From assembly GCA_022565395.1 (NCBI GenBank), contig JAIUMV010000008.1, positions 62,001 to 126,000 on the forward strand: a stretch of 64,000 bases of DNA, given 5' to 3'. Both the position numbers and the translations under genes were made by a program. Shown here piece by piece: positions 1-64,000 of this stretch (within the stretch, counting starts at the first letter, position 1; each line of letters starts with the position of its first letter). This DNA is from Marinobacter sp. (GTDB lineage Bacteria; Pseudomonadota; Gammaproteobacteria; Pseudomonadales; Oleiphilaceae). The notes beneath the pieces are model-generated. The model made no database searches and had not been told where the DNA came from. It saw only the letters and a list, made by a program, of their open reading frames with translations.

Positions 1-426
1 ACCCTGGCCGGCAAGCATTACGTTGCGCCCATGGGTGAAGTCGTCGAAATTCTGCACCTCCCCCGGTATACCCATGTACCGGGGGTTCGTTCGTTTATGC
101 TCGGCGCGGCCAACGTGCGTGGCCGATTGCTGCCACTGATTGACCTGTGCCTGTTCTTCGACATACCCCGCAGTTCCCGCAGTCAGCGGGAACGACGGGT
201 ACTGGTCGTGGAACAGGGTGACCTGTTCAGTGGGCTGGTGGTGGATAGCGTGGCGGGTATGCAGTATTTCGCTGTGGATAACTATCAGGACAGCTGCACC
301 GACATCCCCGATGCGCTGCAGCCCTTTACCCAGGGCTGTTATCAGCGCAACGACGAAACCTGGAATGTGTTCTCCACCGTGCAGTTGGCGGACGACGATC
401 GATTTTTGGATGTATCTCAGTGGTGA
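1..426 (+). CDS. pilI: PilI, CheW-like adaptor of the Pil-Chp system (5' end outside window)
   Basis: The frame is open from base 1 and runs to TGA at 424-426, so the true start lies upstream and about 141 codons are visible. The protein matches the CheW adaptor family: an N-terminal strand ending in VAPMGEVVEILHLP, the typical glycine-rich stretch with NVRGRLLPLIDL, and a C-terminal beta segment. CheW adaptors bridge the receptor (PilJ) and the histidine kinase (ChpA) at the inner face of the membrane. Order and direction match pilI-pilJ-pilK-chpA-chpB-chpC of Pseudomonas; pilG and pilH would be expected just upstream, outside this window. The internal ATG at 31 falls inside the conserved fold and is not a believable start. 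Confidence 0.9.
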   Translation, partial: TLAGKHYVAPMGEVVEILHLPRYTHVPGVRSFMLGAANVRGRLLPLIDLCLFFDIPRSSRSQRERRVLVVEQGDLFSGLVVDSVAGMQYFAVDNYQDSCTDIPDALQPFTQGCYQRNDETWNVFSTVQLADDDRFLDVSQW

Positions 427-513
427 TGAGGTAGGCAGGGGCTTCATGTACCACCCAGAAAACTCACCACCCGCAGGACTAAAACTTGCCATGAAGAGGC
501 CGGGAGCCAGAAG

Positions 514-2586
514 ATGAAAAGAACAATAGGTAAATTCAACACGGGACAAGGTGATAACCGGCTGGTCGCCGGACTTATCGCTGGGCTTATCGGCCTGACC
601 ATCCTGCTTGTCGTCGTGCTGTTCTTTATCAACCGGGACAGCCGCAATGACCAGGAATATATCGCCCACGCCAGTGAGCTGCGGGTACTGTCCCAGGAAA
701 TTGCCAAAAACGCGTCAGAAGCAGCCGGTGGTACTGCCGAGGCTTTTGACGAGTTAAGACGCTCCCGTGATGAGTTTAATACCCTGTGGGGCCACATCAT
801 TAATGGCAACCCGGCTACCGGCCTGCCTGCCAGTGAACCGGCCCGGCGCAGCGCCGTGCAAGGTTTCTGGGATGTGGTCAGGGATAGCGCTGATACCATC
901 GGCTCAACCCGTGACGCGGTACTGGGCCTGCACCAGGTCGCCCAGACCCTGAACGAGACCATCCCCCAGCTGCAGGTTGAGTACGATGACATCGTACAGA
1001 TCCTGCTGGATGGTGATGCGCCGGCTGACCAAGTGGCCCTGGCAACCCGTCAGTCACTGCTGGCAGAGCGTATTGTCCGCTCTGTAAACAACGTACTGTC
1101 CGGTGACGAGGACGCGGTTATCGCCGCTGACCGCTTTGGCCGTGACGCCGAACTGTTCGGCCGCGTTCTGCAGGGGCAGATGGAAGGCAACCTGGCCATG
1201 GGTATCTCCCAGGTTGATGACCCCGATGCCCTGTACGGCCTGGAAGCAGTAGACGAGCTGTTCGAATTTATCTCCCAGAACGTTGACGCAATCCTTGAGG
1301 CCTCCCCCGACCTCTTCAAGGTGCGTCAGGCGTCCACTGACATCTTCAGTAACTCCCAGTTGCTGCTGAATGAAACCTCTGCCCTGGCGGACATGTTCCG
1401 CGCCCAGGCCTCATCCCGCTTCATCAGCCCGACCCTGGCTTACGTGCTGCTGGCAGCCCTGATTGCCGTGGTCATCATGATCGGTGTGTCGCTGTATCGC
1501 GCCTCGCAGGAGCGTCTGGCAACTACGCAGGAACAGAACGAACAGAACCAGAACGCGATCCTGCGACTGCTCGATGAACTGGCTGACCTGGCGGACGGTG
1601 ACCTGACCACTGAGGCCACGGTAACCGAAGACTTCACCGGCGCCATCGCTGACTCGATCAACTTCGCGATCGACCAGATGCGCAGCCTGGTACAGGCCAT
1701 CCGTGGTACAGCGGTCCGGGTTGCTTCTGCGGCTCAGGAAACCCAGGCCACAGCCATGCACCTGGCCGATGCGTCTGAGCACCAGGCTCAGGAAATTGCC
1801 GGGGCTTCTGCCGCGGTTAACGAAATCGCCGTTTCTATCGACCAGGTATCCTCAAACGCGGCTGAATCCTCTGCGGTTGCGGAGCGCTCGGTTGCCATCG
1901 CCAAGAAAGGCGCCGAAGTGGTACAGAATACCATTCGCGGCATGGACAACATTCGTGAGCAGATTCAGGAAACTTCCAAGCGTATCAAGCGCCTGGGTGA
2001 ATCCTCACAGGAAATCGGTGATATCGTATCGTTGATTAACGACATTGCCGACCAAACCAACATCCTGTCTTTGAACGCCGCGATCCAGGCCTCTATGGCC
2101 GGTGATGCAGGCCGGGGCTTCGCGGTTGTTGCCGACGAGGTTCAGCGCCTGGCAGAACGTTCCTCTGCTGCAACCAAGCAGATTGAAGCACTGGTTAAAA
2201 CCATCCAGTCGGATACCAACGAAGCCGTTATCTCCATGGAACACACCACCGCTGAGGTGGTACGTGGTGCACGCCTGGCACAGGATGCAGGTGTTGCCCT
2301 GGAGGAAATCGAAAACGTATCCATGAGCCTTGCGGAACTGATCCAGAACATCTCCAACGCGGCTCGTCAGCAGGCATCGTCTGCTGCCCACATTTCCAAC
2401 ACCATGAACGTTATCCAGGAGATCACCTCTCAGACCTCCTCCGGTACCAACGCAACCGCCAAGTCTATCGGCAACCTTGCCGAGATGGCGGCGCAGCTGC
2501 GGTCCTCGGTGGCAGGCTTCAAGCTGCCTGACGAGGAGCTGGAAGAAGATTACGCCGAGCGCGACAACGTACCGGTGATTAGCTGA
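514..2586 (+). CDS. pilJ: PilJ, methyl-accepting chemoreceptor for type IV pili
   Basis: The 690-residue chemoreceptor has an N-terminal membrane helix at about residues 17-39, a large periplasmic sensing region, and a second helix at about 300-326. A HAMP-like linker and a long cytoplasmic methyl-accepting coiled-coil domain follow. The conserved hairpin tip (DQTNILSLNAAIQASMAG, near residue 510) is where CheW and CheA bind; it carries the SMAG form seen in PilJ rather than the EAARAGE form of ordinary MCPs. In Pseudomonas PilJ feeds surface and pilus-retraction signals into ChpA to control twitching and cAMP. The gene lies 87 bp after pilI and is followed by the dedicated methyltransferase PilK, as expected for one operon. 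Confidence 0.95.
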   Translation: MKRTIGKFNTGQGDNRLVAGLIAGLIGLTILLVVVLFFINRDSRNDQEYIAHASELRVLSQEIAKNASEAAGGTAEAFDELRRSRDEFNTLWGHIINGNPATGLPASEPARRSAVQGFWDVVRDSADTIGSTRDAVLGLHQVAQTLNETIPQLQVEYDDIVQILLDGDAPADQVALATRQSLLAERIVRSVNNVLSGDEDAVIAADRFGRDAELFGRVLQGQMEGNLAMGISQVDDPDALYGLEAVDELFEFISQNVDAILEASPDLFKVRQASTDIFSNSQLLLNETSALADMFRAQASSRFISPTLAYVLLAALIAVVIMIGVSLYRASQERLATTQEQNEQNQNAILRLLDELADLADGDLTTEATVTEDFTGAIADSINFAIDQMRSLVQAIRGTAVRVASAAQETQATAMHLADASEHQAQEIAGASAAVNEIAVSIDQVSSNAAESSAVAERSVAIAKKGAEVVQNTIRGMDNIREQIQETSKRIKRLGESSQEIGDIVSLINDIADQTNILSLNAAIQASMAGDAGRGFAVVADEVQRLAERSSAATKQIEALVKTIQSDTNEAVISMEHTTAEVVRGARLAQDAGVALEEIENVSMSLAELIQNISNAARQQASSAAHISNTMNVIQEITSQTSSGTNATAKSIGNLAEMAAQLRSSVAGFKLPDEELEEDYAERDNVPVIS

Positions 2587-2625
2587 TCGATCAATCAATG
2601 GCGCAGGTGCTGTTTCAACTGAAAG

Positions 2626-3525
2626 ATGCATATGGCTGAGACGCGCACCAATGGCACAGACGGGATCTGGTCTTTACGGCCACTGGCCAAGATGGATGAG
2701 GCGCAGTTCCAGCAGTGGCAAAAGCTGCTGGAACTCCGCACCGGCATGACCCTGACCTCGGAGCGCCGGTCTTTCCTGGAAACCAATCTGGGTATCCGGA
2801 TGCGGGAGATCGGTTGCGACAGCTACCAGGCCTACTATGAAAAAGTAGCCTCAGGTGCTGAAGGGATCATTGAGTGGGCGACCCTGGTGGATCGGCTGAC
2901 AGTGCAGGAAACCCGATTTTTCCGGGACCCTGACGCTTGCCGGCTGGTGGCGGATTACATCCTCACCCGCCCCCGGGAAAGCCTGGTCAAACGTCCGATC
3001 GAAGCCTGGAGTGTCGGCTGTGCCACGGGTGAAGAGCCATACACCCTGGCCATGATTATCGACGAGTGCATGCGGCAGTTGCGACTGGAGCCCCTGTACG
3101 GGGTGACCGGTTCGGATATCAGCAAACCCGCGATAGCGAAGGCCCAGCAAGGTATATACAGCGAGCGCAAGCTGGCAGGTATGGATGAGGCGCTTCGGGA
3201 ACGTTATTTCAAGCCGGTGCCACGCCAACAAGTACAGGTCGTGGACAGCCTCAGGGACCGGGTATGTTTTGCCCGCCTTAACGTGCTCGAGCTCAAGCAG
3301 GCGCCCATGCATGGCATGAACATTATCATGTGCCAGAACCTGCTGATTTACTTTCGCCGCTGGCGCCGCCGGGAAATCGTGAAACGGCTGGCGGAAAGGC
3401 TGGCCCCGGGTGGGCTGCTGGTACTTGGGCAGGGTGAGTTGACCGACTGGCAACCGCCCGACCTGCAACGAGTGCCATCAGACAATACGCTGGCGTGGAT
3501 AAAACGCCGGTCAGACGAAGAATAG
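2626..3525 (+). CDS. pilK: PilK, CheR-type chemoreceptor methyltransferase
   Basis: The 299-residue CheR-family protein has an N-terminal helical domain (about residues 20-90) followed by an SAM-dependent methyltransferase fold. The SAM-binding loop SVGCATGEEPYTLAM is near residue 129, VTGSDIS and the later CQNLLIYF segment match CheR. It should methylate glutamates on PilJ, opposed by the methylesterase ChpB encoded further along. The start could be ATG at 2626 or two codons later at 2632 (MAETR); neither has a strong ribosome binding site. It lies 39 bp after pilJ and 11 bp before the preferred chpA start. Confidence 0.93.
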   Translation: MHMAETRTNGTDGIWSLRPLAKMDEAQFQQWQKLLELRTGMTLTSERRSFLETNLGIRMREIGCDSYQAYYEKVASGAEGIIEWATLVDRLTVQETRFFRDPDACRLVADYILTRPRESLVKRPIEAWSVGCATGEEPYTLAMIIDECMRQLRLEPLYGVTGSDISKPAIAKAQQGIYSERKLAGMDEALRERYFKPVPRQQVQVVDSLRDRVCFARLNVLELKQAPMHGMNIIMCQNLLIYFRRWRRREIVKRLAERLAPGGLLVLGQGELTDWQPPDLQRVPSDNTLAWIKRRSDEE

Positions 3526-3536
3526 CCGGAGTGGTT

Positions 3537-6500
3537 ATGGGCAATCACCATGACAGCATCGCCCTGGACTGGGTCAGGGGCGAGATACAAGAAACCCTGA
3601 AACAGGGCCAGCAGGCGTTGGAAACCTACGTGGAAAACCGCGAGGACACAGCGCGGCTGCGGTTCTGCCTGAACTACCTCCACCAGGTGCATGGCACCTT
3701 GCAGATGGTCGAGCTGTTTGGCGCTGCACTGCTTACCGAAGAGATGGAAAAGCTCACCCAGGCTCTGCTCAACGAGCAGGTGGCTAACGTTGATGACGCC
3801 ATCCAGGCGCTGATGCAGGCCATCCTGCAATTGCCCCAGTACCTGGAGAACCTGGATAGCAGTCGTGACGACTTCCCCCTGGTACTGCTGCCGACCCTGA
3901 ACGATCTGCGTGCCGCCCGTGGCGAAGCCCTGCTGTCGGACACCTCACTGTTCAAGCCTGATCTGACACCAGCCCGTATCAAGCCCGCGGCCAATGCGTC
4001 CAAGCGCCTGAAAGACCCGACGGTAGTGGGCCACCTGCGCAAACTGAGACAAATGTACCAGTTCGCTCTGGCAGGTATTATCCGGGAGACTGACCTGGAC
4101 GCCCACTATGATTACCTGCACAAGGTCATCAAACGGCTGGTCAAGCTATGTCAACAAACCCCCTATGGTGAGCTTTGGCTGGCCGCAGGGGGTTTTGTGG
4201 AAACCCTGCAGAGCGGCGAAAACCCGGTTAATACCGCGGTGAAATCGCTGTTGCGCCAGTTGGACAATGAAGTCAAACGCCTCATTGACGAGCGCAACAG
4301 CATCCTGACCGGGGCCGTCCCGGAAACCCTGCTCAAGCATCTTCTGTACTACATTGCCCGGGCCCGGGGGCAGGATACCCGTTATGTCGCTGACCTCCGT
4401 AAGCGGTACGCACTGGATACGGCCCTGCCTTCCGACCAGGAAGTGGACGAGGCCCGCAACCGGGTCTCTCGCCCTGGCCGGGAAGCCATACATTCTGTTG
4501 TTGCGGCGCTGACCGAGGAGCTGGCCAAGCTGAAAGACCAGCTGGACCTCTATGTGCGCTCCGAAAGCCGCCAGAACAGTGATCTGGAGGATTTGATTCC
4601 GGGCCTGAAACAGGTGGGCAACACCCTGGCCGTGTTAGGCCTCGGCATTCCCCGTCGGGTGGTCGGCGAGCAGATTGAAACCATCGAAGCGCTGATCCAG
4701 TCCGAGAACACGCCGGACGACGGTACCCTGATGGACATCGCTGGCGCGCTGCTATACGTCGAAGCCACCCTCAGCGGATTGGACCAGGACCGCATCACCG
4801 AGGGTCAGGACATCCCGGAAATGGGCTCGCAGGAACTGGGCGAAGCCAACAGCGCCCTGCTGCGGGAAGCGCGCAACTCGCTGGAACAGGTCAAAACCGC
4901 CGTCGTCAATTACATTGCCTCGCAATGGAATCAGGAGGAGATCAGCCATGTACCGGGCCTGCTGCACAGCATCTGTGGTGCCCTGCGACTGATTCCTCTG
5001 GAACGCGCGGCCGATCAGCTCAGTTCTGCGGAGCGCTATATCACTGACGTCCTGCTGGAAGGCAAACGTGTACCCGACTGGAAACAGCTGGACACCCTGG
5101 CGGATGCCATTTCCAGTATCGAGTATTACCTTGAGCGCATGGCCGAGGGCATCCGGGACAACGAAACCGTATTGCGCATTGCTGACGAGAGCCTGGCATC
5201 GCTGGGCTTCCCGGTTGGCGAAGCCCCCACCTGGCAGGCGGATATCCCGGCCGATGAACTGGCCGCCACCGCCGATGAGGTGGACAGCACCCCGCTTGGG
5301 CCCAAGGAAACGGATGCTGAACTGCTGGATGACGAGATTCTGGAGATCTTCGTTGAAGAAGCCCGGGAAGTCCTCGACACCATTCACACCTACTATCCCC
5401 GCCTGCGCCAGAGTCAGGATGACCATGAGGCCCTGACGGAAGTAAGGCGAGCCTTCCACACCCTTAAAGGCAGCGGGCGGCTGGTCGGCGCTACCAGTAT
5501 CGGCGAACTGGCCTGGTCGGTAGAGAACCTGTTTAACCGGGTCATCGACAACAGCGTGCGCCTGACGGACGACCTGTTCAGCCTCACCGATGCTGTGGTA
5601 ACACGCCTGCCGGGGCTGATCAATGAGTTCCGTGATGGTGAAACCAGCGGCGATGTGGCAGAGCTCATTGCCCAGGCAGAAGCACTGGCCACCACCCGTA
5701 AAACCGAGGATAAACCTGCCAGTGCGGCGGTTACCGATGCGGAACCTGAGGCCTCAGATATCGAGCCAGCCCGGGTGGAAATGCCGACTGCCGCAGTGGG
5801 CATCGAAGCCACATCAGACGCGGACACCGATGATCTGATTGACGATGAGATCCTGGAGATCTTCATCGAAGAAGCTGATGAGGTGCTGCAAACCATTGCA
5901 GAATACCTGCCAGCACTGCTGCGTGAACCCAATGACCGTGCCGCTTTGGCGGAAATCCGCCGTGCCTTCCATACCCTGAAAGGCAGTGGTCGGATGGTGG
6001 GCGCCGAAACCATCGGTGAGCTGTCCTGGGCTGTGGAAAACATGCTGAACCGGGTCATCGACGGCAGCGTGTTCATGAACGACAGCATCAACGAGTTACT
6101 GCGTCAGGTGACCGAGCAACTGCCTGGACTGGTGGAAGACTTCCGCCTGCAGCGTCCAGCCAGCATCGACACCCAGCCCCTTGAGCGCCAGGCCAATGCG
6201 CTGGCCAACGGCGAGATTCCGGACAGCGATATTGTGCCGGCACTCCCCACCGCAGACGTTGCTGAGGACATTGGTGCAGACGCCGCCGATGTGGCTGCCG
6301 ATGATGACCAACTGGTAGACACGGTACTGCTGGAAATCTTCGAGAGCGAGGCAGAGACTCACCTGCAAACCTTGCAGCAGTTCCTGGTTGAGGCTGGCGA
6401 GCGCCAGAGCACGGCATTCAATGACAACCTGTCCAGAGCCCTGCACACCCTCAAAGGCAGTGCACAGACCGCCGGCATTCAACCCATTGCCCAGGTTGTG

Positions 6501-9500
6501 ACACCACTGGAAAAACTCATCAAGGATGCCCGCGCTGAGAACCTGCAGGCCAACCAGGATGTGCTGGGGCTTATCCGTGAGCTGTGCAGCTTCCTCGAGC
6601 AAGGCCTGCAACAGCTGCCTAGCGAACCCCAGGCGCCCCTGGCCGGGGCCGACGACTACCTGACACATCTGGAATCTGTCGCCAGCGACCTGCTGGGCTC
6701 CAGCCGCAGAATGGATGAAACCACCACCGCCGGCAAGCCTGACAGTCAGCTGATTCAGCTGTTCCTCAACGAAGGCCTCGACATTCTGCTGGACGCCGAC
6801 CGGATCCTCGATGAGTGGTCCCTCGACCCGGCCCAACATGGGCAGGTGGAGCAACTGACCCTTGAGCTGCGCCAGCTGTCCAGAGGGGCGGCGCTGACCG
6901 CACTGCCGGATATTTCCACCCTGGCTGACGCCCTCGCACACACTTACGCCCAGGCCAGAGAACAGGACGAGATCGACGCCGAACTGTTCCCACTGGCGAA
7001 AGCCGCTCATGATCACCTCATTAACATGATGGATCAGGTGGCTGCTGGCTTGGCCACCGTGGCCGACGACGAGCTGGTCAAGACACTGAATAATTTCGCC
7101 ATCACCCTCAACGCCCGCAGCAAAGAGCGCGCGGCGGAAGCCGCCAGCAACGAGCCGCTGGACGGAGAACTGGTGGAAATCTTCCTGGAAGAAGCCCAGG
7201 ATCTTGTCAACAACACCGCCGAAACCCTGCACCAGTGGCGTGAGCAGCCCGATAACCAGACCTTCCTGCGCCTGTTGCAACGGGACCTGCACACCCTCAA
7301 GGGGGGCGCGCGTATGGCCAATATCGCCACCATCGGCGATCTGGCTCATGAACTGGAAAGTCTGTTTGAAGGCCTGGTGGAGCAGCGTCTCGCCGTCAGC
7401 GAGCCCCTGTCTGACTTGCTGCTGCGTAGCCATGACAGCCTCGCCGCCATGGTTGAAGCCATCCATCAGGGTCATACCCCCGAGGCTGCGCCGGAACTGA
7501 TTGAAGCGATTCGCCGGTACGAGGATGACCACCAGGCAGCCCGCCAGGTCACCGATGTAACACCGGCCCCTGCCCCCCTGCCCGCGGTCGAGGAAGAGGA
7601 AGGCAGTAACCTGCCGGAGCCGGTAAGCGCCGGAGAGACGGAAACCACCGGGCTGATGGATCTGGACCCGGAAGTCGCCGAGATATTTCTCGAGGAAGCG
7701 GGCGAGATTATCGACACCAGCGGCGAGCTGTTGCACCAGTGGCAGGAAAATCCGCAACAGCCAGACACCGTCAAAGCACTCCAGCGGGAGCTGCACACCC
7801 TCAAGGGTGGCGCCCGGATGGCTGATATCGCGCCGATTGCCGACATCGCCCATGAGCTGGAAACCCTGTTTGAGCGCATCGTCGATGGCCGCCTGCAGGC
7901 CAGCACCGAGAACGTCAATCTGGCCCTCCAGGCCCATGACCAATTGGCGGTCATGGTGGAAGCCGTGGCAGAGCATGCCGCCTGCCCGGTGGCACCGGCA
8001 CTGCTGCAAGCCCTCAGAAATGCCGCCCAGGGCGGTGCTGACGTTAGCGAAGAAGCAGACGACGATATTGCCACCGCAGCGGCACTGGCTGCGACCACTG
8101 ACGTGGACCTGTTAGATGAGGAAGAAGCCAGCGATCAGCTCCCGCCGGCGCTGGACGTTGAAGAAGACGCCATGGATATGGCGTTACCCATGGCTGAGCT
8201 CAGCGACGAAACCGCGGGCGACCTTGACCCTGAGCTGGTTGGCATCTTCCTGGAAGAAGCCTATGACCTGATCAATTCCACCGGCAGTGCGCTGCACACC
8301 TGGACAGAAAATCCGGCGGATACCGCGGTGGCGGCGGAATTGCAACGGGACGTCCACACCCTCAAGGGCGGCGCCCGGATGGCCGGTGTCGATGCCCTGG
8401 GTGACCTCACCCACGTGCTTGAAGACTTGTTTGAACAGGTGGCTGAAGGTCAGCGCACCGCCAGTGAGGGCATGAACGAACTGCTGTTCCGCTGTCATGA
8501 CCGTCTGGCACAGATGGTAGAGCAGATTGCCGCCCAGAAACCCTGTGAAGCCGCCGATGACCTGATTGCAGAGGTCACAGCCCTGCTTCGTGGAGATGCC
8601 GCACCGGCCGTGACCAAGGTGGTGGATGAAACGCCTGCGGTTCCTGCAGCGGATGAAGGTGCCGCCGAAGACCTTGATGAGAACCTGATCGGCATTTTCC
8701 TCGATGAGGGCCTGGAGATACTTGGCGCTATCCGGGAGTGCCTGGAGCAGTGGCGGGAGAAACCTGACAGCCTGCATGGGGTAACCAACCTGCTACAGGA
8801 GCTGCATACCCTGAAAGGGGGCGCGCGCCTGGCGGATGTCGATCCCGTTGCCGACCTTGCCGAGCTGTGGCATGACCGGCTGGAGAAATCTGTCGAGGGC
8901 ACCGTGGATGCAGCTGCCGCCTTCAGCGCCAGCGAATGGGCTGCCAACGCCCTGCACACCATGCTCACGCAGCTGGAAGAAGGCGCGCTGCCTCAGCCCG
9001 ATGCGGCTATCCTCAGCAGCCTGAGAAAGCTGGGCGAGCAAACAGCCGCCGATAGCGCGAGCATATCTGACGACGAGCTGGACCAGGAAGTCCTGGAAAT
9101 TTTCCTGGAGGAAGCCGGGGAAATTCTCGACCAGCTGGAGCAATTATTCTCTGACTGGCGCAAAGAACCTGCCAACACCTACTTCAATCAGGAGGGTCAG
9201 CGGGCGCTACATACCCTCAAGGGCGGTGCACGGCTGTCACAGCTGGCGGCGCTGGGTGATCTGGCTCATGAGCTGGAATCACGCCTGATTGCGCTGAATA
9301 GCCAGGCACCGGATGACGAGGCCTGGCAGGCCATCAGCGCTCAGTACGATCAGATTGTCAGTGGCGTTGAGGATGTACGTGGCAAGCTGCAAGCAGCGGT
9401 GCCTGAAGCCGAAGCCAAGTCTGCACCTGTAGCTGAAGTGACACCCAAAGCCGAAACCCCGGCTCCGGCCATCACGGAGGCGGCACCACCCGCCCCGAAA

Positions 9501-11390
9501 CCGGCCAAACCACCTCGCAAGGTACAGCGGCCAACCGCAGCAGATGCAGCCCGGGCCGCCCAGGAAACTATCCGGGTTTCCGCCCCGCTACTGGATGAAC
9601 TGGTCAACCTGGCCGGTGAAACCAGTATTACCCGTGGCCGACTGGAGCAGCAAACCAGCGACTTCAGCCACACCCTGGATGAGATGGCCGCCACCATCGA
9701 GCGTCTGCGCGAGCAGCTGCGCCGTATGGATATCGAAACAGAGGCCCAGATCCTGTTCCGCACCGAGCGTGAGCACGGCCCCGACTACGGTGACGACTTT
9801 GACCCGCTGGAAATGGACCGCTACTCGTCCATACAGCAGCTATCGCGCGCGCTGAGCGAATCAGCCTCGGATCTTGCCGACCTGCGTGAGACCATGGCAG
9901 ACCGCCTGCGGGATACGGAAACCCTGCTGGTACAGCAGTCCCGTATCAATACCGAGCTGCAGGAAGGCCTGATGAAAACACGGATGATCCCGTTCTCATC
10001 CATGGTGCCGCGCCTGCGTCGGATTGTGCGCCAGATCAGTGGCGAGCTGGGCAAGAAAGTGGAATTTGATGTCCGCAACCCGGAAGGGGAAATGGACCGC
10101 AATATTCTCGAGCGCATGGTGGCCCCATTGGAGCACATGCTGCGTAACGCCCTTGACCACGGCATTGAAGATCCCGCCAAACGTGCTCAGTCCGGCAAGC
10201 CGGAAACCGGTGCCATCGTGTTATCCCTGAGCCGCGAAGGTGGCGAGGTGGTGCTGCGGATGACCGATGACGGTGCCGGCATACCCACCAAGGTGATCCG
10301 TGACAAAGCGGTGCGCCAGGGGCTGATGGCTGAGCAGGAAGTGCTGACGGACCGCGAGATTCTGCAATTCATCCTGCAACCCGGCTTCTCCACTGCTCAG
10401 AAAGTCACCCAGATTTCTGGTCGTGGCGTCGGCATGGATGTCGTAGCCAGCGAGATCAAGCAGCTGGGTGGTAGCCTGGACATCGATTCAGCACTCGGCC
10501 AGGGCACCACCTTTACCGTACGCCTGCCCTTTACCGTATCGGTCAACCGGGCACTGATGGTATCCACGGGTGAGGACTACTACGCCATTCCGCTGAATAC
10601 CATCGAAGGTATCGTGCGGGTCAGCACTTATGAACTGGAAGAGTACTACAAGCCCGATGCGCCCATGTACGAGTACGCGGGCCAGCAATACCGGCTGCAG
10701 TATCTGGGCAATCTGCTGCACAGTGACCACCATCCGAAACTACAGGGCCAGGCCCTGCCATTACCGGTCATTCTGGTGCGCGGCGCGGAACAACCCATGG
10801 CCCTGCAGGTGGATAGCCTGATGGGTAGCCGGGAGATCGTGGTGAAATCCCTCGGGCCTCAGTTCAGCTCCGTGCGTGGGGTATCCGGTGCCACCATCCT
10901 GGGTGATGGTAACGTGGTCGTCATTCTCGATCTGCCAGCCATGATCCGCTCCGACATCCTGTCTGAGCGTCAGCGTCTGGCTGGCCAGATCATTGAGCAG
11001 CAGGCTCGCCAGGATGACCGGCCAACGCTGGTTATGGTGGTGGACGATTCGGTAACGGTACGGAAGGTCACCTCGCGCCTGCTGGAACGCAACGGGATGG
11101 AAGTGGTTACCGCAAAAGACGGCCTCGATGCCGTGGCGCAATTGCAGGATCACCGCCCGGACATCATCCTGCTGGATATCGAGATGCCCCGTATGGACGG
11201 CTTCGAAGTGGCCAGCTTTGTGCGACATGACGAGCATCTGCAGGACACCCCAATCTGTATGATCACGTCCCGGACCGGGCAGAAACACCGGGATCGGGCA
11301 CTGGCCATCGGCGTCAATGAGTATCTTGGCAAGCCGTTCCAGGAAACCGAACTGCTGGCCACTATCAAGCGGCTGACCGGTAAGGAGTAA
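3537..11390 (+). CDS. chpA: ChpA, giant CheA-type histidine kinase with multiple HPt domains
   Basis: This is the hybrid kinase at the centre of the Pil-Chp pathway. I chose ATG 3537 (MGNHHDSIALDW) over the upstream GTG 3495 because it has GGAG five bases before it and does not overlap pilK; this gives 2617 residues. Eight strict HPt motifs (HTLKG) put histidines at about residues 641, 812, 970, 1252, 1420, 1607, 1757 and 1892. Two looser N-terminal ones contain H49 (LHQVHG) and H477 (LHSICG), and one repeat near 1112 has Arg in place of His. Then come a Pro/Ala linker, the CheA dimerisation and ATP-binding domain (N box HMLRNALDHGIE, G boxes DDGAGI and GRGVGMD), a CheW domain, and a receiver with phospho-acceptor Asp near 2547 (LLDIEMP). 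P. aeruginosa ChpA is shorter (2472 aa) with fewer strict HPt domains. Confidence 0.95.
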   Translation: MGNHHDSIALDWVRGEIQETLKQGQQALETYVENREDTARLRFCLNYLHQVHGTLQMVELFGAALLTEEMEKLTQALLNEQVANVDDAIQALMQAILQLPQYLENLDSSRDDFPLVLLPTLNDLRAARGEALLSDTSLFKPDLTPARIKPAANASKRLKDPTVVGHLRKLRQMYQFALAGIIRETDLDAHYDYLHKVIKRLVKLCQQTPYGELWLAAGGFVETLQSGENPVNTAVKSLLRQLDNEVKRLIDERNSILTGAVPETLLKHLLYYIARARGQDTRYVADLRKRYALDTALPSDQEVDEARNRVSRPGREAIHSVVAALTEELAKLKDQLDLYVRSESRQNSDLEDLIPGLKQVGNTLAVLGLGIPRRVVGEQIETIEALIQSENTPDDGTLMDIAGALLYVEATLSGLDQDRITEGQDIPEMGSQELGEANSALLREARNSLEQVKTAVVNYIASQWNQEEISHVPGLLHSICGALRLIPLERAADQLSSAERYITDVLLEGKRVPDWKQLDTLADAISSIEYYLERMAEGIRDNETVLRIADESLASLGFPVGEAPTWQADIPADELAATADEVDSTPLGPKETDAELLDDEILEIFVEEAREVLDTIHTYYPRLRQSQDDHEALTEVRRAFHTLKGSGRLVGATSIGELAWSVENLFNRVIDNSVRLTDDLFSLTDAVVTRLPGLINEFRDGETSGDVAELIAQAEALATTRKTEDKPASAAVTDAEPEASDIEPARVEMPTAAVGIEATSDADTDDLIDDEILEIFIEEADEVLQTIAEYLPALLREPNDRAALAEIRRAFHTLKGSGRMVGAETIGELSWAVENMLNRVIDGSVFMNDSINELLRQVTEQLPGLVEDFRLQRPASIDTQPLERQANALANGEIPDSDIVPALPTADVAEDIGADAADVAADDDQLVDTVLLEIFESEAETHLQTLQQFLVEAGERQSTAFNDNLSRALHTLKGSAQTAGIQPIAQVVTPLEKLIKDARAENLQANQDVLGLIRELCSFLEQGLQQLPSEPQAPLAGADDYLTHLESVASDLLGSSRRMDETTTAGKPDSQLIQLFLNEGLDILLDADRILDEWSLDPAQHGQVEQLTLELRQLSRGAALTALPDISTLADALAHTYAQAREQDEIDAELFPLAKAAHDHLINMMDQVAAGLATVADDELVKTLNNFAITLNARSKERAAEAASNEPLDGELVEIFLEEAQDLVNNTAETLHQWREQPDNQTFLRLLQRDLHTLKGGARMANIATIGDLAHELESLFEGLVEQRLAVSEPLSDLLLRSHDSLAAMVEAIHQGHTPEAAPELIEAIRRYEDDHQAARQVTDVTPAPAPLPAVEEEEGSNLPEPVSAGETETTGLMDLDPEVAEIFLEEAGEIIDTSGELLHQWQENPQQPDTVKALQRELHTLKGGARMADIAPIADIAHELETLFERIVDGRLQASTENVNLALQAHDQLAVMVEAVAEHAACPVAPALLQALRNAAQGGADVSEEADDDIATAAALAATTDVDLLDEEEASDQLPPALDVEEDAMDMALPMAELSDETAGDLDPELVGIFLEEAYDLINSTGSALHTWTENPADTAVAAELQRDVHTLKGGARMAGVDALGDLTHVLEDLFEQVAEGQRTASEGMNELLFRCHDRLAQMVEQIAAQKPCEAADDLIAEVTALLRGDAAPAVTKVVDETPAVPAADEGAAEDLDENLIGIFLDEGLEILGAIRECLEQWREKPDSLHGVTNLLQELHTLKGGARLADVDPVADLAELWHDRLEKSVEGTVDAAAAFSASEWAANALHTMLTQLEEGALPQPDAAILSSLRKLGEQTAADSASISDDELDQEVLEIFLEEAGEILDQLEQLFSDWRKEPANTYFNQEGQRALHTLKGGARLSQLAALGDLAHELESRLIALNSQAPDDEAWQAISAQYDQIVSGVEDVRGKLQAAVPEAEAKSAPVAEVTPKAETPAPAITEAAPPAPKPAKPPRKVQRPTAADAARAAQETIRVSAPLLDELVNLAGETSITRGRLEQQTSDFSHTLDEMAATIERLREQLRRMDIETEAQILFRTEREHGPDYGDDFDPLEMDRYSSIQQLSRALSESASDLADLRETMADRLRDTETLLVQQSRINTELQEGLMKTRMIPFSSMVPRLRRIVRQISGELGKKVEFDVRNPEGEMDRNILERMVAPLEHMLRNALDHGIEDPAKRAQSGKPETGAIVLSLSREGGEVVLRMTDDGAGIPTKVIRDKAVRQGLMAEQEVLTDREILQFILQPGFSTAQKVTQISGRGVGMDVVASEIKQLGGSLDIDSALGQGTTFTVRLPFTVSVNRALMVSTGEDYYAIPLNTIEGIVRVSTYELEEYYKPDAPMYEYAGQQYRLQYLGNLLHSDHHPKLQGQALPLPVILVRGAEQPMALQVDSLMGSREIVVKSLGPQFSSVRGVSGATILGDGNVVVILDLPAMIRSDILSERQRLAGQIIEQQARQDDRPTLVMVVDDSVTVRKVTSRLLERNGMEVVTAKDGLDAVAQLQDHRPDIILLDIEMPRMDGFEVASFVRHDEHLQDTPICMITSRTGQKHRDRALAIGVNEYLGKPFQETELLATIKRLTGKE

Positions 11391-11395
11391 TACCC

Positions 11396-12439
11396 GTGTC
11401 AGAAGCTGGGCAGTGGGCTGTCGGGATAGTCTCCGACAACCCACTACAACGTCGGCGACTGCAGGACGCAGCCGCCAAGTTCGGGCTTGCGTCTGCATTT
11501 TGTGGCGCGCCAGAACGGCTGTTGGCCCAGTCGCCGGTACCAGTGGTGGATCTGTGGCTGGTGGTGATGGAGGATGAGGATGCCGACGCCACTGTCCTGG
11601 ATTTTCTGCTGGAGGCCTCGGAAGCGCCCATGTTGTTCGGGCTCGATCCAGCGCCCAAGCCTGGCCAGAGTCATTACGTCAGTTGGGAGCGACGGCTGCA
11701 GGACAAGCTTGAGCAAGCCCTCGGGCCGCTGGAACAGCTGGACAATGAAAACAGCTTGGAGCAACTGGACCAGACCCCGCCCGCCCAGATACAGGACCTA
11801 CCCCACTGGATAACCCCTGCGATTCCAGGCACGCCGGCGGAATACATCTGGATTCTGGGGGCCTCACTGGGTGGACCGGCTGCGGTAAAGGCTTTCCTCG
11901 ACTGCCTGCCAGCAGGGCTACCCGTGGGGTTTGTCTACGCCCAGCATATCGACGGTAATTTTACCGAAGTGTTGACCCGGGTACTCGGCCGCCACGCCCA
12001 CTACCAGCTCAAGCAGGCTGAGGTGGGCGCCACCCTGAAAACCGGCGAGGTGGTGTTGCTGCCGGTGGAACGGGAATGGACCCTCAATGAGCAGGGTGAA
12101 CTGGTGGAAAAAACCAACGCCTGGCCAGGGCCCTATGGGCCGTCCATTGACCAGGTATTGCTGAACATAGGCGATCACTATGGTGATCGTTGTAATGCTA
12201 TTCTGTTTTCCGGTATGGGTAATGACGGTGCCGTTGCCGCACCCTTGTTAAAAGCCTACGGCAGCCGGGTCTGGGCGCAGGACAGCGCAAGCTGCGGTAA
12301 CAGCGCGATGCCGGACTCTGTGGTTGCCACCGGTTGTGTAAGCTTTGTTGGCAACCCTGAACAGCTGGCTCGCCAGCTGGTGAAGACCCTGGAAGCAATC
12401 TGTCTGCTAAAACGTAAACATCAACGAGATTCCGCCTGA
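11396..12439 (+). CDS. chpB: ChpB, CheB-type methylesterase
   Basis: The 347-residue protein starts at GTG 11396, with GGAG upstream overlapping the end of chpA. The C-terminal half is a CheB methylesterase domain with all three catalytic positions visible: Ser157 in ILGASLGGP, His184 in YAQHIDG, and Asp277 in FSGMGNDGA. The N-terminal half is only a relic of a receiver domain: VGIVSDNPLQRRRL resembles the first strand, but no convincing phospho-acceptor aspartate is present. It is therefore probably not controlled by phosphorylation like ordinary CheB, as in other ChpB proteins. It should remove methyl groups added to PilJ by PilK. Confidence 0.92.
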   Translation: MSEAGQWAVGIVSDNPLQRRRLQDAAAKFGLASAFCGAPERLLAQSPVPVVDLWLVVMEDEDADATVLDFLLEASEAPMLFGLDPAPKPGQSHYVSWERRLQDKLEQALGPLEQLDNENSLEQLDQTPPAQIQDLPHWITPAIPGTPAEYIWILGASLGGPAAVKAFLDCLPAGLPVGFVYAQHIDGNFTEVLTRVLGRHAHYQLKQAEVGATLKTGEVVLLPVEREWTLNEQGELVEKTNAWPGPYGPSIDQVLLNIGDHYGDRCNAILFSGMGNDGAVAAPLLKAYGSRVWAQDSASCGNSAMPDSVVATGCVSFVGNPEQLARQLVKTLEAICLLKRKHQRDSA

Positions 12440-12450
12440 GGACACTGAGT

Positions 12451-12912
12451 ATGGCTGACAACCCGCAGATCCTGCCCTGCCTGATGATTCCGATGCAGGA
12501 CCGCCAGTTGCTGCTCCCTAACGTTTCGGTTGCCGAGATTGTCGATTACGCCAGTCCGGAGCAGGCACCCGGCGCCCCCGACTGGCTGATGGGCATGCTG
12601 GAGTGGCGCGGTTTGCGATTGCCGGTCATTTCCTATGATGCTGCCAACGGCGGCGATGCCATCAGCCCCTCTGGCCAGCGGGGCCGCATCGCGGTACTGA
12701 ACACTATTGGCGAGCACCACGGCAAACTGCCTTTTCTGGCCTTGGCCACTCAGGGCATCCCCAGCCAGGCACGCCTGGAAGAAAGCCAGGTGCGGGAGAC
12801 CGACGGTGAAGTCGGCCCTGCAGACCTAATGACGGTGGAAGTGGAGGGTAACCAGGCGGTGATCCCCAACCTCGAGTATCTCGAATCCCTCGCGCTGCAA
12901 GCACTGGCCTGA
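12451..12912 (+). CDS. chpC: ChpC, second CheW-like adaptor of the Pil-Chp system
   Basis: The 153-residue protein lies 11 bp after chpB and has a CheW-type fold: CLMIPMQDRQLLLPNVSVAE at the N-terminus, then WRGLRLPVISYD (the strand that follows the glycine turn in CheW) and a C-terminal VPNLEYLE-like segment. In Pseudomonas chpC is a linker gene at the end of the Pil-Chp cluster, thought to connect extra inputs to ChpA. Sequence similarity to the CheW family is weaker than for PilI, so position in the cluster carries part of the assignment. A strong hairpin at 12937-12962 follows and probably closes the operon. Confidence 0.85.
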   Translation: MADNPQILPCLMIPMQDRQLLLPNVSVAEIVDYASPEQAPGAPDWLMGMLEWRGLRLPVISYDAANGGDAISPSGQRGRIAVLNTIGEHHGKLPFLALATQGIPSQARLEESQVRETDGEVGPADLMTVEVEGNQAVIPNLEYLESLALQALA

Positions 12913-12936
12913 CCAGCCGCTGATGGTGCCAGCACT

Positions 12937-12962
12937 GCCCATGGGTGACGCTACCCATGGGC
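12937..12962. terminator. Terminator-like hairpin between chpC and zur
   Basis: There is a perfect 10-bp inverted repeat, GCCCATGGGT (12937-12946) and ACCCATGGGC (12953-12962), with a 6-base spacer. It stands 24 bp after the chpC stop. There is no clean U-tract, so efficient intrinsic termination is uncertain. The -35 element of the zur promoter overlaps the spacer. Confidence 0.5.
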
Positions 12963-12980
12963 ATTGTTATAATGTTGCAA
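12945..12980 (+). promoter_or_regulatory. zur-znuCB promoter with Zur box overlapping the -10
   Basis: A perfect -10 TATAAT (12968-12973) sits 17 bp after GTGACG (12945-12950; 4 of 6 to TTGACA). Overlapping the -10 is TGTTATAATGTTGCAA (12965-12980). It agrees with the gammaproteobacterial Zur consensus (TGTTATA-N-T-R-TAACAT) in most positions, the right half being weaker. A Zur box over the -10 would give zinc-dependent repression of zur-znuC-znuB by Zur itself. The site also argues that translation of zur starts at 13002 and not at upstream in-frame codons lying within the promoter. Confidence 0.65.
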
Positions 12981-13001
12981 ATTTCAACTCAGACCCAGAC
13001 C

Positions 13002-13493
13002 ATGAGCACACCCTCACTGCCCTACCGCCCCCACAACCATAAGCGTTGTGTGCAGCAGGCCATGTCGGACGCCAGGGATGTCTGCCGTCGCGCCAATGCG
13101 CGCCTGACCCCCATCCGCGAACGCGTGCTTGAGCTGGTGTGGCAGTCCCACAAGCCACTGGGCGCCTATGAGCTGCTGGCGTCGCTCGCCAAAGAAGGCC
13201 ACAACGCGGCACCGCCTACGGTTTACCGGGCACTGGACTTCCTGCTGCAACATGGGCTGGTACACCGTATTGCCTCCCTCAATGCCTTCACCGGCTGCAG
13301 CCATGCCGGTGAGCAACACACCGGGCTGTTCCTGATCTGTGATCAGTGCCAGAACGTGCTGGAGCTGGAAGCCCCCGCCGTCTTCCAGGCGGTGGACAGC
13401 CTGACCAAAGCGGAAGGCTTTCAGCCCCACGACGCCACCATCGAAGTCAGCGGCCGCTGCCCCGCCTGCCTGGATAACAGCCGCCGTGACTGA
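13002..13493 (+). CDS. zur: Zur, zinc uptake regulator (Fur family)
   Basis: The 163-residue Fur-family repressor has a winged-helix DNA-binding half ([25 protein letters not shown] ends a typical H2-H3 region; [20 protein letters not shown] is the recognition part) and a metal-binding half. The latter has [19 protein letters not shown] and a second Cys pair in GRCPAC, giving the structural zinc CxxC...CxxC set. Zur represses zinc uptake genes when zinc is plentiful. The start at ATG 13002 was preferred because a promoter and Zur-like box at 12945-12980 precede it; in-frame GTG 12945 and ATG 12972 lie inside those sites. It overlaps znuC by 8 bp, so the three zinc genes form one operon. Confidence 0.92.
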
Positions 13494-14259
13494 ACCACTG
13501 GTACAACTGACGGGTGTGAGTGTCAGCTTCAACGGCCATGCCGTGGTGGATCGTATCACCATGGCCGTCAACACCGGTGATGTGATCACGGTCATAGGTC
13601 CCAACGGGTCCGGCAAAACCACGCTGATTCGCGCCATTCTGGGCATTCAGGCCATCACCAGCGGCCGCATCAAGCGCCGCGCCGGTTTACGCGTTGGCTA
13701 TGTGCCACAACGGCTGCATCTGCAGCCTACCCTACCCCTGTCCGTGCGCGAATTTATGGCCCTGACCGGCGTTAAGGCTCCAGCTTGTGAGGCCGCCCTG
13801 GCCCGTACCGGGGTTGGCCACCTGAACGATGCCTCCGTACATCACCTGTCCGGCGGCGAAATGCAGCGCCTGCTGATTGCCCGGGCGCTGGTGCGCCAGC
13901 CCGACTTGCTGGTGCTGGATGAGCCCGCCCAAGGGGTGGATGTCAACGGTCAGGCCGCACTCTATGAGCTGATCCGCACCCTGCGGGATGAGCTGCAGTG
14001 TGGCGTCATCATGATCTCCCACGACCTGCATCTGGTGATGTCCGCAACGGATCAGGTTATCTGTCTCAACAATCACGTCTGCTGCAGCGGCCATCCGGAA
14101 CAGATTTCCAATGACCCGGCCTTTGTGGAGCTGTTTGGCAAACATGTGGCCGAGAGCCTCGCGGTCTATCATCATCACCACAACCACCGTCATGACCTGC
14201 ACGGTGATGTGATCGATCCCGGCACCACCACCCACGATTGCGGCAATCACCATGCTTGA
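13486..14259 (+). CDS. znuC: ZnuC, zinc ABC transporter ATP-binding protein
   Basis: The 257-residue ABC ATPase has Walker A GPNGSGKT (about residue 40), signature LSGGE, Walker B LLVLDEP, and the switch His in MISHDLH. It starts at GTG 13486 and overlaps the end of zur by 8 bp, indicating translational coupling. The C-terminus is strikingly histidine-rich (a run of His and Asn/His residues from about 225 to the end), as in many ZnuC proteins, where it may buffer or sense zinc. It energises zinc import through ZnuB; the periplasmic binding protein ZnuA is not encoded in this window. Confidence 0.95.
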
Positions 14260-15058
14260 TGCCCTGCTAAGTGATTTTTTCTGGCGGGCCATGTTGGGCG
14301 GTATTGGCGTCGCGTTGATTACAGGTCCCCTGGGCTGCTTTGTGGTCTGGCGACGTATGGCGTACTTCGGCGACACCCTGGCCCATTCCGCGCTGCTCGG
14401 TATTGCCCTCGGGCTCTGGTTCAATGCCCCCCTTAACCTCAGTATTGCCTTCTTCTGCGTGGGCCTGGCACTGGCCCTGGTGCTGCTATCCCGCAGCCAG
14501 ACCCTGGCCATGGATACCTTGCTCGGCATCCTCGCCCACAGCGCCCTGGCCATCGGTCTGGTGGCCCTCAGTTTCATGCCCCAGGTACGCATGGACCTGA
14601 CCGGTTACCTATTTGGTGACCTGTTGGCCATGAGCCGTGAAGATGTGGCCTGGATCTATGGCGGTGCGCTGGTGATTCTGTCCATGCTGGTCTGGCTGTG
14701 GCGCGGCTTGCTGATGAGCACCATCCATGAGGAACTGGCCCGGGTGGAGGGTGTGGCCGTGGAGTGGCTGCGGGTAGCCCTGATGGTCATGTTGTCGTTG
14801 GTGATTGCGGTGGCGATGAAGATCGTTGGCGTGCTCTTGATCACCGCCCTGCTGATTATACCCGCCGCCACTGCCCGCAGGCTGGCCAACGGCCCCACAC
14901 AGATGGCCTGGCTGGCGGGCCTGCTCGGCGTGCTGGCGGTATCCGGCGGGCTGACGCTGTCCTGGCACCTGGACAGCCCGGCCGGCCCCTCCGTGGTAGT
15001 CACGGCCTTCACCATGTTCGTACTTACCTACATTCTGGTACGCCGTCCTACGGCGTGA
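14252..15058 (+). CDS. znuB: ZnuB, zinc ABC transporter permease
   Basis: The 268-residue polytopic inner-membrane protein of the ABC-3 permease family has about eight hydrophobic segments. These include an early [26 protein letters not shown] stretch (split by polar FGDTLAHS, a family hallmark) and a late [20 protein letters not shown] segment. It overlaps the last 8 bp of znuC. It forms the membrane channel for Zn2+ delivered by a ZnuA partner. No znuA gene lies next to it, so the binding protein must be encoded elsewhere; that separation is common in pseudomonads and relatives. Confidence 0.95.
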
Positions 15059-15132
15059 AAGCCGGGGTGGCAGCCACCGCCCGGGTTCACTATGCTTAGG
15101 GTGCCACTGCGTGGCCTCAGATACCCCGGCAG

Positions 15133-16464
15133 ATGCGTGAGACCCTGAACATGGATGAATCCTCTGGTAACCAAACGCCGCTGGTCTGGCTGGCGATTCC
15201 TGTGCTTATCCTTGGCTTGGTGTTAACCAGTATTACCAACCAACAATTAGGCCGCCATCACCATCAGTACGCCGGCGCCGTCTACCATACCCTGCACAAT
15301 GCTCAGGCCAGCGCGCTGGCTGCGGGTCTGCAGGGTCGCCTGGCTGCGCTGCAACAACTGGCCAGTAACCCTGCCAGCGAGGATTCGGACTTTGAATTGC
15401 AGGTGCAAGCACTACAGCGTGCCTACCCCGATTTGCTAGTGGTCACGCTGCTCGGGGCTTATACCCCGGAATCCCTGACCCTGTCCCCGGAAGCACTGGC
15501 CGCCATACAGGAGGACAGCCACTGGCAGCGGGTGCTCAATCAGGCACTGGAAACCGGCCAGCCCGCTGCCACCACAGTAACCCCGGTGCGGACAGCGAAT
15601 CAGGATCAACGCTGGGTTACCGGCGTCTTTATCCCCGGGCCCAACGATCACTTGCTGCTGGCCCTCATCGATCTGCCCGCATTCTTTTCCGCCGCCCACG
15701 GCCTCATTGGCGACACCCTGAAGCTGGCGGTCTATGACAGTAGCCAGCACGCCCGCAACCCGTTCTTTTACACCCATGCTGGCAGTCAGACGCTGGATGA
15801 AACACCGACTGCCGGGGCGGCCTCAATACTGACCTTCGCAGACCGCCAATGGCTGTTACGCAGCGCCCTCAGCCCCAGCGCTTTACCGCGCCCACCGGCG
15901 GTGCTGATATGGTTGCCGGGCCTGCTGTTGTCACTGGTTGCAGCGGCACTGATTGGCTGGCTGGGCTATCAACTCATCCTGCAACAACGGGCGGCTGATC
16001 ACCAACATGCGGGCCAGGCCCAGCTCAAGGCGCAACTGCGCAATCTGCGGGTTGAGAAAGATGTTCTGCGACAAGCCCTGAGCGAGAGTGAAGAGCGCAG
16101 CCGGGACCTGGTTGCCCTGGCGGGCGGCTTTATCGCCGAGCTTGATGAGCAGGGACTGATCGGGTTTATTTCCGCTCAGGTGGATGCGCTGGCCGGCTAT
16201 GCCCCGGCCGACCTGGTTGAGCGCAACTTCACCAGCCTGATCTGCCCGGACAGCAAGCTGCGCTTCGAGGAGGCCATGACCGCTGCCCGACACGACAAGG
16301 CCATGACCCTGGTGGACCTGGGCCTGTTACATGCGGAGGGCATGCGACTGCCCTACACCCTGCGCGTCAAACCCGTCATTGATCCCCTCAGCGGCTGCGC
16401 CGGTTTCCGCCTTAGTGGTACACCGGATCACAGCACCGCGGTGAACGGTAACGGGATTGACTAA
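15133..16464 (+). CDS. Membrane-anchored PAS-domain sensor protein without an output domain
   Basis: The 443-residue protein has an N-terminal membrane helix (about residues 17-37), a periplasmic region of about 210 residues, and a second helix (IWLPGLLLSLVAAALIGWLGYQL, about 255-280). A charged coiled coil (QLKAQLRNLRVEKDVLRQALSESEERSRD) and a C-terminal PAS domain (IAELDEQGLIGFISAQVDALAGYAPADLVERNF) follow. The layout is that of a sensor kinase or cyclase, but the chain ends right after the PAS domain and carries no kinase, GGDEF, EAL or methyl-accepting module. The start may instead be ATG 15151 (MDESSGNQ). It lies 74 bp after znuB and may be read with it. I do not recognise a named family. 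Confidence 0.7.
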   Translation: MRETLNMDESSGNQTPLVWLAIPVLILGLVLTSITNQQLGRHHHQYAGAVYHTLHNAQASALAAGLQGRLAALQQLASNPASEDSDFELQVQALQRAYPDLLVVTLLGAYTPESLTLSPEALAAIQEDSHWQRVLNQALETGQPAATTVTPVRTANQDQRWVTGVFIPGPNDHLLLALIDLPAFFSAAHGLIGDTLKLAVYDSSQHARNPFFYTHAGSQTLDETPTAGAASILTFADRQWLLRSALSPSALPRPPAVLIWLPGLLLSLVAAALIGWLGYQLILQQRAADHQHAGQAQLKAQLRNLRVEKDVLRQALSESEERSRDLVALAGGFIAELDEQGLIGFISAQVDALAGYAPADLVERNFTSLICPDSKLRFEEAMTAARHDKAMTLVDLGLLHAEGMRLPYTLRVKPVIDPLSGCAGFRLSGTPDHSTAVNGNGID

Positions 16465-16474
16465 GGCGCCCCTG

Positions 16475-16735
16475 TCACCAGCCGTTGCCCAGCGCTTTGT
16501 GGCTGCCATCACAGAAAGGCGGTTGCCGGGTCTGCTTGCAACCACAGAACCACAGCCATTCGGTTTTTTCCGCCGTGTAACGCAGTGGTGACAGGCCCGA
16601 CCCTTTGTGGGCGCCATCACACAGGGGCTGGGTTGCACTGCGGCCGCAGGCGCACCAACTGTAACTCTTGCCCGCCTCCACCATAACAACGCAGGGGGTG
16701 GTGCGGGGGATTTTCACTTCGGCACTGTCCGTCAT
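16475..16735 (-). CDS. Tandem CDGSH iron-sulfur domain protein
   Basis: This small protein has 86 residues from ATG at 16735 (MTDSAEVKIPR), preceded by a GAGAGG ribosome binding site. Two CDGSH-type motifs are visible: C-A-C-G with C-D-G-A-H, and C-G-C-K with C-D-G-S-H. Each three-Cys-one-His set typically binds a [2Fe-2S] cluster, as in mitoNEET-like proteins and bacterial tandem CDGSH proteins. Proposed roles in the family are redox sensing or Fe-S handling; none can be assigned from context. It is convergent with the PAS protein (10 bp between stops) and lies downstream of narK1 on the same strand, 100 bp apart with a hairpin between. Confidence 0.88.
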   Translation of the reverse strand: MTDSAEVKIPRTTPCVVMVEAGKSYSWCACGRSATQPLCDGAHKGSGLSPLRYTAEKTEWLWFCGCKQTRQPPFCDGSHKALGNGW

Positions 16736-16791
16736 GAGCTTACCTCTCTCAGTCCGTCTTATCCTTGTGCCGATGAGTATAGTTGATGGAT

Positions 16792-16817
16792 AGGGCTGGT
16801 GGTTACCCGCCAGCCCT
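16792..16817 (-). terminator. Hairpin downstream of narK1
   Basis: The arms AGGGCTGG (16792-16799) and CCAGCCCT (16810-16817) form a stem, extended inward by further G-C and one G-T pair. It stands 19 bp beyond the narK1 stop on the minus strand. No U-tract follows on that strand, so it may act as a weak terminator or as a 3' end stabiliser. Confidence 0.4.
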
Positions 16818-16835
16818 TGCAAGGTGCCTGCCTGT

Positions 16836-18323
16836 TCAGGCTTTCTGGGCCTGCATTTCTGCCAGTTTGCGATCCACGGAGGAGACATAGTAGTCCTCGG
16901 AGAAGGCGCCCTCAGGCTCCTTGAGCCAGAAGAAGCAGATGGCAAAGCTGATGAAGGCGCCGGCTGCGATGATAAAGAAGAAGGTGGAGGCATCCACGAA
17001 GGTATAGAGGGTCAGGTAGCACACCGCACCCACATTACCGTAAGCACCCGCCATACCGGAAATCTGGCCGGTAATACGACGCTTGATGGATGGAATGATG
17101 CCGAAGGTGGCACCCTCCGCACCCTGCACGAACACGGAGCAGAGCACTGTAATCATCACCGCAACAAGCAATGGCCAGCCGGAATTCATCAAGCCCATCA
17201 GGACGAAGCCAATACCGATGCCGAACATATAAGCCAGCATCACAAAGCGACGATTCCCCAGACGGTCAGAGACCAGTCCCCCCATGGGCCGGGCCACCAG
17301 GTTCACGAAAGCAAAGGAAGCGGCAATCAGACCCGCGGTGGTGGGGGTCAGGCCCCAGGTGAGCTCGAAGAACATGGGTAGCATGGACACCACCGCCAGC
17401 TCTGCACCGAAGTTGGCAAAGTAAGTGGAGTTCAGCGCGGCCACGCTGTTGAAAGGGTACTTGTCATCCTCTGGCACACCCTTCCGCAGGATGGGAATAT
17501 TGACCCGCAGGATCTGGATAATCTGGTACAGCACCGCCAGGGCAATCACTGCATAGCAGATCAAGGCGCCGGTAGAGCTCAGGTAGCCCAGCGTTTCCAC
17601 CCGCCAAACCAGGATGCCCAGCACACCGATCATGGGGATGGTCCAGAGTATCAGCTTGATCATGTCACCCCAGGTGCTGACTTCCATGGCGCTGGCTTTT
17701 TGCGGCTTATGGTGGACAGTGCCCGCCGGACCATCGGTGATGGCAAACCAGTAGTAGACCCCGTAGGCCGCCATAATCAGGGCCGAGGAGGCTACCGCCC
17801 AGCGCCAGCCATCCGGGCCACCGAAGGCGTAGATGGCAATGGCGGGCAGGGACATGGCCGCAGCGGCGGAACCGAAGTTTCCCCACCCGGCATAGAAGCC
17901 CTCGGCAAAGCCGATGTGCTTGGGCTTGAACCACATGGCGGTCATATGGATGCCCACCACGAAGCTGGCACCGATGGAGCTGAGTACCAGCCGGGATACC
18001 AGCAACTGGGTACGGGTATCACCGAAGGCAAAGAACAGCGCCGGTAGCGCCATCACCACCATCAGCACCGAGAACACCCGGCGCGGCCCCCAGCGATCCA
18101 GCGCCATACCCACAATGATACGAGCCGGTATGGTCAGGGCCACGTTGGCAATGGCAAACAGGCGGATATCATCCGGCGTCAGCCAATCCACGCTTTTCAG
18201 CATGCTGGTGGCCAGCGGCGCCATGCCGAACCAGACGAAGAAACAGATGTAGAAGGCAATCCAGGTCAGGTGCAAGGCCCTGATTTCCGGCTGGCTCCAT
18301 TTAAAAAGGTCAGCAACTTTCAT
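16836..18323 (-). CDS. narK1: NarK1-type nitrate/nitrite MFS transporter
   Basis: The 495-residue major facilitator protein of the nitrate-nitrite porter family has about 12 membrane segments. Both nitrate signature motifs are visible: GWGNFG near residue 150 and AYGNVGA near residue 420. It differs clearly from the 532-residue transporter encoded upstream in the same operon and looks closer to the type I (nitrate/proton symport) branch. The start ATG 18323 lies 18 bp after the universal stress gene, so all three are probably co-transcribed from the FNR-box promoter near 20.5 kb. No nitrate reductase gene is in the window; expected use is nitrate supply for respiration under low oxygen. The branch assignment is from motif likeness only. 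Confidence 0.85.
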   Translation of the reverse strand: MKVADLFKWSQPEIRALHLTWIAFYICFFVWFGMAPLATSMLKSVDWLTPDDIRLFAIANVALTIPARIIVGMALDRWGPRRVFSVLMVVMALPALFFAFGDTRTQLLVSRLVLSSIGASFVVGIHMTAMWFKPKHIGFAEGFYAGWGNFGSAAAAMSLPAIAIYAFGGPDGWRWAVASSALIMAAYGVYYWFAITDGPAGTVHHKPQKASAMEVSTWGDMIKLILWTIPMIGVLGILVWRVETLGYLSSTGALICYAVIALAVLYQIIQILRVNIPILRKGVPEDDKYPFNSVAALNSTYFANFGAELAVVSMLPMFFELTWGLTPTTAGLIAASFAFVNLVARPMGGLVSDRLGNRRFVMLAYMFGIGIGFVLMGLMNSGWPLLVAVMITVLCSVFVQGAEGATFGIIPSIKRRITGQISGMAGAYGNVGAVCYLTLYTFVDASTFFFIIAAGAFISFAICFFWLKEPEGAFSEDYYVSSVDRKLAEMQAQKA

Positions 18324-18341
18324 AGCGACTACTCCTTAAAG

Positions 18342-18800
18342 TCAGGGGCATGCCTGGATCAGTACCGGGCAAGGCGCCCGGCGAGCCAGGAAGGCACTGA
18401 CACTGCCAAAGGTCATGTAATCCAGTTCATCCACCAGCAGATTGAGGGAGCGGGAGATAAAGCCCCCATCCGGCTCATGGCTGTGGCGGGCAATCACCAA
18501 CAGGTCCGGGCGCTTGTGCTCGGCGGCTTTGAGGATCATCTTGCGGGCATCGCCTTCTGCGATAATCACCTCCGCATTCAGGCCCTGTTGGCCCACCCGT
18601 TCGGCCGCTTCCCGCAGGAAACCGCGAAATTCGTTCTTCTGACGTTCATAAAGGTCGGCGCTGGCATCACTGGTATCCAGCGCGCCTTCCACCACCCCCA
18701 CCAGCACGATCAGCGGATCAAGGGGCTTGAACATGTCGATGGTGCTTTGCAACGCCAGACGGGCATTGCGGGAGTCGTCGTAGGCAAGCATGATTCTCAT
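18342..18800 (-). CDS. Universal stress protein (UspA family) between two narK genes
   Basis: The 152-residue UspA-fold protein begins MRIMLAYDDSRNARLAL, contains LIVLVGVVEG and PDLLVIARHSH, and ends SAFLARRAPCPVLI, all typical of the family. The ATP-binding glycine motif (GxxGxGG before the final strand) is not present, so it belongs to the non-nucleotide-binding type. In Pseudomonas several Usp proteins are controlled by Anr and support anaerobic survival; placement between two nitrate transporters under an FNR/Anr site fits that role. It lies 41 bp after narK and 18 bp before narK1. Confidence 0.88.
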   Translation of the reverse strand: MRIMLAYDDSRNARLALQSTIDMFKPLDPLIVLVGVVEGALDTSDASADLYERQKNEFRGFLREAAERVGQQGLNAEVIIAEGDARKMILKAAEHKRPDLLVIARHSHEPDGGFISRSLNLLVDELDYMTFGSVSAFLARRAPCPVLIQACP

Positions 18801-18827
18801 GGGTTACTCTCCGAGGTAGCCGGGAAG

Positions 18828-18853
18828 CCCCTGACCCAAGGTCAGGGGTTTTT
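18828..18853. terminator. Hairpin overlapping the narK stop codon
   Basis: CCCCTGACC (18828-18836) and GGTCAGGGG (18840-18848) form a 9-bp stem. Five T residues follow on the plus strand (18849-18853), but the genes here are on the minus strand, where the U-tract would precede the stem. On the narK-usp transcript it is therefore an intra-operon hairpin covering the narK stop (18842-18844). Such a structure could set differential stability or partial read-through rather than full termination. Confidence 0.4.
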
Positions 18854-20440
18854 CACGTAGGCGTTGCGGCGCAGGTAGAACCACCAGTTCAACACCATGC
18901 ACAGGGCGTAGAAGACCGCGAAACCATACATGGCTACCTCCGGTGTGCCACCGCGAATCTGATCACCAATCACCATGGGCGCCACAAACGAACCATAAGC
19001 CGCAACAGCCGAGGTCCAACCCAGTACCGGGCCAGCCTGCTCCTGGTTGTAGATGACGCCAATGGTGCGAAAGGTGGAGCCGTTACCGATACCGGTGGCG
19101 GCGAAGATCAGCATGAACAGTGCAATGAACAGGAAAAAGTACTGCTCTGGCGTTGCTGACTGGTACGCCAGCATCATCACGTAACCGACCGCAGCCGAGG
19201 CCACCACCATCACGGCGGCAATCACCTGAGTGACGATGGAGCCACCCACCTTGTCAGAGATCCAGCCACCCAATGGACGAATCAGCGCGCCCACAAAAGG
19301 TCCGATCCAGGCATAGGTCAGGGCTGAGGGCGCATTCGGATTAGCCACCCGCTCCATGACCCCATTCACCTCCACGGTGGTGAAGCCAAAAATCACCGTG
19401 ATGGACAGAGGCAAAGCCATGGAGAAGCCAATGAAGGAGCCGAAGGTCAGGATATAGAGAATCGACATGGACCAGGTGTGTTTGTCCTTGAAGATGGCAA
19501 ACTGGCGCTTGGAGTTCTCGCCGATCTTGCCCGGCACGGCGCGCATAATGGCCAGCGTAGCGCCCATGATCAGCAGCATGGCCAGCCAGGGGTTGAGAAT
19601 GCCAAGACCCGTAGGGGCAGGCATATAGAGGTAAAGGCCAACACCGGCAGTGAGAAAGCCAATCAGGTAAAGGCCGGTGATGCGACCAAAGGCTGCCAGC
19701 GGATGGCCAGGGTCCGGCGTAATGGTGCGCAGATTGTTCATACCGAACCAGGCCGCAATGACCAGAGGCACCAGTATCACCACCCAGATGAAGCCGGCAT
19801 TCTGGATCCAGGTTTGCGTGCCCGCCTCAATGCGTCCGATCAGTGTGCCGCTGTCCCTGACCAGCGTCATGGGATCTCCCGCCAGCAGGCCGAAGATACC
19901 AATGGTCATCACCGCTGGAATCAGGATCTGCATGGTGGTGACACCAAAATTGCCAAGCCCGGCATTCAGCCCCAGCGCCAGGCCTTGCTCCTTTTTCGGG
20001 AAGAAGGTGCTGATGTTGCTCATGGACGCTGCAAAGTTGCCACCGCCAATACCGGACAGGAACGCCAGAATCTGGAAGGTCAGCAAAGACGTGTCCGGAT
20101 TCTGCAGCGCCAGGCCGGCACCAAATGCCGGTATGATCAGCATGGCAGACGTCAGGAAGATGGTGTTGCGCCCTCCGGCTATGCGGATCATAAAGGAGGC
20201 AGGTATGCGCAGGGTGGCACCCGTCAGACCGGCAATGGCCGTGAGGGTAAACAACTGACTGGGCTCAAAGGGAAAGCCCAGGTTCAGCATTTGTACCGTG
20301 ATAATCCCCCACATCAACCAGACGGCAAAGCCGCACAACAGGTTGGGAATGGAAATCCACAGATTGCGATAGGCTATCTTCTTACCCGTGGACTCCCAGA
20401 ATGCCTGGTCCTCCACCTCCCACTTCTTGATGTCGCTCAT
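18842..20440 (-). CDS. narK: NarK-type nitrate/nitrite MFS transporter
   Basis: The 532-residue transporter strongly resembles E. coli NarK. The N-terminus contains EDQAFWESTGKKIAYRNLWI, which parallels the NarK EDPAFW...IASRNLWIS stretch, and LNAGLGNFGVTTMQ is the nitrate signature. Arg residues in TM2 (LRIPASFMI) and TM8 are where NarK binds substrate. It should exchange nitrate for nitrite, or symport nitrate, across the inner membrane. It is the first gene of a minus-strand operon with usp and narK1. A perfect FNR/Anr box lies about 93-106 bp before the start, so induction under low oxygen is likely. Confidence 0.92.
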   Translation of the reverse strand: MSDIKKWEVEDQAFWESTGKKIAYRNLWISIPNLLCGFAVWLMWGIITVQMLNLGFPFEPSQLFTLTAIAGLTGATLRIPASFMIRIAGGRNTIFLTSAMLIIPAFGAGLALQNPDTSLLTFQILAFLSGIGGGNFAASMSNISTFFPKKEQGLALGLNAGLGNFGVTTMQILIPAVMTIGIFGLLAGDPMTLVRDSGTLIGRIEAGTQTWIQNAGFIWVVILVPLVIAAWFGMNNLRTITPDPGHPLAAFGRITGLYLIGFLTAGVGLYLYMPAPTGLGILNPWLAMLLIMGATLAIMRAVPGKIGENSKRQFAIFKDKHTWSMSILYILTFGSFIGFSMALPLSITVIFGFTTVEVNGVMERVANPNAPSALTYAWIGPFVGALIRPLGGWISDKVGGSIVTQVIAAVMVVASAAVGYVMMLAYQSATPEQYFFLFIALFMLIFAATGIGNGSTFRTIGVIYNQEQAGPVLGWTSAVAAYGSFVAPMVIGDQIRGGTPEVAMYGFAVFYALCMVLNWWFYLRRNAYVKNP

Positions 20441-20532
20441 GTTGAATCCTCTCTACCAGCACCGGAACCCGCCACGCCTCACCGCGGGCGGTTTTTCTGA
20501 GTTCAAGCTACTGGTTCAGAGGCTTCTCAAAC

Positions 20533-20546
20533 TTGATGTTAATCAA
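20533..20546 (-). promoter_or_regulatory. FNR/Anr box upstream of the narK operon
   Basis: TTGATGTTAATCAA matches the FNR/Anr consensus TTGAT-N4-ATCAA at all ten fixed positions. It lies 93 bp upstream of the narK start. About 40 bp further upstream is TACCTAT (20585-20591), which fits the NarL heptamer TACYYMT, with an imperfect inverted partner around 20596-20603. The combination predicts activation by low oxygen and possibly by nitrate. FNR and NarL families are established; control of this operon is inferred. Confidence 0.8.
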
Positions 20547-20650
20547 CGACACCTTGGCACGCCGATGTCAGCGGTGCCGGCAACTACCTATTTTTAGATA
20601 GTAGAAATAAAGAACATATCTTTTAATTACAATTGATTAGGCGATCATAG

Positions 20651-20683
20651 AAAAACCTGGAGCGGGTCAGTCCCCGCTCCAGG
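20651..20683 (-). terminator. Rho-independent terminator of the symporter gene
   Basis: An 11-bp perfect stem, CCTGGAGCGGG (20656-20666) and CCCGCTCCAGG (20673-20683), has a 6-base loop. On the minus strand it is followed by a U-tract (AAAAA at 20651-20655 on plus). It is placed 29 bp after the stop of the minus-strand symporter gene, the standard intrinsic terminator position. Confidence 0.88.
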
Positions 20684-20711
20684 TGCATTGGTGGTATACC
20701 ACCAGAAGACC

Positions 20712-22058
20712 TCAGGTCGTGGCAGGAGCCGACGCCTCATCATCAGCCGACACCGGTAACCAGCTATCCATGATGGCCGCGGCCACCAGGTCACCGGTCA
20801 CATTCAGGGTGGTACGGCACATGTCCAGTATCCGATCCACCCCGATCAACAATGCGATACCCTCTGCCGGAATACCCACGGTGGTGAGCAGCATCGAAAG
20901 AATCACAATGCCAATACCCGGTGTGCCGGGAGAGCCAATGGAAGCCCCGACCGCCAGCACCACCACCAGCATCAGTTGCGAGGTTTCAATATTGACCTGA
21001 AAAACCTGCGCCAGGAACATCGTGGCCACCACCTGGTAAAGTGCCGTGCCTGCCATATTGATGGTGGTTCCCAAAGGCACCACAAACTGGGCAATACCCT
21101 GGCGGACGTTCAGGCGCTCAATGGCGGTCTGTATGGTTAGGGGCATGACGGCCGCCGAGCTGGAGGTGGAAAAGGCCAGTAGCTGCGCATCCCGCGCCGC
21201 ACGCATGAAACGGAGTGCCGGCTCACGGCGAAACACGCGATAAAGGATCAGATAGACCAGCAGCATAACCAGCAAACCCGCCAATACCGTCAGCACATAC
21301 ATCCCGAGCCCTACCAGCGAATCCAGCCCCAGGCGGGTCATCAACTGGAACATCAGCCCGAATACCGCAAAAGGCACCAGGTACATGGCCCAGCGCACCA
21401 CCACCATGCTGACATCCTGCACCGCCCCAAGCAGCTCCATCAGCGGGCGGGCCTGGGTAATGGGCAGGGTCACCAGTGCCACCCCCACCAGAATGGAGAA
21501 CACCACCATTTGCAGCATGTTCTGTTCTACCCCCGCCCGCAGTGGGTTGGTGGGCACTATTTCAGTGATACGATTGGGCAGCTCGGCGAGGGAGAAGCTG
21601 TTACTGCCCTCCACCACCGCTGGCGCCATCACCAGCGCGCTGCTGTCCATGTAGCTGCCGGGCTGAATCAGCATGACCGCTGCCAACCCGATCAACACCG
21701 CCACCAGTGTGGTGACCAGGAAAAAGCCACCGGTACGGACACCGGTCTGGCGTAACTGCTGCACATTCTCAGTAGACGCCATACCGAGAATGATGGAGGA
21801 CACCACCAACGGGATAACGATCATCTGCACCAGAGCCAGGAACAGATACCCCGGCAGCGCTGCCCAGCTTGCCACCAGCGAGGCGGTATCCTGGCTGATA
21901 AAATCAAAGTGGGGACCAACCATAAAGCCAGAGGCGACACCCAGTGCCATGGCCACCAGCACCTGCAGCCACAAGCGGCCACGGACAAAACCGCTGAGCC
22001 GGTTGGCCAGGGTACGGATGGAACGGGGCCGCCGCAGCGGCATCAAGACGTCAGTCAC
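20712..22058 (-). CDS. Dicarboxylate/amino-acid:cation symporter (DAACS family)
   Basis: The DAACS-family symporter (GltP/DctA type) has 448 residues from GTG 22058, chosen because AAGGA lies seven bases upstream; a longer frame from 22121 would overlap the preceding gene. The serine-rich HP1 tip (STSSSAAVMP), the HP2 region (SIGSPGTPGIGIVIL) and the TM8 substrate signature (DRILDMCRTTLNVTGD) are all present. The Arg of TM8 that binds a side-chain carboxylate is retained, so aspartate, glutamate or a C4-dicarboxylate is the likely substrate. The TM7 sodium motif reads NMAG instead of NMDG, which removes an aspartate used in cation coupling. It is the last gene of a minus-strand set with two lipid-type hydrolases, and a strong terminator follows. 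Confidence 0.88.
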   Translation of the reverse strand: MTDVLMPLRRPRSIRTLANRLSGFVRGRLWLQVLVAMALGVASGFMVGPHFDFISQDTASLVASWAALPGYLFLALVQMIVIPLVVSSIILGMASTENVQQLRQTGVRTGGFFLVTTLVAVLIGLAAVMLIQPGSYMDSSALVMAPAVVEGSNSFSLAELPNRITEIVPTNPLRAGVEQNMLQMVVFSILVGVALVTLPITQARPLMELLGAVQDVSMVVVRWAMYLVPFAVFGLMFQLMTRLGLDSLVGLGMYVLTVLAGLLVMLLVYLILYRVFRREPALRFMRAARDAQLLAFSTSSSAAVMPLTIQTAIERLNVRQGIAQFVVPLGTTINMAGTALYQVVATMFLAQVFQVNIETSQLMLVVVLAVGASIGSPGTPGIGIVILSMLLTTVGIPAEGIALLIGVDRILDMCRTTLNVTGDLVAAAIMDSWLPVSADDEASAPATT

Positions 22059-22086
22059 AGGCACATCCTTGCTCGTTGAGCTTAGC

Positions 22087-23151
22087 TCAGAGGGGTTTGG
22101 CAATATCCGCCAGGCGGCCACTGGTTACCAGTGACAGGAAGCTCTCGCCCAGGCGATCACTTTCCGCCACCGCAATGCGCCAGGCGGTCTTACGACGCTG
22201 ATCATGCCCCATGTAGCGTTCAAAATCCTTACGGTCCGGCAACTTGCCATCCGGCAGACTGGCCAGGTACTCGCGGGAAGGGGCAATCACCACCACATCC
22301 TGCAGGCGTTGCGGGTTAGCCCGCCGCCAGGGCAGGCTCTTGTCGAACCAACCCGGCACCACCCGGTCAGAGAAGTGGGGGTAAAGCACGACGCCAGGCT
22401 GCTGATAGGGCAGATCCAGATGATAATCCAGCAGGCCGCCGTCACGATAAACGCCATCAGGCGCACCAGGAATATCCCGCACACCGGACATCACCATGGG
22501 GATGGACGCGGATGCCAGCAATGCCGGTATCAGGTTATCCCGGTTCAGGCTGATACGGTGGCTGGTGAAATCGTTCAGCTCGCTCAGCGGCAAGTCACGG
22601 CGGCTATCGTGCACCAGACCTCGTTCAAGATAACGCCCCAGATGGCGGCGGCTGACCATGTTGGCACTGATAACCTGCATCAGGCCCAGCGCAAGACGAC
22701 CCCGGCTGTCATGTTCCAACAAGCCCCGGCTACGCACCACCAGGATATTGAGGTGGTAATGGGGATGATTGAGTATGTTCTCCTCTCGCCCTTCCAGCAG
22801 GGCTTCCAGAAAAGCCACACTCTTGCGGGTAACATCGGCGATGCTGTCCTTGCGGCTGAATTGCTGCTCGGTATAAAGATCCGCCAGCCGCGCCAGTTGC
22901 TGAACCGGGTCACCTGAAGTGATGGCGGCAAAACGCCAGCTGCCGATGGATGAACCGATCAGACTTCGGGGTTGCGGGGCCTGAGGCAGCCACTGTCCGA
23001 AAACAGCCTTGTCGAGGCCGGACAGACCGAGGGCCTTGGGCCCCCCTGCCGCGCCGGGAATCACGTGCACATCTTCGGGCCGCAAGCCTTGCTCGCGAAT
23101 TCGCTGCAATGCCCGTGCACCCGCACGGACCGTCAGTACCGGTGCCGTCAT
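22087..23151 (-). CDS. Patatin-like phospholipase
   Basis: The 354-residue protein of the patatin family has the oxyanion-hole glycine run GAAGGPKALG near residue 35, the nucleophile elbow GSSIGS near residue 67, and the catalytic aspartate in YRDGGLLDYH near residue 236. Together these give the Ser-Asp dyad of patatin acyl hydrolases. No signal peptide is seen, so it probably acts on lipids at the cytoplasmic side of the membrane. Its ATG (23151) overlaps the stop of the upstream alpha/beta hydrolase by 4 bp (ATGA), implying coupled translation and a shared lipid or ester substrate pathway. The next gene is a DAACS symporter. Confidence 0.9.
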   Translation of the reverse strand: MTAPVLTVRAGARALQRIREQGLRPEDVHVIPGAAGGPKALGLSGLDKAVFGQWLPQAPQPRSLIGSSIGSWRFAAITSGDPVQQLARLADLYTEQQFSRKDSIADVTRKSVAFLEALLEGREENILNHPHYHLNILVVRSRGLLEHDSRGRLALGLMQVISANMVSRRHLGRYLERGLVHDSRRDLPLSELNDFTSHRISLNRDNLIPALLASASIPMVMSGVRDIPGAPDGVYRDGGLLDYHLDLPYQQPGVVLYPHFSDRVVPGWFDKSLPWRRANPQRLQDVVVIAPSREYLASLPDGKLPDRKDFERYMGHDQRRKTAWRIAVAESDRLGESFLSLVTSGRLADIAKPL

Positions 23152-24056
23152 GCCAAACCTCGCTGGAAGTTCAAATATTCACGCCAGACCCGCTCCGGTG
23201 CTTCCACATGCGGGTAGTGGCCAATGTGCTCAAGACTGACCAAGTCGCCCTGCGGCACCAGCACCCGGAAGCGTTCAGCCATGGCAATGCCGGACACGGG
23301 GTCAGCCCGGCCAGAGATCAGTTGCAGCGGCACCTTGGTGTGTTGCAACGCGCCCACCCAGCGGTGCCGGTGACAACGCCGCTCTTCCATATAGCGGATC
23401 AGGCGATGGAGTATGCCCTGGCCGTTGTTGTACACCAGCAACTGCCAGAAATCATCCAACTCCTCGGGGCTGGGCTTGGTACGCTCGCCAAACAGCTTAC
23501 TAAAGTTGTAGTCAAACACCTGCCGCACAAAACCCCGGCTGACCAAACCACCCAGCGGGCCACAAAGCAGCTTTTGCAATGTGATGGGCTGGTGGACTTC
23601 CGGGAACAGGGCGCCATTGAGAAAACAGGTACTGGCAATATCAAAACGCAAGCCCCCTTCCAGCTCCCGGGCCAGCAGCTCCTGGGCGACACTGCAACCG
23701 TAGTTGTGGGCGATCAGGTGTACCCGCTCCACACCAGCGGCCTCCAACCAGCCTTGCTGCAGATCCGCCTGGTCGTTGATGCTGTAACGATAATGCGGCG
23801 GTTTGTCAGAGAAGCCAAAACCGAGCATATCCGCCACCATCACCCGGTAACGGCTGGTGAGGGCAGGCCAGAGTCGGTGCCAGTCCCAGGAGGCTGTGGG
23901 GAACGCGTGCAACAGCAGCACAACCTCACCCTGACCTGCGGTGCGGCTGAAGATGGCGTGGTCACCATAACTGAACCACTGCCCGGCTTGCTGCCACTCA
24001 TCCAGTGTCACATGTGCTGCGGTCGAGCTGCGACCCCAGGCCCAAATCTGCTCCAT
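23148..24056 (-). CDS. MEST-like alpha/beta hydrolase with Asn at the nucleophile position
   Basis: The 302-residue alpha/beta hydrolase has the oxyanion motif LLHAFPTASWDW, the DMLGFGFSDKP loop, the nucleophile elbow AHNYGCSVAQELL, an acid-site region SGRADPV, and the final His in IGHYPHVEAP. Segment by segment it resembles animal MEST/PEG1 and its bacterial relatives (AHNYG versus HDYG, NGALFPEVHQP versus NGGIFPETHRP, RRWVGAL versus HRWVGAL). The elbow nucleophile codon is AAC (Asn, plus-strand 23703-23705) where relatives have Asp and esterases have Ser. Activity is therefore uncertain. It is the first gene of the minus-strand hydrolase-patatin-symporter set, divergent from folE. Confidence 0.82.
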   Translation of the reverse strand: MEQIWAWGRSSTAAHVTLDEWQQAGQWFSYGDHAIFSRTAGQGEVVLLLHAFPTASWDWHRLWPALTSRYRVMVADMLGFGFSDKPPHYRYSINDQADLQQGWLEAAGVERVHLIAHNYGCSVAQELLARELEGGLRFDIASTCFLNGALFPEVHQPITLQKLLCGPLGGLVSRGFVRQVFDYNFSKLFGERTKPSPEELDDFWQLLVYNNGQGILHRLIRYMEERRCHRHRWVGALQHTKVPLQLISGRADPVSGIAMAERFRVLVPQGDLVSLEHIGHYPHVEAPERVWREYLNFQRGLA

Positions 24057-24112
24057 GGGTTACCATCCTGGCCAAGTGATTACAATGATGGATTTCAGGC
24101 GACAGTATACGG

Positions 24113-24124
24113 AACGGATCCGTT
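24113..24124. promoter_or_regulatory. 12-bp perfect palindrome in the divergent hydrolase/folE promoter region
   Basis: AACGGATCCGTT is a perfect 12-bp palindrome, 57 bp upstream of the minus-strand hydrolase start and about 120 bp upstream of folE. Its position between divergent genes suits an operator for a homodimeric repressor. The regulator is unknown. Confidence 0.3.
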
Positions 24125-24246
24125 TGCCATAACCCCTCGTAAGCACTGCCATCAAAAACATGTACACGCCATTACAGGTGACCTGCACGCCGGAATGAGG
24201 CAGGATTGATTGAATTCAGGACATGCTGCCAAGAGATTTACTGACC

Positions 24247-24816
24247 ATGACAGACAAGACCCTAGCCATTGCCGCCCATTATCAGGCCATTATCCAGCAG
24301 CTGGGGGAAGATCCTCAGCGCGAAGGCCTGCTGGACACGCCGCAACGCGCCGCCAAGGCCATGCAGTTTCTGACCCAGGGCTATCAGCAGACACTGGCGG
24401 AACTGGTTAATGATGCGGTGTTCGAATCCGCCATGGATGAGATGGTGGTGGTGCAGGATATTGAGCTCTACAGCCTGTGTGAGCACCACCTGCTGCCCTT
24501 TATTGGCAAATGTCACATTGCGTACATTCCTGACGGCAAGGTACTGGGGCTCTCCAAGTTTGCCCGCATTGTGGACATGTACGCCCGCCGCCTGCAGATC
24601 CAGGAAAACCTCACCCGCCAGATTGCCGAGGCCGTTCAGGAAGTAACCCAGGCTAAAGGTGTCGCGGTGGTGATTGAGGCCCAGCACATGTGCATGATGA
24701 TGCGTGGCGTTGAAAAACAGAACTCGCGGATGAAAACCTCCATGATGCTGGGGCAATTCCGCCAGTCTCAGGCCACCCGCACCGAGTTCCTGCAACTGAT
24801 CAGTGGTAAGGGATAA
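24247..24816 (+). CDS. folE: GTP cyclohydrolase I
   Basis: The enzyme converts GTP to 7,8-dihydroneopterin triphosphate, the first step of folate and tetrahydromonapterin synthesis. Counted from ATG 24247 ([12 protein letters not shown]) the protein has 189 residues; an upstream ATG at 24223 would add eight. Zinc ligands are visible in [12 protein letters not shown] and [12 protein letters not shown], and [20 protein letters not shown] is the conserved GTP-binding stretch. The gene is followed after 7 bp by folM, a pterin reductase. folE-folM pairing points to tetrahydromonapterin production, the cofactor for phenylalanine hydroxylase in pseudomonads. Confidence 0.95.
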
Positions 24817-24823
24817 AAGAACA

Positions 24824-25546
24824 ATGGCAGCACCTCTTGCGGTGGTGACCGGTGCCGGTCGCCGGCTCGGATTTGAAGTCTGCGAAGCCCTGCTGGACCG
24901 GGGTTATCAGGTGGTCGCACTGTATCGCACCGCTACCCCGGAGCTGGAGACACTGGCCTCCCGCGGCGCCACAACCCTGTCGATTGACCTGGCCCGCGCT
25001 GATCAGGTGGAAGCGCTACTGACTCAGCTTCAGGCCTTGGGGCCACTGGCGTTGCTGGTGAACAATGCCTCAGAGTTCACGCCGGATACATCGTCTACCG
25101 CCGAGCTGGCTGTCGCCGCGGCGCGCCTGATGCAGATCAACGCGATCGCCCCCTTGCAACTAATGGCAGGACTCGCTGACTCGCTGCGCCACTACGGTGA
25201 ACAGAGCGGACGCCCGGCGCTGATCGTCAATATCACCGATATCTTTGTCGAGAAGCCCAACCCCCGCTTTGCCGCCTACTGCGCCAGCAAAGCCGCGCTC
25301 TCCAACCTGACCCTCAGCTACGCACGCCAGCTGGCACCCCATGTGCGGGTAAATGCCCTGATGCCAGGGCCGGTGAAGTTTCTGCCCAGTCATACCGAGG
25401 CGCAAATAAAGCAGGTATTGAGTGAAACCCTGCTAGCCCGGGAAGGCGGCTTCCAAAGCGTGGTCATGCAGTTGCTGGCGTTGGTGGATAACGACTATAT
25501 GACCGGCGCGCTCATCCCAGTGGATGGTGGCAGGCGCCTCGCCTAG
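24824..25546 (+). CDS. folM: FolM-type dihydromonapterin reductase (SDR family)
   Basis: The 240-residue short-chain dehydrogenase starts at ATG 24824 (MAAPLAVVTG); an in-frame upstream GTG at 24803 would overlap folE. The cofactor motif is TGAGRRLG, the form with arginine typical of FolM and pteridine reductase PTR1, which favours NADPH. The catalytic YxxxK appears as YCASK, and the SDR NNAS motif is present as NNASEF. FolM reduces dihydromonapterin to tetrahydromonapterin and has some dihydrofolate reductase activity. Its 3' end overlaps the convergent folK gene by 114 bp. Confidence 0.88.
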   Translation: MAAPLAVVTGAGRRLGFEVCEALLDRGYQVVALYRTATPELETLASRGATTLSIDLARADQVEALLTQLQALGPLALLVNNASEFTPDTSSTAELAVAAARLMQINAIAPLQLMAGLADSLRHYGEQSGRPALIVNITDIFVEKPNPRFAAYCASKAALSNLTLSYARQLAPHVRVNALMPGPVKFLPSHTEAQIKQVLSETLLAREGGFQSVVMQLLALVDNDYMTGALIPVDGGRRLA

Positions 25547-25960
25547 CCAGCGGTCGGCAAAAACTACCCGGCGGCAGGCGCCGGGCTCAGGCGCGCCAGC
25601 GAGCAGTTGGCGAAAGTAAGGTTCCGCCAGGGTGACATCCGCGAAACAGGGCTGTTCCCTCACCGCCAGAATATCAATATCCATCGGTCGGTCCCGCGTG
25701 CTGGACTCTGGATGATCGCGGTCCCTCCCCAACCCGGTTTCCAGCTGATTCAACCAGCCCTTTAACTGCGGTTGTGTGTGGTCAGTTTCAAACATCACCA
25801 GCGCGTTCAGAAAGCTGTTTGCACTGGTCATACCGTAGGGCGGGGTATGGATGATCTCACTCACCCGCAGGGCTCCAAAGGTCTGACTCAGCCGCGCCAA
25901 GGCGCGGGGGATATTGTCGGCAGGATCAATATTGCTGCCCATGCCACACAGATACCACAT
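25433..25960 (-). CDS. folK: FolK, 6-hydroxymethyl-7,8-dihydropterin pyrophosphokinase
   Basis: HPPK has 175 residues from ATG 25960 (MWYLCGMGSN), which has AAGGGG eight bases upstream; ATG 25981 is an alternative. Family motifs are clear: GSNIDPADNIPRAL at the N-terminus, YGMTSANSFLNALV (the pterin-binding FLN segment), LETGLGRDRDHP, and RPMDIDILAV (Mg2+-binding aspartates). It transfers pyrophosphate from ATP to hydroxymethyldihydropterin in folate synthesis. The last 114 bp overlap the convergent folM frame, so the C-terminal 37 residues are encoded antisense to folM. The core HPPK motifs lie outside the overlap. Confidence 0.92.
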   Translation of the reverse strand: MWYLCGMGSNIDPADNIPRALARLSQTFGALRVSEIIHTPPYGMTSANSFLNALVMFETDHTQPQLKGWLNQLETGLGRDRDHPESSTRDRPMDIDILAVREQPCFADVTLAEPYFRQLLAGAPEPGACRRVVFADRWLGEAPATIHWDERAGHIVVIHQRQQLHDHALEAAFPG

Positions 25961-26090
25961 GTTCGCCCCCTTGTTACTCATCCGTGCATTGGTAAGTCAG
26001 CTCGCTTACCGTCGTGCGTATTTATGCGTGTCATGCCCAGGCATTACCGCGCATAGCCGCGTTTGAATACGCTGACCACCAGACAACAGC

Positions 26091-26819
26091 TCACAAATCA
26101 AATGCCTGACCCTGGCGGGCAAACCCGGCAAACACTTCGGCAACGGCCTGCTCATGATCCTGCCAGTGATCCTCGTAGCTCATCAGCCACATGCGCTGGC
26201 ACTGCTCAACGGTGTACTGCTCGCGCAGCTCTGACAACGAGGCATGCACAGGGTTCCAGGGTGACAGGGTGCAGTCATGCAGAATGGTACGCGGCTGCAA
26301 ACGGGTAACGATGTCCGGAATGGCCCGGGTGTCACCGCTGAACAGCAGGTGCCCGTTCATCATCAGCCCATAGGACGGTTTATCCGGGGTATGACAGTTC
26401 TGGAAATAACTCAGCTGCACCCCTTCAAACTCGAAGTCTCCACCGGCAAGCCGCTCCACCTCAAAATAGTCCGCCAGGGTAGCTGGGCCCTCACCCACCT
26501 GGCCCATCACACCTTTGAGGGTGTGCTCCCAGAGCTCTTCATAGACCCCCGGCGGCAACAACAGACGGGGGCGTGTACCGTAGCGGAAGCGGCATTCATA
26601 GGCGAACCGCTCCAGCCCAAAACAATGATCGGCATGCACGTGAGTGATAAAGATGGAGTCAATATCTGCCAGGGTCAGACCCTGATCCCGCAGTGCGAAC
26701 TTGATGGTATAACCCGCGTCAATCAGCAGGCGACGGCCATTAGCGGTGATTAGCGCATTGTTGTTCCAATGGGCAATCGCTTCCGAATGCCCCACCCCCA
26801 GCATGGTCAGCTTTGCCAT
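26091..26819 (-). CDS. Metallo-beta-lactamase-fold hydrolase, RNase Z-like
   Basis: The 242-residue protein from ATG 26819 (MAKLTMLGVGHSEA) has the metal motif THVHADH (HxHxDH) near residue 60, a later GHLLFSGDTR (metal-bridging Asp) and a final His in YEDHWQDHE. RNase Z and related phosphodiesterases begin with similar GxGxSxA turns, but the flexible arm of true RNase Z is not recognisable, so substrate is open: phosphodiester, cyclic nucleotide or lactone. A start at 26885 is possible, but 26819 has GGAG within reach. It diverges from the CoA-binding gene on the plus strand, with 134 bp between starts. Confidence 0.82.
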   Translation of the reverse strand: MAKLTMLGVGHSEAIAHWNNNALITANGRRLLIDAGYTIKFALRDQGLTLADIDSIFITHVHADHCFGLERFAYECRFRYGTRPRLLLPPGVYEELWEHTLKGVMGQVGEGPATLADYFEVERLAGGDFEFEGVQLSYFQNCHTPDKPSYGLMMNGHLLFSGDTRAIPDIVTRLQPRTILHDCTLSPWNPVHASLSELREQYTVEQCQRMWLMSYEDHWQDHEQAVAEVFAGFARQGQAFDL

Positions 26820-26953
26820 ATCACCACTCCTCACTCCTGCTCTCAGAAATACCTCGGTAACCTCTGGCTGGCACGGCAATCGCAATTACGCTAGACGCCA
26901 ACCCCTCGCACACTATAGGCTGAAGCCTCCATTGTCCGACAGTTTACCCGTTT

Positions 26954-27376
26954 ATGCCTACCAACGATGCAGAAGCCCTAAAATCCATCCTGACCCGTGT
27001 GAAAACCATTGCCCTCGTGGGTGCCAGTGACAAGCCTGATCGCCCCAGCCATGACGTCATGCACTTTTTGCAGCAACAAGGTTACCGGGTCATTCCGGTC
27101 AATCCGCGCCTGGCCGGCCAGATTGTACTGGGCGAAACCGTCTATGCCGACCTTGATCAGTTACCTCAGCCCGTAGATATGGTGGAGCTGTTTCTGGCCA
27201 GTGAGCGGGTTCCACCCGTAGTAGACCACGCCATACAGCATCGTATTCCGTTCATCTGGATGCAGGTTGGCGTGATTAACGAGGCCGCCGCCGCCAAGGC
27301 TGAAGCCGCCGGCCTGACCGTCATAATGGACCGCTGCCCGAAACGGGAGATCCCCCGCCTGGGCTTGCTGCTGTGA
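26954..27376 (+). CDS. CoA-binding domain protein (YccU-like)
   Basis: The 140-residue single-domain protein of the CoA-binding (Rossmann) family begins with TIALVGASDKPDRPSHDVMHFLQQQGYRV cut here into VGASDKPDRPS and VIPVNPR as key motifs. These match the N-terminal domain of succinyl-CoA synthetase alpha chains and stand-alone YccU proteins. The end, MDRCPKREIPRL, is also conserved in YccU. The physiological role of this family is not settled. It stands alone, 134 bp from a divergent metallo-hydrolase start. Its stop lies inside an inverted repeat that precedes the HD-GYP gene. Confidence 0.88.
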   Translation: MPTNDAEALKSILTRVKTIALVGASDKPDRPSHDVMHFLQQQGYRVIPVNPRLAGQIVLGETVYADLDQLPQPVDMVELFLASERVPPVVDHAIQHRIPFIWMQVGVINEAAAAKAEAAGLTVIMDRCPKREIPRLGLLL

Positions 27377-27443
27377 CTCATTTAACAAACTCAGACGCGT
27401 TCCGCTCGCCAAGGTGAAAGTGTCTGCCATAATGAAATGAGTC
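27375..27443 (+). promoter_or_regulatory. Nested inverted repeats in the leader of the HD-GYP gene
   Basis: The outer arms GACTCATTT (27375-27383) and AAATGAGTC (27435-27443) are perfect 9-bp complements. Nested inside them are CAGAC (27392-27396) and GTCTG (27422-27426). The structure fills most of the 90-bp gap between the CoA-binding gene and the HD-GYP start at 27467. It does not show the conserved core of known c-di-GMP riboswitches. It could be a terminator-like element, a structured leader or an operator. Confidence 0.4.
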
Positions 27444-27466
27444 CTGTCCATTAAACGGGTGCAGTC

Positions 27467-28780
27467 ATGTGGCTTAGACGTAAGGCCGGTAAACCCAACT
27501 CCCCCAGCGCCACCCTTGGTACTCCTGAGCGGGCCGTCGGCGGCCTCAAGCAGGCACGCTTGCCGGTGGACCTGCTGCAACAGGGCATGCGTGTAGTGAA
27601 GCTGGACCGCCCATGGACTGACGTCCCGGTGCTTTATCAGGGGTTTCGCCTCAGTACCGACGCACAGCTGCAAACCCTGCGGCAGTATTGCGACTGGGTG
27701 CTGGTTGAGAGCGAAGTCAGCATCATCCTGGCGGCCGAGGAAGCCCTGAAACAACGCCAACAACTGACCCTGCAACCGTTGCCAGAAACGGCGCCCCTGG
27801 AACAGGCTCTGCCCCAGGCCCGCCAGGCCTATGATGACACCCAGACGTTTATCAACCGTCTGCTTGACAGTCTGACTCAGAATACCCCGCTCAACCTGGC
27901 GGATGCCAAGCCCCTTATCCGCAGCTGCGTTCGCAGCATCAACACCAACGCCAATGCCCTGTTCTGGCTGGCCCGCATCAAAGATCAGGATGCCTACACG
28001 GCCGAGCACTGCCTGCGAGTGGCCATCTTTGCCATCGCGTTTGCCAAATTCATGGGCTTGCCGGAAGACGATCTGGAAGTGGTCGGCCTTTGCGGGCTAC
28101 TCCATGACATCGGCAAACTGAAGGTGCCCGACGCCATTCTCAACAAACCCGGCCCACTAACACCAGAAGAAATGGCAGACATGCAGCGCCATACCCAGCT
28201 GGGCCACCAACTACTCGCAGCTGACAGCAACCTCGACAGTATCGTAGCGGATGTCAGCCTGCAGCATCATGAGCGCATGGACGGCAAGGGATACCCCAAC
28301 CAGCTGGCCAGCCACCAAATCAGCCGGTTTGCCCGCCTGATCACCATCGTGGATGTCTACGACGCCGTCACCAGCGACCGGTGCTATCGGACTGGCCGCT
28401 CACCCGCGGATGCCATGGGCATCATCTACAAGGGCCGGGGGGAGCAGTTTGATGCGGATATGGTGGAAGCTTTTATCCGCATGATTGGCATCTACCCACC
28501 CGGCAGTCTGGTGGAACTCAGCAACGGCGAAGTTGGCCTGGTAGTGGGCAGTCATCCGCAACGCAAGCTCAAACCCCGCCTCGAACTGCTGCTGGACCGG
28601 GACAAACAGCCCCAACCCGCCCGCCTGATCGACCTGGGTGAAGCCCCAACGGATGGGCATGGGCAGGCCTACAGCATCCTCAAGCCCCTCAGTGACGGCG
28701 CTTATGGGCTAAGCCTGCATGAACGCATCCGGGAGCTGACCAGCAAAAACCCGTCAGGCACACCATTGCCCACAGGCTGA
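27467..28780 (+). CDS. HD-GYP c-di-GMP phosphodiesterase with DUF3391 N-terminus
   Basis: The 437-residue protein has an N-terminal DUF3391 domain (about residues 20-90, LPVDLLQQGMRVVKLDRPW...) and a full HD-GYP domain (about 160-340). Metal-binding residues are visible: AEHCLRVA, LLHDIGKLKVPD (HD), HTQLGHQLL, and the GYP signature HHERMDGKGYP. All key residues are intact, so it is predicted to hydrolyse cyclic di-GMP. The protein is soluble, with no membrane helix. A GGDEF-EAL protein follows 145 bp downstream on the same strand, making this a local c-di-GMP cluster. A structured leader at 27375-27443 may influence expression. Confidence 0.93.
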   Translation: MWLRRKAGKPNSPSATLGTPERAVGGLKQARLPVDLLQQGMRVVKLDRPWTDVPVLYQGFRLSTDAQLQTLRQYCDWVLVESEVSIILAAEEALKQRQQLTLQPLPETAPLEQALPQARQAYDDTQTFINRLLDSLTQNTPLNLADAKPLIRSCVRSINTNANALFWLARIKDQDAYTAEHCLRVAIFAIAFAKFMGLPEDDLEVVGLCGLLHDIGKLKVPDAILNKPGPLTPEEMADMQRHTQLGHQLLAADSNLDSIVADVSLQHHERMDGKGYPNQLASHQISRFARLITIVDVYDAVTSDRCYRTGRSPADAMGIIYKGRGEQFDADMVEAFIRMIGIYPPGSLVELSNGEVGLVVGSHPQRKLKPRLELLLDRDKQPQPARLIDLGEAPTDGHGQAYSILKPLSDGAYGLSLHERIRELTSKNPSGTPLPTG

Positions 28781-28925
28781 ACGCGCCCACTCATGCCCCC
28801 TGGCGCATACAAAACCAAAACAATTGATTCCTTGTAACTACTTAAAATATCTGCTTTAGTTGAGCAAACGACAACAAGGATGCGGACGCCTGGATGTTGT
28901 AACGCGCGCCCACCCGGAAACCTTC

Positions 28926-31196
28926 ATGACACGCATCGATCACACAACACCTGGTCGCCTTATTGGCCAGGCCCTGCTGCATCCTCTGCTGCCCATATTC
29001 ATTTTTTTATTATTCACCGTGCTGGCGGCCGTTATCCAACATGGCGTCCGGGCACAGCAGGACGAACAGATACGTAACCAGTTAAACGCCGAGGCCAGTG
29101 GTTTTATCAGCGAACTGGAAAATGATTTCCGTATGCACGCCGATGCCCTGCGTCGTATGGCAGACCGCCGCGAAGCCATGCCGGATATGAAAGTGAGCCT
29201 GTGGCAGGCCGATGCTGTCAGTTACATACGCGACTTTGGCAGTTTCCAGGCGGTGGAATGGATCGATGAACACTTCATCATTCGCTGGTTGGAACCGCGG
29301 GAAAGCAATGAAGATGCGCTGGGCTTCAATGTTGCTTTCAATGAGGCACGGCGGCAGGCACTGACCGAGGCCGCTCGCACAGGGCAACGTGATATGTCCG
29401 GCATTCTGGAGCTACAGCAGGGTGGCAATGGTCTGGTGCTTTACGAACCCATCACCGTTGCCGGTAACAATCTCGGCTTTATTGCCGGCGTGTTCCGCCT
29501 CGACCGCATGGTGGACGCGTTGATCCGCCCGCGTCTCCATCATGAGTTTGAAGTCACACTGGTTGAACCCGGTGGCCAGGCCTACGTTGCAACCTCTGAG
29601 GACGCCCTGGCACCCACCTTTGCCGTCACGTTGCCAGCCAAGCTCGCGGGTTATGACTGGCAGGTGCAGCTGATACCCACGCAAGACTGGGCAAATGCGC
29701 TCCGTAGCCCCTGGCCCTGGATTCTGTTCTGGACCCTGTTTGCCATTGGTGCTCTGTTTAGCCTGTTAATCATTACCGCACAGCTGTTTTTGGGCCGTAA
29801 TCGTGAGTTGCTGAAAACCCGCCGCGAGCTGGATCAGGAAATCGACCAGCGTAAAGCCATTCAGCTGGATCTGGCCAGACTGGAATCCACCGACACCCTG
29901 ACCGGGCTGGCCAACCGGCGTTTCTTCATGGAAGACCTGGCCCACACCCTGACCATTGCCGACCGCCAGCTGCGCCAGGTTGCGCTGGTTATCATTGACC
30001 TGGATCGCTTCCAGACCCTCAATGACTCCCTGGGTCATCAGGTGGGTGACGAGTTACTGATTCAGGTTGCCAGCCGCCTGAACACCCTCAGCGATGAACG
30101 GGTACTGGTGGCCTATGCCGGTGGTGATGAATTCCTGTTCTGCCTGCAGCAGGTGGACGATATTGACGAAGTCATCCATCTGCTGGGCATGATCAAACAG
30201 TGCTTCAGCAAGCCCTTCGCCATTCTCAACGAACCTTACGTTATGACGGCGACCATGGGTGTGGCCATTTACCCCCAGAGTGGTCTGGACGCCGACACCC
30301 TGCTGCGCAATGCCGATGTCGCCCTCTATCGCGCCAAAGAAGGCGGCCGCAACAACTACCAGTTTTACACCGAGGGCATGCAGGACCGGGAAGTCATGCG
30401 TCTGGAACTGGACAAGGATCTCAGCAAGGCACTGGCCGAAAACGAGTTTGTGCTCTTCTATCAGCCGCAACTGGATCTGGCCACCCGGGAGGTGATCGGT
30501 GTAGAGGGCCTGATCCGCTGGCAGCACCCGGAACGCGGCCTGCTACCTCCCGGCGACTTTATCCCCCTGGCGGAAGAGAGCGGGCGTATTACCGAGATTG
30601 GCCGCTGGGTAGTTCAGGCTGCCTGCAAACAACTCGCCGCCTGGAAGGATGGCCCGCTGGGCCACCTGCGCATCGCCGTCAACCTGTCAGGCCGTGAATT
30701 GGACGACACCGACCTGGTGGACCGGGTGGAGCAGACGCTTGTCCATCACGGCGTCCCTGCCCGCTTGCTGGAAGTGGAGCTGACAGAGGAAATTTTCATT
30801 GCCAATCTGGAACATAACCTGGAGCAGCTCAAGCGCCTGAATCAGTTGGGGGTCCACCTGGCCATTGATGATTTTGGCGTCGGCTATTCCTCTCTGGCCT
30901 ACCTGCGGGACTTCCCGGTGGATCTGCTGAAAATCGACCGTTCCTTTATCCAGCGGGTCACTGAACGCCATGATGATGCAGTGATCACCCGCGCGGTGAT
31001 CAATCTGGCCCATAACCTGGGCATACAGGTCTGTGCCGAAGGCCTGGAGACAGATGCCCAGTACCACTTCCTCAAGAGCCATCGCTGCGACCTGGTACAG
31101 GGTTACCTGCTGAGCCGCCCGGTACCTGCGGATGAATTGCCACAGGCTCTGGAGAACATTCAGGCCACCCTGGCCACAGTGGCGCCGCAGCACTGA
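28926..31196 (+). CDS. Membrane CHASE-type sensor with GGDEF and EAL domains
   Basis: The protein has 756 residues from ATG 28926 (MTRIDHTTP); the frame could begin at TTG 28860. Helix 1 is at about residues 20-38, a CHASE-like periplasmic region follows to about 260, then helix 2 (WILFWTLFAIGALFSLLIITAQL), GGDEF (intact AGGDEF) and EAL domains. No RxxD inhibition site precedes GGDEF. The EAL signature reads EGL (VEGLIRW), while other catalytic positions are kept: NLSGREL, ELTEEI, DDFGVGYSS, LKIDRSF, AEGLET, QGY. It may be bifunctional for cyclic di-GMP. It lies close behind an HD-GYP gene. Confidence 0.9.
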   Translation: MTRIDHTTPGRLIGQALLHPLLPIFIFLLFTVLAAVIQHGVRAQQDEQIRNQLNAEASGFISELENDFRMHADALRRMADRREAMPDMKVSLWQADAVSYIRDFGSFQAVEWIDEHFIIRWLEPRESNEDALGFNVAFNEARRQALTEAARTGQRDMSGILELQQGGNGLVLYEPITVAGNNLGFIAGVFRLDRMVDALIRPRLHHEFEVTLVEPGGQAYVATSEDALAPTFAVTLPAKLAGYDWQVQLIPTQDWANALRSPWPWILFWTLFAIGALFSLLIITAQLFLGRNRELLKTRRELDQEIDQRKAIQLDLARLESTDTLTGLANRRFFMEDLAHTLTIADRQLRQVALVIIDLDRFQTLNDSLGHQVGDELLIQVASRLNTLSDERVLVAYAGGDEFLFCLQQVDDIDEVIHLLGMIKQCFSKPFAILNEPYVMTATMGVAIYPQSGLDADTLLRNADVALYRAKEGGRNNYQFYTEGMQDREVMRLELDKDLSKALAENEFVLFYQPQLDLATREVIGVEGLIRWQHPERGLLPPGDFIPLAEESGRITEIGRWVVQAACKQLAAWKDGPLGHLRIAVNLSGRELDDTDLVDRVEQTLVHHGVPARLLEVELTEEIFIANLEHNLEQLKRLNQLGVHLAIDDFGVGYSSLAYLRDFPVDLLKIDRSFIQRVTERHDDAVITRAVINLAHNLGIQVCAEGLETDAQYHFLKSHRCDLVQGYLLSRPVPADELPQALENIQATLATVAPQH

Positions 31197-31283
31197 CCTG
31201 AACAGCGTGCAATACCGTATACTGTGACAAACTTGCATCTGTGGCCGCCGAGGGCGGCCCGTCACAGGTATGATACTGACACC

Positions 31284-31598
31284 ATGAGCCGTTACCTGAC
31301 CCCCGCACAAGACGCGCAGATACGACACTGGGAAACCCTCAACCGTCGTTACTTCATTATTGCCTTCATGGCGCTGCTGGTGATCCTGATTTTCAGCAGT
31401 CAGCTGGGCCTGTCCAGCGGCGACAGCTGGGGCGGCCTCGGTATTCTGCTGGGCCTGCTGGTGGCACCCATCGTTATCCTGCAAGCCCGCCTGCGCTGCC
31501 CCGCCTGCGAGCAGTCCATCGGTTGGCAGGCCAAACTGGTCGCTCCTGACCAATGCCCTCATTGCAAAGTGTTTCTGCGGGCCAAAGGCCATCACTAA
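31284..31598 (+). CDS. Small membrane protein with C-terminal zinc ribbon
   Basis: The protein has 104 residues from ATG 31284 (MSRYLTPAQDAQIRHWETL); a longer frame starts at 31224 but covers the likely leader. Two hydrophobic segments (about residues 25-45 and 50-70) are followed by a zinc-ribbon-like CPAC...CPHC pair at the C-terminus, which would be cytoplasmic. I do not recognise a named family. It follows the GGDEF-EAL gene by 87 bp and precedes the copper operon promoter. Confidence 0.7.
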   Translation: MSRYLTPAQDAQIRHWETLNRRYFIIAFMALLVILIFSSQLGLSSGDSWGGLGILLGLLVAPIVILQARLRCPACEQSIGWQAKLVAPDQCPHCKVFLRAKGHH

Positions 31599-31619
31599 GG
31601 CCCAGGCTGACTAACAGAC

Positions 31620-31651
31620 TTGACCTGTGAGCAACTCACAGGTTTTAGGCT
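31620..31651 (+). promoter_or_regulatory. MerR-type promoter and operator of the copper operon
   Basis: TTGACC (31620-31625) and TAGGCT (31646-31651) form -35 and -10 elements separated by 20 bp, the over-long spacer typical of MerR-family promoters. Between them lies a perfect dyad, ACCTGTGAG (31623-31631) and CTCACAGGT (31635-31643), with a 3-bp centre. E. coli copA has the same layout, with ACCT...AGGT ends. The regulator encoded 62 bp downstream is expected to bind here and distort the DNA to activate its own operon and copA. Confidence 0.85.
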
Positions 31652-31713
31652 ATGCTCAAGTACACAGCAGCAGCTTGCACTCGCCCAAGCGTCTGCCTTG
31701 AGGAGCCCCGACT

Positions 31714-32154
31714 ATGCGCGTCAGCGATATCGCCAAAGCAGCAGGCGTCAGCCCAGATACCGTCCGCTATTACACCCGCCAGGGTTTGCTGGAGCCTGAC
31801 CGTGATCCGGTCAACGACTATCAGTATTATGATGCTGAGCAGTTACGGCGCCTGCGTTTCAGCCGTAAGGCACGGCAATTGGGTTTCTCCCTGCCACAGA
31901 TCAAGGACATCCTCACTCAGGCTGACCACCGGCACTCACCCTGCCCGATGGTGAGAGACATCTTCGAGCAACGCCTGCAGGCGGTTGAGCAGGAACTGGC
32001 AGAACTCAGCCAGCTGCGTGACCGCATGACCGCAGCGCTGGCCTCCTGGCAGCAGATGCCCGATGGCACCCCGGACGGCCACACCATCTGCCAGTTGATC
32101 GAACACTGGGAGGACGAACCCTGTTCTTCCCGTCACGGGAGCAACGCGCCATGA
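31714..32154 (+). CDS. MerR-family metal-responsive activator of the copper operon
   Basis: The 146-residue MerR-family protein has an N-terminal winged helix ([20 protein letters not shown], residues 3-22) followed by a long dimerisation helix. Cysteines lie at about 77 (HSPCPMV), 126 (TICQLIE) and 137. The CueR copper loop, with two Cys about eight residues apart near 112-120, is absent, so this is not canonical CueR; C77 and C126 are the likely metal ligands of this sub-group. The gene is the first of an operon with copA (4-bp overlap). A perfect dyad in a 20-bp spacer promoter lies upstream. Copper or silver sensing is inferred from the linked genes. Confidence 0.88.
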
Positions 32155-34682
32155 GCACACCAACACGATCAGGCTTGCAGATCGCAGGCGCCTCCTGCCA
32201 GGGTTGTGTACGCAAGATACGGGCAGCTTTACAGCCATTGGTAGCAGATACCGACCAGATCAGTGTGGATTTGGAGCAGCAATGGGTGTCACTCCCTGCA
32301 GGCACCGACCTGAGCGCCGCCGCAGTACACATCGAAGCCATTGGCTTCAAGGTGCTGACACCCGAAGAGCCACCCGCCACAGCGCCCTCGCCCGACACCA
32401 AGGCTGCCAGCTTGCCCCCTGCGGAGTCCCCTGACGACAGCCTGGTTCTTGCTGTGGAAGGGGCCACCTGTGCGTCCTGTGTGCGCAGCATTGAAAACGC
32501 CCTGCTGGCGGTGCCCGGGGTGGCCTCCGCCCGCATGAGCCTGGTGGATCATACCGCCCGGGTTCAGGGCCAGACCGACGTCAACGCGCTGATTCAGGCG
32601 CTGACCAACGCAGGCTACGGGGCCCGCCTGCTTGCGGACCCGGATACCGCCGCCGACCAGAAGGCCGAGGCTGACGCTCGTCGCTACCGCCAGCTGATGC
32701 GCCACATGGCCGTCAGCCTTACGCTCGGGGTCGTCATGATGGCCTGGGGCATGGGCATAGATACCATGATGGTGACCCCGGACAACCAGTTGACCTGGGG
32801 GGTGTTTGGCCTGCTCACCCTGGCGATGCTGGTCTACGCGGGTGGCCATTTTTTCAGCGGCGCTGTCCGCGCCCTGCGCTACCACAACGCCACTATGGAT
32901 ACGCTGATTGCCCTCGGCACCGGCACCGCCTGGCTCTACTCCATGGTGGTAGTGACGGTGCCAGGCTGGCTGCCGGAAATGGCGCGACACGTCTACTTCG
33001 AAGCCTCCGCCATGATCATCGGCCTGATTAATCTCGGCCAGGCGCTGGAGTTGCGCGCCAAAGGCAAGACCTCCGAGGCTATTCGAAGGTTGCTGGACCT
33101 GCGCGCCAAGACTGCGCGGGTGGTCAGAGGCGATCAGGAGCTGGACCTCCCCATCGCCCAGGTACAGGTAGGTGACGTGATTCGGGTCAGGCCCGGCGAG
33201 CAGATTCCAGTCGATGGCATCATCGCCGAGGGCCAGACCCGCATTGACGAAAGCATGCTCACCGGAGAGCCCATGCCCGTCAGCCGTGGCCCGGGCGATG
33301 AGATAGTCGCGGGTACTCTGAACGGCAACGGTTCGGTGCTGTTTGAAGCCACGCGCGTCGGACAGGACACCGCCCTGGCCCGCATTATTGCGCTGGTGAA
33401 ACAAGCCCAGGCCAGCAAACCTGCCATCGGGCGCCTGGCGGACCAGATTTCTGCCGTGTTTGTGCCCATTGTGATGATCATTGCCGTGGCTGCGGCACTG
33501 GTCTGGTACAACCTGGGGCCGGAACCCCAGGCCGTACATATGCTGGTAGTGGCCACGACCGTACTGATCATTGCCTGCCCCTGTGCACTGGGGCTGGCCA
33601 CCCCGCTCTCAGTGATGGTGGGGGTCGGCAAGGCTGCAGAGTACGGCGCACTGATACGCCAGGGAGAGGCCCTGCAACTGGCAGGTAAACTCGACACCGT
33701 GGTGTTGGACAAGACCGGCACCATCACCCTCGGCCACCCCGTCGTCACCGGCATTTACATGGCCAACGGCCTGTCGGAACACGGCCTGCTGGCGCTGGCG
33801 GCGGGCCTTGAGCGCCAGTCTGAGCACCCCCTGGGCCAGGCCATAGTGGCGCAGGCGGAAGAGGAAGGGGTTGACCGTCTTACGGTGGAGCAGTTCCAGG
33901 CCCACAACGGTTGCGGCGTCAGCGGCACGCTGGACGGAGCACAGCTGCGCCTGGGCAATCGACGCTGGCTGGAAGCGGAAGGTATCGACCTGTCTGGCCT
34001 GACAGAGTTTGCCCATCAGGTGGCGAATGACGGCGGTACGCCGCTGTTTCTGGCCCGGGGCAACGAGGCCCTGGGCATGATTGCGGTTGCCGACCGGGTC
34101 AAGGCGGACTCCGCTGAAGCTATTGCCCGCTTGCAGGCCGACGGCCTTGAGGTCGTCATGATCACCGGCGATATCACCGCCACCGCCCAGGCCGTGGCCG
34201 CACAAGTGGGTATTGAGCGGGTTTACGCCGAAGTTCTGCCGGCAAACAAAGCCGCTATTGTCGAGCAACTGCGCCAGCAAGGGCGCATCGTCGCCATGGT
34301 CGGCGATGGCATCAACGACGCGCCAGCCCTGGCAGCGGCTGACGTAGGTTTTGCCATAGGAACAGGCACGGATGTTGCCATCGAGAGTGCCAGCATCACC
34401 CTGATGCGGGGCTCCCTGCATGGCGTCGCAGATGCCATTGAGGTCAGTCGCGCCACCGTCAGCAACATCAAACAGAACCTGTTTGGCGCCTTTATCTACA
34501 ACTCCATGGGTATTCCCATCGCCGCTGGCGTGCTGTATCCCTTATGGGGACTGTTGATGAGTCCCATGCTGGCCGGTGTTGCCATGTCCCTGTCATCAGT
34601 AACCGTGGTGACCAATGCCAACCGGCTGCGGTTGTTCCGCAGTTCGGCGCCACAACATCCGCAGCCGGAGGGCGTAAAATGA
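32151..34682 (+). CDS. copA: CopA, Cu(I)-exporting P-type ATPase
   Basis: The 843-residue P1B-ATPase carries two N-terminal metal-binding domains with CxxC motifs at residues 16-19 (CQGC) and 107-110 (CASC). Eight membrane helices follow, with the Cu(I) channel motif CPC at 476-478, phosphorylation motif DKTGT with Asp at 520, and [10 protein letters not shown] in the hinge region. It pumps Cu(I) from cytoplasm to periplasm. The start overlaps the regulator stop by 4 bp, and a 36-residue membrane peptide overlaps its own stop, so the operon is tightly coupled. The first HMA domain (GASCQGC) is unusual in lacking the Met-x-Cys form (GMTC) common in these domains. Confidence 0.96.
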
Positions 34683-34789
34683 CGGACTTACTGGTCAACA
34701 GTGCAGGCCTGGCCCTGATTGCAGGCATCATCTACTGGTTCTGGTTGGCGAAAATCCCGCCAGACAAAGCATCCCAATCTGAGGAGTGA
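34679..34789 (+). CDS. 36-residue single-helix membrane peptide coupled to copA
   Basis: ATG 34679 overlaps the copA stop by 4 bp (ATGA). The peptide starts [17 protein letters not shown], continues with IYWFWL, and ends in a charged tail [12 protein letters not shown]. It therefore has one membrane helix of about 20 residues with its C-terminus probably in the cytoplasm or periplasm as a short tail. The overlap on one side and a 6-bp gap to the DUF411 gene on the other show it lies in the copper operon. I do not recognise a characterised family; similar short hydrophobic peptides occur beside copper ATPase genes. It is short enough to be missed by automatic annotation. Confidence 0.7.
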
Positions 34790-34795
34790 ACGGCC

Positions 34796-35254
34796 ATGCC
34801 GATCTACCGATTTGCCCTGATTATCACACTTAAACTCGCCAGCCTTGGCCTGTTCGCCCACAGTGCTGCTGCCAGCGACACCATTACCGTGTACAAAACC
34901 CCTACCTGTGGCTGCTGCACCGACTGGGTAGATCACCTCAAAGCGGACGGTTTTGATGTCAAAGCGCTGGATATCACCCACCAGGCCCTCAACCAGGTCA
35001 AGGAAGAGGCCGGCCTGCGACCAGAACTGGCCAGCTGCCATACCGCTTTTGTGGGCGGCTATGTGATCGAGGGGCATGTCCCCGCAGCGGATATTCGCCG
35101 CCTGCTGGCTGAAAGCCCTGACGCCCTCGGTATCGCCGTGCCGGGCATGCCTATGGGCTCGCCGGGCATGGAGTTCGGCGATCGCCAGGATCCGTATGCG
35201 GTGCTGCTGTTCAACAAAGAAGGCCAGACGCGGATTTTCAGCCAGTATCCCTGA
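34796..35254 (+). CDS. DUF411 periplasmic metal-binding protein
   Basis: The 152-residue DUF411 family protein has a signal peptide of about 26 residues (MPIYRFALIITLKLASLGLF...AASD). A thioredoxin-like core follows with the metal-binding motif KTPTCGCCTDWVDHL, and later ASCHTAFVGGYVIEGHVP and GIAVPGMPMGSPGME, all hallmarks of the family. DUF411 proteins are exported and commonly linked to copper resistance, where they are thought to bind Cu in the periplasm. A good ribosome binding site (GAGGAG) precedes the start. It is the last gene of the regulator-copA-peptide operon. Confidence 0.92.
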   Translation: MPIYRFALIITLKLASLGLFAHSAAASDTITVYKTPTCGCCTDWVDHLKADGFDVKALDITHQALNQVKEEAGLRPELASCHTAFVGGYVIEGHVPAADIRRLLAESPDALGIAVPGMPMGSPGMEFGDRQDPYAVLLFNKEGQTRIFSQYP

Positions 35255-35301
35255 CCGGCCATAACGCTGCGGGCCACTGATCCAGTGTCCTGCAGCAGAG
35301 T

Positions 35302-35404
35302 TGGCTGTCGTTGATATTTATTGTCTATGACAGCTAATTTTACATTTGTTCTGTTTTGCCTCTGCTATAGTAATCCAAGCATAAGGAGAAGGTGCTGACA
35401 GCCA
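35302..35404 (+). promoter_or_regulatory. Three copies of GACAGC(C/T)A around the DUF917 promoter
   Basis: In the 196-bp gap before the DUF917 gene, TGGCTGTC (35302-35309, inverted), GACAGCTA (35329-35336) and GACAGCCA (35397-35404) are copies of one 8-mer. The first two face each other 19 bp apart and the third lies downstream of a possible -10, TATAGT (35366-35371). The arrangement looks like an operator set for a dimeric regulator that is not identified. No clear -35 is visible. Confidence 0.4.
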
Positions 35405-35450
35405 GTCCAAGCGCCTTCAAGGATTGTAAAAAGCGAGGAAAAACAAAAAG

Positions 35451-36692
35451 ATGGCAAGGACACTTTCACGGAAAGATGCTCAAATCGCCGTTGCTGGCGC
35501 CTGCGTACTCGCCTCGGGTGGCGGCGGCTCCTATCAGGTAGCCTGCCAGATCGTAGAGCAGGGCATCACTGAAAACGATCAGATCAACGTTCGCGGTCTG
35601 CTGGAACTTGAATCAGATGGCTGGCTGACCGCCTCCGCCAATATGGGCGCACCGGACGCCCTGTTCAAGACCACGAACCCTCACGCGCCCACCAACGCCT
35701 TGCGGGCCATGGAAGCTGAGCTGAAGATGATGGCCAGCGTTGATCCCCGGTTTCAGGGCTTTAGTGACTTCCGCTACGTATTGCCCATCGAGGTCGGTGC
35801 GATTAACACCGCCTCGCCCCTCGCCGTAGCCGCGCAGATCAGCCGTTACCGCCCAGATTTCGCGGTGATTGACGCTGACGGCGCCGGGCGCTCCATTCCC
35901 ACCCTCAACCTCACCACCTTTGCCGCCAACGGTATTCCCGTAGCACCGGCAGTGGTTGCCAGCGAGGGCCTGAATCCCGGCGCGTCAGAGCAGCCCCTGC
36001 AAGGGCACGCTGAGTTGACCCGTTACAACAGCGGTGTCATCCGTGTCAGCGACGAAATGGCGGCAGAGGATGCCATTATTGGCCTGGTCATGTCCGCACC
36101 CTTTGGCGGCATTGCCGGCCTGGCCATGTACCCCATGACCGCTGCGGGCCTGAAACAAAGCGCGCCACCGGTGCCCGGCACCCTGTCCCTGGCATTGCAG
36201 ATTGGCACCATCCTTGAGCAAAGCACCGGGCTGGATCGCGCACAACAGGTCGCGGCCTGTGTACGCGAAACCGGGCGCGCCGCCGACATCGTCTTCCATG
36301 GCCGTGTCACCAAGGTGGTACAGGCGCAGGGCGGGGTTGATGTGGGTCGTATCGAACTGGAAGCGGCCGATGGCTCAGGGGTGATTTTCACCGTCTATGA
36401 CGAAAACGAAAATGCCTATGCCATGCGCAGCGACCGGGATACACCGGTGGTTACCGGGCCAGACTCCATCTGCTACATCACCGCCGGCCATGACCCGCTG
36501 GCCATTGATAACTCCGACCTCAATCGTCTCTACAGCGAGCAGCCGGAAACCCGTCTGGAGCTGTTTATCATGGCGATTCAGGCGGCTCCACAAATGCGCA
36601 ACCCTGTCATTATCGACAACTTCGCCGCCGTTAACCGGTCATTGGGGTACGGAGGGGCCTATCGCCCCTGGCCAGGCACGGACAAGGCCTGA
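35451..36692 (+). CDS. DUF917 family protein
   Basis: The 413-residue protein matches the DUF917 family: a start of ACVLASGGGGSY with a glycine cluster near residue 22, FRYVLPIEVGAINTASPLAVAAQ, and IDADGAGRSIPTL. The C-terminal half includes ITAGHDPLAIDNSDLNR. These proteins are related to hydantoinase/acetone carboxylase-like enzymes, and their substrates are mostly unknown; no signal peptide is seen, so it is cytoplasmic. A ribosome binding site-like GAGG lies about ten bases upstream of ATG 35451. The next gene, a PAS-GGDEF-EAL protein, begins 5 bp after its stop, suggesting co-transcription for reasons that are not obvious. Confidence 0.85.
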   Translation: MARTLSRKDAQIAVAGACVLASGGGGSYQVACQIVEQGITENDQINVRGLLELESDGWLTASANMGAPDALFKTTNPHAPTNALRAMEAELKMMASVDPRFQGFSDFRYVLPIEVGAINTASPLAVAAQISRYRPDFAVIDADGAGRSIPTLNLTTFAANGIPVAPAVVASEGLNPGASEQPLQGHAELTRYNSGVIRVSDEMAAEDAIIGLVMSAPFGGIAGLAMYPMTAAGLKQSAPPVPGTLSLALQIGTILEQSTGLDRAQQVAACVRETGRAADIVFHGRVTKVVQAQGGVDVGRIELEAADGSGVIFTVYDENENAYAMRSDRDTPVVTGPDSICYITAGHDPLAIDNSDLNRLYSEQPETRLELFIMAIQAAPQMRNPVIIDNFAAVNRSLGYGGAYRPWPGTDKA

Positions 36693-36697
36693 CCCGG

Positions 36698-38992
36698 ATG
36701 CGCGCGGATATGTGGGGATGGCCCATGATAGCGCTGGGCGGCGGGCTATTGATGCTCGTCGCCCTGCCCTTTACTCACGCCCCCTACCTGGCCTGGGTAC
36801 TTGGCCCTGCCGGCGCGTTGCTACTGGGCCTGGGTGGCTGGTTGCTGGGCCGCAATCAGCATCTGCGCACGCGGGACAAGCTGGACCAGTACAAAACCCG
36901 GGTGGCCGAATCCGAAGAACAGATACGCGCCCTCAATGAGTACATGGACAGTATCATCGACAACGCGGATATCTGGCTCAACACCCTCGACCCCGACGGT
37001 CGTATTGTCATCTGGAACAAAGCCGCTGAGCGTCTGAGCGGTTATAGCCGGGCAGATGTTCAGGGGCGTGCAGATATCTGGGAAGCCCTCTACCCCAACC
37101 CCGGTTACCGGGACTATGTCTTCAGCCGGGCCCTGGAAATACTCAACAAGGGCACCGTGGCCATGGACCTGGAAACCACCATCCGTCGCAAGGATGGCAG
37201 CGAAACCACCCTCAGCTGGCGTTCACGCCTGCTGACCAGCAGTCAGGGTGAAACCGTAGGCTCCATCGCTGTTGCCCGCGATGTCACCCTGGAGCGCAAG
37301 GCCGAAGAAGTGTTGCGGCTGCATGCCTCGGTGTTCGAGACCGCCCACCCCATGGCCATCACCAGCCCGGAAGGGGTGTTGTTACGGGTCAACAGTGCGT
37401 TTTGCCGGCTGTTTGGCTACCCCAGCCAGGATGTGCTTAATCGCACCCTGCGCGACCTGTTGCCAGAGCTGACCGATGAGTATGCCGAAGCCTGGGAGGC
37501 CCTGCGCAACCACGAACAGTGGCATGACGAGTTTGAACAGCGCTGCCAGGATGGCAGTCAGGTGCCGGTGCAGCTGACCGCCAGCTGTGTCCGCGATGAA
37601 CGTGGCCGGGTCACCCATTATGTGTTGCAGTGGCAGGATATTTCCGAGCGCCGGGCCTTCGAGGCGCAGATCCGCCAACAAGCCCTGTATGACGCCCTGA
37701 CCGGCCTGCCTAACCGGCGCCTGTTACTTGACCGGCTGGAGCGGGAGCTATCCCGGGCACAGCGCAATGGCAGTTTTGGCGCCCTGCTTTTTATTGACCT
37801 GGACCACTTCAAACAGATCAACGACTCGTACGGTCACGCGGTAGGCGACAACCTGCTGATCAATGTTGCCAATCAGATGCAGTCGGTCCTTCGTACCGAA
37901 GATACCTCGGCGCGATTGGGGGGCGACGAGTTCGTTATCCTGCTGGGCGCTGAGGAAACCAACCGGGAACGTGCCACCACCCAGGCTGAACGGGTGGCGG
38001 CAAAGATACTGGAAGCCATCCAGACCCCCATCCAGAGCAACAACTATCAGATTGCCGTGTCCGGCAGCATTGGCATGGCCCTTTTCCCGGAGACCGGGGT
38101 TGATGCCGAAGGCCTGTTGCAGAAGGCCGATAACGCCATGTACTGCGCCAAGGAGGGCGGGCGTAACGCTGTCTACTTCTTCTCCCCCGAGCTGCAAGCC
38201 AAGGTTGAGCGCAATCAACAACTGTCCAGCGACCTGCGGCAAGCCATCCCCCGCAATGAGCTTGCCCTTGCCTATCAACCGATCGTGCGCGCTGACGGCA
38301 TGCCCATCGCGCTGGAAGCCCTGGTACGCTGGAATTCACCCGTTCACGGCTGGTGTGAGCCCGGTGACTTCCTGCTGGCGGCCGAGCAGGCCGGCCTGAT
38401 GCGTAACCTGGACCAGTGGGTGCTGCGAACCGCCTGCGAATCCTGGGTGAACTGGCAGTCCCGGCAACTGGTGCCAAATGATGCGGTACTCTCTATCAAT
38501 GTCAGCCCGCAATTCCTGCTGGCTCAGGATTTCAGCGAACGGCTGCAGGACACCCTATCCCAAAGTGGCATGTCACCGCAGCGGCTGACGCTGGATGTCG
38601 CTGAGCAGTTGTTGCTGCATGACCTGCCCGGCCTGCACAAGGCCATTGATGAGGCCGCCGCCCTCGGTATCCGCTTTAACCTCGATAATTTCGGCAGCGG
38701 CCACAGCGCGCTGCAACACCTGCAGCACATGCCGCTGGCGTCCATCAAAATCAACGGCCACCTGGTGGCCAAGGGCAACGGCCAGCTGCACAATGCCAGC
38801 ATTCTACGGGCTGCCCTGAGCATGACAGACAGCCTGAACCTGCAAGTGGTGGCCAAGGGCGTGGAAACAGCGCTCCAGTTCGCAGCACTGGAACAACTGG
38901 GCTGCAACCATTTCCAGGGCCGCTATTTCTCGCCGCCAGCAGCATCCGACGAGCTGCCCGCACTGATGACCTCGCTGCCTCAGGATGCCTGA
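36698..38992 (+). CDS. PAS-PAS-GGDEF-EAL protein with a degenerate EAL domain
   Basis: The 764-residue protein has two N-terminal membrane helices (about residues 7-50), two PAS domains (about 75-195 and 205-325), GGDEF (about 330-500) and EAL (about 520-755). The GGDEF motif is intact (LGGDEFVIL). An RxxD product-inhibition site (RTED) sits exactly five residues before it, so it should make cyclic di-GMP under feedback control. In the EAL domain E540 of EAL is kept. However, the DDFG motif reads DNFG (Asn664), ELTE reads DVAE, and KIDRSF reads KINGHL, so hydrolysis is probably lost. It follows DUF917 by 5 bp. Confidence 0.92.
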   Translation: MRADMWGWPMIALGGGLLMLVALPFTHAPYLAWVLGPAGALLLGLGGWLLGRNQHLRTRDKLDQYKTRVAESEEQIRALNEYMDSIIDNADIWLNTLDPDGRIVIWNKAAERLSGYSRADVQGRADIWEALYPNPGYRDYVFSRALEILNKGTVAMDLETTIRRKDGSETTLSWRSRLLTSSQGETVGSIAVARDVTLERKAEEVLRLHASVFETAHPMAITSPEGVLLRVNSAFCRLFGYPSQDVLNRTLRDLLPELTDEYAEAWEALRNHEQWHDEFEQRCQDGSQVPVQLTASCVRDERGRVTHYVLQWQDISERRAFEAQIRQQALYDALTGLPNRRLLLDRLERELSRAQRNGSFGALLFIDLDHFKQINDSYGHAVGDNLLINVANQMQSVLRTEDTSARLGGDEFVILLGAEETNRERATTQAERVAAKILEAIQTPIQSNNYQIAVSGSIGMALFPETGVDAEGLLQKADNAMYCAKEGGRNAVYFFSPELQAKVERNQQLSSDLRQAIPRNELALAYQPIVRADGMPIALEALVRWNSPVHGWCEPGDFLLAAEQAGLMRNLDQWVLRTACESWVNWQSRQLVPNDAVLSINVSPQFLLAQDFSERLQDTLSQSGMSPQRLTLDVAEQLLLHDLPGLHKAIDEAAALGIRFNLDNFGSGHSALQHLQHMPLASIKINGHLVAKGNGQLHNASILRAALSMTDSLNLQVVAKGVETALQFAALEQLGCNHFQGRYFSPPAASDELPALMTSLPQDA

Positions 38993-39157
38993 GCACCCAG
39001 CCCCCACATCGTACTGTGACTCAGGGTGCCTCTGATCAGGACACCTTTGGTCTGACGGCGGGCGGAAGAATCGGTATACTCCGCCCTTATCCCTGAAAAA
39101 AAGCCCCGGTCCAGACGACCCGCGCACTTACATCTTCGCCAGCCAGGTTCATTGTTC

Positions 39158-41128
39158 ATGCTAAATGCCGACGCCCTCCATCAGTTGCGCCAGCTCAAAA
39201 CTGAAATCAAAGCCGCCAAAGTGGTGCTGCCCGGCACCGTCAAGGCCACACAGGGTCGTTTTGGCTTTGTGGCGCTGGATGACGGGCGCGAGCTCTATTT
39301 GCCTCAGGAGCAAATGCAGCGCGTTCTGCCTGGTGACCGTATTCAGATCGTGGAACAGACCGATGCCAACGGCAAAACCTTCGCCGAAGTGGACGCTCTG
39401 GAATCCAGCAGCCTGACCACCTTCGTTGGCCGCTACCTGATCAAAGGCAAAGGCCATTTTGTGGCCCCGGACACCGTCGGCATCAACCGCTGGATATTTA
39501 TCCCGCCCAAGGCCCGCGAAGGCGCCGACGATGGCGATTTCATCTACTGTCGCATCCTGCGCCACCCGTTCAAGGACGGCAAAGGCCAGGCCGAGGTTAT
39601 CCGCATTCTGGGCAAGCCCGAGCAGCCCGGCATTGAACGCGCCATGACCCTGGCCCAGTTTGACCTGGATGACCGCTGGCCGGAGGCCGTTACCGCCGAA
39701 CTGGCAGTGCTGGACGAGAGCTATATCGAGCAGGCTGCCGCCGGGCGTGAAGACCTGACCGAACAGCCCTACGTCACCATCGACAATGCCAGCACCCAGG
39801 ATATGGACGATGCCCTGCTAGCCAGAGCCGTTGACGACGGCTGGCTGCTGTCCGTGGCTATCGCCGACCCCACCGCCCTGATTCCCCAGGACGGCGCCAC
39901 CGAACGGCATGCCCGCCAACGGGCGACCTCTATCTATTTCCCCGGGGAGCCCATGCCCATGCTGCCAGAACAGGTCAGCACCCGGCTGTGCTCCCTGATG
40001 CCTGATGCCCGTCGCTTGGCCGTGGTGTGCGATATTCAGGTGAACAGTGACGGCAGCCTGGGCAATGCCAGCTTGCGTCAGGCGGTTATCCGCTCCCACG
40101 CCAAGCTCAGCTATGACCTGGTAGCCAGCCGGCTGGCAGGCCAGAGTAACGACGAGTATGAAGCCCTGCCAGAAGCGGTACGGGACAACCTGACTCAGTT
40201 ACAGGCAGTGACCCGACAGCTGCGCCAGTGGCGCCAGGAACACGCCCTGCTGAGCCCGGAGCGCGCAGAGTATCGCCTGCGACTGGATGAGAACAAACGT
40301 ATCCGCAGCATTGAACCCAGTGAGCAAAATGACGCCCACCGCCTGGTGGAAGACTGCATGGTTGCGGCGAACCGTTCGGTAGCCAACCTGCTGGCGAACC
40401 ATCAGGCGCAGGTCAAGGGCCTGTATATCCAGCACCCGGGCATCCGTGAAGGCCGGCAGGACAATATCGCCGCGCTGCTGAAAGCCCACGCCCCAGACCT
40501 GGCGGGCAACGCGATTGCCAGCCTGGAAGGCTTCCGTACCCTGATGCAACAGGCCGGCTCAGTCACCGCCGATGTGCCAGTCAAAGCCATCATCAGCCGC
40601 CAGCTGGCACGCTCTGAGCCCGCCGCTGAACCCGCGCCCCACCAGGGCATGGGGCTGGAGCGCTATACCACCTTTACCTCACCGCTGCGCAAGTACCACG
40701 ACTTCCATGTTCACCGGCTGGTTAAGCACCTGCTGTGGGGCGAACCGCTGGCACTGAAATCCGACGCCCTGGTGGACGACCTGCAACAGCGTCAACTGCT
40801 GGCGCGCCAGGCTGCCAACAGCCTGGAGCAGTGGCTGCGCTGCGACTACGCCGTTACGCTGGACAAAACCAGCGTGCGCCCCGGCGTCATTAGCCGCACC
40901 ACCTCCGCCGGGTTCTTCGTGCAACTGCTGGAGAGCGGGCTGGAAGGCTTTGTCAGCAGCAAGTCCCTGGGCGAGAAATACAGCTTTGATCCGGTGACCC
41001 TGCAGCTGAAAAGCAAAACCGCCACCTACCAGCTGGAACAACCCGTCGCAGTGCGACTGGAAGGGGTGGATCAGGAGCGCAGGCAAATCAACTTCAACCT
41101 GGTACTCCCCGCAACCACTGCGCCCTGA
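39158..41128 (+). CDS. rnb: Exoribonuclease II (RNB family)
   Basis: The 656-residue RNase II family enzyme starts at ATG 39158 (MLNADALHQLRQLK); an upstream in-frame TTG at 39152 is less likely. N-terminal cold-shock domains precede the RNB catalytic domain, whose signature IDNASTQDMDDALL carries the four metal-binding aspartates near residue 210. An S1 domain is at the C-terminus (TSVRPGVISRTTSAGFFVQLLESGLEGF). It degrades single-stranded RNA 3' to 5'. Its length fits RNase II better than the longer RNase R. A terminator hairpin 40 bp after the stop is part of a duplicated intergenic sequence. Confidence 0.93.
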   Translation: MLNADALHQLRQLKTEIKAAKVVLPGTVKATQGRFGFVALDDGRELYLPQEQMQRVLPGDRIQIVEQTDANGKTFAEVDALESSSLTTFVGRYLIKGKGHFVAPDTVGINRWIFIPPKAREGADDGDFIYCRILRHPFKDGKGQAEVIRILGKPEQPGIERAMTLAQFDLDDRWPEAVTAELAVLDESYIEQAAAGREDLTEQPYVTIDNASTQDMDDALLARAVDDGWLLSVAIADPTALIPQDGATERHARQRATSIYFPGEPMPMLPEQVSTRLCSLMPDARRLAVVCDIQVNSDGSLGNASLRQAVIRSHAKLSYDLVASRLAGQSNDEYEALPEAVRDNLTQLQAVTRQLRQWRQEHALLSPERAEYRLRLDENKRIRSIEPSEQNDAHRLVEDCMVAANRSVANLLANHQAQVKGLYIQHPGIREGRQDNIAALLKAHAPDLAGNAIASLEGFRTLMQQAGSVTADVPVKAIISRQLARSEPAAEPAPHQGMGLERYTTFTSPLRKYHDFHVHRLVKHLLWGEPLALKSDALVDDLQQRQLLARQAANSLEQWLRCDYAVTLDKTSVRPGVISRTTSAGFFVQLLESGLEGFVSSKSLGEKYSFDPVTLQLKSKTATYQLEQPVAVRLEGVDQERRQINFNLVLPATTAP

Positions 41129-41168
41129 AAATCCATTGGACACAACAATTTACAAATTTTGACATTAC

Positions 41169-41190
41169 AAAGGCCCGCACAAGGGCCTTT
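41169..41190 (+). terminator. Intrinsic terminator of rnb (copy A)
   Basis: AAAGGCCC (41169-41176) and GGGCCTTT (41183-41190) form a perfect 8-bp stem with a 6-base loop. It is 40 bp after the rnb stop. The U-tract is short and interrupted here (TTTATAAT), weaker than in copy B. Confidence 0.75.
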
Positions 41191-41284
41191 ATAATGCTCT
41201 TGCTTATCAATGCGTTATGCATATAAAAGCGATGCCTGCCACGCCCTGTCAGATTCTCCCTCTAACACAGACCTGGGAACCCGC

Positions 41285-41313
41285 TTCTCATTACCACCGT
41301 GCTCATCTATAAG
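41285..41313 (+). promoter_or_regulatory. Promoter of the lipoprotein-ankyrin operon (copy A)
   Basis: TTCTCA (41285-41290), a 17-bp spacer and TATAAG (41308-41313) match the sigma-70 layout. Both hexamers and the spacing are conserved in copy B upstream of lpoB, which supports function. It lies 175 bp before the lipoprotein start; the 41314-41487 stretch between holds no gene and nothing else I can name. Confidence 0.6.
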
Positions 41314-41487
41314 TTAGCTATCCCCTATACCTTGCTCATCGTATGAGGCGGCCGTTACTGGTATGTCTCTGAGTATGATCCTTGGCTGCAGGTGTGAATG
41401 TGGTCATCCATATGAAATCGGCTGGCCAGACTGAGATGACAGCGTAAGGCGCCTCTGACCCAGACATCACATTACAAGGCATAAAAA

Positions 41488-42987
41488 ATGATAACTATGC
41501 GAGCTTGGCAGCGTTGGCTGATCGGCGTACTGCTGGGTTTCAGCCTCAGTGGTTGTACGACCTACACTTATCTCCCGGAACCCGGAGAGCCTCGCTCACT
41601 GCAGCTGTCCACCCTTAAAGTGAGTGAAGCGGGACGCATGCACGTGCCTGTTGCAGCCGCCCCCAACACTCGTACCCAGGTATGGGCCAGTCATGGCCGC
41701 ACGCTGCCAGTTGTTGATCGCATCGATGGCTGGGGAAATGAAGCACCCGACACTGCTCCCGCACAGCTGAATGTGCATGTAAAATCCGAGTGGCTACCAC
41801 GAACAAGAGACGCTGTATCCCTGATTTTCTTTTTTCTGACTGCCACGATAGTGCCCGCAACGGAAACCGACCAATTAACCATTACCACAGAGTTGCGTGC
41901 CGACGATGGTACCCTCTTGTTCCAAGAACAGTCACAGCGCCGATTACGCCGGAATACATCCTTCTATTCACCATTTCCATTCTTTATGGGCGGCCGTGAG
42001 CGCGCAGCGCAGAGCCGGGCCATTCACTCAGCGCTCAGCGAACATTACGCAGCACTGATGGAAGTTACCATCATGCAGCGTCTGGCTCACGATGAACTGC
42101 TTGCGGGGCCTAACGATGCCGAAGCCAAACGCGCCTGGCTAACCCGGCACCACGACAATATGTTCCGCCCTCAAGTACTACAGGAATTGGCAGCTTTGGC
42201 ACCCGCCGGCGCGGAAGCTGCCTGGCACCGAGATAACACGGCGTTCTTTTTTGATTATGCAGAGCTACTCGAAGGTGAACATCAGCTTTGGGGCATCGGT
42301 CCCCCCGGACGACGCCCTGCCGATGTGGTCAGACGCCTGGCACAAGGGGGCAACGAAGAGCAGATAGCTGAGCGGATCAGGACCGACGGCATTCCTTACC
42401 CGGAAATGGATGTGGATGCACAGCAATATTTGCTTGCGGGAGAGCTGTCACCCAAGGTGTTGGAGGCCATGCGCTTCAGCAGCAGCTCACAGCTTGCTGA
42501 ACGACGCCAGCGGGCTGAGCAGCGCCAGCAACAGGAGCAACAACACCAGATGGAAATCCGCAGAGCGGAGATTCAGACTCGGGTGATCGCTGGTAACGGT
42601 GGCAACTTCATGAGCCCCTACACCAGTGATGGTGTCACCGCAGAGTGGGTGAACCGCGCTATCAATGTGAGTATGGCCAGTACTACCGGGGCGGCGGTTG
42701 GTGGCGCGGCCGGAGCCTATGCGGGTAACCGGCTGCTGAGTAACGTGCCTTTTGGCGGGATGCTCGGCGGCATTGCCGGCGCCCAGGCAGGGCAAGCCGT
42801 TGGACGCGAGATGGCCATTGACCGGGATCTGGTGCGCCGCACCTCTGACCTGTCCTTTGTCACCCTGGAGGATATGGCTACATACCTGGTGCTGCACTAC
42901 GGCACAAATGCCAATTTCAGTCAGGTCATCAACGCAGCTGAAAAAATCTATCCGGGGCTGAGGCAAGCCGTTGCGAATGCACGGTAA
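41488..42987 (+). CDS. Lipoprotein with C-terminal glycine-zipper domain
   Basis: The 499-residue exported lipoprotein has a signal peptide and lipobox SLSGC (Cys23). The central part (about 30-345) is of unknown family. A Gln-rich coiled coil (about 335-360) leads to a C-terminal domain (about 369-495) with motifs GNGGNFMSP, TSDGVTAEWVNR, a glycine zipper (GAAVGGAAGAYAGNR) and RRTSDLSF. The same domain occurs in the PDZ-barrel protein at 47268-48653. Such glycine zippers often insert in or span membranes. The gene is preceded by AAGG and followed directly by the ankyrin lipoprotein. Base composition looks lower in GC than rnb by eye, not measured. Confidence 0.75.
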   Translation: MITMRAWQRWLIGVLLGFSLSGCTTYTYLPEPGEPRSLQLSTLKVSEAGRMHVPVAAAPNTRTQVWASHGRTLPVVDRIDGWGNEAPDTAPAQLNVHVKSEWLPRTRDAVSLIFFFLTATIVPATETDQLTITTELRADDGTLLFQEQSQRRLRRNTSFYSPFPFFMGGRERAAQSRAIHSALSEHYAALMEVTIMQRLAHDELLAGPNDAEAKRAWLTRHHDNMFRPQVLQELAALAPAGAEAAWHRDNTAFFFDYAELLEGEHQLWGIGPPGRRPADVVRRLAQGGNEEQIAERIRTDGIPYPEMDVDAQQYLLAGELSPKVLEAMRFSSSSQLAERRQRAEQRQQQEQQHQMEIRRAEIQTRVIAGNGGNFMSPYTSDGVTAEWVNRAINVSMASTTGAAVGGAAGAYAGNRLLSNVPFGGMLGGIAGAQAGQAVGREMAIDRDLVRRTSDLSFVTLEDMATYLVLHYGTNANFSQVINAAEKIYPGLRQAVANAR

Positions 42988-43004
42988 TGACAGAGGAAGA
43001 CATA

Positions 43005-43760
43005 ATGGAAAACCAACACACCATGCGTTGCACAGCACCGGCACAACGAAGGCTAAACGATACCGGACCGCTGGGCTCGATAGTAGATTGCTTGCGTGTC
43101 GGTTTTGTCATTCTGTCGATCGTAGTGTTCAGCACCTGGCTCAGTGGCTGCGCCAATAAAACGCCACCCCTAATGAAGGCCATTGATCGCGGTGATGATG
43201 CCGCGTTTTACACGCTACTGGCTAAGAATCCGGAGCATGCCGACAGGTTTAAGTATGGAGACTATGGCCGGTTTGAATGCCCGTTACACCTGGCAGCCTC
43301 TCTAGGACGCACGGAGTATGTGGCTGCGCTGCTGAACACAGGTGTGGACGCCAATCAACTGTGCTGGGCCCACCTAACACCGCTTCGTTACGCCGGGACA
43401 TACCCCTTCAAAAAAACGGAAAAAGACAATTATGCATTGATACGCTTACTCCTGGAATCAGGCGCCAGTACTGAATCCTTAGCTTTTGACTGGTTGAACA
43501 GTGAATTCTATTTGAAAACCGCCTGGGGTCGGACATTTACCCCCCGTGTCCTGGCGCTTTGGCTGGAGTATGGCGCTGACCTGCCCTTGCAAACGCTTCT
43601 GGTCTATGCGGCTCAAGTAGGCGATATTGAGATGGTGCAGGTAATGTTGGAGGCTGGCGCAGACCTAGATCAAAGGGATGAGCAAGGGCGCTCACTGTAT
43701 CGAATAGCCGCGGATAACAACCAACAACGCATGATGTTCTATCTCGCTCAATTTGACTAA
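43005..43760 (+). CDS. Ankyrin-repeat lipoprotein
   Basis: The protein has 251 residues from ATG 43005 (MENQHTMRC), chosen because GAGGAAG lies just upstream; ATG 42987 overlaps the previous stop (TAATG) and would also work. It has an unusually long n-region followed by a hydrophobic helix ending in a lipobox, WLSGC (about residue 49). Ankyrin-like repeats are visible: PLHLAASLGRTEYVAALLNTGVDANQ, YALIRLLLESGAS, and a C-terminal VYAAQVGDIEMVQVMLEAGADLDQRDEQGRS. Ankyrin lipoproteins bind other proteins in the periplasm. It is translationally close to the glycine-zipper lipoprotein, so the two probably work together. Confidence 0.78.
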   Translation: MENQHTMRCTAPAQRRLNDTGPLGSIVDCLRVGFVILSIVVFSTWLSGCANKTPPLMKAIDRGDDAAFYTLLAKNPEHADRFKYGDYGRFECPLHLAASLGRTEYVAALLNTGVDANQLCWAHLTPLRYAGTYPFKKTEKDNYALIRLLLESGASTESLAFDWLNSEFYLKTAWGRTFTPRVLALWLEYGADLPLQTLLVYAAQVGDIEMVQVMLEAGADLDQRDEQGRSLYRIAADNNQQRMMFYLAQFD

Positions 43761-43898
43761 AACTGCTGACAGTGCATCACGTTACTACTTCACTCTGTCA
43801 AGTGAGCGGCAGGTGTTGACAGAGCAGACCAAAGTAAGGTGTTGTACCTTCACCGGAAGTTGCCTCGGAACACAACAATTTACAAATTTTGACATTAC

Positions 43899-43923
43899 AA
43901 AGGCCCGCACAAGGGCCTTTTTT
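43899..43923 (+). terminator. Intrinsic terminator (copy B)
   Basis: The stem AAAGGCCC and GGGCCTTT (43899-43920) continues into a run of six T residues (43918-43923). The U-tract is better than in copy A. It lies about 140 bp after the ankyrin gene. Confidence 0.8.
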
Positions 43924-44014
43924 ATGTTCTTGCTTATCAATGCGTTATGCATATAGCGGGCGAGCCTGCCTACCCTCTCCCGGCACCCGTCCAAAAACGG
44001 GCCCGGGAACCCCC

Positions 44015-44043
44015 TTCTCATTGTCATCGTGCTCGACTATAAG
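44015..44043 (+). promoter_or_regulatory. Promoter of the lpoB operon (copy B)
   Basis: TTCTCA (44015-44020), 17 bp, TATAAG (44038-44043) are identical in sequence and spacing to copy A. The lpoB start codon is 45 bp after the -10 end, a normal leader length. Confidence 0.65.
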
Positions 44044-44087
44044 TTTGGTAAACACTGTTGCAAGCCCTATCAATCCCGGAGCCCGTC

Positions 44088-44723
44088 ATGTCTTTCAGAA
44101 CCACCTCTGCCGCGCTTGTTGCTGCCAGCCTGTTGGTTACCGGCTGTGCCACCAGCGAAATTGAAAATGTCCGGGGCACCCCGACGGTTTATCAGGACCC
44201 GTCTACGGCGGGCCGTGTTGGTGGTGTCGGCATCCAGTCCCAGGACATTATTGCGGTCACCGACCAGATGATGCGTGACCTGATGGCGACACCCGCCATT
44301 GTTGGCCGTAGCACACCGCCTCGCATTCTCATTTCCGATCAGTACATCCAGAATCAAAGCACGTCGGTCATCAATGTGCGTATGTTCAGCGACCGCCTGC
44401 GTACCGAGCTGAACCGGGCGGCCCAGGGCCGCGTGGTGTTTGTGGCCCGTGACTATGCCGCGGCCATCCAGCAGGAGCGGGACCTGAAGCGCGACGGTGT
44501 GGTGGATGGCGGCACCATCCGTGCCACCCAGGCCACCGCCGGGGTGGATTACCAGATGTTTGGTACCATCACCTCTGCTGACGCCATTGACCGCAGCACA
44601 GGCATGCAGGAACGCTATACCATGATCAACTTTGAGTTGGTGGATATGGAGCTGGGCACCATCGTCTGGGCTGACCTGTACGAGATGAGCAAGGCATCAC
44701 AAGACAATGTCCTGTATCGCTAA
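44088..44723 (+). CDS. lpoB: LpoB-type penicillin-binding protein activator lipoprotein
   Basis: The protein has 211 residues from ATG 44088 (MSFRTTSAALVA) with GGAG upstream. The lipobox VTGC gives a lipid-anchored Cys20. The rest matches LpoB: GVGIQSQDIIAVTDQMMRDLM, RILISDQYIQNQST, DRLRTELNRAAQGRVVFVAR, then a C-terminal MINFELVDMELGTIVW. In E. coli LpoB reaches from the outer membrane to activate PBP1b. The linker between the lipid anchor and the folded domain is short here compared with enteric LpoB. Neighbours YcfL and COG3014 are the same partners found next to lpoB in Vibrio and relatives. The start at 44058 would add ten residues with no better site. Confidence 0.88.
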   Translation: MSFRTTSAALVAASLLVTGCATSEIENVRGTPTVYQDPSTAGRVGGVGIQSQDIIAVTDQMMRDLMATPAIVGRSTPPRILISDQYIQNQSTSVINVRMFSDRLRTELNRAAQGRVVFVARDYAAAIQQERDLKRDGVVDGGTIRATQATAGVDYQMFGTITSADAIDRSTGMQERYTMINFELVDMELGTIVWADLYEMSKASQDNVLYR

Positions 44724-45933
44724 GACCTCCCTGCTGGCGGCGGGCATCGCCTGCGGCCTACTGCTGTCGGGTTGCGCCACTGGCCCCAAGGTCTATGACC
44801 GGGCCACCCTGACCGCCGCAGACAGCCAGTGGCTGGCCCAGCAACCAGCACAACTGCAGCCGGCATTCCGTAATCTATTGGAAGAGGGGCAGCGCAACCG
44901 GGTGCTGAACCTGATGGATATCGGCGTTACCGCCTACCGTGCCGGCTACCGCGAAGAAGCCCTGCGCGCTCTGGACACCGCCCGCCTGGAAATCGAAAGC
45001 GTGTTCGCCGACAACGAGGGCGCGCGCCGTGCCCGCAGCCTGTGGTACGAAGAAGCTGAGAAAGACTTCAAGGGCGAGCCCTACGAACGGGCCATGGTGT
45101 ACTTCTACCTCGGCCTTATTCATCTGGAAAATGGTGACTACGGCAACGCCCGCGCCAGCTTCCTCGGCGGCCTGTTACAGGACGCCTTTGCCGAAGAAGA
45201 ACAGTACAGCGCCGACTTTGCCCTGATGATCTACCTGGCAGGCTGGGCCGCCCTGCAGATGGGGGAGCCCCGCCTGGCTGCAGAGCATTTCGAGGAACTG
45301 AAAGTGTTCCGCCCCGACGCGCCCATTCCCGGCCCCGAGCATAACGCCCTGCTGGTGGTGGAAACCGGTAACTCGCCCCGTAAACTGGGCGACGGTGTGG
45401 GTCACTATCAGCTGGTGTTCCGCCGTGGCCGCGGCTTTAGTGATGTGGCCGCACAGTGGCGCAGTAACGGCGACTGGCAGAGCGTTTACCCGGTAGAGGA
45501 TATTTTCTTCCAGGCCTCCACCCGCGGCGGCCGCGCCATTGACCGTATCATTGCCGGGCAGGTGCAGTTTGCCGAGACCACCCGCAACCTCGGCAGCAAT
45601 CTCAGCGAGGTGTCCCAGAGCAGCATACTGGCGGGTGCGAGTATGTCTGCAGGCGGTGCCTTTGCTGGTGGCTTTGCCGCCATCAGCCTGGTCAGCGTCG
45701 CCGCCCAGGGCATGTCTGCCGCCACCAACACCCGGGTGGACACCCGCTACTGGAACTCACTGCCAGACACCGTACATGTCATGCCCGTTACTGCCCAACC
45801 GGGACAACAGGTGGACGTTCGCTTTCTCGATCGCAACGGCCAACCCATTCCCGGCATGACGGATACCACCACGTTTAATTTTGACCACCGTGGCCGGGGC
45901 CTGGCATTTGCCACCTCGCAGCGACCGAACTGA
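44707..45933 (+). CDS. COG3014 family lipoprotein
   Basis: The 408-residue lipoprotein has lipobox LLSGC (Cys23). It begins 17 bp inside the end of lpoB, so expression is coupled. TPR-like helical pairs (VLNLMDIGVTAYRAGYREEALRALDTARLEIE; MVYFYLGLIHLENGDYGNARASF; GWAALQMGEPRLAAEHFEEL) fill residues about 60-210. A Gly/Ala/Ser-rich hydrophobic stretch (ILAGASMSAGGAFAGGFAAISLVSVAAQG) is at about 310-340, and a beta-rich tail follows. The family is known only as conserved beside lpoB and ycfL; a scaffold role in the outer-membrane lipoprotein complex is inferred. Confidence 0.85.
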   Translation: MSCIAKTSLLAAGIACGLLLSGCATGPKVYDRATLTAADSQWLAQQPAQLQPAFRNLLEEGQRNRVLNLMDIGVTAYRAGYREEALRALDTARLEIESVFADNEGARRARSLWYEEAEKDFKGEPYERAMVYFYLGLIHLENGDYGNARASFLGGLLQDAFAEEEQYSADFALMIYLAGWAALQMGEPRLAAEHFEELKVFRPDAPIPGPEHNALLVVETGNSPRKLGDGVGHYQLVFRRGRGFSDVAAQWRSNGDWQSVYPVEDIFFQASTRGGRAIDRIIAGQVQFAETTRNLGSNLSEVSQSSILAGASMSAGGAFAGGFAAISLVSVAAQGMSAATNTRVDTRYWNSLPDTVHVMPVTAQPGQQVDVRFLDRNGQPIPGMTDTTTFNFDHRGRGLAFATSQRPN

Positions 45934-45947
45934 ACAAGGAGAGCCCC

Positions 45948-46403
45948 ATGAACAAGATCGCCCTTTCACTGGCCCTGTGCGCCAGCCTGCTGATGACTGC
46001 TGGCTGCACCAGCATGTCCGCCAGCGACACCCGACTGGATGGCCGCACGGCGCCCGTCGAGTTCAACTCGGTGGTTTTCACTGACTACACCCTGCAACGC
46101 AGTTGGAGTGAGGGACTGTTTGGTGAAGGCCGTCGCTTCCGCTTGTCTACTGAAAACCACGGTATGCGCCGCTCCCCTACCAACACCTCAGAAGTGTTCG
46201 TGGTACTGCGTAACCACACCGATTTTGACATTGTAGTGGAGGTCCAGACCCAGTTCTTTGATACGGACGGCGTACCCACCGATGCTCGCCCGACCTGGCA
46301 GCGCTCTACCGTGCCCGCCAATGGCCTGCACACCTACCGTCAGCTGTCCATCACCACCAACCCGCTGCAGTACCGGGTTGAAGTCCGGGAAATGCGCCGA
46401 TGA
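45948..46403 (+). CDS. ycfL: YcfL-like lipoprotein (DUF1425)
   Basis: The 151-residue lipoprotein has lipobox MTAGC (Cys20) and a compact beta-sandwich-like domain. The visible motifs RRSPTNTSEVFVVLRNHTDFDIVVEVQTQFFD and PTWQRSTVPANGLHTYRQLSI agree with YcfL, encoded immediately beside lpoB in E. coli. Its molecular role is unknown; position implies work with LpoB. It follows COG3014 by 14 bp with a GGAG site and overlaps the next gene by 4 bp. Confidence 0.88.
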   Translation: MNKIALSLALCASLLMTAGCTSMSASDTRLDGRTAPVEFNSVVFTDYTLQRSWSEGLFGEGRRFRLSTENHGMRRSPTNTSEVFVVLRNHTDFDIVVEVQTQFFDTDGVPTDARPTWQRSTVPANGLHTYRQLSITTNPLQYRVEVREMRR

Positions 46404-47206
46404 ACCGCCGCCCATTGCTGTTGGCCGCCCTGCTGGCCGCCAGCCCCGTCTGGGCCGCGGGTGATCATCCAGCCATGCCCATGATGGCAGAGCCTAACCG
46501 CCCGCTGTCCGCCGATGATCTGGCGGCACAGGACAAGCAGCCCCTGCGCACCCGCAGCCGGGACGACATACTGCGGGACTTCCAGGCCCGCACTGCCACC
46601 CCGCCCCGCATGGCCGTATTCTGGAACCGCCAGTTCGGTGACCAGGTCAGCGACTGGGTCAGTAGCTACCGGGAAACCGCCTCAGCCCAGGGCCGGATTC
46701 AAGGTCAGGTGCCGGAAGGCGCCGTTAATCTGGAAGCCAGCGGCCGCGCCACCGTACAGGCGGAAACCCGTGGCCGCAGTGCAGCCGTGCGTGAACCGGT
46801 AGTGGAACTGCAATCCGGCTTTATCCAGCAGCTTGCCGATGCCGGCGTGACGGTCATTGATCGGGCCGCCATGATGCGCATCACCGACAACCAGCTGGAA
46901 GACGGCCAGTTCGAGCGTTTGTCCCCTGACCAGGCGCGGCTGGAAATGCGCGCCCTGGCTGCCCATGCCGACTTGCTGGTGGAACTGCAACAGCCCCGGG
47001 CTGACCACTTCGTACTGCGGGTCATTGATGTCAACACCGGTGCCATCCGCACCGTGATGACCAGCAACGGTATTCCGCCGCAACAGGACCAGCGGCGCCA
47101 GTGGCAGACCACCGACCGTGGCTTCGCCCGTTATGAACCCGCAGCGGCGCCGGAGGAAACCGGCCAGGAACTCGCCCTGCAACTCCTGGAACGGATCACC
47201 AGATAA
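46400..47206 (+). CDS. Exported protein of the lpoB operon, unknown family
   Basis: The 268-residue protein has a signal peptide of about 20 residues (LLLAALLAASPVWAAG). The start overlaps ycfL by 4 bp (ATGA). The C-terminal two thirds show an alpha/beta pattern, with FIQQLADAGVTVIDRAAMMRI, ALAAHADLLVELQQPR and VIDVNTGAIRTVMTS, that recalls the CsgG/LpoB-type periplasmic fold (a strand for binding loss-of-substrate sensing is not inferred). I cannot place it in a named family. It is soluble in the periplasm, not lipidated. It belongs to the lpoB operon and precedes the PDZ-barrel gene by 61 bp. Confidence 0.7.
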   Translation: MNRRPLLLAALLAASPVWAAGDHPAMPMMAEPNRPLSADDLAAQDKQPLRTRSRDDILRDFQARTATPPRMAVFWNRQFGDQVSDWVSSYRETASAQGRIQGQVPEGAVNLEASGRATVQAETRGRSAAVREPVVELQSGFIQQLADAGVTVIDRAAMMRITDNQLEDGQFERLSPDQARLEMRALAAHADLLVELQQPRADHFVLRVIDVNTGAIRTVMTSNGIPPQQDQRRQWQTTDRGFARYEPAAAPEETGQELALQLLERITR

Positions 47207-47267
47207 AAATGAAGAAGGTGGCCAGACCGCCTTCTAACTAGCGCTCTGTTCTTTGAGGAAATGCCCC

Positions 47268-48653
47268 ATGTCTTTCCGTTTTCGGCTACGCATCGCGTTG
47301 CTGGTTGTGGTTACCACCGCCCTGAGCTGGTCCGCCACCCTGCACGCCAATGATATCCGCCCCATTGAAGGCAACACTGGCCAGTACATGAGCCCCATCA
47401 CCAGCGATGGTGTGGTGGCGGAATGGGTCAACCGCTCCATTAATGCCAATATGGGTGCCACGGCGGGCTCCGCCGTGGGTGCCTATGCCGGCAGCCGCGC
47501 CATGAGCAGCATCCCGTTTGTCGGCGGCATGATCGGTAGTCAAGTCGGCCAAAGCGCAGGCCGGGCCGCAGCCCTCCAGGCTGCCGGGGGTGAAGCGCTG
47601 ATTCGCTCCACCTCGGACCTGTCCTTCAACTCGCTCAACACCATGGCCCAGTGGCTAGCTATCAATCACAGCAGCCGCGCTGATTTTGCCGACATACTGA
47701 AAGCGACCCAGGCGGTATATCCCGAGCTGGCCAGTATCTACCCCGCCGCCGCAGCCCAAGCCCAGGCCCGGGAACAGCAACGCCTGACCGCCGGCCGGGT
47801 GGGCTTTACCCTCGACAGCAGTGGCGGTGCGATACGTATCAACGCCATCGCACCCGACTCTCCCAACCGCAATATCGGAGTAGAACCAGGTGATGTGCTG
47901 ATCAGCGTTGATGGCCAATTTATTCAGGGCGCCACCATTGCCCAGGTATCGCAGCGCCTGCGTGGCCCCGTTGACACCACGGTGGATATCGCCGTAGTGC
48001 GGGAAGGGGAGCAGGAGCTGCGCAGCTACACCCTGACCCGGGCAGTGATTGCAGATCCGGTGCCCCCGCCCACCCAACAGACCTTCGCACCTGCAGCACA
48101 GCCAAGCCAACCCGTAGCGCGCGTGCCCTACACAGATCGGGAGTTCTATGGCAGCTTGTTCCTGGCTGTTACCAGCGATGAAATTGACGGCGTAGGCTTG
48201 GGCGGTGACCTTGGCTATTTTGGCGTCAGCCCCGGTGGCTTTGATGGCTACGTCAAAGGCGAGTTGGTGTACACCGACGACGGCTTTGATATCGAATACT
48301 TCGCCTTGCGCATGGATCTTGGTGCCACCTACAGCATCGATAATGCCTGGTCGTTCTACGGCGCACTGATTCTCAGCGCAGCGGACGTTGAGAATGACGA
48401 CTTCTCAGAGGACTACACCGGTTTCGGCTATCGTCTGGGGACCCGCTATGCGGTCAAGTCATCGAACCTGTTTATCGACCTGAGCTACCAGAGCACGCGC
48501 CTGGAAGGCACCTTTGAGGACAAAATCACTCAGTCAGGCCTGCGGTTCGAGTTAGAGCTGGGTATTACCGAAAGCGTTGGCCTGCTTATGAGCTACGAAG
48601 ACCTCGACTTCGGCAATGCCATACTCATAGGCGTCCGCTTCCGCGGCCACTGA
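47268..48653 (+). CDS. Glycine-zipper, PDZ and outer-membrane beta-barrel protein
   Basis: The protein has 461 residues from ATG 47268 (MSFRFRLRIALL), with GAGGAA upstream; an in-frame TTG at 47253 is rejected. A signal peptide (about 1-27) is followed by a glycine-zipper domain (about 35-150: GNTGQYMSP, TSDGVVAEWVNR, GSAVGAYAGSR, IRSTSDLSF) homologous to the C-terminus of the lipoprotein at 41488. A PDZ domain (about 165-245: GFTLDSSGG, PGDVLISVDG, VSQRLRG) and a C-terminal barrel of about eight strands (about 290-461), ending in an aromatic-poor FRGH, complete it. It likely sits in the outer membrane with the PDZ domain in the periplasm. Confidence 0.78.
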   Translation: MSFRFRLRIALLVVVTTALSWSATLHANDIRPIEGNTGQYMSPITSDGVVAEWVNRSINANMGATAGSAVGAYAGSRAMSSIPFVGGMIGSQVGQSAGRAAALQAAGGEALIRSTSDLSFNSLNTMAQWLAINHSSRADFADILKATQAVYPELASIYPAAAAQAQAREQQRLTAGRVGFTLDSSGGAIRINAIAPDSPNRNIGVEPGDVLISVDGQFIQGATIAQVSQRLRGPVDTTVDIAVVREGEQELRSYTLTRAVIADPVPPPTQQTFAPAAQPSQPVARVPYTDREFYGSLFLAVTSDEIDGVGLGGDLGYFGVSPGGFDGYVKGELVYTDDGFDIEYFALRMDLGATYSIDNAWSFYGALILSAADVENDDFSEDYTGFGYRLGTRYAVKSSNLFIDLSYQSTRLEGTFEDKITQSGLRFELELGITESVGLLMSYEDLDFGNAILIGVRFRGH

Positions 48654-48665
48654 TACACCTGCTGA

Positions 48666-48692
48666 CCCTGTCGCCCGCCCCGGGCGACAGGG
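48666..48692 (+). terminator. Hairpin closing the lpoB operon
   Basis: A perfect 12-bp stem, CCCTGTCGCCCG (48666-48677) and CGGGCGACAGGG (48681-48692), has a 3-base loop 12 bp after the stop. There is no U-tract, so it may terminate weakly or protect the 3' end. Confidence 0.6.
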
Positions 48693-48774
48693 CTGCCACT
48701 TGCAAGCTCGCCCTACGGTGTTAATGTCCTGCCATAACGCCGTATGACAGCTTCTTGTGGAGTAACAGCAAAAC

Positions 48775-49926
48775 ATGGTTCGCCTTCTGCAATCTGCGGT
48801 TTCCCAGGGCAAGGCCCTGTCCGACCGCGCCGCCATCATGGCCAACAATGCCTACGACCGTGTCTTCCGCGCAGCCAGCCTGGTGCAGGCCGGGCAAACA
48901 CCCTTCGACGTCCTGATGGACGATGGTTTGGTCACCCTGCGCTACTACCCGCCCCTGCAGGACAGTGAGATTGAGCTGGACGATAGGGTGGTGCCGGTGG
49001 CGCGGGAGAACTTCCGCACACCCGTAGTGATTGTGCCGCCCCTGGCCATCAATATGCTGATCTATGACCTCTTCCCCAACCGCAGCCTGGTGAAATACCT
49101 GCGCGCCCGGGGCTTTCCAGTCTATCTGGTGGACTGGGGCAAGCCCACCCGCCGGCACAACCACTACAACCTCCACACCTACGTGGCAGAGCTGCTGCCC
49201 CTGTATCTGGACCGGGTACGCGCCCACAGCGGTGAGCAGCAGTTGTCCTTGCATGGCTGGAGCCTGGGGGGCATGTTTACCATGTTCTACACCGCCCTGA
49301 GTAAAGACCCCGATATTCGCAATGTCATGATTCTGGGGTCACCCGTGGATAGCCACGCCTCCGGCGTACTCGGCATGGTCAACCGCTATCTGGGTGAAGT
49401 GGCTCAGCAGGTGCGGGACAAAACCGGCTTTCGCCTGCACAGCCTGAAACCGGACCTGTTCTATACCCCCGGCTGGGCCAACACCATCGGCTTCAAACTC
49501 ACCAACCCCATCGGCAGCATCAAAGGCTACTGGGAACTGGTAGCCAACCTGAGTGATCGGGAATTTGTCACCAACCACGCCACCACCGCAGCGTTTCTGG
49601 ATCGTATGGTGGCCTACCCCGGCGGTGTGATTCAGGACACCATCGTGCGGGTGTGGATGGACAACCAGATGGCCCGCGGCGAGATCCAGATTGGCGATGA
49701 CATCGCCAGGCTGGAAAACATCCGGGCCAACGTACTGGCCATCGCCGGACGTCATGACACCATGGTCACCCCCAAAGCGGCCAAGTCCCTGCTGGATCAG
49801 GTCTCCTCCACTGACAAGACCTTCAAGGTGGTGCCCGGTGGCCATATGGGTATTCTCGCGGGCAGCAAGGCTCCTCAGGCCAGTTGGGTGGAATTGGCCG
49901 ACTGGCTGGCAGAAAGGTCTGATTAA
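48775..49926 (+). CDS. PhaC-like alpha/beta hydrolase with Ser nucleophile
   Basis: The 383-residue protein resembles the polyhydroxyalkanoate synthase family over most of its length (VVIVPPLAINMLIYDLFPNRSLVKYLRARGFPVYLVDWGKP, and the C-terminal Asp/His region NVLAIAGRHDTMVTP...GGHMGIL). The nucleophile elbow is GWSLGG, with Ser where true PHA synthases have Cys (GxCxG). It is thus more likely an esterase or acyl transferase than a polymer synthase. No phaA or phaB is nearby. It lies between the lpoB operon and a GMC oxidoreductase, with a 121-bp gap before it. Confidence 0.85.
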   Translation: MVRLLQSAVSQGKALSDRAAIMANNAYDRVFRAASLVQAGQTPFDVLMDDGLVTLRYYPPLQDSEIELDDRVVPVARENFRTPVVIVPPLAINMLIYDLFPNRSLVKYLRARGFPVYLVDWGKPTRRHNHYNLHTYVAELLPLYLDRVRAHSGEQQLSLHGWSLGGMFTMFYTALSKDPDIRNVMILGSPVDSHASGVLGMVNRYLGEVAQQVRDKTGFRLHSLKPDLFYTPGWANTIGFKLTNPIGSIKGYWELVANLSDREFVTNHATTAAFLDRMVAYPGGVIQDTIVRVWMDNQMARGEIQIGDDIARLENIRANVLAIAGRHDTMVTPKAAKSLLDQVSSTDKTFKVVPGGHMGILAGSKAPQASWVELADWLAERSD

Positions 49927-49948
49927 TCGCGCCGGTTTAGGCTACTCT

Positions 49949-50001
49949 CTACCTCGTGTAATGCCGTGCCCCGGAGGGCGGCAACAATAACAACGAGGTA
50001 G
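49949..50001 (+). promoter_or_regulatory. Structured leader of the GMC gene that pairs with its ribosome binding site
   Basis: CTACCTCGT (49949-49957) is perfectly complementary to ACGAGGTAG (49993-50001), which contains the Shine-Dalgarno GAGG (49995-49998) five bases before ATG 50004. Nested inside is a second hairpin, GCCGTGCCC (49963-49971) with GGGCGGC (49976-49982). In RNA this would hide the ribosome binding site. It could be an RNA thermometer, a riboswitch or a protein-binding leader; alternatively the DNA palindrome is an operator. Confidence 0.5.
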
Positions 50002-50003
50002 CC

Positions 50004-51584
50004 ATGGAATTTGATTACATTGTGGTGGGTGCGGGCTCTGCCGGCTGCGCCCTGGCAGCACGACTGAGTGAAGACCCCGATGTCCAGGTGTGCTTGCTGG
50101 AAGCCGGTGGCCGGGACAGCTCACCGCTGATTCACATGCCCTTTGGTGCGGTGGTCATGCTACCCGGCAAATACCAGAACTGGGGCTTCCAGACGGTGCC
50201 GCAAGCGGGCCTGAATGGTCGTCGTGGTTACCAGCCACGGGGTAAAACCCTCGGCGGTTCCAGCTCCATCAATGCCATGGCCTACGTGCGTGGTCATCAG
50301 GACGACTATAACGACTGGCAACACCTGGGCTGGGGCTGGGACACCGTACTGCCCTATTTCCGCAAATCTGAACACAACGAGCGGGGAGAAGACGCGTACC
50401 ACGGTGTCGGCGGCCCCCTCAACGTGGCGGACCTGCGCTCCCCCAACCCCGTGTCTCACGCCTATATCGAAGCCGCAAAAAGCCTCGGATACCGCCATAA
50501 CAGTGACTTCAATGGTGCCGACCAGGAAGGGGTCGGGCTCTATCAGGTGACCCAGAAAAACGGCCGCCGCTGCAGTACCGCCCAGGCCTTCCTGCGTCCG
50601 GCAGAACAACGAGCCAACCTGACCATCCTGACCCAGGCCCGCGCCCTCAAACTGACTTTGGACGGCACCACCTGTACCGGCGTTGACATTTTGCAGGGCA
50701 AGACCCGCAAAACCCTGAAAGCACGCCGGGAGGTGATTGTCAGCGCCGGAGCACTGCAATCGCCGCAACTGTTGATGTTGTCCGGTATCGGCCCGGCAGG
50801 TGAACTGCACAAACACGGCATTCCCCTGCTGCACGAACTGCCAGGGGTCGGCCAGAACCTGCAGGACCACCCGGACTACATCACCGCCTATACCTCCCGC
50901 TTCAAGGGCCTAATGGGCTTCAGCCCAGTGGGTATTTTCAATAACGCCCGCGGTCTGATGCAGTACCTGCGCAACGGCACCGGCTGCCTGACCACCAACT
51001 TTGCCGAGGGTGGCGCCTTCCTGAAGACCGACCCGTCCCTGGCGCGACCGGACATCCAGTTCCATTTTGTGATCAGCATTGTTGATGACCATGCCCGCAA
51101 GATTCACATGCAGCACGGGTTCAGCTGCCATGTCTGTGTACTGCGTCCGAAAAGCAAAGGCAGCGTGACCCTGGCATCCGCCGACCCCTTGGCCGACCCG
51201 CTGATCGACCCGGCGTTCCTGCAGCATGACGACGACATGACCGCCCTGATGAAGGGGGTGCAGGTGATGAAGAATGTGATGGAAAGCCAGCCCCTGGCCC
51301 CTTACCGGGACCGGGAAATCTTTGGTGAGTCCAGCCTCAATAACAGCGAACTGGAGCAGTTGGTGCGCAACCGCACTGATACGGTCTATCACCCCATTGG
51401 CACCTGCCGGATGGGGAATGATGAGCTGGCGGTAGTGGGTCCGGACTGCCGGGTACGGGGCCTGGAGGGTCTGCGGGTGGTGGATGCCTCAGTGCTGCCC
51501 AACCTGATTGGCGGTAACACCAATGCCCCCACCATCATGGTGGCGGAGCGGGTAGCGGACCTGATACGTCAACAGGCAGGCTGA
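50004..51584 (+). CDS. GMC-family FAD-dependent alcohol dehydrogenase
   Basis: The 526-residue GMC oxidoreductase has the FAD-binding motif VVGAGSAGCALAARLSE at residues 6-22, GGRDSSPLIHMP, GMC signature 1 (RGKTLGGSSSINAMAYVRG) and signature 2 (GALQSPQLLMLSGIGP). The catalytic His is in VYHPIGTCRMG and the last conserved Asn in GGNTNAPTIM. It oxidises an alcohol, choline-dehydrogenase or AlkJ style, and passes electrons to quinone; with no signal peptide it is cytoplasmic or membrane-associated. The nearby lipid hydrolases and fadE suggest long-chain alcohol substrates. Its leader may hide the ribosome binding site. Confidence 0.92.
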   Translation: MEFDYIVVGAGSAGCALAARLSEDPDVQVCLLEAGGRDSSPLIHMPFGAVVMLPGKYQNWGFQTVPQAGLNGRRGYQPRGKTLGGSSSINAMAYVRGHQDDYNDWQHLGWGWDTVLPYFRKSEHNERGEDAYHGVGGPLNVADLRSPNPVSHAYIEAAKSLGYRHNSDFNGADQEGVGLYQVTQKNGRRCSTAQAFLRPAEQRANLTILTQARALKLTLDGTTCTGVDILQGKTRKTLKARREVIVSAGALQSPQLLMLSGIGPAGELHKHGIPLLHELPGVGQNLQDHPDYITAYTSRFKGLMGFSPVGIFNNARGLMQYLRNGTGCLTTNFAEGGAFLKTDPSLARPDIQFHFVISIVDDHARKIHMQHGFSCHVCVLRPKSKGSVTLASADPLADPLIDPAFLQHDDDMTALMKGVQVMKNVMESQPLAPYRDREIFGESSLNNSELEQLVRNRTDTVYHPIGTCRMGNDELAVVGPDCRVRGLEGLRVVDASVLPNLIGGNTNAPTIMVAERVADLIRQQAG

Positions 51585-52259
51585 TCAGCGACAGAAGGGC
51601 CAGACCTGCCAGAACCGGCGGCAGCGGAAGCGGTCTTCGCAACCGTCGAGTTGCTGCCGGTAGGCGGCGGATCTGTCCCGCACCTGCCGCGCCGCCCGCT
51701 GTACTTGGGGTTTCTGGCGCCAGGTGCCGCGTCGGTAGCCGCCGCGCCCCTCATGGTAGGCCAGGTACAGGTGCTCCGGGTTATGCAGGGACACCCCGAC
51801 CTGACGATGGGTGCCCTGGTTATACCAACCGATGAAATCCAGCGCGTGTTTCATATGACTGCGGCGGGCAAAGGCACCGGCCGCGTCCGCCTTGTACTCG
51901 CCCCACACCGGATCCTGCGCCTGCGCATAGCCAAAGGCTGAGGAAGGGCGTTTCCAGGGGATAAACCCCAGCAACCTGGTCCGTTCCGGTCGCACATGGC
52001 TCCGGAATGACGACTCCCGCTGCACAAAGGCAAACTGGGTCGCCACCGGCGTGCCCCATTTTTTCTCCGAGCGCACCGCATAGTCATACCATTTGGGATG
52101 CTGATCCAGCACCTCGCAAATGTTGTGCTGGTTGGCGGGCGGGGCATGGGCAAACATGGCACAACCGGGCAAAACCACCAGAACAGCCAATAGCAGCAGC
52201 ATCCTGGCGGGAGCCAGGACACCCGGAATCAGCGCGGCAGGGGGTGTTTTAGACAGCAT
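51585..52259 (-). CDS. SLT-type lytic transglycosylase-like lipoprotein
   Basis: The 224-residue lipoprotein has lipobox VLPGC (about residue 32); a later start at 52202 would give a shorter, typical signal peptide. The domain has the SLT-like VATQFAFVQRESSFRSHV, with the catalytic-type Glu followed by Ser-Ser, and FGYAQAQDPVWGEYK, HALDFIGWYNQGTH and LAYHEGRGGYRRGTW, the conserved Tyr-Gly and Gly-Gly turns of SLT enzymes. It should cleave or bind peptidoglycan glycan strands from the inner leaflet of the outer membrane. It is convergent with the GMC gene, the stops adjoining with no gap. Confidence 0.82.
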   Translation of the reverse strand: MLSKTPPAALIPGVLAPARMLLLLAVLVVLPGCAMFAHAPPANQHNICEVLDQHPKWYDYAVRSEKKWGTPVATQFAFVQRESSFRSHVRPERTRLLGFIPWKRPSSAFGYAQAQDPVWGEYKADAAGAFARRSHMKHALDFIGWYNQGTHRQVGVSLHNPEHLYLAYHEGRGGYRRGTWRQKPQVQRAARQVRDRSAAYRQQLDGCEDRFRCRRFWQVWPFCR

Positions 52260-52336
52260 GGCTGGATTAAACCACGTACCCCTTTCGGTTTACACCCAAA
52301 AAGTCATGCAAATTCAGTTAGAAATGGTAATCTTTT

Positions 52337-52387
52337 GGCAAGGTCATGTCATTCAGCCATCACGGGAGCCTCCTGTCATGACCTGCC
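52337..52387 (+). promoter_or_regulatory. Inverted repeat in the mrp operon leader
   Basis: GGCAAGGTCATG (52337-52348) and CATGACCTGCC (52377-52387) are complementary over 11 pairs with one bulged base, 34 bp upstream of the mrpA start. The loop contains CACGGGAG and CTCCTG, which can pair further. Most of the 52260-52420 gap holds this element. It is a candidate structured leader or operator of the antiporter operon. Confidence 0.4.
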
Positions 52388-52420
52388 ACCGACTCCCGGG
52401 TAAGGCTCACTAAACACACT

Positions 52421-55213
52421 ATGCAACTGGCGCTTCTTATTCTGATGCCCTTATTGGGCGCCCTGTTGCCCGCCGTCCGTCGACATGACCCGGTGGTACG
52501 GCTTGCTGTGCTCGCCGCGCTGCCAGCACTGGCCAGTCTAATGTTGCTATTAAGCCTGTTACCTCAGGTGCTGGCTGGCGAAACCCTGCTCTGGACCCGG
52601 GAGTGGGTACCCACCCTGGGGCTGTCAGTGTCCCTGCGGCTAGACGGCCTGGCCTGGCTGTTTGCCACCCTGATTACCGGCATTGGCTGCCTGATTATCC
52701 TCTACGCCCGCTTCTACTTTGCCGGCAAATCCACGGCCGGGCGTTTCTATACCCTGATACTGCTGTTTATGGCCGCCATGCTGGGCATTGTGCTGTCGGA
52801 AAACCTGCTGGTGATGCTGGTGTTCTGGGAGCTGACCAGTCTGGTGTCCTTCCTGCTGATCGGCTTCAGCTGGGACAAGCGAGGCGCCCGGCGCGGTGCC
52901 CGTATGTCTTTGGTCATCACCGCCGGTGGCGGCCTGGCCTTGCTGGCGGGCATCGTACTGCTGGGGCAGGTGGTGGGCAGCTACCAGCTCACTGACGTGC
53001 TGGCCGCTGGCGATGAAATCAGGGCCCACGCCCAATACCCCCTGATTCTGTCGCTGATTCTGCTCGGTGCCTTTACCAAATCCGCGCAGTTCCCGTTTCA
53101 CCTCTGGCTGCCTCATGCCATGGCAGCGCCCACGCCCGTATCGGCCTATCTGCACTCCGCCACTATGGTCAAAGCAGGGCTGTTCCTGATGGCCCGGCTG
53201 CATCCGGCGCTGGCGGATACCGAGCTGTGGTTCACCCTGGTCACCATCACCGGCATGCTCACCCTGATGGTGGGCGCCTTTGTCGCCATGTTCATGCACG
53301 ACATCAAGGGGCTGCTGGCCTACTCCACCGTGTCCCACCTTGGGCTGATCACCTTACTGCTGGGCCTGGGCACGCCTATGGCCCTGGCGGCAGCCCTGTT
53401 CCATCTGGTTTGCCACGCCCTGTTCAAGGCCCCGCTGTTCATGATGGCAGGCTATGTGGACCAGGCCACCGGCAGCCGGGATATGCAGCAGATCAACGGC
53501 CTGTGGCGCTATATGCCGGCGCTGATGGTGCTGACGGCCATTCCGGCGGCGGCCATGGCAGGACTGCCCTTGATGAGCGGCTATCTGAGCAAAAAGATGC
53601 TGTTTGTGGAGAGCCTGCAGGTCAGCAGCCCGGACTGGGCAACCCTGGTCATCCCCGTCTGGGTGACTCTGGCGGGGCTGTTCTCGGTGGCTTATTCCAT
53701 TCGCATCTTCCATAACGTGTTTTTCAACGGCAAACCGGTGGAGCTGCCCATCTATCCACCGAAAAAAATCAGCAACAGCGCCCTGAGCCCGCTGTTTCTT
53801 CTCGCCGCCGCCACTCTGGCCGTGGGGCTGGCGCCCCAGCTGGCCTATCAGTGGCTGGTGCAGCCGGCGGTCTCTGCAGCAAACGGCCTGCCCCTGCCCC
53901 CCTATGATTTCAGCCAGCTGGGCGCCCGCTTGCCGTTACTGATGGGGATCGTTGCCCTCATCGGGGGGCTGTTGTTCTACATGGCCCGCAACCCCCTGTT
54001 TGCCATTCATGCCCGGCTGCCGGAAGTGGATGCGAAAGAGATTTTCGAGTGGCTGATGCAGCGCTGCATCCGTTTTTCCCAGCATCAGGTGTACGGGCTT
54101 GAGAATGGCTCCCTGCAACGCTATCTGGCCCTGCTACTGGGCACCGCCGTGGTGATGGGGTTCTGGGCCACCGAGGGCTTCAGAGACTGGCAGGGCAGCA
54201 TTGCCCTGCAACCGCTGGATGCCATGACCCTGCTGGGGGGGCTGATACTTTGCGGGGCGGCGTTTGGCGTGGCCATTTTCCATCACCAACGCCTGCCTGC
54301 CTTGCTGTTGCTGGGTGTCACCGGGCTATTTGTGACCCTCACCTTTGCCCGCTTTTCGGCGCCGGACCTGGCGCTGACCCAGCTGTCAGTGGAGGTGATG
54401 GCGGTGGTGATCATGATGCTGGCGCTGTCCTTCCTGCCCCAGCAGTCACCGTCGGAATCCCGCTGGCCCCGGGTCAGCCGGGACCTAATTATCGCTGGCG
54501 TGGCGGGCCTTGGGGTCGCCCTGTTTGCCTTTGCCATTCTGACCCGGCCGATGGAGTCCATTTCCAGCTTCTTCCTCGCCAACAGCGTCAGCGGCGGCGG
54601 TGGCACCAACGTAGTGAACGTCATTCTGGTGGATTTCCGCGGCTTCGATACCCTGGGGGAAATCACCGTGCTGGGGATTGCGGCGGTGGCAGTGTTCGCC
54701 TTTACCCGTGATCTGCACCTGAAAGAGCGGGCGGTGCCCATTGCCGATGAGAACTGGGTGGCCGAGCCCCACCCCATCATCCTCAGTATGGTGGCCCGCC
54801 TGGTGTTACCCATTGCGTTTCTGGTATCCGCCTACATCTTCCTGCGAGGGCACAACCTGCCGGGTGGTGGTTTCATTGCCGGGCTGGTCACCGCCGTCGC
54901 ACTGACCCTGCAATATATGGCCGGGGGGCTGGCATGGGCGCAAAGCCGTATGGTGATGCAGTTCCGCCCACTGATTGGTGCTGGCCTTTTAGTGGCGCTG
55001 TTTACCGGACTGGCTAGCTGGGTTTTTGGCTACCCCTTCCTGACCTCCGCCTTCGGCTACGTCCACTGGCCACTGATCGGCAAGTTCGAGCTGGCCAGTG
55101 CATTGGTGTTTGATCTTGGGGTTTATCTGACTGTCGTGGGCGCTACCCTGCTGATTCTGGCTAACCTGGGCAAACTGATGACAGTCGCCGGCCCCGGCAA
55201 GGAGATTGGCTGA
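52421..55213 (+). CDS. mrpA: MrpAB, fused subunit A and B of the Na+/H+ antiporter
   Basis: The 930-residue polytopic protein, homologous to the ND5-type antiporter subunit, has the conserved Glu in [12 protein letters not shown] and the proton-path Lys/His regions [27 protein letters not shown]. The C-terminus (about 790-930) matches MrpB ([29 protein letters not shown]), so A and B are fused, the hallmark of group-2 Mrp operons in alpha- and gammaproteobacteria. The complex exports Na+ in exchange for H+ and supports salt and alkaline tolerance. Genes C to G follow with overlapping stop-start codons. The start overlaps nothing; a leader inverted repeat precedes it. Confidence 0.95.
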
Positions 55214-55551
55214 TGGAACTGCTGTTTGCCATTACCCTGGGGGTTCTCACCAGCACCGGTGTCTACCTGCTGCTGCGGGCACGGACCTTTTCCGTGGTAT
55301 TGGGGCTGACGCTATTGTCCCACGCCGTCAACCTGTTCCTGTTTGGTATGGGGCGGCTGAAAACCGATTCCCCAGCCGTCATCGGTAAGGCGCTGGAGCA
55401 TGCCGATCCGCTGCCCCAGGCGCTGGTACTGACCGCCATTGTCATCGGCTTTGCCATGACCGCCTTTGTGGTGGTACTGGCCCTGAAAGCCGCCGTAGAG
55501 CTGCGCAACGACCATGTGGATGGCGAAGACCCCAACGAGGACCGGCCATGA
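55213..55551 (+). CDS. mrpC: MrpC, Na+/H+ antiporter subunit C
   Basis: The 112-residue NuoK-like subunit has three membrane helices: GVLTSTGVYLLLRARTFSVVLGLTLLSHAVNLFLF, then LPQALVLTAIVIGFAMTAFVVVLAL. The NuoK-type conserved segment LTAIVIGFAMTA is clear. Its ATG shares the last base of the mrpA stop (TGATG), so translation is coupled. It forms part of the membrane module of the antiporter. Confidence 0.95.
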   Translation: MELLFAITLGVLTSTGVYLLLRARTFSVVLGLTLLSHAVNLFLFGMGRLKTDSPAVIGKALEHADPLPQALVLTAIVIGFAMTAFVVVLALKAAVELRNDHVDGEDPNEDRP

Positions 55552-57074
55552 ACCATCTGGTAGCTCTGCCCATCCTGATTCCGCTGCTGGCTGGCGCAGG
55601 CCTGCTGCTGGGCTACCGGCTGCCCTTGCGTCTGCAACGGGGCCTCGGCATCCTCAGCTGCACCCTGCTGACGCTGCTGGGCCTGTGGGCGGTGCAGCAG
55701 GCCGGTAGCGGCGACTATACGCTCTACGCACTGGGTAACTGGGCACCCCCCTTCGGTATTCTGCTGGTGCTGGACCGCCTCAGTGCGGTGATGCTGCTGC
55801 TGACCGCCAGCCTCAGCCTGTTCTGCATTCTCTATGCCTGCCGGGGTACCGACCGGGAGGGCTCTCACTTCCACCCCCTGTTCCAGTTCCAGCTGATGGG
55901 CATCAACGGCGCCTTCCTGACCGGTGACATGTTCAACCTGTTCGTGTTCTTCGAAGTGCTGCTGATTGCCTCCTATGCCCTGCTGCTGCACGGTGGCGGC
56001 CGCGCCCGCAGCCGGGCCGGGCTGCATTACGTGATCATCAATCTGGTGGGCTCTGCGCTGTTTTTGCTGGCGCTGGGCACCCTGTACGGACTGACCGGCA
56101 CCCTCAATATGGCGGATCTGGCGGGCGCCATCAGCGCGGCCCCTGACACCGACAAACCGCTGCTGGTCACCGCCGCCCTGCTGTTGCTGGTGGTCTTTGG
56201 CATCAAGGCCGCCATATTGCCCCTGCTGTTCTGGTTACCCCGTGCCTATTCCGCCGCCAGTGCGCCGGTCGCCGCCTTGTTTGCCATCATGACCAAGGTG
56301 GGCATCTACGCCATTATCCGCATCTTTATGCTGGTGTTTGGCCTGGGTGAAGCGCCCATTGCCGATGCGGTATGGCTCTGGGTCTGGCCCATGGCCCTGG
56401 CCACCCTGGCGCTGGGGGGCATTGGCACCCTGGGGGCTGCCAGCCTGCGGACCATGACGGCCTATCTGGTGGTGGTGTCGGTGGGTATTCTGCTGGCGAC
56501 CGTGGCCCTGCACGATCAGGCCAGCCTGGCTGCCGGGCTGTTCTACCTGCTACATAGCACCTGCCTCACCGCCGTATTCTTCCTGCTGGCAGACCTGGTG
56601 GGCCGCCAGCGAGACCGGGGCTATGACCGCTTCTCCGTGATCTCGGCGCTTAATCACCGCTGGTTGCTGGGCAGCCTGTTCTTTCTTGCTGCCGTCAGCA
56701 TGGCGGGGCTGCCCCCCTTCAGCGGTTTTATCAGCAAACTGTGGATATTGCAGGCCAGCCTGCCCCTGACCAACGGCCTGCTATTGTGGGCACTGGTGCT
56801 AGGCACCGGGCTGCTGGTACTGATTGCCCTGAGCCGATGTGGCAGTGGCTGGTTCTGGCGGCCACCTGCCAGCACCACCACCCAGCGGCCGCTGGACCCG
56901 GTGCGGGTCGGTATTGTCACCGCCATGATAGCCGTAAGCATCGCGCTGGCCCTTTATGCCGAGCCGGTGATGGTATACCTGGACCTCACCGCTCAGCAGA
57001 TACTGAGCCCTGAGCAGTATATTCACGCGGTACTGGCCAACCCGGACGCCCTGCTGGCAGGAGGTGCGCCATGA
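55548..57074 (+). CDS. mrpD: MrpD, Na+/H+ antiporter subunit D
   Basis: The 508-residue ND4/NuoN-like antiporter subunit has about 14 helices. The conserved Glu in MFNLFVFFEVLLIASYALLL and the Lys-containing VFGIKAAILPLLFWLPRAYSAASAPVAALFAIMTKVGIYAI are the usual ion-pathway motifs. It overlaps mrpC by 4 bp (ATGA) and mrpE by 4 bp. MrpD and MrpA are the two main proton/sodium-translocating subunits. Confidence 0.95.
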   Translation: MNHLVALPILIPLLAGAGLLLGYRLPLRLQRGLGILSCTLLTLLGLWAVQQAGSGDYTLYALGNWAPPFGILLVLDRLSAVMLLLTASLSLFCILYACRGTDREGSHFHPLFQFQLMGINGAFLTGDMFNLFVFFEVLLIASYALLLHGGGRARSRAGLHYVIINLVGSALFLLALGTLYGLTGTLNMADLAGAISAAPDTDKPLLVTAALLLLVVFGIKAAILPLLFWLPRAYSAASAPVAALFAIMTKVGIYAIIRIFMLVFGLGEAPIADAVWLWVWPMALATLALGGIGTLGAASLRTMTAYLVVVSVGILLATVALHDQASLAAGLFYLLHSTCLTAVFFLLADLVGRQRDRGYDRFSVISALNHRWLLGSLFFLAAVSMAGLPPFSGFISKLWILQASLPLTNGLLLWALVLGTGLLVLIALSRCGSGWFWRPPASTTTQRPLDPVRVGIVTAMIAVSIALALYAEPVMVYLDLTAQQILSPEQYIHAVLANPDALLAGGAP

Positions 57075-57565
57075 AGCATCTGGCTTACTGGCTGCCCCGC
57101 CCGCTGTTCTCCCTGTTTCTGGCGGTGCTCTGGCTGTTCCTGATGAACACCGTGAGTATTGCCCATATTCTGCTGGGGCTGGTACTGGGGGTCGCCATTC
57201 CCTTTATCACCCAAGGGTTCTGGCCCGAGCAGGCCCGGGCCGGGCACCCCCTGCTGGTGTTGCGCTATGTCCGCGCCTTTCTCTGGGACCTGCTGTGCTC
57301 CAACCTGGTGGTGGCACGGCGTATCCTTGGCCGCACCCGTCATCTGCAGCCGGGCTTTGTGCTCTACCCGGTCGAACTCGATGATGAGTTCGCCATCACC
57401 GTGCTGGCCAGCACCATTTCCCTGACACCGGGTACCGTCTCCACCCACTATGACGCGGCTCAGCACACCCTGTTGATTCACGTGTTACACCTTGAGGACG
57501 AAGAGGTACTGATCCAGCAGATCAAAACCCGCTACGAGCGCCCCTTGCAGGAGATGTTCCAATGA
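57071..57565 (+). CDS. mrpE: MrpE, Na+/H+ antiporter subunit E
   Basis: The 164-residue MrpE protein starts with two hydrophobic helices (LFSLFLAVLWLFLMNTVSIAHILLGLVLGVAIPFIT). A conserved cytoplasmic domain follows with YPVELDDEFAITVLASTISLTPGTVSTHYD and HVLHLEDEE, both standard for MrpE. It overlaps mrpD and mrpF by 4 bp each. It has no relative in complex I and is needed for assembly or activity of Mrp. Confidence 0.95.
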   Translation: MKHLAYWLPRPLFSLFLAVLWLFLMNTVSIAHILLGLVLGVAIPFITQGFWPEQARAGHPLLVLRYVRAFLWDLLCSNLVVARRILGRTRHLQPGFVLYPVELDDEFAITVLASTISLTPGTVSTHYDAAQHTLLIHVLHLEDEEVLIQQIKTRYERPLQEMFQ

Positions 57566-57831
57566 TCGCCGCCGTGATTCCCATCGCCCTGACCCTGTTC
57601 GCCATTGGCGTGCTGCTGAACCTGTACCGGCTGGCCAAGGGGCCGGACATCACCGACCGCATCCTGGCGCTGGACACCCTGATGATCAACAGCATCGCAC
57701 TGATTGTGCTGGCGGATATTCAGATGCAGCTGGGCATTATCTTCGAGGCCGCGCTACTGATCGCCCTGATGGGCTTTGTCGGCACCGTGGCCATGACCAA
57801 GTACCTGCTGCGGGGGGATGTGATCGAATGA
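57562..57831 (+). CDS. mrpF: MrpF, Na+/H+ antiporter subunit F
   Basis: The 89-residue protein has three helices: an N-terminal segment, then RLAKGPDITDRILALDTLMINSIALIVL, whose GPDxxDRxxALD motif is diagnostic for MrpF, and a final helix EAALLIALMGFVGTVAMTKYLLRGDVIE. It overlaps mrpE and mrpG by 4 bp each. It forms part of the small-subunit channel region of the complex. Confidence 0.95.
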   Translation: MIAAVIPIALTLFAIGVLLNLYRLAKGPDITDRILALDTLMINSIALIVLADIQMQLGIIFEAALLIALMGFVGTVAMTKYLLRGDVIE

Positions 57832-58184
57832 CCACCACAGAGATTCCCTTCCTGCTGGAGCTGGTGATCGCCTTCTTCCTGCTCATCGGTGCCCTGGTGG
57901 CCCTGCTCGGCTCCATCGGCCTGGCGCGCCTGCCGGATTTCTACACCCGCCTGCACGCCCCCACCAAAGCCAGCACCCTGGGGGTGGGCTGCACCCTGCT
58001 CGGCTCCCTGCTGTATTTCAGCTTTATCAACGAAGGTATCTCCGTGCAGGAGGGGCTGATCACCCTGTTCCTGTTCGTCACCGCCCCGGTCAGTGCCCAC
58101 ATGATGGCCAAAGCCGCCCTGCACCGGCGTGTGCGCTGCGTAAGGCGTACGCGCAATGTGCCTTGGGAGGGGGACGAAAGCTGA
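57828..58184 (+). CDS. mrpG: MrpG, Na+/H+ antiporter subunit G
   Basis: The 118-residue MrpG protein has GALVALLGSIGLARLPDFYTRLHAPTKASTLGV, with the family motif RLPDxYTRxHAxxKxxTLG, and a last helix in which SAHMMAKAA is the usual end. It overlaps mrpF by 4 bp and is the last gene of the mrp operon. The short tail RRVRCVRRTRNVPWEGDES is charged and likely cytoplasmic. Confidence 0.95.
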   Translation: MTTTEIPFLLELVIAFFLLIGALVALLGSIGLARLPDFYTRLHAPTKASTLGVGCTLLGSLLYFSFINEGISVQEGLITLFLFVTAPVSAHMMAKAALHRRVRCVRRTRNVPWEGDES

Positions 58185-58282
58185 GGAATCGGTGCCCAGT
58201 GGCTATCCCGCTTTACCTTGTGATGGGATAATTTTTGCTGCATCATTTAACTGATCGTTCTTTATCACATTGCGTGGATGCG

Positions 58283-58519
58283 ATGAGTACAGCCCAACTT
58301 GAAAGTATCACCAGTGCCGCCATGAGCCTGCCCGAACGTGAGCGGGCCAAGCTTGCACGTGATTTGGTTGCAAGTTTGGACGGGCCGGCAGATGCAAGTG
58401 TGACAGACGCTTGGGACGCTGAGATTTGCCGTAGAATCAATGAGATTGAATCTGGCAAGGCCGAGCTGTTGGATGCAGATGAAGTCATTGCACGCGCCAG
58501 GGCCCGGATAAGGAACTGA
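58283..58519 (+). CDS. Antitoxin, addiction module component family
   Basis: The protein has 78 residues from ATG 58283 (MSTAQLESITSAAMSLPERERAKLA). It matches the addiction-module component family (TIGR02574 type): LPERERAKLARDLVASLDG near the N-terminus, then DAWDAEICRRINEIESGKAELLDADEVIARARAR, a typical C-terminal tail. The toxin partner follows after 2 bp. A longer frame from 58235 is possible but the family normally begins at the shorter start. The upstream 58185-58282 stretch contains an AT-rich promoter-like area. Confidence 0.85.
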   Translation: MSTAQLESITSAAMSLPERERAKLARDLVASLDGPADASVTDAWDAEICRRINEIESGKAELLDADEVIARARARIRN

Positions 58520-58521
58520 CG

Positions 58522-58833
58522 TTGAAAGTAAAGGTTAGCAAGGAAGCTGCCGCAGAACTGATCGAAGCCGCAGCCTGGTATGAGTTCGAAGTCCCCGGCC
58601 TTGGAGATCAGCTGATTGAGGCATTTGAGCAAGCACTAACCAGGCTCAGCGAACCCCATGCTCCTCTCGTCCCTGTGACTGGCCAAGCTGCGAGACTGGG
58701 AGCGAAGCGACTGATTCTTAAACGGTTTCCTTTCTCCGTTATCACCGTCGCAAACAGTGACGTGATCACTGTTGTCGCGCTCGCCCACCATTCGAGAAAA
58801 CCCGGTTACTGGCGGGAGCGGACCTCCTCGTAA
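58522..58833 (+). CDS. RelE/ParE-family toxin
   Basis: The 103-residue protein starts at TTG 58522 with AAGGA upstream, 2 bp after the antitoxin stop. The sequence KVSKEAAAELIEAAAWYEFEVPGLGDQLIEAFEQALTRL, followed by RLILKRFPFSVITVANSDVITVVALAHHSRKPGYW, is the RelE/ParE superfamily plan, with the terminal AHHSRxPGYW found in members paired with this antitoxin type. Target (ribosome or gyrase) cannot be told from sequence. The convergent module downstream is a separate ParE-YefM pair. Confidence 0.87.
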   Translation: MKVKVSKEAAAELIEAAAWYEFEVPGLGDQLIEAFEQALTRLSEPHAPLVPVTGQAARLGAKRLILKRFPFSVITVANSDVITVVALAHHSRKPGYWRERTSS

Positions 58834-58920
58834 CAGCAGAATCCATGCGCTTGTCATCGTCTGCTTGTCTGAGTCAGAATGACGGGCCGCACGTATCGCG
58901 ACTCTGTCAACAGAGGCCCG

Positions 58921-59223
58921 CTACGCTTCGTCATCGCCGAGCTCTGACATCCGCAATAACTGACTACTGCGACGCACAGTCAGAATATCAATCTGATCTT
59001 TGGTGCTGTAAATAACCCGATACGTTCCGAACATCAGCTCCCTGATGCGGGGCGATCCCACTTCAGGCACCATTCGCCCGCTTTTGGGAAAGTCGGCTAA
59101 CCGCTCTACCGCGGCAAATAAATCTTCCACCCACCGTATCGCAACATCTGGGTTATCTTCTGCTATATACCGAGCTGTATCCTCCACACGCTCAAGCGCA
59201 AGGGGGGACCAAACAATCTTCAT
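58921..59223 (-). CDS. parE: ParE-type toxin
   Basis: The 100-residue ParE-family toxin reads KIVWSPLALERVEDTARYIAEDNPDVAIRWVEDLFAAVERLADFPKSGRMVPE, then RELMFGTYRVIYSTKDQIDILTVRRSSQLL. This is the standard ParE arrangement with the C-terminal VRRSSQLL segment. Its start overlaps the antitoxin stop by 4 bp (ATGA). The stop is 87 bp from the end of the convergent RelE/ParE toxin gene. The symbol is by family likeness; gyrase as target is established for ParE relatives, not shown here. Confidence 0.85.
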   Translation of the reverse strand: MKIVWSPLALERVEDTARYIAEDNPDVAIRWVEDLFAAVERLADFPKSGRMVPEVGSPRIRELMFGTYRVIYSTKDQIDILTVRRSSQLLRMSELGDDEA

Positions 59224-59501
59224 GGAGCCAGTCTGCCCAAAACCCGACTTTTCGCGTCTTCATGCGCAATACCATCCCCGGAGGCTATCTGTTCTTCCGC
59301 CTTGTAAACTTCTTCCAGCACTTCAAGACGCTCTTGCATCCTCTCGTACTCGTGAACATCCACCAATACGGCAACGCCGCGGCCTCTCTGCGTCAGCACC
59401 ATAGGACGACGGGTTTCATGGATCTGCTTTACAAATGTTGCTACGCCTGCCCGGAATTCGGACAGGGGGCGGATATCTTCATCGACACGAACCCTGGACA
59501 T
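59220..59501 (-). CDS. Phd/YefM-type antitoxin
   Basis: The protein has 93 residues from ATG 59501 (MSRVRVDEDIRPLSEFRAGV), with GAGG seven bases upstream; a GTG at 59510 is less likely. The motif DIRPLSEFRAGVATFVKQIHETRRPMVLTQRGRGVAVLVDVHEYERM is the classic Phd/YefM DNA-binding dimer domain. The C-terminal tail (VYKAEEQIASGDGIAHEDAK) should cover the toxin. A 28-bp palindrome with a central TGTACA lies just upstream and is the likely autorepression operator. Confidence 0.9.
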   Translation of the reverse strand: MSRVRVDEDIRPLSEFRAGVATFVKQIHETRRPMVLTQRGRGVAVLVDVHEYERMQERLEVLEEVYKAEEQIASGDGIAHEDAKSRVLGRLAP

Positions 59502-59514
59502 GGGAATCACCTCT

Positions 59515-59542
59515 GTACGCTTTAGTGTACATTAAAGAGTAC
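59515..59542 (-). promoter_or_regulatory. YefM-type operator palindrome
   Basis: Nearly symmetrical halves run from GTACGCTTTAGTGT (59515-59528) to ACATTAAAGAGTAC (59529-59542). The centre TGTACA (59526-59531) is the core reported for YefM-YoeB operators in E. coli. It lies 14 bp upstream of the antitoxin start, the expected position for autorepression. Confidence 0.8.
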
Positions 59543-59570
59543 GATATCTCGCAAGGGCAGACAAGATGCC

Positions 59571-59999
59571 TTAGGAACGAAAGCGCGACCGAAAACGCTC
59601 CGGCATGGGCACGACCTTCTTGGCGTTGTAGTTAAAGAACACAAAGCCGTACTTGGCCAGCGCTACTGGTTGGCCGCTGGCGGCTTTGGTGACGCGGAAG
59701 ACGAAGTCGCCGCCGTATTTGTTGAAGTCCATCAGCCCCACCTCAAAACGCAGCACTTCCGGGAAGAAAGATTCCGCCTGATACATGGTGGCCAGGTCGG
59801 TGACGATGATGCCGTTGCCGTCCCGGTCGGCTTCCTGGATGCCGTGGCTGACCAGGAACTGGGCGCGGGCCTCAGACAACATGGAGATCAGGGCGTCATT
59901 ACCCAGGTGGTTGGCACCGTTGATGTCGGTGATACGTACGGGCATTTCGGTGGCGAATAGAAACGCCTCATCAGGAAAACTCAGGGTGACACGGGCCAT
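59571..59999 (-). CDS. Hotdog-fold acyl-CoA thioesterase
   Basis: The protein has 142 residues from ATG 59999 (MARVTLSFPDEAFLF); longer starts at 60122 or 60059 are possible. The sequence shows the 4HBT-type hotdog pattern: TEMPVRITDINGANHLGNDALISMLSEARAQFL, where DINGANHLGN replaces the usual D-x-N-xH-x-N of thioesterases. FEVGLMDFNKYGGDFVFRVTKAASGQPVALAKYGFVFFNY follows. It likely hydrolyses acyl-CoA. It diverges from the NUDIX-metallo-hydrolase fusion, which is itself a CoA-directed type, with 117 bp between starts. Confidence 0.85.
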   Translation of the reverse strand: MARVTLSFPDEAFLFATEMPVRITDINGANHLGNDALISMLSEARAQFLVSHGIQEADRDGNGIIVTDLATMYQAESFFPEVLRFEVGLMDFNKYGGDFVFRVTKAASGQPVALAKYGFVFFNYNAKKVVPMPERFRSRFRS

Positions 60000-60116
60000 T
60001 TGCTTGTCCACTTGGGCTGGAGAAGGCTGTATCTTAGCGGTTGGCGGTGCCCGGCGCATCCAGTAGGCAGCTGGTGTGTTTTTGGGTATGGTGGAAAATA
60101 AAAACCGAGGTAACCC

Positions 60117-61754
60117 ATGCAAATCCGCCCCGCCGCCACCCTGGCCCTGGTTCGTGACAGTGACCGGGGGCCGGAGATTCTGTTGTTACAGCGCAGCCAT
60201 GATGCTGTCTTTCTCCCCGGCTTTTATGTGTACCCCGGCGGTGCGGTGGATGATGCCGACCATACCCTGGAGCCCCATATTGCCGGGCCCAGTGATGCTG
60301 ACATCAGCCGATTGATGAACCTGCCTGAGGGTGGTTACAGCTATATCGCTGCCGCCATACGGGAGTGTTTTGAGGAAGCGGGGCTGTTGCTGGCAGCCAC
60401 CGACGATGGCGGCTGGCCGGATCTGGCGGAAACCGAGCTGCTGCAATGGCGTGAGGGCCTGACCAGCGGCGAGCGGTCGCTGGCGGAGCTGTGCCGGGCC
60501 CACAATCTGCGTTTACCGCTGCATCAGGTGGCCTATCTGGACCACTGGATCACGCCCCCAGGCCCGCCCCGGCGCTTTGACACCCGCTTTTTTATCGCCG
60601 AGGCGCCCGCCGGTATGCAGGTACGCCACGACGGTGCCGAGATTATTGACCATATCTGGCTGACACCGACACAGGCGCTGGCGGACCATGCCGAGGGCCG
60701 CCGCCTGTTCGGCACCCCCACCCTGCATACCCTGCGCCTGCTGCAAGGGTTTGCGTCCGTCGCGGCCATCATGGCCCATGTCAGGCAGAACCCACCGGAG
60801 CCCTTTCCTTACGAGCCCTGGCCCGCCCTCAAGGATGGCCGCCAGATCACGCTGAAACCCGGTGAACCTGCCTACGCCGAAGCGCGGCTGCTGGACCCGC
60901 AAGGCCAGGGTGGCAGCGCCGCCGTGATTGCGCCTGGCCAGCCGGTCACTCTGGCGCCAGGGGTGGTGCGCCTAACGGCCCCCAACCCCGGCGTCATGAC
61001 CGGGCCTGGCACCAACTGCTATTTGCTCGGCAGTGGTGATGACCTGACCCTGATTGACCCTGGCCCGGCCATCGACAGTCATATCGCCAGGCTGCTGGAA
61101 CACAGCGGCGGACGCATCAAGCGCATTCTGGTGACCCACACCCACCGGGATCATTCCCCTGCCGCCGCGCCCCTCAAGGCCGCCACCGGCGCTGAGTTGC
61201 TGGGTTTTGCGGTGCCTGATGACGGTTTTCAGGACACCAGCTTCACCCCCGACCGGTTGCTGCTGGACAACGAGATGCTGGAAACCGGCGCTGGCCCGCT
61301 GCAGGTGCTGCACACGCCGGGCCATGCCTCCAACCACGCCTGTTTCCTGTTACCGTCACTACAGATGCTGTTTGCCGGTGATCACATCATGCAGGGCTCA
61401 ACGGTGGTCATTAATCCACCCGATGGGGATATGAAGGCTTATCTGCACTCCCTGCACCGGCTGAGCTTGCTGGACCTGCGCTGGATTGCGCCGGCTCATG
61501 GTTTTGTGATGGGGTTGCCGCTGGCCATGATCGACTACCTGATCACTCACCGTATGGCACGGGAGTTCAGGGTGGTGGAGGCCCTCAAAGCCCTCGGCCC
61601 CGCCGATATCCCGACCCTCACCAGCCAGGCCTACAGCGATACCCCCAAGGCTCTCCATGGCCTGGCGGCCCGGTCACTGCTGGCGCACCTGCTGAAACTT
61701 GAACAGGAAAACCATGCCCGCTGTGAGGACAACCGCTGGCGCTGGGTTCCTTAA
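60117..61754 (+). CDS. Fusion of a NUDIX hydrolase and a metallo-beta-lactamase-fold hydrolase
   Basis: The 545-residue protein carries two enzyme domains. Residues 1 to about 240 form a NUDIX domain with an interrupted box: PGGAVDDAD, an insertion of about 30 residues, then AAAIRECFEEAGLLL, as in animal NUDT19 and related CoA diphosphatases. Residues about 270 to 545 form a metallo-beta-lactamase fold with THTHRDHSPA (HxHxDH), HTPGHASNHACF and FAGDHIM, close to LACTB2-type hydrolases. The two domains are joined by a short Pro/Gly-rich linker. A role in breaking down acyl-CoA or nucleotide by-products is inferred from the domain types and neighbouring acyl-CoA genes. Confidence 0.9.
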   Translation: MQIRPAATLALVRDSDRGPEILLLQRSHDAVFLPGFYVYPGGAVDDADHTLEPHIAGPSDADISRLMNLPEGGYSYIAAAIRECFEEAGLLLAATDDGGWPDLAETELLQWREGLTSGERSLAELCRAHNLRLPLHQVAYLDHWITPPGPPRRFDTRFFIAEAPAGMQVRHDGAEIIDHIWLTPTQALADHAEGRRLFGTPTLHTLRLLQGFASVAAIMAHVRQNPPEPFPYEPWPALKDGRQITLKPGEPAYAEARLLDPQGQGGSAAVIAPGQPVTLAPGVVRLTAPNPGVMTGPGTNCYLLGSGDDLTLIDPGPAIDSHIARLLEHSGGRIKRILVTHTHRDHSPAAAPLKAATGAELLGFAVPDDGFQDTSFTPDRLLLDNEMLETGAGPLQVLHTPGHASNHACFLLPSLQMLFAGDHIMQGSTVVINPPDGDMKAYLHSLHRLSLLDLRWIAPAHGFVMGLPLAMIDYLITHRMAREFRVVEALKALGPADIPTLTSQAYSDTPKALHGLAARSLLAHLLKLEQENHARCEDNRWRWVP

Positions 61755-61836
61755 ACATCGTACAGAGTCATTTAGACTGTCATACAGGTTGGGTATGCTA
61801 GCCGATTAAGGCTGCACTTCCGCAACATACCGAACC

Positions 61837-63111
61837 ATGATGACGATGAAACACAGTTCCACCGCCCTCCTGCTACTGACGTGCCTCGTGATGGGCACCG
61901 GTCAGGCGGAGCCGGTGGTGGATGATGGTGCGCCCCGCTTCCCCACTCTACCCATGACCCTGACCACGGCGGAGACCAGCGATACCGCCAAACGATCACT
62001 GGCAGATGCATCACCCGAGGTGCTGGCGGATGAACTGGTGGGGCAGCTGCTGCAACCCGTGCCTGCGCCCCAGGCCGAGCCCCTGAGCCTGCTGGGGGCC
62101 ACCCTGGCACCCGGCGGCTTTATGCGCATTGACTGGTCACCGGATGTGGCCATTGCCGGCCTTAACCAACCAACCCCGGTGCTGGCGGTCAATGGCCGTG
62201 AACCCGGTCCCACCCTGTGCCTGACGGCGGCTATTCATGGTGACGAGCTCAATGGCATCGAGATTGTACGCCGGGTGGTGTATGACATTGACCCGGAGGA
62301 GCTGTCCGGTCGGGTGATTGGCGTGCCTATTGTGAATATCCAGGGCTTTGAACGGGGCTCCCGCTACCTGCCAGACCGCCGGGACCTGAATCGCAACTTC
62401 CCCGGCAGCCCGGACGGCAGTCTGGCGGCACGGCTGGCCTATTCCCTGTTTGAGAACATTATCCGCCACTGCGACATGCTGGTGGATATCCACACGGGTT
62501 CCCTGAACCGTACCAACCTGCCGCAGCTGCGGGCAGACCTGAACATTCCGGCGGTGGCCGCCTTCACCCGTGGTTTTGACAATATGACCGTCATCCACAG
62601 TACAGGCGGCGCTGGTATGTTGCGCACCGCCGCCGTGGACGCCGGTATTGTCGCCGTGACCATGGAGGCCGGCGAGTCCCTGCGCATTCAGCAGCGCTCC
62701 ATTGCTGATGGGGTGCACAGCATCCTGGCACTGATGGAAAATGAAGGTATGATTGCCCGGCTGATGGTGATGAGCAAACCGCGCCCGGTGTATGCCCAGT
62801 CGGCCTGGATACGGGTCAGCCGCGGCGGCATCCTGTTCAGCAAGGTGGAGCTGGGGGATGAGGTTCTTCAGGGCCAGCTGCTGGGGCATGTGGTTGACCC
62901 CATCACCAATGATCAGCACCCGGTAACCTCCACCCGGGATGGCCGCATCATTGGCATGGCCGTTGACCAGGTGGTGATGGCTGGCTTTGCCGCCTACCAC
63001 ATCGGCTTCCAGCCAGAAACCAATGAGCGGCCCAGCCAGCAGCCGTCCGCGGTGATTGAAACCTTCATCGCCCCCGATACGGTGGAGCAGGACGGCGATT
63101 ACCCGCTATAG
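61837..63111 (+). CDS. Exported succinylglutamate desuccinylase/aspartoacylase-family deacylase
   Basis: The 424-residue zinc-dependent M14-like deacylase has a signal peptide (about residues 1-24, LLLLTCLVMGTGQAEP), so it acts in the periplasm. Metal ligands are visible in CLTAAIHGDELNGIEIV (H and E) and LVDIHTGSLNRTNLP (second H), and the catalytic-type Glu in VTMEAGES. Arg residues in RDLNRNFPGS are typical. A C-terminal barrel-sandwich-like domain (GGILFSKVELGDEVLQGQLLG) follows, as in AstE-like proteins. The substrate is unknown. It begins 82 bp after the NUDIX fusion and is followed by fadE. Confidence 0.85.
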   Translation: MMTMKHSSTALLLLTCLVMGTGQAEPVVDDGAPRFPTLPMTLTTAETSDTAKRSLADASPEVLADELVGQLLQPVPAPQAEPLSLLGATLAPGGFMRIDWSPDVAIAGLNQPTPVLAVNGREPGPTLCLTAAIHGDELNGIEIVRRVVYDIDPEELSGRVIGVPIVNIQGFERGSRYLPDRRDLNRNFPGSPDGSLAARLAYSLFENIIRHCDMLVDIHTGSLNRTNLPQLRADLNIPAVAAFTRGFDNMTVIHSTGGAGMLRTAAVDAGIVAVTMEAGESLRIQQRSIADGVHSILALMENEGMIARLMVMSKPRPVYAQSAWIRVSRGGILFSKVELGDEVLQGQLLGHVVDPITNDQHPVTSTRDGRIIGMAVDQVVMAGFAAYHIGFQPETNERPSQQPSAVIETFIAPDTVEQDGDYPL

Positions 63112-63141
63112 TGATACTCTCGCCCCTGAAACGGAGGTCAC

Positions 63142-64000
63142 ATGATGAGCATCCTACTGTTCCTGCTCAGCGCACTGATACTGCTTTACCTGGGGATTGG
63201 CGGCACGGTGGCCATCGGCATACTGACCATCGCCACCCTTGCTGGCATGGTGTCCGATAGCGGTCATCTGCTCAGCGTTCTGCTGGGGGGCGCTTTGCTG
63301 GCCCTGGCCATCATCCTCATCAGCGCAGGCAAATTACGCCGCGACAGGATCAGCCGCCCCTTGCTGGACTGGGTTCGCACCCGCCTGCCGCAACTGTCCG
63401 AAACCGAATCCGAAGCACTGAAATCCGGCAGTGTGGACTGGGACGGGGAGCTCTTCTCCGGCCGGCCCGACTGGCCACGCCTGCTGAGCGCACCCCACGC
63501 AAAGCTGAGCGAAGAGGAACGTGCGTTCGTTGACGGCCCGACCGAAGCACTCTGCAGCATGGTGGACGACTGGTCCATTACCCATGAGCTGTTCGACCTG
63601 CCGGGTGAGGTCTGGGACTATATCCGTGAGCAGGGTTTCCTTGGGCTGGTGATTCCCCGGCAGTATGGCGGCAAAGGTTTCTCCCACACCGCCCATTCGG
63701 AAATCGTCATGAAGATTTCCACCCGCAGTGTGTCTACCGCAGTGACCGTGATGGTGCCCAACTCCCTCGGCCCCGCGGAACTGCTGATGCACTACGGCAC
63801 CGGCGCCCAGAAGGACTATTACCTGCCACGCCTTGCCAAAGGTGAGGAAATCCCCTGCTTTGCCCTGACCTCGCCCGTGGCAGGCTCAGACGCGGGCGCC
63901 ATTCCGGACAAGGGCATTGTCTGTAAAGGTACCTGGAACGGCGAAGAGGTGCTGGGCCTGCGGGTCACCTGGAATAAGCGCTATATCACCCTGGCACCCG
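63142..64000 (+). CDS. fadE: FadE-type acyl-CoA dehydrogenase (3' end outside window)
   Basis: The frame is open from ATG 63142, with GGAGG upstream, to the window end; 286 codons are visible and the remainder is cut off. Two N-terminal membrane helices (about residues 4-35 and 45-62) precede a soluble part containing DLPGEVWDYIREQGFLGLVIPRQYGGKGFSHTAHSEIVMKIST and FALTSPVAGSDAGAI, typical of the FadE branch. FadE catalyses the first step of fatty-acid beta-oxidation. Full length is expected near 815 residues. An ATG at 63145 is equivalent. Confidence 0.93.
   Translation, partial: MMSILLFLLSALILLYLGIGGTVAIGILTIATLAGMVSDSGHLLSVLLGGALLALAIILISAGKLRRDRISRPLLDWVRTRLPQLSETESEALKSGSVDWDGELFSGRPDWPRLLSAPHAKLSEEERAFVDGPTEALCSMVDDWSITHELFDLPGEVWDYIREQGFLGLVIPRQYGGKGFSHTAHSEIVMKISTRSVSTAVTVMVPNSLGPAELLMHYGTGAQKDYYLPRLAKGEEIPCFALTSPVAGSDAGAIPDKGIVCKGTWNGEEVLGLRVTWNKRYITLAP

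Follow-up and report, generated by a model that had tools for sequence, protein, structure and literature searches.

The families PF05433 (Glycine zipper 2TM / Rick_17kDa_Anti) and PF13488 (Gly-zipper_Omp) comprise exported, mostly lipidated proteins with a two-helix GxxxG ladder, as does the domain analyzed here. A review (PMC13067283) describes SlyB as forming rings which may enclose outer-membrane proteins, a precedent for ring formation by a comparable outer-membrane lipoprotein. TraT assembles in the outer membrane as a helical barrel of ten subunits (PMC11733297); its likeness consists in being a lipid-anchored outer-membrane oligomer with amphipathic helices.

The window, a stretch of 64,000 nucleotides from Marinobacter sp., harbors two proteins with the domain, P0001 and P0002, on either side of a group of lipoprotein genes:

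41488..42987, plus strand: P0001, a lipoprotein of 499 amino acids with an LSGC lipobox at residues 20-23 and the shared domain at its C-terminus
42583..42984, plus strand: shared domain copy 1 (P0001 residues 366-499)
42688..42816, plus strand: glycine zipper of copy 1, a GxxxG ladder built as helix, PF turn and helix
42987..43760, plus strand: ankyrin-repeat protein with a lipobox-like LSGC
43899..43920, plus strand: between the ankyrin gene and lpoB, a terminator-like hairpin with a T run after it
44058..44723, plus strand: LpoB-like lipoprotein (PF13036, 75.8 bits, cut-off 22.3)
44707..45933, plus strand: TPR lipoprotein of the cluster
45948..46403, plus strand: YcfL-like lipoprotein (DUF1425 scores 24.3 bits, short of its 28.3-bit cut-off)
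46400..47206, plus strand: P268, an exported protein of 268 amino acids that recurs in the cluster
47268..48653, plus strand: P0002, 461 amino acids, with a signal-peptide-like start, the shared domain, a PDZ domain and an outer-membrane barrel
47352..47762, plus strand: shared domain copy 2 (the stretch used for folding)
47454..47573, plus strand: glycine zipper of copy 2 (G35/39/43 and G58/62/66/70 in A2 alignment numbering)
47787..48002, plus strand: PDZ domain of P0002, above cut-off with PF17820 (34.8 bits) as well as PF00595 (27.8 bits)
48120..48650, plus strand: beta-barrel region of P0002, matched by OMP_b-brl across residues 307-417 (30.9 bits, cut-off 28.7)

Both domain-bearing genes lie where the initial annotation had placed them. 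The N-terminal part of P0001 (about 340 amino acids, termed LipoN) gave no Pfam match. P0002 has no cysteine ahead of the domain and hence no lipobox; its barrel found a match at E ≤ 0.001 in its own genome only, none in the other 96 of 97 genomes, and none in the PDB. For the LpoB-like gene, the ATG at 44088 is the likelier start. The TPR lipoprotein is presumably COG3014; no paper in the literature library searched mentions both LpoB and COG3014. No family over cut-off was obtained for P268, and its assignment as a second LpoB-like protein was unsupported (hhalign probability 2.3). The hairpin at 43899..43920 perhaps separates two transcription units, with seven terminator-like sites found in the region as compared to 5.9 expected in shuffles.

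Residues 365-491 of P0001 and 31-154 of P0002 were aligned by BLASTP with 62 of 128 positions identical and 87 of 128 positive (E 1e-30). The local score of the two domains was 305, as compared to maxima of 71 among 1000 fully shuffled sequences and 109 among 1000 that were shuffled inside blocks of 10 residues. Scored alone, the block preceding the zipper gave 108 and the one following it 95, and the match is therefore not one of mere glycine-rich composition. Homology of the P0001 C-terminus and the P0002 N-terminus, as initially annotated, was thus borne out over a domain of about 130 residues (P0001 366-499, P0002 about 29-160), and the motifs listed there occur in the same order in both proteins. 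The view of a domain shared by two proteins was too narrow, since it is a mobile module with many different fusion partners. A third copy in the same genome (C20:7062-7448, E 8.4e-24) has no cluster gene nearby; two weak places in this genome (E 0.037 and E 2.4) were left out.

Ten columns are invariant over 60 copies and all lie outside the zipper: G-x4-P-x3-D-x4-E-W before it, D-x-S-F and Y-P after it. Both window copies follow the family pattern N-x-G, P-x-TSD-x-V-x-AEWV, zipper, SDxSF and YP in one order. When the N-terminal and C-terminal flanks were modeled separately, both models fell within a single frame for 92 of the 98 open frames; the other six are halves of genes that are split or cut. 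The zipper itself consists of a GxxxG ladder over two helices, with 4 to 13 GxxxG/A steps in each of the 60 copies. Its hydropathy is low (19-residue maximum 0.73 for P0002, 0.99 for P0001, median 0.96 over the 60 copies, as compared to 1.51 for SlyB); therefore, a membrane hairpin is not obvious.

As annotated, the domain is unrecognised: neither window copy exceeded the cut-off of any Pfam or NCBIfam model, and Pfam, NCBIfam and PHROGs gave sub-threshold or weak matches only, mostly at the zipper. The strongest library match was phrog_15869, which has no assigned function (E 3e-6), which lies at residues 33-81 in the P0001 copy. At E ≤ 0.1, PF05433 matched 29 and PF13488 30 of the 60 copies (best E 5.6e-5 and 2.7e-5), and where ranges are given these matches span about 16 to 48 zipper residues, whereas the conserved flanks lie outside. 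Bit scores were compared for the two window copies, which both stay below the curated cut-offs of the two families; for PF05433, with a cut-off of 24.2 bits, P0001 scored 19.1 bits and the P0002 domain 13.1 bits. Romo1 matches at E ≤ 0.1 occurred for 12 of the 60 copies, the best with 2.4e-4, and we took them as a glycine-zipper-type resemblance. The sequence of E. coli SlyB contains a glycine zipper but lacks the invariant flanking motifs, and its weak profile match to the domain (29 columns, hhalign probability 45) is confined to the zipper. For TraT there are hints only: PF05818 reached 12.8 of 31 bits for L007, and the P0001 model matches TraT (Z 4.6, rmsd 7.3, 111 aligned) at residues 13-188, outside the shared domain.

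In the AlphaFold single-chain model of the P0002 copy, pLDDT was under 50 at residues 38-62, within the zipper. The fold gave no Foldseek match at E ≤ 0.001 and a best VIA match of Z 3.4 (rmsd 3.6, 54 aligned); a sequence search for solved relatives gave three chains at E 0.25-0.69. The P0001 model had a mean pLDDT of 71.6 and a pTM of 0.50. Its SecB-like (best Z 6.0, rmsd 4.5, 107 aligned) and LptE- or CsgG-like matches (Z 4-5.4), which fall in the N-terminal half or thereabouts, were too weak to use.

The 60 distinct copies come from Marinobacter, Alcanivorax, Idiomarina, sphingomonads, Thermodesulfobacteriota and others. A contig search with the P0001 domain as single query found nothing; the domain alignment was needed as query. 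Two sources may reflect binning or contamination errors and were kept in the counts of 53 loci and 60 copies, namely a Rhodopirellula MAG inside a Marinobacter group (L072) and a Caulobacter beside sphingomonads (L041). Some copies stand alone as small exported proteins; others are joined to a large lipoprotein, to PDZ, to ankyrin repeats or to both. PDZ fusions exist in both orders. In P0002 the domain precedes PDZ; PDZ comes first in L011, L052 and L016, where it exceeds the Pfam cut-off, and in L055, where it stays below (19.8 of 23.2). Ankyrin repeats are fused to the domain in L046 and L059, and in the window a gene of its own next to P0001 encodes such repeats; direct ankyrin-domain fusion occurs in some Alcanivorax and Marinobacter relatives. 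Among 69 distinct proteins counted (those of L038-L090, the window and L006), 60 carry a lipobox-like motif ahead of the domain, and P0002 alone has a long C-terminal part after it (302 residues, PDZ and barrel). In the standalone sphingomonad and Caulobacter copies L041, L044, L050 and L058 neither lipobox nor barrel was seen, and thus no anchor.

An LpoB-like gene was found in 46 of 53 domain loci, which supports a strong linkage to lpoB clusters, and a TPR gene likewise in 46; in 37 of the 46 loci with lpoB a domain gene lies directly upstream of it. At least two domain-bearing genes occur in 12 of 53 loci, 11 of which have the LpoB-like gene. Among the seven loci without LpoB, it is plausibly missing in L085 and L090 because the contig ends. 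Searches of 390 genomes of the order, in which a limited set of first-look candidates was scored per genome, detected the domain at E < 1e-40 in 11 genomes and the TPR gene in 12, and the 11 are all among the 12. Altogether 23 genomes had passed E 1e-4; the other 12 (E 1e-5 to 9e-5) matched mainly zipper columns and were dropped. By the listed coordinates, domain and TPR gene lie on one contig within about 5 kb in all 11 genomes. These represent three families only and are not independent, so that the chance figure of 1.7e-20 for the overlap rests on an independence of genomes that does not apply. The domain accompanies the genes of the LpoB-TPR-YcfL cluster; it is an addition to them, since clusters without detected domain exist (G060, G863, G1035 and G1046), also outside the order. 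Its absence from G926 is uninformative, because this genome is 65% complete and the cluster contig ends about 340 bases past the lpoB frame.

We tentatively favor the reading that the domain is an outer-membrane assembly module which brings passengers to the LpoB/TPR lipoprotein complex. Its two short helices would form a glycine-zipper hairpin packing against its own copies, presumably in or at the outer membrane, and the invariant flanks a fixed, partner-specific face. The domain probably began as a small exported protein, free and usually lipidated, that was made beside LpoB and the TPR lipoprotein. Copies of it have become attached to other extracytoplasmic parts in marine gammaproteobacteria, and these passengers would thereby join one LpoB/TPR/YcfL/P268 outer-membrane complex. 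P0001 would bring a lipid-anchored module and P0002 a PDZ domain with its own barrel anchor, both meeting through the domain.

Rather unlikely, in our estimate, is a SlyB-like or TraT-like self-ring, by which the domain forms homo-oligomers only, around outer-membrane barrels or lipids, and its adjacency to lpoB stems from common regulation rather than from a common complex. The hairpin with its GxxxG ladder, the zipper-confined SlyB match, copies away from the cluster and the rings and barrels outlined for SlyB (PMC13067283) and TraT (PMC11733297) are consistent with it, but the invariant residues lie outside the zipper, linkage to one cluster is tight both within Pseudomonadota and among MAGs from other phyla, and several domain proteins per locus (12 of 53) are needless for a simple homo-ring.

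Improbable, too, is paralogy without contact, i.e. duplication of the domain within the neighborhood, with each carrier simply being stabilized or localized separately by it. Tandem duplication does occur in these loci, with three ankyrin-type copies in L046 and two LipoN copies in L073. However, fusions recur at both domain ends, and an unrooted tree separates the P0002 copy and 18 mostly standalone copies from 41 mostly C-terminal-fusion copies (support 98/90); the window copies lie across this split, which points to two old types kept side by side. P0002 as a recent copy of P0001 is not favored. Long branches occur in the tree, and one standalone copy, L051:13772, groups with the fusion copies.

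The UB2H domain is the LpoB docking site of PBP1b. That domain proteins are LpoB partners in PBP1b activation is very unlikely: the cluster's LpoB-like gene exceeds its Pfam cut-off and UB2H is present over cut-off in the same genome, but the LpoB-like protein stays under the NCBIfam equivalog cut-off (TIGR02722, 59 of 110.55 bits), and the PBP1b target does not track the cluster, because UB2H is near-universal in relatives (38 of 38, 37 over cut-off) whereas the domain (2 of 58 relatives) and the TPR gene (12 of 390 genomes) are rare.

Under the assembly-module reading, a domain not named in Pfam, NCBIfam or PHROGs gains a clear signature and a testable role, and it ties together a conserved outer-membrane lipoprotein gene set. 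A wider and doubtful extension is that diderm bacteria use the domain as a general docking tag in their envelope, each carrier being tagged at either end and plugged into one LpoB/TPR machine. Any copy could then serve as bait for the machine that surrounds the LpoB-like and TPR proteins, and the fusion partners would list what this machine handles. Bacteria would re-equip this machine with PDZ, ankyrin, barrel and other heads, like dockerins in cellulosomes.

The genes encoding the lipoprotein P0001 (499 aa; 41488-42987) and the PDZ-barrel protein P0002 (461 aa; 47268-48653) were found at the places given by the initial annotation, and the domain which it had proposed for both proteins was recovered by BLASTP (P0001 residues 365-491 versus P0002 residues 31-154; 62/128 identities, E 1e-30). 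The local score was 305, whereas two kinds of shuffled sequence, 1000 each, reached at most 71 and 109; furthermore, the blocks before and after the glycine zipper scored 108 and 95 by themselves. Therefore, the shared region is homologous, and its similarity does not merely reflect glycine-rich composition.

A Pfam search matched PF05433 below threshold in the shared region of P0001 and Romo1 at chance level (E 0.04) in that of P0002; two NCBIfam glycine-zipper/OmpA-type models matched P0001 far below threshold. Neither of the two copies reached the cut-off of a known family. Among the 60 distinct copies of the family alignment, counted at E ≤ 0.1 instead of bit cut-offs, PF13488 matched 30, PF05433 29 and PF13441 17 (best E 2.7e-5), and Romo1 matched 12. 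Neither a sequence search of the PDB nor a fold search with the predicted domain structure gave a convincing match. In literature searches, which covered few subscription journals, none of the papers listed described the domain in its title or the opening of its abstract, and nothing was found on COG3014, the TPR lipoprotein of the cluster, alone or with LpoB.

Ten columns are invariant in the 60 copies (G10, P15, D19, E24, W25, D89, S91, F92, Y123, P124; alignment numbering), none of them within the zipper. In P0002, the zipper glycines recur at exact four-residue intervals (G35/39/43 and G58/62/66/70). Separate models of the N- and C-flank coincided in 92 of 98 open frames matching either; each of the remaining six is one half of a gene that is split or cut. 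One Alloalcanivorax-type domain gene is broken into two open frames by a frame change (L036:1492-2378, L090:2726-3612), and sister genomes (L012, L081) carry intact copies. AlphaFold predicted helices at residues 24-38 and 61-77 and a confident helical C-terminal part (mean pLDDT 82.1, pTM 0.75), with an uncertain link between the helices (pLDDT under 50, residues 38-62). Zipper hydropathy was modest, with a median 19-residue maximum of 0.96 as compared to 1.51 for SlyB, and exceeded 1.6 in three of the 60 copies.

The architecture was determined for 69 distinct proteins (loci L038-L090, the window and L006). More than 90 residues precede the domain and at most 60 follow it in 45 proteins; in 21, the domain is preceded by no more than 90 and followed by no more than 60 residues. 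Longer tails of 302, 98 and 68 residues occur in three proteins; the longest belongs to P0002 and was the one included in the Pfam scan, where it matched PDZ and barrel families. A lipobox-like motif precedes the domain in 60/69 proteins. Among the nine misses, L055 and L073 reflect limits of the motif used and the protein start is unsure in L086; none was seen in P0002, L041, L044, L050, L058 and L089.

N-terminal partners are diverse. P0001-type N-termini were aligned in 20 rows; PDZ exceeded the Pfam cut-off in domain proteins of L011, L052 and L016, and remained below it in L055. Ankyrin and PDZ, both over cut-off, are fused to the domain in L046:8858, and ankyrin exceeded the cut-off in two further proteins of L046 and two of L059. 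By our own reading, L007 has a PEGA-like N-terminus, and L006, L088 and L089 share a MORN-like type for which no Pfam family exceeded the cut-off. At four Marinobacter loci (L052, L070, L071, L080) and at Alcanivorax-type loci such as L055, L061, L076, L081 and L082, the gene of the exported protein P268 is directly followed by one whose product carries a PDZ or PDZ-like N-terminus ahead of the domain; at other Alcanivorax loci (L057, L062, L064, L065) this gene follows lpoB instead. In the window, P0002 occupies the slot after P268 with domain and PDZ in opposite order.

A profile search detected strong copies (E < 1e-40) in 11 of 390 genomes of the order, which fall in three families and also carry the TPR gene. 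The TPR profile matched 12 of 390 genomes, which, judged by the handles listed, were the same set. The exception, G060, has LpoB, YcfL, P268 and TPR, and no domain was found in it; by eye, the TPR gene of its cluster (L108:3945-6843) is preceded by a 189-aa exported, helix-rich-looking protein and followed by a barrel-like protein of 244 aa. Copies occurred in two of 369 genomes of the class, the window's own included; in the other, G456, domain, LpoB, TPR and P268 lie in one gene row. The TPR gene was present in the own genome and four others among 378 genomes of the phylum, and no domain was found in those four, G926 not being a fair test.

When one genome was scanned for each species, the domain was placed at 53 loci, including Marinobacter, Alcanivorax, Idiomarina, Pseudidiomarina, Alteromonas, Novosphingobium, Sphingobium, Desulfobacteraceae, Dadabacteria and an Opitutus MAG; loci from outside Pseudomonadota are mostly from MAGs. 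An LpoB-like gene was present at 46 loci, TPR at 46, YcfL at 44 and P268 at 41. A domain gene lies immediately upstream of lpoB in 37 of the 46 loci with LpoB, and 12 of the 53 loci have more than one carrier, 11 of them with LpoB. Together with G060 and the domain-less genomes of the phylum, this linkage indicates that the domain mostly accompanies the cluster, and that the cluster can exist without it. P268 (46400-47206 in the window) recurs in the cluster, matched no Pfam family over cut-off and had no detectable relationship to LpoB. A PhaC-like alpha/beta hydrolase gene follows the cluster (48775-49926), likewise at many Marinobacter loci. On Marinobacter adhaerens plasmid pHP-187 (187 kb, typed non-mobilizable), a gene for a domain-bearing protein precedes an LpoB-like gene (L133:5137-7169).

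A third copy in the own genome (contig C20:7062-7448) ends a 448-residue lipoprotein (L006:6123-7469) with, in our reading, MORN-like repeats; L088 and L089 of Marinobacter encode close relatives. No lpoB-cluster gene matched in the 16 kb fetched around it.

The unrooted tree of the 60 copies split into groups of 19 and 41 (support 98/90). The former comprises the P0002 copy and 18 mostly standalone copies from several phyla, the latter mostly C-terminal fusions from Marinobacter and Alcanivorax, P0001 among them. The window copies are therefore old, distinct types maintained side by side. One feature bears on their transcription:

43899-43920, terminator-like hairpin between the ankyrin gene and lpoB

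This arrangement suggests that P0001-ankyrin and lpoB-P0002 may be two transcription units, with terminator-like sites occurring nearly at chance rate (7 found, 5.9 expected).

The domain could act as a plain anchor or in docking and assembly. Invariant residues outside the zipper, recurrent fusions at one end or the other, the tie to a single cluster and several carriers at 12/53 loci speak against a plain anchor, and we therefore favor docking or assembly; that the domain assembles with the cluster proteins themselves is a possibility to which we give slightly less than an even chance. A tie to PBP1b is weakly supported, because the LpoB-like protein falls under the NCBIfam equivalog cut-off and the UB2H target occurs in 38/38 relatives as compared to 2/58 for the domain.

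One comparison is with SlyB, whose sequence shows a lipid anchor followed by a glycine zipper, as in many of the domain proteins. A review (PMC13067283) describes ring-shaped SlyB complexes which may enclose outer-membrane proteins, and SlyB is also mentioned in PMC13082787. The domain profile resembles SlyB in the zipper alone.
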